Shown in pieces: positions 1 to 23,557 of a stretch of DNA of 23,557 bases (positions are counted from its first letter, which is position 1; each line of letters starts with the position of its first letter). Below the pieces are notes generated by a model. It saw nothing but the letters and a program-made list of their open reading frames with translations. It was not told the DNA's origin and ran no database searches. This DNA comes from a virus. Where the stretch lies: the IMG/VR virus record IMGVR_UViG_3300046692_000002, positions 1 through 23,557 of that record; one strand, given 5' to 3'. A program made the position numbers and the translations under genes.

Positions 1-789
1 CAGGGACTCGGTGTCGTGGCTGTCGTCGTACCGCGTCACGCCCTTGCCGTTGATCCGGACAGCCTCACCGTGGTTGCCAGGTACAGCAGCCATCGTGAGA
101 CGAGCGACCAGCGGCGCGAACAGGAGCAGCGCGTGGAGCATCACTCGTCGGGTCAGGCGGATCTGCTCGTTCAGCGTGAGCACCGTGCGCCAGGTGTTGG
201 CCCCGCCCTGCGAGACGAAGCCCTCGATGTGGTCACCGAGCCAGGCGATGTGGACGTGGCCGATCGGGAACCGGAGCCGGTACTGCTCCAGCAGAGCAGC
301 CGCCTTGTTCAGGCAGTCGATGGTCCGTTCGAGCGTTCCCTCGACACCGTCGCCGTCGATCTTGCCGAACTGCATGTCGCCGATGGCGACGATGAAGGTG
401 AACTCCCCGTCCGTCTGCGACACTGTCACACTGGGGACGTAGTTGTCAACGGCTGCGATCAGCTCGTCCAGGGAGGGGCGCTCGAAGTCGAGCAGCGGGT
501 CGCGGCGCTTGAAGGTGTAGCGGTTGCTCACCCCGACGTCGCCGTTCGCCATGGTCCACTCGCCCGAGCGGAAGCCGGTGGCGATCCACAGCTCCGGGTC
601 CTCGCCCTTCGAGCGCAGGTACTCGGCAGCCGCGCTCTCGTCCACCTCGTCCGGCAGGCCCCGCACCGTCACCGCAGCGACGTCGCCGGTCACCTCGATC
701 TGTCGGGTGAAGTCCTTCTCGGGGTTGGTCTTGCGGGCGGGGACGCTCGGTCCGACAGGCTTCTTCAGGAGCTCATCCTTCAGAGACAC
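1..789 (-). CDS. Metallophosphoesterase, Mre11/SbcD-like (3' end cut by window)
   Basis: The minus-strand frame is open from a GTG at 787-789 to the window edge (263 codons). An AAGGAG site lies 8 bases before the GTG, and the gene overlaps the end of the upstream HTH gene by 17 bases. About 130 N-terminal residues of no recognised domain precede a calcineurin-like phosphoesterase core: IGDMQFG at residues 136-142, LGDHIEG at 184-190 and PGNHGE at 237-242. These match the GDxx, GD(H)xE and GNHE metal-binding motifs of the family. The first motif reads D-x-Q where many Mre11 proteins have D-x-H. Known family members are two-metal nucleases or phosphatases, and actinophage versions are often annotated as Mre11-like double-strand-break nucleases. 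Nuclease activity in DNA recombination is inference. The C-terminal metal ligands are outside the window. Confidence 0.85.
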   Translation of the reverse strand, partial: MSLKDELLKKPVGPSVPARKTNPEKDFTRQIEVTGDVAAVTVRGLPDEVDESAAAEYLRSKGEDPELWIATGFRSGEWTMANGDVGVSNRYTFKRRDPLLDFERPSLDELIAAVDNYVPSVTVSQTDGEFTFIVAIGDMQFGKIDGDGVEGTLERTIDCLNKAAALLEQYRLRFPIGHVHIAWLGDHIEGFVSQGGANTWRTVLTLNEQIRLTRRVMLHALLLFAPLVARLTMAAVPGNHGEAVRINGKGVTRYDDSHDTESL

Positions 790-982
790 GGTTCAGGCTC
801 CTTCGGTAGGTGCGGATCGTGGAGGCGGACACGTCGTGTCCGTACTTGCGCAGCGTGGTGGCCAGCCAGTCGGCTGACGTACCTCCGTAGAGGTGGTCGA
901 AGAACAGGTCTCGCTCACGGTCGCTGAGCTTCTGCCAGATCTGCTCGATGGACGGGAACCGGTCGGTGCCCGGCAGGGGCAT
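773..982 (-). CDS. Small helix-turn-helix DNA-binding protein
   Basis: 69 residues. The ATG at 980-982 overlaps the preceding stop as ATGA, so it is translationally coupled. The middle and C-terminal part (about residues 18-62, from LSDRERDLFFDHLYGG to STIRTYRRSL) looks like a compact HTH: a helix, a turn with a Tyr-Gly-Gly, a second helix (SADWLATTLRKYG), then a recognition-type helix (SASTIRTYRRSL) rich in Ser/Thr/Arg. Many actinophages carry similar short proteins beside primase and nuclease genes. Its target is not known. It could be a local transcription regulator or a replication accessory factor. The assignment rests on fold-like pattern only. Confidence 0.75.
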   Translation of the reverse strand: MPLPGTDRFPSIEQIWQKLSDRERDLFFDHLYGGTSADWLATTLRKYGHDVSASTIRTYRRSLNRVSEG

Positions 983-1326
983 CAGCCCTCACCTCGGTCG
1001 AGCTGGGCGATGGCAGCCACAGCCTGGGAGGCCAGGAGGATCAGCGCCTCGCGCCGGTCGGCGTCGGTGGTGGCAGCGCCCGCAGCGTGAGCGTCCTCCA
1101 GGAGGAGCCCGTCCGAGCCGAGCACGCCCCGACCCTCGCGGTACTTGTTGACCGTCGACCAGCGGTGCTCCTGCTGGGCGTGGTACGCCTGGCCACCCTC
1201 ACCGTTGTAGCCGCCCACGAAGGGGATGGCCGTCTCGGTCTCGGCCTTGGCCTTGACCTCGTTCAGGATGGCGGTGAGGGGGTTGGCCTTGCGGGTCGTC
1301 TTCTTCGTCTCGGTCGCCTCGGTCAC
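982..1326 (-). CDS. Hypothetical protein, possibly MazG/NTP-pyrophosphohydrolase-like
   Basis: 114 residues. The GTG at 1324-1326 overlaps the stop of the TOPRIM gene (GTGA) and has a GGAGG site 7 bases upstream. The N-terminus is lysine/threonine-rich (residues 1-14). The C-terminal half contains LLLEDAHAAG and then a long helix REALILLASQAVAAIAQLDR. That helix resembles the 'LR-E-L-x-QVAA-x-A-x-x-I-x-x-LDR' ending of phage MazG-like or dATP/dGTP pyrophosphohydrolase proteins. The metal-binding EExxE pattern expected of an active enzyme is not clear, so enzymatic activity is unsupported. It is reported as hypothetical with a weak family hint. Confidence 0.75.
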   Translation of the reverse strand: MTEATETKKTTRKANPLTAILNEVKAKAETETAIPFVGGYNGEGGQAYHAQQEHRWSTVNKYREGRGVLGSDGLLLEDAHAAGAATTDADRREALILLASQAVAAIAQLDRGEG

Positions 1327-1988
1327 TTCGAGTCCTCCGTCTTCATCAGTGCGTAGAGGGCGTCAGCCCCGTGCTTCAGGTAGGTGTCGGTCACGTCGCC
1401 GTCACGCAGGCGCACGCCCTTGGCGGAGCGCAGCGAGCGGGTGATCTTGGCGACGAGCTCGGCTCCAGCGTCGTCCGGGTCACCGAAGACCCAGACCCGG
1501 TTGAAGCCAGCGAGCATCCGTCGGTAGTGGTTGCGCCAGCCCTGTGCGCCAGGGACGGCGACAGCCGGGATGCCGATCATGTTCAGGACCATCGCGTCGA
1601 ACTCGCCCTCGGTCACGGCGATCTCGGTGTCAGCCCGGTGGACGGCCCCGACGTTGAACATCCGGGGCGGCTCGTCCTTCATGCCCATGTACTTGCCGTG
1701 ACCGAAGTCCCGGTGGTTGTGCTCCTGGATGCAGCGGAAGCGCATCGAGAGCGGCTTGCCGTTCCGGTCCAGGTAGGGGATCGCGAGGAAGCCTCGGAAC
1801 CTCTCATGCCCAGGGAACGGATCAGCTACGACGCCAACGCGGTTGGTAACCGCCGCCGTTCGATCCAGCCCCCGACCGACCAGGTACCTTGCGGCTTCCG
1901 CCGTAACGGCTGCCTCGTAGCTGCTCGTCGCTTCTTCCAGAGCTTCCCTCTGGGAGGCCGAGAGTGGTTGCAACGGTTCGTGCTCCAC
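1323..1988 (-). CDS. DNA primase, TOPRIM catalytic part
   Basis: 221 residues from a GTG at 1986-1988. An AAGGAGG lies upstream at a rather long 12-base spacing, so the start is uncertain. Residues 12-40 (QREALEEATSSYEAAV to YLVGRGL) match the helical linker that follows the zinc finger in DnaG-type primases. The TOPRIM signature is visible as TEGEFDA at about 126-132 (catalytic Glu) and FGDPDDAG at 168-175 (the DxD metal motif). The zinc finger itself lies in a different frame, in the overlapping upstream gene. The two CDS therefore together make one DnaG-like primase, either as two interacting proteins or through a +1 frameshift. It synthesises RNA primers at the replication fork, presumably with the neighbouring RecA/DnaB-like ATPase. 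Confidence 0.88.
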   Translation of the reverse strand: MEHEPLQPLSASQREALEEATSSYEAAVTAEAARYLVGRGLDRTAAVTNRVGVVADPFPGHERFRGFLAIPYLDRNGKPLSMRFRCIQEHNHRDFGHGKYMGMKDEPPRMFNVGAVHRADTEIAVTEGEFDAMVLNMIGIPAVAVPGAQGWRNHYRRMLAGFNRVWVFGDPDDAGAELVAKITRSLRSAKGVRLRDGDVTDTYLKHGADALYALMKTEDSK

Positions 1989-2259
1989 GGAAGTCTGTCC
2001 CCTCCTTCAACATGATCATCGTGTAACTGTCGCCGCCTTCTCCGCAGGAGTGGCAGCGCCAGAGCCCCTTGTCCGTGTTGTAGGACATCGAGGGTGTGTT
2101 GTCGTCGTGCAGTGGGCAGTGGCCCATGCCGGTCGCCCGCTCAGGGTTGAAGTCGACCTCGTAGTGGTCGAGCACCGCCGAGAGCTCGGGCTTGGTGTCG
2201 TCGTCGTTGTCCCAGCTCCTGCCCTTCGGCTTGCTGGGCTCTCTCCACTGGATGGCCAT
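1822..2259 (-). CDS. DNA primase zinc-finger part (CHC2-like)
   Basis: The ATG at 2257-2259 directly follows the stop of a 36-codon gene (TAGATG). About residues 24-105 form a CHC2-type primase zinc-binding domain: CPLH at 48-51 and CHSC at 69-72 give Cys48, His51, Cys69 and Cys72. They are followed by the usual 'GGDSYTMIMLKEG' helix. This domain recognises template DNA in DnaG primases. After about residue 105 the frame continues for 40 residues of Gly/Ser/Arg-rich sequence with no family resemblance, overlapping the TOPRIM CDS by 167 bases. That tail looks like out-of-frame translation, which suggests a frameshift or a truncated real product. A frame-B stop (TGA, around 2008-2010) rules out simple upstream extension of the TOPRIM frame. 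Confidence 0.85.
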   Translation of the reverse strand: MAIQWREPSKPKGRSWDNDDDTKPELSAVLDHYEVDFNPERATGMGHCPLHDDNTPSMSYNTDKGLWRCHSCGEGGDSYTMIMLKEGTDFRGARTVATTLGLPEGSSGRSDEQLRGSRYGGSRKVPGRSGAGSNGGGYQPRWRRS

Positions 2260-2370
2260 CTACACGACCACCCCGTACCGCTCCTCGACGGCGAGGATGG
2301 TCGGGAGATCCGACTCGTCATCCAGGAGGAAGGCGAGGAACGCCTCGACCTCCTGCTCGAACTCGCTCAT
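2260..2370 (-). CDS. Small acidic hypothetical protein, 36 aa
   Basis: This short frame has ATG at 2368-2370 and TAG at 2260-2262. Its start overlaps the stop of the upstream nuclease gene as ATGA. Its stop abuts the primase ATG, so it fills the gap exactly. The product begins MSEFEQEVEAFLAF and ends ERYGVVV. It is acidic (about ten Asp/Glu) and predicted to be largely helical. The tight coupling on both sides and the GC-biased third codon positions support real translation. No family is recognised. It could be an accessory peptide of the primase or the nuclease, or merely a translational coupling device. Confidence 0.6.
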   Translation of the reverse strand: MSEFEQEVEAFLAFLLDDESDLPTILAVEERYGVVV

Positions 2371-2732
2371 GCGGCATCGTCCAGACCGAAGAACCGCTCC
2401 ACCGTGGTGATCACGTACGCCTTGCGCCAGGGCTTGCGGTACGCCTTCACGATCACGACGCCGTCGACCAGCTCGGGGTCCAGTCCCCGATGGGAGGCGT
2501 AGTGGCCGACCTCGGCCTCCATCTCCTTGACGAACTGGTTGGGGTCCATCTTCGCGTTCTTCGCCTCGATGACCCAGGTCTTGCCGTTCCAGGACCGGAT
2601 GACCAGGTCACCCTCGTCCTCACTGCCGTTCAGGTGCAGGTGCTCGATGTCGAAGCCGGTGGCACGGAACTTGTTCTTCAGCTCGTTCTCCCACTCGGCC
2701 CCCTTCTTCTTGTTTCTGACGGGGTTGCTCAC
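2367..2732 (-). CDS. PD-(D/E)xK nuclease, Holliday-junction-resolvase/VRR-NUC-like
   Basis: 121 residues from a GTG at 2730-2732, chosen because AAGGGAG lies about 9 bases upstream. The open frame extends further but has no better start. A basic N-terminus (NKKKGAEWENEL, with conserved-type Glu near 13-16) is followed by GDLVI (Asp42) and VIEAKN (Glu56-x-Lys58). This is the E...D...ExK arrangement of archaeal-type resolvase and VRR-NUC folds. Family members are Mg-dependent endonucleases that cut branched or recombination DNA. Its place between the RecA/DnaB-like ATPase and the primase fits a role in resolving phage replication or recombination intermediates. The exact substrate is inference. 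Confidence 0.85.
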   Translation of the reverse strand: MSNPVRNKKKGAEWENELKNKFRATGFDIEHLHLNGSEDEGDLVIRSWNGKTWVIEAKNAKMDPNQFVKEMEAEVGHYASHRGLDPELVDGVVIVKAYRKPWRKAYVITTVERFFGLDDAA

Positions 2733-2806
2733 ACTCTCACACTCCCTTCGAGGAGAGGGGACCTTGCGGCCCCCTGCTCCGTCTTCGTACACAGTAACAC
2801 ACTCGG

Positions 2807-3694
2807 TCAGCCCAGGCCCAGACGTTCGAGCGCCTGAGTTGGCGACCAGTCCGCAGCCTTCACTGCCTCCTGCACCTGCGGCTTGGTCATGACGTCCAGC
2901 TTGGAGAAGCGGGTCACGTCCGGGTGGCAGCGCATCATGGCGTAGCTCCGGGCGGTCGGGTCACACGGACCCATGCGCTGCTTCACGCAGGCGACTCGGT
3001 ACTCCAGCGACGTCGGGTCGAGAGCCACCGTCAGGGACAGCTCGGGCTTCTCGGAGAGACCGCCCTTCACCTGGTCACGGGACGGGGGAGCCCACGGGTC
3101 GCTCTTGGCTTCCCAGCTCTTGTCGCTCGCGTGGTGGAGGATGATCACCGTCGCGCCGGTAGCGCGGGCCAGCTCGGTCGCGTTGGACATGACCGCCATC
3201 TGCTCGGTGTAGTCCGACTCGGCACCCTCGAAGTCCATCAGGTTGTCGAAGACGATCACCTCGGGGTAGGCGTCCCACAGCTCGACGTACGCCTCCAACT
3301 CCTCATCGACGGCACGCCAGGTGATGGGAGATCCGAAGGAGAAGGTGATGTTCGAGTGGGACAGCGCGTCGATGTAGCCCTGACGGTGCTTGCCGCCCTG
3401 CGCCATGCCAGCCTCGACCATCTCGGTCGTGTCGCCAGTCGCCATCGAGGCGAGGCGCGAGGACGCCGTGAAGGCGCTCATGTCGGCGGAGAAGTAGAGG
3501 GAGGGCAGGTTCATCGACGCCACCCAGAACAGGGCGAAGCCGGACTTCTGCGTGCCGGACCGACCGGCGATCATGATGACCTCGCCGTGGCGAGGACGCA
3601 CGCCCTTCTGGTACAGGGCCTCGAACGCCTCGACGCGGGGGAGCTCTCGTCCCGACTCCGCGTGAAGCGACAGGGACCTTCCAGGGGTGAGCAC
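2807..3694 (-). CDS. RecA/DnaB-fold ATPase, putative replicative helicase
   Basis: 295 residues from a GTG at 3692-3694 that shares one base with the TAG of the deaminase gene (TAGTG). It has a GAGGAG site 7 bases upstream, so longer in-frame starts are unlikely. The Walker A motif is GRSGTQKS at residues 44-51. The Walker B motif is VIVFDN at about 146-151. A later VIILHH segment corresponds to the RecA-fold strand with a polar sensor. Size and motifs suit a single-domain RecA-like ATPase of the DnaB/RepA type: ATP-driven unwinding or loading at the phage fork. The adjacent primase supports helicase function. A recombinase (RecA/Sak4-like) role is the main alternative. Confidence 0.85.
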   Translation of the reverse strand: MLTPGRSLSLHAESGRELPRVEAFEALYQKGVRPRHGEVIMIAGRSGTQKSGFALFWVASMNLPSLYFSADMSAFTASSRLASMATGDTTEMVEAGMAQGGKHRQGYIDALSHSNITFSFGSPITWRAVDEELEAYVELWDAYPEVIVFDNLMDFEGAESDYTEQMAVMSNATELARATGATVIILHHASDKSWEAKSDPWAPPSRDQVKGGLSEKPELSLTVALDPTSLEYRVACVKQRMGPCDPTARSYAMMRCHPDVTRFSKLDVMTKPQVQEAVKAADWSPTQALERLGLG

Positions 3695-4098
3695 TACTTG
3701 TCTCCTCTCACGATCACACGCTCGACTCCAACGGCGGTGATCAGGGTCTGGCAGGCCGGGCACGGCTTGCGGGTCACGTACACCGTCGAGCCCTTCAGCT
3801 CGTCGGGGTGGACACCCTTGTCCAGGGCGTCTCGGATGGCGTTGCGCTCGGCGTGGTCAGCCGCGCAGTTCGCGTAGTCGCTGTCGGGGGCACACTCGTC
3901 GCGGGTCAGTCGACCTCGGGGACAGTTGCCAGCCGTCGCACAGCCGGGGATGCCGGGCGGGAGTCCGTTGTACCCCACGCCCAGGATGCGCTTGCGCTTG
4001 TTCAGGATGACGCAGCCCACCTGGGACCGCGTGCAGTCCGCCATCGTGGCCACCTCATCAGCGATGTTCAGCGCCCACTCGTCTCGTTCAGGTCTCAC
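3694..4098 (-). CDS. Deoxycytidylate (dCMP) deaminase
   Basis: 134 residues from a GTG at 4096-4098 behind GAGAGGAGG. The catalytic zinc motif is complete: HAE at 82-84 and CPAC at 113-116 (His82, Glu84 as proton shuttle, Cys113, Cys116). Additional cysteines (near 53, 59, 69 and 78) resemble the second structural zinc site of T4-type dCMP deaminases. The enzyme converts dCMP to dUMP, feeding thymidylate synthesis. Several phages use it to balance dNTP pools during replication. It is preceded by a UUCG-loop terminator, so its expression may be partly separated from the genes upstream. No thymidylate synthase is visible in the window. Confidence 0.93.
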   Translation of the reverse strand: MRPERDEWALNIADEVATMADCTRSQVGCVILNKRKRILGVGYNGLPPGIPGCATAGNCPRGRLTRDECAPDSDYANCAADHAERNAIRDALDKGVHPDELKGSTVYVTRKPCPACQTLITAVGVERVIVRGDK

Positions 4099-4122
4099 TC
4101 GACCTCCTCTCTCACTGCCCCA

Positions 4123-4150
4123 AGGGGGACGCTCCGAAGAACGCCCCCCT
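4123..4150 (-). terminator. Hairpin with UUCG tetraloop
   Basis: The minus strand forms a 12-bp stem (AGGGGGGCGTTC pairing with GAGCGTCCCCCT, two G-U wobbles) closed by the exceptionally stable loop TTCG. It lies between the stop of the putative ssDNA-binding gene (4171) and the start of dCMP deaminase (4098). There is no U-tract, as is common for high-GC actinobacterial terminators. It may attenuate rather than fully stop transcription, because no clear promoter follows it. Confidence 0.7.
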
Positions 4151-4170
4151 ACGGGTCACACTGTCACACC

Positions 4171-4605
4171 TCAGTCGAAGTCGGGCGCAGCGTCGAGCGC
4201 CGCGTTGACCTCCGCCTCACGCTTGGTCGCGTAGTCGATGACCTTCTGCTGAGCAGCGCGCTCAGCCTGACGCCACACCCACGCCGGGTAGGCACCCGGC
4301 TTCTTGGCCGGGATCTGGGCCAGGGTCACGATGGTCGCGCCACCGACGATCGCCTCCAGGTCACGGGCGAGGACGGTCTGCTCGATCCTCTGGCCCTTCG
4401 CGATCTCCGGACGGCCAGCGTCCAGGTCGGCCTGCGTCTTGAAGACGGAGACGTCCGCGAGGACCGAGTCCTTCGGGCCGTTCGGGGTCGGACGCTGACG
4501 GTCGAACTGCTTGACCTCGATGAGGATCGCGACCGCGTCGACGTTGTCCTTCGGCTTGAACCAGCCGCCGCCCTGCGTGGGGATGTCCATGAAGTTGAGA
4601 GCCAC
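4171..4605 (-). CDS. Putative OB-fold / single-stranded-DNA-binding protein
   Basis: 144 residues from a GTG at 4603-4605 with AAGGAG 8 bases upstream. The protein begins MALNFMDIP, almost the same as the exonuclease gene at 5289-6257 (MALNFMEIP). The body (about residues 20-115) alternates strands: AVAILIEVKQF, SVLADVSVF, then a GQRIEQTVLA...GGATIVTLAQIPAKKPGAYPAWVW segment. This is a beta-barrel-like pattern consistent with phage ssDNA-binding OB folds. A helical lysine/glutamate-rich tail ends in acidic residues (AAPDFD), as SSB tails often do. Its place among exonuclease, helicase and primase genes supports an ssDNA-binding role. This is inference, since no diagnostic motif is present. 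Confidence 0.8.
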   Translation of the reverse strand: MALNFMDIPTQGGGWFKPKDNVDAVAILIEVKQFDRQRPTPNGPKDSVLADVSVFKTQADLDAGRPEIAKGQRIEQTVLARDLEAIVGGATIVTLAQIPAKKPGAYPAWVWRQAERAAQQKVIDYATKREAEVNAALDAAPDFD

Positions 4606-4671
4606 TGTGAAGTCTCCTTTGTTCTGTGAGTCGATGCTCGGTGTCTGTTGGGGTGGGTGGTGCTGGTCCTG

Positions 4672-5154
4672 CTACGCGGCGCTGAGGGCCTTGCCCTTCG
4701 CCTTCCACGCAGCCATCACGGACGGGTCGGAGAAGAAGCTCTGGTTCTCAGCCCAGAGGCGCTTCAGCGAAGCGACGTCGGTCTGCTTCTCGATCTCGCC
4801 CAGGATGTAGGCGTTGGGGTCCTCGGCCTGCTGGTTGTCAGCGACCGTGTGGACGGGGGTCGAGCTCTGCGCCGCAGCCCAGGGGTCACCGCTCGGTGCC
4901 GGGGCCGGGGGGGCCGCCGCCTCAGAGGGCGGGATGATCGTGCCACCAAGGAAGCGGGCGATGTTGCCCTTCCCGTGGGCCAGGCTGGTCATCTCTACGA
5001 CCAGCTCGCTCAGCGTCAACTCGCTCACACTGTCACGCATGACGCCGAAGTAGGAGATGATGTCCTCGCGGACCTCGTCCGGGCTGCCCTTGAAGACCGC
5101 CCAGGTCTCCTCGTAGCCCTTGCCGTACTTGATGGTGACGGTCAGTTCCCTCAC
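4672..5154 (-). CDS. Hypothetical protein of recombination/replication cluster
   Basis: 160 residues from a GTG at 5152-5154, with GGAG 9 bases upstream and a purine-rich leader. Three regions can be seen. A folded N-terminal part (residues 1-70) runs from RELTVTIKYGKGYEETW to ARFLGG. An Ala/Pro-rich linker follows (about 77-95). A C-terminal helical part (about 112-158) contains DVASLKRLWAENQSFF and DPSVMAAWKAKGKAL. No family is firmly recognised. It is the first gene after the best-matching promoter in the window and sits between exonuclease and putative ssDNA-binding genes, so a recombination-partner or ssDNA-handling role is possible but unproven. The 66 bases between it and the next gene hold no further gene. 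Confidence 0.75.
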   Translation of the reverse strand: MRELTVTIKYGKGYEETWAVFKGSPDEVREDIISYFGVMRDSVSELTLSELVVEMTSLAHGKGNIARFLGGTIIPPSEAAAPPAPAPSGDPWAAAQSSTPVHTVADNQQAEDPNAYILGEIEKQTDVASLKRLWAENQSFFSDPSVMAAWKAKGKALSAA

Positions 5155-5183
5155 GCGGTGTAGCTCCTCTCTCTGTTCTCTCT

Positions 5184-5204
5184 CTGTCTTGGTACAAGTT
5201 ACAC
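5184..5204. repeat. 21-bp operator-like repeat, copy 1
   Basis: Read on the plus strand this copy is CTGTCTTGGTACAAGTTACAC, abbreviated CTGnCTTGnTnCAAGTTACAC in common with the second copy exactly 90 bases away. The two copies match at 18 of 21 positions. The centre is an imperfect-spacer palindrome CTTG-3-CAAG. It covers the -10 element and the expected transcription start, where a repressor would block polymerase. Confidence 0.6.
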
Positions 5205-5224
5205 GATCCGGGGGTCGGTGTCAA
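5196..5224 (-). promoter_or_regulatory. Sigma70-type promoter, TTGACA-17-TAACTT
   Basis: On the minus strand a perfect -35 (TTGACA, 5219-5224) is followed by a 17-base spacer and TAACTT (5196-5201). The expected start of transcription is near 5189, about 35 bases before the GTG of the gene at 4672-5154. It is the best match to the housekeeping sigma consensus in the window. The -10 is embedded in the repeat at 5184-5204. Confidence 0.75.
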
Positions 5225-5273
5225 CCTCCCGGTCCGGCGACTTGCGCCTCCAGTTCGTCGCTACCGCGTCGCC

Positions 5274-5294
5274 CTGACTTGATCCAAGTTACAC
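5274..5294. repeat. 21-bp operator-like repeat, copy 2
   Basis: This copy matches the one at 5184-5204 in 18 of 21 bases, with the same CTTG-3-CAAG inverted repeat followed by TTACAC. It overlaps the stop codon of the exonuclease gene and the -10 of the second promoter. A role as a binding site is inference from its position and symmetry. Confidence 0.55.
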
Positions 5295-5314
5295 ACTCGC
5301 GGCGGAAGAAGCAA
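5286..5314 (-). promoter_or_regulatory. Second, weaker tandem promoter TTGCTT-17-TAACTT
   Basis: The minus strand shows TTGCTT (5309-5314), a 17-base spacer and the same TAACTT (5286-5291) as the downstream promoter, inside the second copy of the 21-bp repeat. The -35 is inside the end of the exonuclease gene and matches the consensus only at TTG. Function is plausible but less certain than for 5196-5224. Confidence 0.4.
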
Positions 5315-6257
5315 CCTCGTTCGCGGTGGCCTGCGTCACGAACGGCTTCATCGCACCTCGGGTGCTTCGTGCCTTGCGGATCTGAAGCGCGAGCTGGGCC
5401 AGTGCCCAGCCGATGTTCAGGTCCACCCAGTACAGGGTGCACTCGCCCGTGCCCGCAGGCAGGTGGACGATGATGCCCCAGTCCTGGTTCACCGGGGGGA
5501 GCGGGCTGTACGCCTTCTCCGCCTCGGCTGCGTCGACCGCCACCTTCTTCCACGCGGCCAGGGCCTTCTTGTCCTGGTGGTCCACGGGGAACTTCGTGTG
5601 GTCGTACTTCTCTCCTCGCGAGTAGATCGCGAGCTGGCTCGCCATCTTCAGCGCGCCGTACTCCACCGACCCTGTCTTCAGGTCGCCGATGAACAGGCCC
5701 GAGATCGGCTTGCCGTCAGGCCCAGGCCCCTCGTACTCGTACGTGCGGTCGAAGGTGCCACCGACGTTGAGCTCGTTGACCACGACGAACTGCTCGACGG
5801 CGTGAACCGTGAGCACCGAGGTGGCCATCATGTAGGCCATCATGTCCTCGACGTCCTTCTGCGGCGTGCCGAAGGGGAGCGGCTTGCCCGCGTCCACGTA
5901 CTCGGAGAGCGTGTGCAGGTGAGTGCCCTTCTCCCGCTTGTCGTTCGCGCCGCTGACATCCACGGCACGCTCGGCGAGAGCGTCGAGCTTCTTCTTGTCT
6001 TCCTTGTCGTTCGGGTCCAGGCCCGCTACTGCGTCCAGGAGGGACGGCTTCTTCGCCGCACCCACAAGCGTCATGCGCTTGCCCCACGTCGTCAGGCTCG
6101 ACTTGTCCTCGATGCAGTCGATGAACGTCGTCGTCCTGGTGTGCCCGACCGGCTTGCCGCCAGCCTTCGGCACGATGAGCGGACGGTCCCAACCGTCACG
6201 CGGCACCGAGTTGTTCGGGTGCGCCTGGTTCGGGATCTCCATGAAGTTCAGGGCCAA
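5289..6257 (-). CDS. RecB/Cas4-like PD-(D/E)xK exonuclease
   Basis: 322 residues. The TTG at 6255-6257 is chosen because GGAGG lies 9 bases upstream and because the resulting N-terminus MALNFMEIPNQ matches that of the gene at 4171-4605. An ATG five codons later is the alternative. Nuclease motifs occur in family order: a His in KGTHLHTLSEY (about 110-120), GGTFD (Asp170), IGDLKTG (Asp192-x-Lys194) and QLAIYS (Gln208 to Tyr212). This is the RecB/Cas4/AddB arrangement. Known members degrade dsDNA ends to make ssDNA for recombination. The protein lacks the four iron-sulphur cysteines of true Cas4. It probably acts in phage recombination with the neighbouring putative ssDNA-binding protein. Confidence 0.88.
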   Translation of the reverse strand: MALNFMEIPNQAHPNNSVPRDGWDRPLIVPKAGGKPVGHTRTTTFIDCIEDKSSLTTWGKRMTLVGAAKKPSLLDAVAGLDPNDKEDKKKLDALAERAVDVSGANDKREKGTHLHTLSEYVDAGKPLPFGTPQKDVEDMMAYMMATSVLTVHAVEQFVVVNELNVGGTFDRTYEYEGPGPDGKPISGLFIGDLKTGSVEYGALKMASQLAIYSRGEKYDHTKFPVDHQDKKALAAWKKVAVDAAEAEKAYSPLPPVNQDWGIIVHLPAGTGECTLYWVDLNIGWALAQLALQIRKARSTRGAMKPFVTQATANEVASSAASV

Positions 6258-6624
6258 GCTGTGTCGCCTCCAGAGTCTGTGTGTCAGTGATCTCTGTCAG
6301 CGCGTCGAGCTCTCTCCGGAACTCCTCGACCATGTCGTCCTCCGCCTGCTGGGCGGGGATGATCGGGGTGAGGTAGATCCGCACCAGTCCGTGCTCCAGG
6401 AGCTCGACGTCACACTCGTCGTACTCCATGAGCTCCAGGCCCCAGCCCGTGAGCTGGTTCAGGACGTGGCCCATGACCTCGGGCTTGTAGCCCGGCGAGG
6501 CGACGATGTGGAAGTCGAACGCCTCCAGGTCGAAGTGGAAGTGGATGGCTCCATCCCGAGTGGTGAAGCTCCTCGGGTCTCCCAGCTTCCTGTTCCATGC
6601 GGGCAGTGCCCTGCGGTACGGCAT
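6196..6624 (-). CDS. Hypothetical protein, first gene of early leftward unit
   Basis: 142 residues from ATG 6622-6624 with AGGAGG 9 bases upstream. The open frame extends 48 codons further, but the extension runs through promoter and repeat sequence and lacks a ribosome site. The protein begins MPYRRALPAWNRKLG. It continues with an alternating strand/helix region (IHFHFDLEAFDFHIVAS, HVLNQLTGWGLELMEYDECDVELLEHGLVRIYLTP) and ends in an acidic Thr/Gly/Pro-rich tail. The tail region overlaps the exonuclease gene by 62 bases, long for this genome. No family is recognised. Being directly behind a predicted promoter flanked by GTGCAAGTTGC repeats, it is likely among the first leftward genes expressed. 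Confidence 0.7.
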   Translation of the reverse strand: MPYRRALPAWNRKLGDPRSFTTRDGAIHFHFDLEAFDFHIVASPGYKPEVMGHVLNQLTGWGLELMEYDECDVELLEHGLVRIYLTPIIPAQQAEDDMVEEFRRELDALTEITDTQTLEATQLGPELHGDPEPGAPEQLGAA

Positions 6625-6647
6625 CTTGCGGTTACCTCCTCCGGTGC

Positions 6648-6658
6648 GTGCAAGTTGC
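6648..6658. repeat. GTGCAAGTTGC element, downstream copy
   Basis: This 11-base sequence is identical to that at 6695-6705. It lies between the predicted -10 (6672-6677) and the ribosome site of the gene starting at 6624, roughly +8 to +18 of the transcript. Its first seven bases (GTGCAAG) also recur at 7317-7323 and inverted at 7287-7293, around the divergent promoters. It is an operator candidate. Confidence 0.55.
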
Positions 6659-6671
6659 GCTGACTCGAAGG

Positions 6672-6700
6672 ACAGTACATGTTCTTCGGCCAGTGTGCAA
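6672..6700 (-). promoter_or_regulatory. Predicted early promoter TTGCAC-17-TACTGT
   Basis: On the minus strand TTGCAC (6695-6700), a 17-base spacer and TACTGT (6672-6677) lie about 50 bases ahead of the ATG at 6624. The -35 is part of one GTGCAAGTTGC repeat, and the second repeat lies just after the expected start of transcription. A protein bound to both would bracket the polymerase site. The -35 matches the consensus only at TTG, so strength is uncertain. Confidence 0.5.
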
Positions 6701-6705
6701 GTTGC
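6695..6705. repeat. GTGCAAGTTGC element, upstream copy
   Basis: Identical 11-mer to 6648-6658, 47 bases apart (about 4.5 helical turns). It contains the predicted -35 hexamer on the minus strand. Confidence 0.55.
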
Positions 6706-6793
6706 ATCAGACGTTGTCTTCATCTGGGCAGTCCGTGGCACCGGAACTGCGGGGTCGAACAGTAACACTGGAAACTTGAACGGTTACAAACCG

Positions 6794-6829
6794 GGTCAGT
6801 CCACCCGAGGGCGTGGGGTGGTCTTGACC
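6794..6829 (-). terminator. Imperfect hairpin at end of HTH gene
   Basis: The minus strand can pair GGTCA with TGACC and CCACCC with GGGTGG around a small internal loop and a nine-base apex. The hairpin spans the last codons and stop (6796-6798) of the HTH gene. It may be a weak terminator separating that gene from the next promoter. There is no U-tract. Confidence 0.3.
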
Positions 6830-7254
6830 TTGGGGACGTGGATCAGGTCCGTGTCACCCTCACCGCGCGGGACGTAGAAGAAGCCCTCCTCGGTGTCCGG
6901 GTCGTAGTGCACGACGGCGTTCTCGTCGGCCAGCATCTTCTTCCAGGAGTTGAGCCGGGTGCGCTCCAGGTCACTGATGGCGTCCTCGCCCTTGTCTCGC
7001 CGCCGAGCCTCGACGCGCAGCATCCCGATCGGGTACAGCCAGCGGTGCTCAGGCTTGACGTGCCAGGGGATCAGCTCGTCGTTGCGGGTGAGCCGACGCT
7101 GTAACCCACGCCGACGCCGGAAGTTCCCCCACAGGGAGGGCACGGTCTCGATGTTGTACTTGCGCTTGTACTCGTCCACCATCCAGGCGTACGTGCGCCC
7201 CTCCTCGAACCAGCGGATGACCTCCTGCTCGTCCTGGATCTTGCGGGCTCCCAT
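6796..7254 (-). CDS. Helix-turn-helix DNA-binding protein, candidate switch regulator
   Basis: 152 residues from ATG 7252-7254 with GAGGAG 6 bases upstream. The N-terminal part (about residues 7-50) has the pattern of a tri-helical HTH seen in many actinophage proteins: EVIRWFEEGRTYAWMVDEY, then a second segment around SLWGNFRRRRGL whose arginine run would contact DNA. The C-terminal half (HRWLYPIGMLRVEARRR, LNSWKKML, then VVHYDPDTEEGFFYV) looks like a separate small domain. The gene stands alone in front of its own promoter, divergent from the only rightward gene, as lysis/lysogeny regulators often do. Function as a repressor or early activator is inference. Phage annotations call relatives 'HTH DNA-binding' or immunity-repressor-like. 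Confidence 0.8.
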   Translation of the reverse strand: MGARKIQDEQEVIRWFEEGRTYAWMVDEYKRKYNIETVPSLWGNFRRRRGLQRRLTRNDELIPWHVKPEHRWLYPIGMLRVEARRRDKGEDAISDLERTRLNSWKKMLADENAVVHYDPDTEEGFFYVPRGEGDTDLIHVPKVKTTPRPRVD

Positions 7255-7294
7255 GTGGTGCTCCTCTCATGTGGTCTCGGTAACTACTTGCACA

Positions 7295-7322
7295 TCGTTA
7301 CACACAGGGAGTGACAGTGCAA
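7295..7322 (-). promoter_or_regulatory. Leftward promoter TTGCAC-16-TAACGA
   Basis: On the minus strand TTGCAC (7317-7322), a 16-base spacer and TAACGA (7295-7300) lie about 35 bases ahead of the expected leader of the HTH gene (start 7254). The -35 directly abuts the -35 of the rightward promoter at 7311-7339, so the two promoters overlap over 12 bases. An inverted GTGCAAG copy (CTTGCAC, 7287-7293) sits at the expected transcription start. Confidence 0.5.
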
Positions 7323-7339
7323 GCAAGTTCGTGTACGTT
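7311..7339 (+). promoter_or_regulatory. Rightward promoter GTGACA-17-TACGTT
   Basis: GTGACA (7311-7316, 5/6 of the -35 consensus), a 17-base spacer and TACGTT (7334-7339, TAnnnT) lie about 40 bases ahead of the ATG at 7380. The spacer contains GTGCAAG (7317-7323) and GCAAGTT. A related GTTGCAC (7337-7343) overlaps the -10 end. It is divergent from and overlapping the leftward promoter. Confidence 0.6.
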
Positions 7340-7379
7340 GCACCTACCGAGCAACACACACCGAGAGAAGGAGATCCGC

Positions 7380-7661
7380 ATGAAGGTTCAGGTCACGGTC
7401 TGCGACATGGACCCCACCGAGGTGGGCAAGGCGACGATGCACTACACCATCACGCGCGACGGGGAGCGCACCGAGATGGACCTGTGCAAGGATCACGCCG
7501 GTCCGATCGAGACCCTGCTGTTCAAGCTGGACGAGAGCCCGGCAGGCATCACCCCGCAGCCGGTCAAGAAGACGGCGGCGAAGAAGACGACCACCCCGCG
7601 TCGCCGGTCCACCGCGAAGGTGGTCAGCCTCGAAGACATCGAGAAGCTGAAGCAGTCGTGA
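7380..7661 (+). CDS. Small Lsr2-like / zinc-ribbon-like nucleoid-type protein
   Basis: The only plus-strand gene: 93 residues from ATG 7380-7382 behind GAGAAGGAGAT. Residues 1-47 (KVQVTVCDMDPT...GERTEMDLCKDHAGPIETLL) follow a small domain common in actinobacteria and their phages, written VxVCDxC...DLCxxH, which resembles both the Lsr2 N-terminal dimerisation domain and a one-zinc ribbon. Here the second Cys of the first knuckle is replaced (CDMD), leaving Cys8, Cys36 and His39. The rest is a basic tail (VKKTAAKKTTTPRRRSTAK) like histone H1 or HU tails, ending in a short helix. DNA binding or bridging is likely. A regulatory or lysogenic role is inferred from its isolated divergent position. 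Confidence 0.85.
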   Translation: MKVQVTVCDMDPTEVGKATMHYTITRDGERTEMDLCKDHAGPIETLLFKLDESPAGITPQPVKKTAAKKTTTPRRRSTAKVVSLEDIEKLKQS

Positions 7662-7681
7662 GGCCCAGGCCCACAGACGAC

Positions 7682-7721
7682 AGAAGGCCCCCACTCAGCA
7701 CGTAGCTGGTGGGGGTCTTCT
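7682..7721. terminator. Bidirectional terminator between convergent genes
   Basis: A 13-bp stem (AGAAGGCCCCCAC with GTGGGGGTCTTCT, one G-U pair on the plus strand) and a 14-base loop lie between the end of the rightward gene (7661) and the end of the leftward holin-like gene (7733). On the plus strand it is followed by a short T/G-containing stretch. Because the arms pair on either strand, it can end both transcripts. Confidence 0.8.
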
Positions 7722-7732
7722 GCGTTCCGAGG

Positions 7733-8020
7733 TCAGCCCTCGGTGGTGAGCTCGTTCTCGTCAAGCCCGTCCTCGGGGAAGTCCTCGGGGACCGAGCCGT
7801 TCGGCTGGGCGTAGACACCCAGGGCGGTCAGGGCCTGGACGACCGCAGCCACGCGGGGGTCATCCGCGTAGACCAGGGTCGCGATCGAGGCAGCCGTGCC
7901 CAGGAGGGCGAGGATCGCCTTCGCGTAGGGCCGGGCCTTGGTGGGGAGCAGGGGCAGGAGCAGGGCCACGAAGGACTCCTTCTGGAACTTGGGGGAGGGG
8001 GCTCGGTGCTCGCCGCTCAT
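7733..8020 (-). CDS. Holin-like small membrane protein
   Basis: 95 residues from the ATG at 8018-8020, which overlaps the endolysin stop as ATGA. An upstream GTG/ATG at 8030-8032 is possible but has no better ribosome site. One clear hydrophobic segment (about residues 33-51, PYAKAILALLGTAASIATLVYA) is followed by DDPRVAAVVQALTALGVY, a pattern seen in r1t-type and actinophage holins. The C-terminus is strongly acidic (EDFPEDGLDENELTTEG). Holins form membrane lesions that release or activate the endolysin at the end of infection. Its position right after the amidase gene supports this. Confidence 0.78.
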   Translation of the reverse strand: MSGEHRAPSPKFQKESFVALLLPLLPTKARPYAKAILALLGTAASIATLVYADDPRVAAVVQALTALGVYAQPNGSVPEDFPEDGLDENELTTEG

Positions 8021-9000
8021 CGCCGACCACACTGCTTCTGGAGCGCGATGTAGCCAGCCGCCCCGAGCTTGGTGTCCCGCTTCACGCCGTAGCTCTTGTA
8101 CTTCGGGTTCCGCTCATGCCACGCGGCCACAGCCGCCTCAGTGGCAGGACCGTAGAAGTCCGTCACCGCGCCGGGGATCTTGTAGCCGAGCTTCAGCAGG
8201 AGCTGCTGGATGTCCTTGACCTGGACGTGCCTCGCGCCCGGCTTCACGCCGGAGGCCAGCTTGTAGAGCTTCGACGTCGGCTTGACCGGCTTCGGGGCAG
8301 GCTTCGGCTTCGCCGGGGCAGGCTTGGCAGGGACGGGCTTGGCCGGTGCAGGCTTGGCCGGGGCGGGAGCTGTCGCACCCTGCTTCGCCATCGCCAGCAC
8401 CTTCTCGATGGGGAAGTCGCCGGGGTCGCCGTGCACGTTCTCCGGGACGTGCTGGTGTCCGCACCATCCCTTGAAGCTCTGCCACTTGGCCCCGCTCATG
8501 CGCTGCCCACTGACGGAGCCGTAGCTCCTGGGGTAGGCGAGGAAGGACAGACCCGAGGTGAGCGGGATGCCGTGCTCCTTGTTGAGCCAGCGCATCAGGT
8601 CGGCGACGCCCTCGTACGCCCACTCGGGAGCGTCCGGCCAGTAGATGTGGGGGTACCCAGCCTTGGCCCACTTCGAGTGGGTGCCGGGGTCACAGGTGCC
8701 GACGAGCTCGACCTGGAAGGCGTTGAGGGTGTTGGTCTCCACGCCGCCCGCAGCGTTGACGAGAGCGCGTCCGGACTTGTCGATCGGGAAGTGCTGGTAG
8801 GCGACCATCTTCTTCGCCTTGAAGTCCGGCACCAGGGTCATCGTCGGAGCGACGGCACCGTTGGAGTAGGTCGGCAGGCTGGTGCCCTCGGTCGTGTGGA
8901 TGACGCCGACGTTCACCTCCATGCTGGAGCCGGGGTAGTTGTCCTGGAACCATTCCTTGGTGGTGTTCGCGCCGGGGTAGGTCTGGGGTCCAGTGCTCAC
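8017..9000 (-). CDS. Endolysin: N-acetylmuramoyl-L-alanine amidase with peptidoglycan-binding domain
   Basis: 327 residues from a GTG at 8998-9000 with AAGGAG 5 bases upstream. The N-terminal domain (about 1-205) is of the amidase_2/PGRP type: VGVIHTTEG supplies the first zinc His (35), and CGHQHVPENVHGDPGDFP (180-197) supplies the second His and Asp. A Lys/Ala/Pro repeat linker (PAPAK/PVPAK/PAPAK, about 211-241) joins it to a C-terminal PG_binding_1-type domain (about 255-325: VKDIQQLLLKLGY...DFYGPATEAAVAAWH). The enzyme cuts the bond between MurNAc and L-Ala in host peptidoglycan at lysis. No signal peptide is visible, so export depends on a holin. Confidence 0.93.
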   Translation of the reverse strand: MSTGPQTYPGANTTKEWFQDNYPGSSMEVNVGVIHTTEGTSLPTYSNGAVAPTMTLVPDFKAKKMVAYQHFPIDKSGRALVNAAGGVETNTLNAFQVELVGTCDPGTHSKWAKAGYPHIYWPDAPEWAYEGVADLMRWLNKEHGIPLTSGLSFLAYPRSYGSVSGQRMSGAKWQSFKGWCGHQHVPENVHGDPGDFPIEKVLAMAKQGATAPAPAKPAPAKPVPAKPAPAKPKPAPKPVKPTSKLYKLASGVKPGARHVQVKDIQQLLLKLGYKIPGAVTDFYGPATEAAVAAWHERNPKYKSYGVKRDTKLGAAGYIALQKQCGRR

Positions 9001-9020
9001 TGGTTCTCCTTCCGTACATG

Positions 9021-9057
9021 GCGAAGGCCCCAGCTCGATGTGAGCCAGGGCCTTCGC
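9021..9057 (-). terminator. Strong hairpin before the lysis cassette
   Basis: The minus strand forms a 16-bp stem (GCGAAGGCCCTGGCTC with GAGCTGGGGCCTTCGC, near-perfect) with loop ACATC, between the membrane/coiled-coil gene (stop 9069) and the endolysin (start 9000). The top of the stem and the loop are almost identical to the hairpin at 22954-22986. The endolysin ribosome site follows at once, so this may tune lysis-gene transcription rather than block it. Confidence 0.7.
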
Positions 9058-9068
9058 GGGGGTGGTCG

Positions 9069-9461
9069 TTACTCGGTCCCGCCCATGACGGCAGCGACCG
9101 TCGCGGCAGTGGTCGAGGCGACCGTGGTCAGGTGGTGGTCCAGTCGCTCGGAGACGGCAAGGCGCTCGACGCGCTCCTGCCGAAGGTCGGCCCGCAGGCC
9201 GCCGATCTCCGAGCCGTGCTGACGAAGGACGTCGAGCACTTCGCGGACGTCGTCGTGAAGCCGATCCATGTCGTCACGGAGGTTCGTGCTGTGAGAGTTG
9301 GCGACCTGATCGCGAGCGATCTGCGCGTTCTCCTGCACCTCGGTGAGGGCCTTGTGGTTGCGTCGAAGCATCTCGACCACTACGCCGATGAGCGTCACCA
9401 GGATCGTGCCTCCGGTGGTTACGAGCGCGACCTGAACGGTCGGCTCCATCGCGGTGTTCAC
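9069..9461 (-). CDS. Membrane-anchored coiled-coil protein (DUF2746-like)
   Basis: 130 residues. The GTG at 9459-9461 overlaps the fibre stop as GTGA, and an ATG four codons in is an alternative. A single transmembrane segment (about residues 9-31, VQVALVTTGGTILVTLIGVVVEML) is followed by Arg-Arg and a long charged helix with heptad character (about 35-115, including LRDDMDRLHDDVREVLDVLRQ and LRADLRQERVERLAV). This resembles the DUF2746 proteins that actinophages carry next to endolysins. They are sometimes labelled holin-like or second membrane lysis proteins, but their function is not established. Its position before the endolysin fits a lysis accessory role. Confidence 0.8.
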   Translation of the reverse strand: MNTAMEPTVQVALVTTGGTILVTLIGVVVEMLRRNHKALTEVQENAQIARDQVANSHSTNLRDDMDRLHDDVREVLDVLRQHGSEIGGLRADLRQERVERLAVSERLDHHLTTVASTTAATVAAVMGGTE

Positions 9462-10723
9462 CCCGTCAGGCCCTGGACCAGGGACTCCAGTCGGGCAACC
9501 TTCTCCTCCAGCGACTCGATGCGAGCCTGCTGGTCCTGGACGACAGTGAGCATGGCCACCGGCAGAAGGTCGTAGCGAAGGCCGTCGACCTCGCCATCCA
9601 GGATGTTGACGATCTCGGGGATGTGCTCGTTGACTTCCTCGGCGATGAGCCCGAACTCGTCGGTGCGCCGGGACTCGTCGCCCTCCTGGAGCTTGCGGTC
9701 GTAGATGACCGGGCGCAGAGCCAGCACCTTGGCCGGGTCGATCGGGTGGTCGCGGACGTTCTCCTTGAACCTGATCGAGGAGGTGTTGCGAGCGAAGGTG
9801 CCGTCACCCTGGACCCACACCGCGTAGTAGGTGCCGGACCCGGAGACCGAGTCGGCGTGGACTCGCTTGGTGCCGTTGGCCCAGGAGATCGTGTCGCCGG
9901 ACTCCAGGTAGGAGCTGTGGCTGTGCGAGCTCGGGGCGAACGTGGTCGGCTTCGAGGTGATCGAGGACCAGGAGTGCGAGTGAGTCGACGGCGGGAACGT
10001 GGCGGGCTCGCCCGTGATCTGCGACCAGTCGTGCGTGTGCGAGCTGGGCGTGAACGTCGTCGGCTTGTCCGTGACGTCGGCCCACAGGTGGGTGTGTGCA
10101 CTCGGGGGGAACGTGCCGGGCTTGTTGCTCAGGCTGGACCAGTCGACGGACTGCGTGAGGTTCGTCCAGGCCGTGCCGTTCCAGAACTCCCAGACGAGCG
10201 TGTCGGTGTTGAAGCCGAGCTTGCCGGTGCGCGGAGAGGTCGGGCGCAGCGCGGTGCTCCAGGCACCGATGCGGGTGCCGACGAAGCGGCGCTGATCGGT
10301 GATGTTGGCAGCCGAGATCGAGGTGACGCTCGCGCCGACCGTGACGTTGGCCAGCACCATGTCGTAGATGCCGGTGTCGGTCTGGGTCAGCGCGGGGACG
10401 CCGCCGCCAGCCGCACCCCGCAGGATCATCAGCACGATGCTGTTCGCAGCCGGGTCCAGTCGAAGGACGATCCGGTCCGTTCGAGCGGCGGTGTCGGCAG
10501 CCGCGATGGTCAGCGAGGCGACGGCGTCGTTGTTGTAGAAGTGGCCACGCACGACGGCCTGACCGATGGCGACCGACAGGGTCATGCCGCCAGACGACGA
10601 GACCTTCAGCTCGGGGCCACCGGCTGAACCGACGACACCGGAGTCCTGGAGCTCGCGGAAGTACTGACTGTACTGGGACTCGCTGACGGTCTGCGCGTCG
10701 AAGGGGTAGGAGGTCTGTGCCAC
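9458..10723 (-). CDS. Tail fibre with HxH repeats and C-terminal self-cleaving chaperone (S74)
   Basis: 421 residues from a GTG at 10721-10723 with AGGAAGGA about 7 bases upstream. An in-frame ATG eight codons earlier is rejected because it abuts a hairpin. Residues 1-160 resemble the N-terminal beta domain of actinophage minor tail proteins (SYPFDAQTVSESQY...). Residues 195-271 hold four 19-residue repeats of the form KPxTFxPSxHxHxW, with HTH/HSH at 210-212, 229-231, 248-250 and 267-269. The C-terminal part (about 315-421) is an S74-type intramolecular chaperone: SSIRFKENV gives the Ser/Lys dyad, followed by DEFGLIAEEV and a terminal coiled coil. Such domains trimerise the fibre and then cut themselves off. 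It is probably a host-recognition fibre. Confidence 0.88.
   Translation of the reverse strand: MAQTSYPFDAQTVSESQYSQYFRELQDSGVVGSAGGPELKVSSSGGMTLSVAIGQAVVRGHFYNNDAVASLTIAAADTAARTDRIVLRLDPAANSIVLMILRGAAGGGVPALTQTDTGIYDMVLANVTVGASVTSISAANITDQRRFVGTRIGAWSTALRPTSPRTGKLGFNTDTLVWEFWNGTAWTNLTQSVDWSSLSNKPGTFPPSAHTHLWADVTDKPTTFTPSSHTHDWSQITGEPATFPPSTHSHSWSSITSKPTTFAPSSHSHSSYLESGDTISWANGTKRVHADSVSGSGTYYAVWVQGDGTFARNTSSIRFKENVRDHPIDPAKVLALRPVIYDRKLQEGDESRRTDEFGLIAEEVNEHIPEIVNILDGEVDGLRYDLLPVAMLTVVQDQQARIESLEEKVARLESLVQGLTG
9911..10141 (-). repeat. Four 57-bp in-frame repeats encoding HxH fibre motifs
   Basis: Each unit codes for 19 residues ending in PS-x-H-x-H and spaced exactly 19 residues apart. In T4-type fibre tips, HxH motifs in trimers coordinate iron ions along the axis. 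Here each of the four motifs could hold one metal ion per trimer, which is inference. Confidence 0.75.
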
Positions 10724-10752
10724 TGAGGGGTCCTTCCTGGTGGGCATGGAAG

Positions 10753-10781
10753 AAGCCCCCGGCCAGACGGCTCAGGGGCTT
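10753..10781 (-). terminator. Hairpin downstream of paralogous tail gene
   Basis: The minus strand pairs AAGCCCC with GGGGCTT (7 bp), plus four inner pairs around a four-base loop, between the stop of the gene at 10797 and the ribosome site of the fibre gene (10723). It is a GC-rich terminator-like hairpin without a U-tract. Confidence 0.6.
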
Positions 10782-10796
10782 GAAGTGCAGGGGGAG

Positions 10797-11183
10797 TTAC
10801 AGGACGAAGGTCGCCGAGAAGCGGACCGTGTCGTTGGCCGAGAGGCTGTACGTGTTGGTCGTTCGGATCGTGACGTCGCCGTCAGAAGTGATGTCACACT
10901 CGCCATCCGCGTAGCCGGTGGAGTACAGCGCGGTCATGGTCTGCCGTGGGCGGTAGCCGTCCGGCAGGTTGCAGATCACGGTGTCCGCCAGGTTGTACGG
11001 GGCGGAGCTGCCTGCGCTCATCGCGGTGACCACCTTGACGTCGGCCTTGACGGTCGCGATGCCGTTGATCTTCGTCAGGAAGCAGTTGTTCAGCGAGAAG
11101 CCGCTCGACGCCGTGACGCCAGAGGTGGCGGTGACCGGCGACGGGGCGGCTGCTACGGGTGGGGGGTAGATGCTTGCGCCCAT
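10797..11183 (-). CDS. Small tail protein, paralogue B
   Basis: 128 residues from ATG 11181-11183 with AAGGAG upstream. It begins MGASIYPPP and shares with the next gene upstream the opening MGAS-x-YPP, a (S)SGFS segment, VKVV/VVVKL, NLPDGYRP versus TLPVGYRP, and a closing strand (DTVRFSATFVL versus DFITMSADYILL). All-beta composition rich in Ser/Thr/Gly and lack of charge suggest a compact beta-sandwich, as in tail-tip or receptor-binding proteins. The GYRP motif recurs in many actinophage minor tail proteins. Function is inferred from position between two fibre genes. Confidence 0.78.
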   Translation of the reverse strand: MGASIYPPPVAAAPSPVTATSGVTASSGFSLNNCFLTKINGIATVKADVKVVTAMSAGSSAPYNLADTVICNLPDGYRPRQTMTALYSTGYADGECDITSDGDVTIRTTNTYSLSANDTVRFSATFVL

Positions 11184-11207
11184 GGTGGGGGGTGGCGCTC
11201 CTTCGGG

Positions 11208-11627
11208 TTACATGCCGAGCAGGATGTAGTCGGCGGACATGGTGATGAAGTCACCAGGCGAGATCGACGCGCCTGTGGGGCCGTCGTAGATGCCCAGCGT
11301 TCCGGCGACCTGGAGGCGTCCGCTGTACCCGCCGAGGGAGGCGTCGAGCAGGAGCACCTGAACGCTGGACGGGCGGTAGCCGACAGGCAGCGTGAAGATG
11401 ACCGGGTCACCCACGACGTTGCCCGAGCCGACACCTGTGGCCGTGGTCGGGATGGCTGACGCGGTGTCGCTGAGCTTCACCACGACCGAGAAGGCCATGC
11501 GGTTGTCGTACAGCCGGTACGAACCGGAGCTGTACGAGAAGCCGTTGGAGTAGGTGATGCCGGGCAGGCTGCCGAAAGACAGCCAGCCGGTGTCGTTCTT
11601 GGTGGGCGGGTACAGAGAAGCGCCCAT
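11208..11627 (-). CDS. Small tail protein, paralogue A
   Basis: 139 residues from ATG 11625-11627 with AAGGGAG 8 bases upstream. It is the tandem partner of the gene at 10797-11183, with the same MGAS-x-YPP start and LP-x-GYRP core. The region from KNDTGWLSFGSLPGITYSNGFSY suggests a carbohydrate- or protein-binding beta fold. The two copies are clearly diverged, so the duplication is old or the copies are under diversifying selection. It is probably part of the tail tip or a receptor-binding appendage. No enzymatic motif is seen. Confidence 0.78.
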   Translation of the reverse strand: MGASLYPPTKNDTGWLSFGSLPGITYSNGFSYSSGSYRLYDNRMAFSVVVKLSDTASAIPTTATGVGSGNVVGDPVIFTLPVGYRPSSVQVLLLDASLGGYSGRLQVAGTLGIYDGPTGASISPGDFITMSADYILLGM

Positions 11628-11655
11628 GGGTTGAACTCCCTTCTGTCACAAGGGG

Positions 11656-13320
11656 TTACGCCAGTCCCGCCCAGTAGCGGTTGGCCCCGACCTCCATGCT
11701 GGAGACGGTGATGCTGGCCGGTGCTGTCGTGCCCAGGCCAGAGGAGTAGACGCCGAAGCGCCGGACGACCGTGAGGCCGAAGTTGTTCGGGGGCGTGTTG
11801 CCCGCGTTCTCCAACTGGAGGAGCAGCGGCCCGTTCGTCGTGTACTGGAAGCGCCAGACGATGTAGTAGATGCCGGGCGTGAGCGAGACCGAGGAGGTCA
11901 GCGGCACGGAGACGGTCTGGCCACCAGCGGCTGAGACGGTGGGGAACTGGGTCGTGCCGACGATGTCAGCCGTAGTGGCCTTCCTCGTCCCGGCAGTGTC
12001 GTAGATCGCAGCCCAGGAGCCGGTCGTGATGCCGCCCGCGTAGCTGGTGAAGTGGAACGCTACCTTCGAGATCGTCGTCGTCTGCCTCAGTACCACAGCC
12101 GTGACGCGGGCAGAGGTGCCGGGCAGTCGCCCGTCCGACAGGGTCAGCGCCGGGTCGAACGCCCACGCCGCCAGGCCCAGGTCGGCAGGCTCGAACTGCG
12201 GGAGAGACGGACCAGCCGGACCCTGCGGACCGGTGGAGCCAGTCGCACCCTGGATGCCTTGCGGTCCAGCCGGACCAGTCGGACCAGCAGGACCCGTAGG
12301 GCCAGCCGGACCCTGGGGACCAACACCCGCAGGCGTCACCTGGAAGACCGTCCCGTTGCCCTGCTTGATGTAGGGCAAGCCGCCCCGCGAGTAGAGCAGG
12401 ACGCCCTCGTTGGGGAGGGCGGGCTCCCAGGTCATGTCTCGCAGGCCGTGCGCCCCGATGGTCGTGGCCTTCGCGTCGCCCAGGGGCTTGCCGTCGCCGA
12501 AGGCGGTCTGCGCCCACTTGCGGGTGATCGACATGCCGGTCAGGTTGAAGGTGCCGTCGTTGTTCCGGGAGAAGATCCGGAAGTCGGAGCCCGTGCCGTC
12601 ACCGGCAGCCTCGGAGCTGTTCTCCGCCTGGATCGACCAACGCTTCGCGCCGCCCGTCTTGAACGAGAACTCGCGGTACGTGGCAGCCGCACCGTCCACG
12701 CTGAGCTCGCCGCTGAGCGTGCCGCCCGTGGTGGGCAGGGCGTTGACGTCGGCAGCCGACAGGGAGACGGCACCGGTCTTGGTGTTCACCGAGGTGACGC
12801 CGCCAGCCGGACCAGCCGGACCCTGGGGGCCAGTCGGACCAGTCGGGCCGGTAGCCCCGGTCGCGCCTGTCGGCCCAGCGGGACCAGTCGCACCGGTAGC
12901 GCCAGTCGCCCCGGTGTCGCCCTTCGGTCCCTTCAGGTTGCCGATCGGGTTGCCCCAACCAGAGGCACTGCGCTGCCAGATGTCGCCCGTGTCGGTGCGG
13001 AGCAGCATGTCGCCGGGCTTAGTGTCGGTGCTCGACGTCGAGGTGGTGTTCAGGTACCACTTCGATCCACCGACCGGCGAGGCACCGACCTGAGTCCATG
13101 CGCCGGACACCTTGCGGTAGACCGTGAGGTTGGTGCTCGTCACACCGAGGAAGGTCCGGCTGTCGTCCTGGATGTAGACGTCACCGTCGTTGCCCTGCGC
13201 GGCAGTTGGTGCCGTGGTGCCGGACAGGATCACGTTGCCGTTGGACCCGTTCAGGCCGGATGGCCCTGGAGCTCCAGTGAGGCCGGAGACCTCGGGAGCG
13301 GGGATGACGCTGAAGCCCAT
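11656..13320 (-). CDS. Collagen-like tail fibre / minor tail protein
   Basis: 554 residues from ATG 13318-13320, which overlaps the previous stop as ATGA and has a GGAGG site. An upstream in-frame start at 13356 is rejected. A short Gly-x-y stretch (about 13-29) is followed by a globular part (about 45-128). Then come 14 uninterrupted Gly-x-y triplets (131-173), the fibre segment [15 protein letters not shown] and a middle domain (about 175-330), 13 more triplets (334-372), and a C-terminal beta-sandwich (about 380-554). Collagen-like triplets form trimeric stalks in phage fibres, and the flanking domains trimerise or bind the host. It is probably a tail-tip fibre. Confidence 0.88.
12205..12321 (-). 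repeat. Collagen-like repeat block, 13 triplets
   Basis: Thirteen consecutive Gly-x-y triplets (GPQ, GPA, GPT types, with one GIQ). The underlying 9-base GGxCCxxCx units are near-repeats and would allow slippage or recombination. Confidence 0.85.
12802..12930 (-). repeat. Collagen-like repeat block, 14 triplets
   Basis: Fourteen consecutive Gly-x-y triplets ([18 protein letters not shown]) in the fibre gene. The block is rich in GAT/GPT, as in bacterial and phage collagen-like proteins. Confidence 0.85.
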
Positions 13321-13622
13321 CAGGCCACCTCCACTCCTGAGACGTGCACTGCGCATGTGGTCGAACTTGCCTGCACCTTGACGGTGTTCGTCTCCTCGAT
13401 CACCTGCGTGACGTCGAGGGTGAAGATGCCGTTCGCCGGGACGGGGGTGTTCGGGACGATGGCGTAGCCGCCGATCTGGAGCAGGACGGTCGCAGCGGTC
13501 GTGCCGCTGTTGGTCACCACGATGTTGGTGACGATGGTCTTGGTCTTCGTCGGCACGGTGTAGACCGTCGCCAAGCTGGTCGTCGTGTTACCTCGGTAGA
13601 GGCATGTCGGCGTGTTCGCCAC
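13320..13622 (-). CDS. Small beta-rich virion protein
   Basis: 100 residues from a GTG at 13620-13622, three bases after the hub gene stop. The protein is almost entirely Val/Thr/Ala/Ile-rich strands ([56 protein letters not shown]), typical of a single beta-sandwich. No family is firmly recognised. Similar small proteins lie between hub and fibre genes in actinophages and are probably head-decoration or tail-tip components. Its stop overlaps the collagen-like fibre start, so it is likely made together with it, perhaps as an adapter for the fibre. Confidence 0.75.
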
Positions 13623-13625
13623 TCG

Positions 13626-14843
13626 TTACCACACCCCCATGATGTTCATGATCTGGTCATCGGTAGAGACGCCGCCGCCACCCGAACTGTTGCGTTCGAG
13701 CTTGCTCACACGGTTCTCCGTGTCCTGGACTCGCTGCGCGTAGGCAGCCTCGGCGTTGAAGCCGGTTGCGTCACCGAGCTCGACGCCGATCTTGAAGCCA
13801 TCGGAGGTGGCCTTCAGGATCATGCCGGTGACGGTGGAGCTGAGCTCCTGGTCGTTGACCACGACCGAGACGGTGTCGCCCAGGCCCCAGTCGACGCCGA
13901 ACTGCATGGCCGAGTCCTCCATCGGGACCGCCTGTACGGCGACCGCAGTGAAGCCCTTCTCGGCCAGCGTCTCCAGCCCGGACTGGTCGAGTTGGGCGTC
14001 CTCCGCCTGATCTCGCTGGTCCTGGAACACCTCGATGCGTCGACCCCAGTCCGCCTCAGCGGCAAGGGACTCGGGAGTCGTGACGTCCCGGAAGGTCCGG
14101 TCCTCCTGCTCGCCCTGACCGGCCACGATGACGTGGGTAGCGGACGGGGGAGAGATGGCCACGCGCTGACCGGCCAGCGTGTTGTTCAGGACGTCGAGCC
14201 GGATCGTCTTCGTCCGGTCGGTGATCTGGTAGGTCTCGAAGACCAGGTTCGCACCGCGCTGCACGATGCGGAAGCCAAGGCCGTCCACGACGGCGATGTC
14301 AGTGAGCAGGTTGCCCAGCACCGGGAAGCGGGCGGACTTCGTCATCACCGTGCCGCGCGCCAGGTTGGTGCCCATGATGAGCCCAGCCCTGCGTCGAGCT
14401 GCCGGTGCGCTCGGTCCGATGTTCGCGTTGACGTAGGCGTGGAGCAGGGTCTCGGCAGGCCCGGTACGGACGTCGTGCGAGAGGGTCTGCGTGGTCGGGT
14501 TGACGTTGGTCGGGTCGGGGAAGGACAGCATGTCCGACAAGATGCAGGTGTCGGAGATCCCCTCGAACACCACTGACCCGCCTGGGTCTTCGGGTGTCGA
14601 GGCGAACTCGTTCTTCGAGGTCGGGCCGGACATGAGCACGTCGGTCGGGCCGGTGATGATGACGCCGGAACCTGGAGTCCGCAGTGCCTGCGTGAGCGGG
14701 TGCTCGGCAGCCAGTGTGAGCTTCCAGGTTCCGACGTTGTTGAACTGGTCTTCCAGTTCCAGCACCAGCTCCTCGGGGCGGATGGCACCGACGCGGTTGA
14801 GCGCCTTGTCCCGCACCTCGACCGTGAGGTCGCGGAGCTTCAT
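13626..14843 (-). CDS. Tail hub protein, Gp37-like (Tal-type)
   Basis: 405 residues from ATG 14841-14843, five bases after the distal tail gene stop. The first part (KLRDLTVEVRDKALNRVGAI...ELEDQFNNVGTWKLTLAAEHPL) and the sequence order fit the ReqiPepy6 Gp37-like family of actinophage tail proteins, the counterpart of Tal/gp27-like hub proteins. The middle holds a beta-rich region. The end has a heptad-like helix (AYAQRVQDTENRVSKLERN), followed by a Gly/Ser linker and a short tail that may attach fibres. Gene order (tape measure, distal tail, hub, fibres) supports the call. No peptidase motif is seen. Confidence 0.85.
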   Translation of the reverse strand: MKLRDLTVEVRDKALNRVGAIRPEELVLELEDQFNNVGTWKLTLAAEHPLTQALRTPGSGVIITGPTDVLMSGPTSKNEFASTPEDPGGSVVFEGISDTCILSDMLSFPDPTNVNPTTQTLSHDVRTGPAETLLHAYVNANIGPSAPAARRRAGLIMGTNLARGTVMTKSARFPVLGNLLTDIAVVDGLGFRIVQRGANLVFETYQITDRTKTIRLDVLNNTLAGQRVAISPPSATHVIVAGQGEQEDRTFRDVTTPESLAAEADWGRRIEVFQDQRDQAEDAQLDQSGLETLAEKGFTAVAVQAVPMEDSAMQFGVDWGLGDTVSVVVNDQELSSTVTGMILKATSDGFKIGVELGDATGFNAEAAYAQRVQDTENRVSKLERNSSGGGGVSTDDQIMNIMGVW

Positions 14844-14847
14844 GGGG

Positions 14848-15705
14848 TCAGATCACCATCCACTTCCGGGGCTTCCATGCCACCGTGATCTTCGAGGCCG
14901 ACGTGGTGTTGAGCAGGCTGGCCGTGCACGTCGACATGCCGGGCTCGATCGCCCAGAACCTCGGGGCCGTGTCGAGGAGCGAGTAGCGGTTCGCGCCGGT
15001 CCCGTCCTTGACGGTGCCGTAGCGCGCATCCACGATCAGCTTCTCGCCAGCCGCGAGCGTGCCCTTCCAGTACAAGGTCTCTCCCGTGGGGGAGATCGCC
15101 TTGAAGTTGTCGCCCGGACCGAAGATGGTCCAGACGGGGTAGACCGCAACGTCGCCCGTGTTCTCCAGCGTGATCTCGCCGATCGCCTGCGAGGAGGCCA
15201 CCGGCATGGACATGAAGCCGGACACGAACGAACCTGCGGTGGTGGTGCCGCCGATCTGCTGTGTGGTGGTCACCGAGGACGTCCAGTACGGATCACCCGC
15301 GCGAAGCGTGATCACCGTCTGGACGTCCCGGTTGCCGGTGGTGTCCGTGCCGTAGGCGTACTCGCCGCCCCCGACCCGGACCACATCGGTGGACCAGTCG
15401 GAACCGTCGTCCTCGACCAGCCGCAGCGTGCATGGCCCGGCCAGCATCTGAGCCAGCCGGGAGAGGATCGACTTCAGGTCATCGCGGTCAGTGCCGACGA
15501 TGTCCAGCGGGATGTCGATGTCCCGCGCCAGGACGCGGGTGCGTCGGTACATCGCACCGTCGCCCGCGCCTTCCAGCCACTGGACAGACACGGGGGGCAG
15601 GCCCAGACCGGACACGCCAGTCGTTGCCTGCACCCCCCTGCCTTCATCCTCGACCCCGTTGAGGGACAAGGAGTCCAGGGCGTTCTCCAAGAGGAGCTTC
15701 GCCAT
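14848..15705 (-). CDS. Distal tail protein (Dit-like)
   Basis: 285 residues from ATG 15703-15705, two bases after the tape measure stop. The N-terminus (LLLENALDSLSLNGVEDEGRGVQ) and the R-x-R-VLARDIDIPLDIVG strand resemble siphovirus Dit N-terminal hub domains. The region from DPYWTSSVT to the end (ITLENTGDVAVYPVWTIFGPGDNFKAIS, GEKLIVDARYGTV) matches the typical C-terminal galectin-like/beta-sandwich part. Dit forms the hexameric ring linking tail tube and tip. Position directly after the tape measure is the standard place. The ribosome site is weak, so it is probably coupled to the upstream gene. Confidence 0.87.
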   Translation of the reverse strand: MAKLLLENALDSLSLNGVEDEGRGVQATTGVSGLGLPPVSVQWLEGAGDGAMYRRTRVLARDIDIPLDIVGTDRDDLKSILSRLAQMLAGPCTLRLVEDDGSDWSTDVVRVGGGEYAYGTDTTGNRDVQTVITLRAGDPYWTSSVTTTQQIGGTTTAGSFVSGFMSMPVASSQAIGEITLENTGDVAVYPVWTIFGPGDNFKAISPTGETLYWKGTLAAGEKLIVDARYGTVKDGTGANRYSLLDTAPRFWAIEPGMSTCTASLLNTTSASKITVAWKPRKWMVI

Positions 15706-15707
15706 CG

Positions 15708-18700
15708 TTACCAGCCCACCATCCTTGCTCGGTTCGACGCGGCGAACAGGTCTTCCTCGGAGGAGAGAGACGAGCCCGGAGCCGCGTAGTAGTTGAGTAC
15801 CTTCGTGACACCGCCCGCCGCGTTGCCGTCGACCGCCGAAGCGACCGCAGACGAGACGTCGAGCTGAGCCACCGCAGGCGGCTGGATGTCGTAGCCAGAG
15901 ACGTCGAGCGCCATGGCCTTCATCGTGGAGAGGACACCGGAGCGCCCCTTGTCGAGACCGTTGCTCAGGCCCTTGCCGACCCAGACGCCGATCGCCTTCA
16001 TCACCCGCGAGGGGGAGTGGATGCCCAGTGCCTTCTTGATCGCCTTCGTCATCGACTCGGCGATCTTCAGCATCTGGTTCTCGATCTTGTCTGCGTTCTT
16101 CTCCAGACCCTTCAGCAGACCCTCGGCCATGTGGATGCCGTTGTCGTACATCACCTGGGAGGCGGTAGCTCCGACCTTGCCAGCGGCAGAGGCGAGCTGC
16201 TTCTCCAGGTTGTTGACCTCGTCCACGCCAGCCTTGCCAGCGTTGGCCAGAGCCTCAGCCGCAGCCATGCCAGCCTCGGGTCCAGCCTGCGCGAGCTGGT
16301 CGAACATCTCGCTGTTCAGGCCCAGCTTCTTCAGCTTGGCCAGGACGTCGGCGAAGTGCTTGGCCTGTTCGACCTGCATCTTCAGCGACGTGATGATCCC
16401 AGCGAAGCCGCCTTCCATGTTCGTGATGTCGGCAGCGTCAACGATCTTCTGGGCCACGCCTGCGGCGTAGTCGGCCTTGGCCGTCTTCAGGTCCGCGAGC
16501 TTCTTCTTGGCCGCGTCGATCTTGGCGTCGATCTTCTCCCAGGACTTCAGGAGCGTGTCGAGCTGCGACTTCTGCGACTTCAGGTGAGCGGTCAGACCCT
16601 TGCTGAGCTTGGCCTTGCCGATCTGGCTGGTCAGTGAGCCCAGCACCTTCTTGACGTTGGCGAACTGGGACTCCAGGCCCTTGATCAGACCGGCGATGAT
16701 CGCCTTGCCCGCCCCGTACAGCAGAACCTTGTCCTTGGGGAGCGGACCCTTCCAGTCCGGGATCATGTCGGTCAGGCCCTTGAGCTTCGACTTGACCGAA
16801 CCGATCATCGAGCTGATGCCGTTGATGAAGCCCTTGATCATCTCGACACCGGCGTTGTAGAGCGCGGAGCCGATGGCACCGAGCGCCGCCTTCGCCTTGC
16901 CGGGCAGACCCTTCACGACGTTGACGCAGTTGGTCACGCCGGTCGTGAACGCGGACTTGATGTACGACCATGCGAACGAGGCCGCGCCCTTGATCGAAGC
17001 CCAGGTGTTCGAGAACAGGGCCTTGATCGAGTCGAGCGCCTTCATGGGCGTCGTCCGCATCGCAGACATGAACCCCGAGAAGGCAGCCTTGATGCCGATC
17101 CACGCGACCGAGCAGGCGGTCTTGATGCCAGCCCAGACAGCGGTGAACAGACCCTTCAGCGCGGTGAACGCCTTCTTCGCTGCACCGAGGATGCCCCAGT
17201 TCAGCCAGACTTCGAGCGCGCCGAGGATGGCATCCCAGACGCCCTTCAGCATCCCCTTGATGCCGTTCCAGAGCTGCTTCCAGCCGTCGAAGAACGTCGA
17301 CCAGTTGCCGGTGAAGATGCCCTTGAAGATGCCGAACCAGATCTTGAAGAAGCCGACGATGTAGTCGAAGACTCCGACGAAGAACTCCTTCAGTCCTTCG
17401 AGGACCAGGGAGACACCGTTGATCACGCCGATCAGCGCGCCACCGAGGATGCCCACGATGAAGCCGATGGCCGGTGCGAGCACCGTCATCAGGACGTTCA
17501 CGATGACCAGGAGCACCTGGAGGATCGGCTGAAGCGCAGCGAACAGACGCGAGATCGCGTCGGCCAGCGGAGGCAGCAGACCCTGGATGATCGGGGTCAG
17601 CACCTGGATCAGCGGCGTGAGGACTGCCGAGATGATGTTCAGGACCAGAGCCACGACCGGCTGGAGCGCCGTGAGGATCGTGCCGATCGCAGCACCGAGG
17701 ACCGGCAGGAGCGGAGCCAGCGCCGAAGCGATGACCTGCACCAGGGGGGCCAGGGCAGCCATGATCGTCCCGAACAGGGAAGCGATGACCGGAAGGATCG
17801 GAGCGAGTGCACCGATCAGTGCGCCGACGAGCGGCATCACCGCAGCGAGGATCTGACCGAAGGAGGTCATGATCCCAGGCAGCACACCCTGGAGCGCCTT
17901 GAAGGCACCAGCCAGAGCCTGGCCGATGACCGGCACCATCTGCATGAGGATCGGAGCGATCATCTTCACTGCCTGGAGCAGAGCGCCGGACAGGAGCTGG
18001 ATGATCGGGATGATCTTCGGAGCGAGCTGGGCGAAGGCGTTGGCCAGAGGCGTCAGCACCGCAGCGATCAGCGGACCGAAGGCCGTGAGCATCGCGCCGA
18101 CAACCTGCATCAGCGCACCGAGGGCCTTGCCGACCGGACCCATCGCGGGAGCGAGAGCCGTGACCGCCTTCAGGATGCCGTCGAACATGGCCTTGATGCC
18201 CTCGGACACAGCGGGCTGTGCGAGCGCGTTGGCGATGGCCTTCATCGCCGTACCGAGGATCGTGCCGACCTGCGGCAGGATCGTGGTGAGCAGGCTGGAC
18301 AGCTTGATGAACAGGTTCTCGACAGCCGGACCAGCGGTGTCGGCCAGGGTCTGCATCGCGGTGTGAGCCGCCTTGAAGACGCCGACCAGTCCGTTCTGGA
18401 AGCCGGGGCTGTCCACCGTCTTGTGGATGCGCTCCAGCGTGTCGTTCAGCATGGCGAGCGTGGAGCCGCCAGCCTCCTGAGCAGCGCGACCCAGACCGGC
18501 GAAGATCCCGAACAGGTTCGAGATGACCCCGCCGAGCTCCTTGATGTTCTGGATGGCGGTGTCGATCCAGTCGGTGAGCTGGCCGCTCTCCTCGTTCTTC
18601 GAGAGGAACTTGGAGAACCGCTCGGTCAGATCGCCGAACCACTTCGCGAGCTCGGGCAGGTACGAGGTACCCACCTTGCCCAGGACGGCGATGATGTTGG

Positions 18701-19820
18701 CCATCGCGCCCGTGTGCTTGGTCGTCTCCGAGATGGACGCGGAGAGGTCGGTGAACATCTGGCCGAGCGCCGGGTCGAGCGCGCCCTTCAGGTGCGTAGC
18801 CAGCGAGCCGAAGAAACCACCGAGCTGAGTCGAGGTCTTGGCGAAGCCAGCCGTGAGCTCGGGCAGAAGCCCGTCGACCAGGTCCTTGATCGGAGCCTTG
18901 GCCTTCTCCCAGAAGTTCGAGGAGATGGTGTCCTGCAACGCCGAGAGCTGGGTCTTGACCTCGGGCAGGATCTTGTTGAAGTCCTTGAACGCGGCGAACG
19001 AAGCGCCGAGTCCTACTGCGAGACCGCCGAACAGGCCGGGAAGCAAGAGGGCTGCTGGACCGATCTGCGCAAGCGACGACGACAAGGCGAACAGGTTGCT
19101 CGCAGATGTCAGGCCCAGTGCACCGAGACCGGCGATGGCGGTAGCCAGGGAGCCGATGATCGGGACGGACTTGTCGAGGTTGCGCAGAGTGTTGCCCAGC
19201 TTCTCGAACATCGAGTTGAGCACGCGCGCACCGGACAGGGCAGCCAGAGCTGCACCCACCTTCGCGACGGCTGCGTTGTTCAGGTTCGGGATGATCGACA
19301 CGGTGCGAGGCCGGGTGAGTACGGCCATGCGGGCAGACGTGACGGCAGCTCCAGTGGAGCTCCAGTCGGGCTCGACCTTGATCTTGATCGGGCTGTGGTT
19401 CTTGGCCCAGTCCTTCAGGTCGCGAGCCACCTTGTCGGCAGCCGCCTGGTCGAGCTCCAGCTTGACCTGGCCAGCCACCTCAGCGCCGTCGACCTTGAAC
19501 TTGATCTTGTTCTGGTCGGCCTTCTGCTGGAGGCGGCGACGGGCGACGGTGATCGCCTCGGTCATGCCGTCTGTCGAGATCGTCGTGTGGAACCTGATCT
19601 TGCGGGAGTCCATGTTCCGGTTGCGCTGGTTGATCTTGCGCAGCTCGGTCAGGAACTCTCGCGACGCGCCGCTCATGTCCACCTTGGTGGCCACGCTGAG
19701 CTTCAGCGTCTTCTCGATCTTGTTGAGCGCCTTCTCGGCTTCTCGGCGGAAGTTCGAGGTGTCCGGCAAGACCTTGACCGAGACGCGCCCGATCACCTGC
19801 CCGCCTGGTGAACCTGCCAC
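15708..19820 (-). CDS. Tape measure protein
   Basis: 1370 residues from a GTG at 19818-19820 with AGGAGG 6 bases upstream. The N-terminal third is basic and helical (EAEKALNKIEKTLKL and following, and a region around SGARVLNSMFEKLGNTLRNL). The centre has long hydrophobic alanine/leucine/proline repeats (about residues 520-820, APLVQVIASALAPLLPVLG-type units), which probably insert in the host membrane. The end contains helices with Lys/Asp-rich stretches and a Gly-x-HSPSRV motif (IHSPSRVMKAIG), common at the C-terminus of actinophage tape measures. By the usual 0.15 nm per residue it would set a tail of roughly 200 nm. No lytic transglycosylase or peptidase motif was identified. Confidence 0.95.
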   Translation of the reverse strand: MAGSPGGQVIGRVSVKVLPDTSNFRREAEKALNKIEKTLKLSVATKVDMSGASREFLTELRKINQRNRNMDSRKIRFHTTISTDGMTEAITVARRRLQQKADQNKIKFKVDGAEVAGQVKLELDQAAADKVARDLKDWAKNHSPIKIKVEPDWSSTGAAVTSARMAVLTRPRTVSIIPNLNNAAVAKVGAALAALSGARVLNSMFEKLGNTLRNLDKSVPIIGSLATAIAGLGALGLTSASNLFALSSSLAQIGPAALLLPGLFGGLAVGLGASFAAFKDFNKILPEVKTQLSALQDTISSNFWEKAKAPIKDLVDGLLPELTAGFAKTSTQLGGFFGSLATHLKGALDPALGQMFTDLSASISETTKHTGAMANIIAVLGKVGTSYLPELAKWFGDLTERFSKFLSKNEESGQLTDWIDTAIQNIKELGGVISNLFGIFAGLGRAAQEAGGSTLAMLNDTLERIHKTVDSPGFQNGLVGVFKAAHTAMQTLADTAGPAVENLFIKLSSLLTTILPQVGTILGTAMKAIANALAQPAVSEGIKAMFDGILKAVTALAPAMGPVGKALGALMQVVGAMLTAFGPLIAAVLTPLANAFAQLAPKIIPIIQLLSGALLQAVKMIAPILMQMVPVIGQALAGAFKALQGVLPGIMTSFGQILAAVMPLVGALIGALAPILPVIASLFGTIMAALAPLVQVIASALAPLLPVLGAAIGTILTALQPVVALVLNIISAVLTPLIQVLTPIIQGLLPPLADAISRLFAALQPILQVLLVIVNVLMTVLAPAIGFIVGILGGALIGVINGVSLVLEGLKEFFVGVFDYIVGFFKIWFGIFKGIFTGNWSTFFDGWKQLWNGIKGMLKGVWDAILGALEVWLNWGILGAAKKAFTALKGLFTAVWAGIKTACSVAWIGIKAAFSGFMSAMRTTPMKALDSIKALFSNTWASIKGAASFAWSYIKSAFTTGVTNCVNVVKGLPGKAKAALGAIGSALYNAGVEMIKGFINGISSMIGSVKSKLKGLTDMIPDWKGPLPKDKVLLYGAGKAIIAGLIKGLESQFANVKKVLGSLTSQIGKAKLSKGLTAHLKSQKSQLDTLLKSWEKIDAKIDAAKKKLADLKTAKADYAAGVAQKIVDAADITNMEGGFAGIITSLKMQVEQAKHFADVLAKLKKLGLNSEMFDQLAQAGPEAGMAAAEALANAGKAGVDEVNNLEKQLASAAGKVGATASQVMYDNGIHMAEGLLKGLEKNADKIENQMLKIAESMTKAIKKALGIHSPSRVMKAIGVWVGKGLSNGLDKGRSGVLSTMKAMALDVSGYDIQPPAVAQLDVSSAVASAVDGNAAGGVTKVLNYYAAPGSSLSSEEDLFAASNRARMVGW

Positions 19821-19823
19821 TTG

Positions 19824-20533
19824 CTACCTCCTGGAGAACGCCTTGTAGATGTCGGCCACGGACTTGAACTTCTTCTTGCTCTCGTCCTTCTTCTTGGCCT
19901 TGGGTCGCGGGTACTCGGGGATCTTGGGCGCACCCTTCTTCCCCCACTGACCAGTCGCCCGCGTGTTCTGGTTCAGCGCGTCGTAGAGATCGGCGGTCAT
20001 GTGTCTGTCCATGCCCCAGCCGAAGTGCTCACGTCCGCCCGACGCGAGGGCGATGGTGAGCGACGTGTCAGGGAGCCTCTGCACCAGCAAGAGGACGAGA
20101 GACGGCGAAGGACCCCGACCTGCGATCACCTCTCGGAGATCAACTCCGTAGTAGTGCAGCAGGTCGGGGTAGATGCCTTCGCCGTAGTCGTCTACGAGCT
20201 TGGCGAGGCTCAGGCTTCCCCCGCCTGAGTCCCCTCGCCGTAGGTCTCGAAGATCTGGGCCAGGACTGCGAGGTCGTCACCGATCGCGCCGAGCAGCTTC
20301 TCAGCCGCCTTCGGGGACTCGGCCACCAGGCGGATCGCGTCCTGGAGCACCTGCTCCTGGTCGACGTCCTCGCCGTCCAGCTTGCTCTGGATGTTCATGA
20401 GCTCCGCACGCTTCTCCTTCGAGAGGCGCAGGGGGTTGAGCAGTCGGCAGACGTCGTCGCCGAAGTTGATGTCGGTGGAACCGTACTTCGCCTCAGCGGC
20501 GGAACGGATGTCATCGAGAGAGAAGCTGGCCAT
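19824..20533 (-). CDS. Tail assembly chaperone, frameshifted long form (gpG-T)
   Basis: Predicted -1 frameshift product of 236 residues: codons 1-105 of the short chaperone (20219-20533), then the second frame from base 20219 down to TAG at 19824-19826. The second frame reads through GSLSLAKLVDDYGEGIYPDLLHYYGVDLREVIAGRGPSPS... This matches the conserved downstream half of siphovirus tail chaperones, with YPDLLHYYGVDL, HFGWGxDRHMTADLYDALNQ and a basic end (KKKDESKKKFK). The second frame has no independent start with a ribosome site near its beginning. The long form folds and delivers the tape measure during tail assembly. Confidence 0.85.
20210..20533 (-). CDS. Tail assembly chaperone, short form (gpG)
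   Basis: 107 residues from ATG 20531-20533 (GGAGG at about 7 bases), ending in TGA at 20210-20212. It is a helical acidic protein (FSLDDIRSAAEAKYG, RLSKEKRAELMNIQSKLD, AVLAQIFETYGEG), the usual short chaperone between major tail protein and tape measure genes. Most ribosomes stop here. A minority shift to give the long form. The two forms together coat the tape measure during tail assembly and are not part of the mature virion. Confidence 0.85.
   Translation of the reverse strand: MASFSLDDIRSAAEAKYGSTDINFGDDVCRLLNPLRLSKEKRAELMNIQSKLDGEDVDQEQVLQDAIRLVAESPKAAEKLLGAIGDDLAVLAQIFETYGEGTQAGEA
20216..20222 (-). promoter_or_regulatory. -1 ribosomal frameshift site GGGGGAA
   Basis: On the minus strand the zero-frame reads GCG GGG GAA GCC TGA. 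The heptamer G-GGG-GAA lets the P-site tRNA re-pair on GGG. The -1 frame then reads GGA AGC CTG and enters the second chaperone half. It sits two codons before the stop of the short form. The A-site pairing after the slip (GAA to GGA) is imperfect, so efficiency is probably modest. Confidence 0.7.
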
Positions 20534-20587
20534 GGGGTGCGGACCTCCAAGTTGAGTGGAACGGGATGGGTTGCGGACCTACGAAGT

Positions 20588-20645
20588 GGGGGCTCGGGTG
20601 AGCCCCCGGTGTGCAAGCGGGTCCGCACTCACTTGCACACCGGGG
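20588..20645 (-). terminator. Two mutually exclusive hairpins after the major tail gene
   Basis: Minus strand, first hairpin: a 14-bp perfect stem, CCCCGGTGTGCAAG with CTTGCACACCGGGG, 14-base loop (20604-20645). Second hairpin: an 8-bp perfect stem, GGGGGCTC with GAGCCCCC, four-base loop (20588-20607). They share four bases (20604-20607), so only one can form completely. They lie between the major tail stop (20666) and the chaperone start (20533). A terminator or 3'-end processing role is inferred. The overlap suggests a conformational switch. Confidence 0.7.
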
Positions 20646-20665
20646 AGTTACTTGATCGGCTGAGA

Positions 20666-21223
20666 TCAGCCAGCGTCCGGCACAGCGCCGAGCGGGGTGA
20701 CCGCGTAGGTCCAGGCGTTGTTGCCGTAGGCCATCGGCTTGACGCCGAGCGGCAGACCGGCCAGCGACTCGGTGTCCGCGAGGGACAGGTCGTCGGCACG
20801 GTAGATCTCCGCCTTCGGCGCGTAGAACGCGAAGACGTTGTCGCCGTCCACGAAGATCGCGAGGAACGCGGCCACCGTGGGGGTCGGGTCGGTCGGGACA
20901 CCGACGCTGCCGTCCGGAAGGATCGGGGCGTTCGAGCCGTAGTACAGCTTCAGCCCAGCCTCATCGAACTGCTGGAGCGTGAAGGTCATCGTCTCGGTAC
21001 GGGCCGAGTACTTCGTCCGCAGGCTCTTGTTCTGGAGCGTGCCGATGACGGTGGCCTCGCCACCCTCGGACGAGATGCTGAAGATGTCCTCCAGCGAGGT
21101 GTGGCCGGTGTTGATCCACGGGCTGTTCGGGGACAGGAGGTCGGCGGGGATGTCGGTACCGACCGGCGCGGTCAGGTAGTTACCACTACCGATGACGAGA
21201 GTGGCGTCGTCGTTCAGAGGCAC
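20666..21223 (-). CDS. Major tail (tube) protein
   Basis: 185 residues from a GTG at 21221-21223 with AAGGAG 8 bases upstream. A beta-rich, acidic protein with the usual order for siphovirus tube subunits: an N-terminal extension (TLVIGSGNYLTAPVGTD), a W-x-N-x-GHTSLEDI segment, a SLRTKYSARTETMTFTLQQFDEAGLKLYYG stretch resembling the tube fold's strand-helix, and a C-terminal FAFYAPKAEIY region. Position immediately before the chaperone frameshift pair is diagnostic. It polymerises around the tape measure to build the tail tube and should be among the most abundant late proteins. Confidence 0.9.
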   Translation of the reverse strand: MPLNDDATLVIGSGNYLTAPVGTDIPADLLSPNSPWINTGHTSLEDIFSISSEGGEATVIGTLQNKSLRTKYSARTETMTFTLQQFDEAGLKLYYGSNAPILPDGSVGVPTDPTPTVAAFLAIFVDGDNVFAFYAPKAEIYRADDLSLADTESLAGLPLGVKPMAYGNNAWTYAVTPLGAVPDAG

Positions 21224-21239
21224 TGTGTGTACTCCTTGC

Positions 21240-21743
21240 TCAGGGGGTCAGGGATGGGTAGGGCCGGGAGCGTGGCTTGCGGATGCTGATCTGGTAGATC
21301 GACTCGTAGCGCCACACGCCCGTAGGCAGGTCGGCGTACTGGACAGGCCCTGCGGCTGTTGCCCAGTCGGTGACTCGCCGTGGTGCGGACGTGAGCTCCA
21401 CCTTCGTGAAGTGGCCACGTCCGGGGACGACCTTCTGGCTGAGCCAGGCGTCGCGAAGGACGACACGTACAGCCTCGGAGAGGATGGCCGCGTCCTCGTC
21501 ACCGTCAGGGTCTTCGCAGAAGGTGTGAACGACCACCTGCGCCGCGTCGGTGAAGCGAGTGTCGCCGCCCCACTCCCCGAAGGTTGCGGTGCGACGAGCG
21601 AGTACGAGGGGGAAGGTCTGGTGCGCCTCGATCAGGGACTTGACCTGGATGCCAGGCAGCCCCTCGCGAAGCACGGACAGGAGCAGGTCTTCGACCGGGC
21701 TCATCTCCGCCAGACCCTTGATGTGGTCCGGGAGTCCAGCCAT
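21240..21743 (-). CDS. Tail terminator protein
   Basis: 167 residues, ATG 21741-21743 overlapping the previous stop as ATGA. The start MAGLPDHIKGLAEMSPVEDLLLSVLREGLPGIQVKSLIE fits the helix plus beta-sheet of gpU/gp17-like tail terminators, and a central beta region (TFPLVLARRTAT, QVVVHTFCEDPDGDEDAAILSEAVRVVLRDAWL) is typical of this family. It caps the finished tail tube before joining the head. It precedes the major tail gene, as is usual. No catalytic motif is expected. Confidence 0.82.
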   Translation of the reverse strand: MAGLPDHIKGLAEMSPVEDLLLSVLREGLPGIQVKSLIEAHQTFPLVLARRTATFGEWGGDTRFTDAAQVVVHTFCEDPDGDEDAAILSEAVRVVLRDAWLSQKVVPGRGHFTKVELTSAPRRVTDWATAAGPVQYADLPTGVWRYESIYQISIRKPRSRPYPSLTP

Positions 21744-22129
21744 CAGTCGAGATGCACCTTGCCCTTCCGCTTCTTCGGGAGGTTGCTCGCAGTGGCGAGG
21801 ATGTAGAGCCCGTCCATCGCGCCCCAGGAGACGGTGTTCGTCTCGCCGGTCTTCGGGTCACGGACTTCCTTCTCGCCAGCCGCGCGTCCGTACTCGATGG
21901 ACAGTGCGTGCTTCTGGCCCGCCTCGTCGGACAGGACCACGTAGCGGTCGTACTTGCCGCGCTCGACGTCGATGGAGGCGTCGCCTTCGAGGCGGTGCTC
22001 CAGGAGCAGGGCCTCGGCTCGGACTGCGATCTCGAAGGTGCGGTTGTCGAGCTCATGAACGACGCCGTCGTTCCGAGCGATGAAGTCTTCGATCGGGACT
22101 CGCCCGATGTTGTGCTTGATCTCGGCCAC
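21743..22129 (-). CDS. Neck / head-tail connector protein
   Basis: 128 residues from a GTG at 22127-22129, one base after the preceding stop (TGACGTG), with AGAGGA 6 bases upstream. It begins AEIKHNIGRVPIEDFIARNDG, followed by a helix rich in charged residues (EIAVRAEALLLEHRLEGD) and beta strands (YDRYVVLSDEAG, HALSIEYGR), ending in a basic tail (KKRKGKVHLD). This resembles the HK97 gp10-like or DUF5403 neck proteins found between head-tail stopper and tail terminator. The family placement is moderate. Structural role in joining head and tail is inferred from gene order. Confidence 0.75.
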   Translation of the reverse strand: MAEIKHNIGRVPIEDFIARNDGVVHELDNRTFEIAVRAEALLLEHRLEGDASIDVERGKYDRYVVLSDEAGQKHALSIEYGRAAGEKEVRDPKTGETNTVSWGAMDGLYILATASNLPKKRKGKVHLD

Positions 22130-22130
22130 G

Positions 22131-22469
22131 TCACGTCCTCTCTCGGATGTCGATCGACCAGTGCCTGGTCTTCCGGGGGCCGTGGTGGTACGCGGGCGGC
22201 GTGACGATGTCCCACGTCTTGCCCATGTACTCGACTCGGGACCAGAGGGTGACGTCTTCGAGGTCGGCGGCGACGATCATCCGGGTGACGTTGATCAGTT
22301 GCTGACCAGGCACCTCGGCCTTGCCGGACCGCTGCGGGATGAACGCGGCTCGAACCTCATGCGGTCCGTCCTGCGTTGCCGTCTGGAGCTTGTTCCCGCG
22401 CCGGTCCTCGACCAGCTTGGTCTTCCAGATCTTGGCCTTCTGTCCACGCCTGCGCTGCATCGAGCTCAC
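22131..22469 (-). CDS. Head-tail stopper (head closure) protein
   Basis: 112 residues from a GTG at 22467-22469 that overlaps the preceding stop (GTGA) with GAGGTGAG 6 bases upstream. The basic start (MQRRRGQKAKIWK) is followed by beta strands. The closing WSRVEYMGKTWDIVTPPAYHHGPRKTRHWSI resembles the conserved ending of stopper proteins in actinophages (W-x-V-x-W/Y-x-G-x-x-WDV...PP...HW). It plugs the head connector after DNA packaging and provides the docking surface for the tail. The call relies on gene order and this pattern. Confidence 0.78.
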   Translation of the reverse strand: MSSMQRRRGQKAKIWKTKLVEDRRGNKLQTATQDGPHEVRAAFIPQRSGKAEVPGQQLINVTRMIVAADLEDVTLWSRVEYMGKTWDIVTPPAYHHGPRKTRHWSIDIRERT

Positions 22470-22927
22470 CAGGGACTCACCTCATCGCCGTAGAGCGGGA
22501 AGGGGTCGCCCCCGTAGTCGACGGGCACCAGGCCACCGGCATCGCGGTGACGGATCTTGCTGTTCCAGGCGGAGATCGGAACGCTCACCAGGCCGGGCTT
22601 CTTGCCAGCCAGGGAGATCAGGAGCTTCTGCTCCTCGTCCGTGAAGTAGACAGTGCCAGCGTTCTCGCCAGCCTTGTCGTTCCAGCCCAGCGTCTCGTCG
22701 CCTGCACGGGACTGGATGTAGCCGTCCGGGTTCTTCATGTACCGCGACGCGGCCTTCAGGACCAGGGTCCGAACCAGGCGAGGGGCTGTGGTCTCGGGCC
22801 ACTCTCTGCCGTAGTGGGCAGCGAGGTCCGAGGCGTCTTCCAGCGCCCCGCCTGCGATCCGCTCCTCGTCCTCGTCCAGCTCCCAGTCGAGGCGAGCCTT
22901 CAGGTCTTCCATCGTGGCGTAGGCCAT
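22466..22927 (-). CDS. Head-tail adaptor / connector protein
   Basis: 153 residues from ATG 22925-22927 with AAGGAG 6 bases upstream. A helical N-terminus (ATMEDLKARLDWELDEDEERIAGGALEDASDLAAHYG) and a long helix with LVRTLVLKAASRYMKNPDGYIQ match the gp15/gp19-type adaptor fold that binds the portal ring. The second half carries GDETLGWN and YFTDEEQKLLISLAG, in which the actinophage family retains its FT-x-x-E-x-x-L motif. It is the first gene after the capsid gene, the standard position. Assembly: portal, adaptor, stopper, tail. Confidence 0.85.
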   Translation of the reverse strand: MAYATMEDLKARLDWELDEDEERIAGGALEDASDLAAHYGREWPETTAPRLVRTLVLKAASRYMKNPDGYIQSRAGDETLGWNDKAGENAGTVYFTDEEQKLLISLAGKKPGLVSVPISAWNSKIRHRDAGGLVPVDYGGDPFPLYGDEVSPW

Positions 22928-22953
22928 CGGTCACTCCTTCGCGAGGACGAACA

Positions 22954-22986
22954 GAGGGGGCCAGCTCGAAGTGAGCCAGCCCCCTC
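22954..22986 (-). terminator. Hairpin downstream of the major capsid gene
   Basis: The minus strand forms a 14-bp stem (GAGGGGGCTGGCTC with GAGCTGGCCCCCTC, two G-U pairs) with loop ACTTC, between the capsid stop (22998) and the adaptor ribosome site. The apex matches the 9021-9057 hairpin in 18 of 19 bases. Partial termination or mRNA end-protection would raise capsid expression over downstream genes. Confidence 0.75.
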
Positions 22987-22997
22987 CGTCAGCGGGA

Positions 22998-23557
22998 TCA
23001 GGCAGCCGGGTCGGCCACGATCGGACGCTCGGTCAGACCGGTGATGGTCTGGAGCTCCGAGCCGACAGCCGGGTACTCGGACGCGCCACCGAGGGTGAGC
23101 TTGATGCCACGGACGAAGTGCTCGCCCGCGCTCACGATCTCCTTGTGGTTGGCCTCGTCCCAGCCGAGCAGCACGTCGGTCACCGCGCGGAAGCCCGCGT
23201 AGGTGTTCACGACGGAGCGGTCCTGCATGTAGGTCGGGTCGTAGTCGCGGACCCACCGGAGGGCGATGCCCTCGAAGGACTGGGTCGCGCCGTAGGGCAC
23301 CGACTGCGGGACGCTCGGGGCACCCGACAGGAAGACGAACGCGGAGCCAGCGAAGGCGAACGCGGCGTCGGACGGGATGGTCTGGTCGACCACGATCTTG
23401 AAGCCGAAGCGGTTCGTGATCGTCGCGGTCTGGAGCGCGGACTCGGCCTCGCTGTCGCCCACGTTCTGGGCGAGGTTGAGCTTGTCGTCCGAGAGCAGGG
23501 CGCTCTCGAAGTCCGAGCCGACGAGCAGGTACCGCTGGTCGTCCGGGACGTTGAGCT
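22998..23557 (-). CDS. Major capsid protein, P22 coat-like (5' end cut by window)
   Basis: The minus-strand frame is open from the window edge to TGA at 22998-23000, giving the C-terminal 185 residues or so. A GTG at 23460-23462 is internal, because the upstream reading (VPDDQRYLLVGSDFES...) continues in frame without a ribosome site. The segment RYLLVGSDFESALLSDDKL and the following NVGDSEAESALQTATITNRFGFKIVVDQ, plus ALRWVRDYDP and the closing ELQTITGLTERP, fit the P22 coat/gp5-like HK97-fold family found in R4-type Streptomyces phages. It forms the icosahedral head shell. The start and N-terminal arm are outside the window. Confidence 0.85.
   Translation of the reverse strand, partial: LNVPDDQRYLLVGSDFESALLSDDKLNLAQNVGDSEAESALQTATITNRFGFKIVVDQTIPSDAAFAFAGSAFVFLSGAPSVPQSVPYGATQSFEGIALRWVRDYDPTYMQDRSVVNTYAGFRAVTDVLLGWDEANHKEIVSAGEHFVRGIKLTLGGASEYPAVGSELQTITGLTERPIVADPAA

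Follow-up and report, generated by a model that had tools for sequence, protein, structure and literature searches.

A short N-terminal peptide shared by the exonuclease and the SSB-like protein of R4-like Streptomyces phages changes in step in both proteins and is a candidate docking motif

The DNA analyzed here (the window, 23,557 nucleotides in full) is an IMG/VR contig from an R4-like Streptomyces phage (Arquatrovirinae, near Camvirus). Three genes on its minus strand are transcribed in the order exonuclease, middle protein, and SSB-like protein (Table 1), and they are followed downstream on the same strand by genes for a dCMP deaminase, a DnaB/RecA-like helicase, a Holliday-junction resolvase, and parts of a primase. 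By profile detection, the exonuclease, the middle protein, the SSB-like protein, and the helicase form a core cassette, and the lineages with a phrog_1288 protein include P. acnes phages. Elsewhere in the window, positions 11656-13356 encode a tail protein with collagen-like G-x-y repeats.

Table 1. Positions in the window of the two tagged proteins, their start signals and the candidate partners
Feature	Positions	Strand	Basis
Exonuclease, Cas4/MGME1-type PD-(D/E)XK, phrog_466, TTG start	5289..6257	-	profile E 5.8e-95 and AF2 model
Exonuclease N-terminal tag MALNFMEIPNQ	6225..6257	-	sequence; homologues in 124 loci; predicted disordered
Exonuclease ribosome-binding site GGAGG	6267..6271	-	sequence
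SSB-like OB-fold protein, phrog_1288, GTG start	4171..4605	-	profile E 1.1e-62 and AF2 model
SSB-like protein N-terminal tag MALNFMDIPTQ	4573..4605	-	sequence; homologues in 123 loci; predicted disordered
SSB-like protein ribosome-binding site AAAGGAG	4614..4620	-	sequence
Middle protein, phrog_3912, candidate partner	4672..5154	-	adjoins exonuclease and SSB genes in all phrog_1288 lineages checked
DnaB/RecA-like helicase, phrog_243, candidate partner	2807..3763	-	conserved fourth cassette member

The exonuclease matched the phrog_466 profile over its nuclease core, and its AlphaFold2 (AF2) model (mean pLDDT 88.3) was matched by Foldseek to human MGME1, Dna2, and Cas4, with which it has the PD-(D/E)XK fold in common. 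The SSB-like protein matched phrog_1288, a family labelled "unknown function", over its full length (residues 1-144). Its model (pLDDT 88.5) is an OB fold whose closest solved structure is the SSB P12 of phage PRD1 (Z 7.2, a middling score, at 13% identity and with the tag region unaligned); many SSBs and PriB followed among the structure matches, in which OB-fold SSBs dominate. No solved structure matching either protein by sequence was found, and the two models were built from 38 and 45 homologues. The predicted fold supports the earlier note, which had called the small protein a putative ssDNA-binding protein, and we describe it as OB-fold and SSB-like. A homologue in Cutibacterium phage CAP 12-3 bears the depositor's label single-stranded DNA-binding protein, whereas the homologues in Endor1 and Endor2 are annotated as "head-to-tail connector protein", a label that the OB fold and the gene location contradict.

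As the earlier note had pointed out, the two proteins begin with nearly the same peptide (9 of 11 residues identical) and continue with unrelated sequence, belonging to different PHROGs and having different folds. The starts that the match depends on are well placed, with GGAGG 9 nt upstream of the TTG and AAAGGAG 8 nt upstream of the GTG. Among the 133 starts in the window that are preceded by a ribosome site, that of the exonuclease came closest to the SSB tag (score 43, next 19), and in the whole genome of phage Joe it ranked first of 247 such starts (39, next 18). For a single genome, a 9/11 match obtained by scanning all N-termini is nevertheless not overwhelmingly improbable (a rough estimate is of the order of 0.1), and the case therefore rests on conservation: a peptide of the MALNFM[ED]IP type is kept in both families in about 117 genome copies, which comprise 43 distinct tag pairs. 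The tag is still recognizable in the homologues of both proteins at 114 viral and 16 prophage loci, and the position of the start codon and the ribosome site are conserved with it. The earlier note had allowed that the motif might be absent from homologues or that the internal ATGs might be the real starts, leaving the peptide untranslated. The former does not hold, and many homologues have ATC, CTG, GTA, or AAG as codon 6, so that translation must begin at the first codon; the internal ATG was accordingly excluded as the true start. In some records the exonuclease start is misannotated, which hides the peptide. In Joe (L188 25110-26078), the public annotation of the exonuclease begins at 25161 instead of 25110, 17 codons late, and the deposited protein lacks the tag; the GeneMark start at 25125 is the internal ATG.

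A search of N-termini of the kind that the earlier note had proposed was run over the 2.9 million viral contigs of IMG/VR, with a ribosome site, a start codon, and xLN[FL][MI][DE]xP as the pattern. It returned 79 sites in 71 stretches, 52 of them in SSB-like proteins and 26 in exonucleases, the remaining one being a spurious 24-residue ORF. When the starts were scored within lineages, the two best in 9 of the 11 lineages tested were exactly those of the exonuclease and the SSB-like protein, by a wide margin; the exceptions are L366 and L414, whose exonuclease starts lack the required type of ribosome site and were unscored. No third tagged protein was found in the whole genome of Joe or in the loci examined from other lineages. 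Among N-termini, these searches show the tag to be limited to the exonuclease and the SSB-like protein. Both peptides are predicted to be disordered and lie ahead of a confidently folded core: residues 1-11 of the exonuclease have pLDDT below 50, as do residues 1-4 of the SSB-like protein, whose residues 1-10 average 52. The linker between tag and core varies in length in the exonuclease, and in the SSB-like protein an invariant GGW segment follows the tag at a fixed distance.

More distant lineages carry other peptides in the same two places. Exonuclease and SSB-like protein begin with MPLIKPSQAV and MAFVKPSANV in L360 (the SSB of L361 with MAFVKPSTNV), with MLIRPSEVV and MALVKPSANV in L362, with MTFIKPSTV and MSTFTFAKPSEF in L323 and L363 (in shorter form, MTFIKPS and MSTFTFAKPS), with MTAGLMKPSQL and MSVFSKPSDF in L364, with MTVTFARPKA and MSFQFAKPTG in L241 and L267, with MALARLDA and MALAKKDT in L243 and L346, with MSPLSLATLPT and MNLATLPT in L247, and with MPLAQ[YH]P and MGLANYR in the Cutibacterium phages L186 and L205. 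In the Woodruffvirus-type lineages L217, L218, and L220, which have an SSB of phrog_870, the N-terminal region of the exonuclease contains DEFDSAG and the SSB begins with it, one exonuclease of this type reading DPFDSAG instead. Over 19 lineages, the exonuclease-SSB score averaged 21.3 within a genome and 11.7 between genomes (permutation p 5e-5, with some starts chosen by the analyst from the ribosome site and the lineages not fully independent), and p was still 5e-5 for the 11 most divergent lineages alone. The match was weak or absent in L365/L338, where the exonuclease start is unclear, in L414 and L187, and for the VDLTP exonucleases of the L203 type; a shared tag was not evident in B-cluster mycobacteriophages (L212, L214), MakoManhole (L215), or phi674 (L216). 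The phrog_870 SSB matches in Streptomyces genomes had no exonuclease nearby by profile and were unusable for pairing, and the SSBs of L261, L262, L265, and L266, likewise with no exonuclease nearby by profile, were left out of the pair comparison.

Within the group that has the window's type of tag, the two copies change in step. Over the 43 distinct pairs, the F/L position was alike in 84% of own-genome pairs against 48% of shuffled pairs, and the following position in 40% against 19%. The F/L covariation persisted when both core distances were removed (partial Mantel r 0.58, p 2e-4), whereas covariation at the M/I position was unsupported after removing phylogeny (partial r -0.02). The F/L p-values need careful reading, because few independent switches occurred (the joint tree has 4 for each tag) and significance is out of reach for a sign test over independent pairs. 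The clearest individual example is that of Lannister, Lika, and Goby, whose type (L011-L018, L020, L021) has a mosaic cassette with an exonuclease core from the lineage with LNL tags and an SSB and a primase near those of Camvirus. Their exonuclease core is 84-89% identical to that of the LNL-tag lineage and 72% to that of the window, and their SSB is 86% identical to that of the window (Camvirus) and 69-75% to that of the LNL-tag lineage. The exonuclease tag, TLNFIDIPTKP, has F as in their own SSB, and the sister exonuclease has SLNLIDIPTKP. This state could have arisen by a point change or by a fine crossover, and whichever it was, the outcome is a matched pair.

The comparisons thus show, as far as sequences can, a peptide that is translated, conserved at the protein level, and changed in step in both proteins. 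The earlier note had proposed a docking or recruitment tag, and the evolutionary evidence supports this strongly, the peptide being disordered, conserved as protein, confined to two proteins, and co-diverging; binding itself is what we infer from it. In our judgement the peptide is probably a short disordered docking motif by which nuclease and SSB address one common site, the receptor probably being the SSB core. A receptor that co-evolves with the tags would be encoded by the phage, presumably within this cassette, where the SSB's own OB core appears the most likely candidate. The N-terminal arm of an SSB would dock on the neighboring SSB protomer along ssDNA, in the manner of the N-domain of T4 gp32, and the exonuclease would insert itself into the SSB filament by means of its own copy of the arm. 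In this way the tagged exonuclease could be brought to ssDNA coated with SSB, or kept there, while the phage replicates or recombines its DNA.

Comparison with the neighboring genes bears on the choice of receptor. The F/L changes of the exonuclease tag require 5 steps on the exonuclease tree, 2 on the SSB tree, and 3 each on the helicase, primase, and middle-protein trees. With exonuclease-core distance removed, the distance between exonuclease tags followed that between SSB cores with partial r 0.31, and the values were 0.27 for the helicase, 0.24 for the primase, 0.20 for the resolvase, 0.13 for the repressor, and 0.12 for the middle protein. The differences are small. Because recombination moves SSB, helicase, and primase together, these comparisons favor the SSB core as the receptor and do not prove it. 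Residues of neighboring genes that separate the F from the L clades were also considered; many lie in the helicase and the primase, where block recombination explains them, and they were uninformative.

The middle protein (phrog_3912/phrog_1890), which the earlier note had named as a possible partner, might instead be the shared receptor, a two-domain bridge that binds the same peptide on exonuclease and SSB. Its gene lies between the other two and was found in every phrog_1288 lineage checked, the P. acnes phages included, so its place in the whole core cassette speaks for the suggestion; however, of the neighboring replication genes it tracks the exonuclease tag least. In phages that have no separate middle gene, the exonuclease (L187 3932-4975 and L216 3779-4912) ends in a helical extension with a weak resemblance to the C-terminus of the middle protein, but the fusion signal was not significant in a wider search, and a fusion of the middle protein to the exonuclease C-terminus in other phages was set aside as a weak match. 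We therefore regard a bridging middle protein as fairly unlikely. Docking of both tags on the phage DnaB-like helicase, or on the primase, would bring nuclease and SSB to the fork, much as helicase tails contact the polymerase in T7, and the helicase is an invariant cassette member whose correlation with the exonuclease tag comes close to that of the SSB. Its tree fits slightly worse than the SSB tree, however, and its linkage to the SSB accounts for the correlation equally well, which makes a helicase receptor quite unlikely. It is very unlikely that the tag binds the sliding clamp (beta) of the host. ALN[LF]x resembles the clamp-binding QL[SD]LF, with L-x-[LF] spacing in the Streptomyces phages, and R4-like phages appear, from the gene list of Joe, to have no DNA polymerase of their own. 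Yet the host clamp is conserved, whereas distant lineages swap the motif entirely (KPS, LATLPT, ALA[RK]xD); this, together with the absence of the key Q, in whose place stands A, T, S, P, or V, argues against a clamp-binding motif, and a host partner would leave the coordinated change of the two tags unexplained.

The similarity could, finally, be a feature of the nucleic acid with no selected peptide behind it, either a common translational operator or a duplicated or converted 5' end, and the two start regions of the window do align well as DNA. At tag positions with the same residue in exonuclease and SSB, however, 123 of 189 codon pairs were identical, and independent choice of codons would give 119.8. 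In distant core-cassette and prophage lineages (L360, L361, L363, L364, L346, L256, L259, L205, L186, and L187), the shared residues mostly have different codons, none of four being alike in L360 and L361, and upstream sequences differ; among the distant lineages compared, only the Woodruffvirus-type pairs share many codons. Since the agreement is that of unlinked codons, recent gene conversion and an RNA operator were ruled out, and we give an explanation at the nucleic-acid level hardly any credence. Start, ribosome site, and codon choices together show that selection, as read from these alignments, acts on the amino acids and not on the DNA. The tags are no more constrained than the cores (pN/pS 0.28/0.51 for the exonuclease tag and 0.28/0.42 for the SSB tag), as would be expected for a drifting motif.

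Docking of an SSB arm on the next protomer has a precedent in phage T4, where the N-domain of gp32, its cooperativity arm, attaches to the core of the gp32 molecule beside it on ssDNA (PMC12893549). Like the SSB-like protein here, gp32 has its arm N-terminal to an OB core, but the gp32 arm contains the basic LAST motif (K/R)3(S/T)2, which is absent from all tags described here. We know of no nuclease that shares a gp32-type arm. In phage T7, the tails of the helicase gp4 contact patches on the gp5 polymerase (PMC8472574), which shows that flexible tails can serve as contacts within a phage replisome. The tail of a second T7 replication protein, gp2.5, is equivalent to that of gp4. Two different proteins of one phage with similar flexible ends for a single surface are also what we propose for nuclease and SSB, although the T7 tails are C-terminal and strongly acidic with an aromatic last residue, whereas the present tags are N-terminal, mainly hydrophobic with P, and variable between lineages. 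The C-terminal tip of bacterial SSB (DDDIPF), which recruits ExoI, RecO, and RecQ, is likewise a short disordered SSB peptide that serves nuclease recruitment; there, however, the client has a pocket, whereas here the nuclease carries the peptide too, and at its N-terminus. Dna2 is directed by RPA, but we know of no tag common to a Dna2-type nuclease and RPA. The tag fits none of the classes tested (LAST motif, acidic C-tail, and clamp motif), and no prior description of such a shared tag was found in the literature (open-access papers). A shared docking peptide is of a known kind, and to our knowledge its N-terminal placement on nuclease and SSB and its lineage-specific co-divergence are new.

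A further possibility, which we hold somewhat tentatively, is that the docking peptide acts as a lineage-specific "password" on nuclease and SSB: with it the SSB would assemble into its own filament, and the nuclease would gain entry by mimicking it, and as the peptide drifts or is replaced both carriers would follow. Gene exchange between phages would then be limited, and the co-diverging tag suggests why certain gene combinations survive recombination. Docking peptides evolve quickly and are therefore hard to find. The same peptide on two unrelated proteins, changing in step, lets evolution mark a function and predicts the sharing of a partner, and it offers a direct way into the coupling between Cas4-type phage exonucleases and ssDNA-binding proteins in actinobacteriophages. 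Separately from the N-terminal tag, the SSB-like family has a second conserved element, the C-terminal tip P[DS]FD (window 4174-4185), which recalls the acidic, Phe-containing tail of bacterial SSB.
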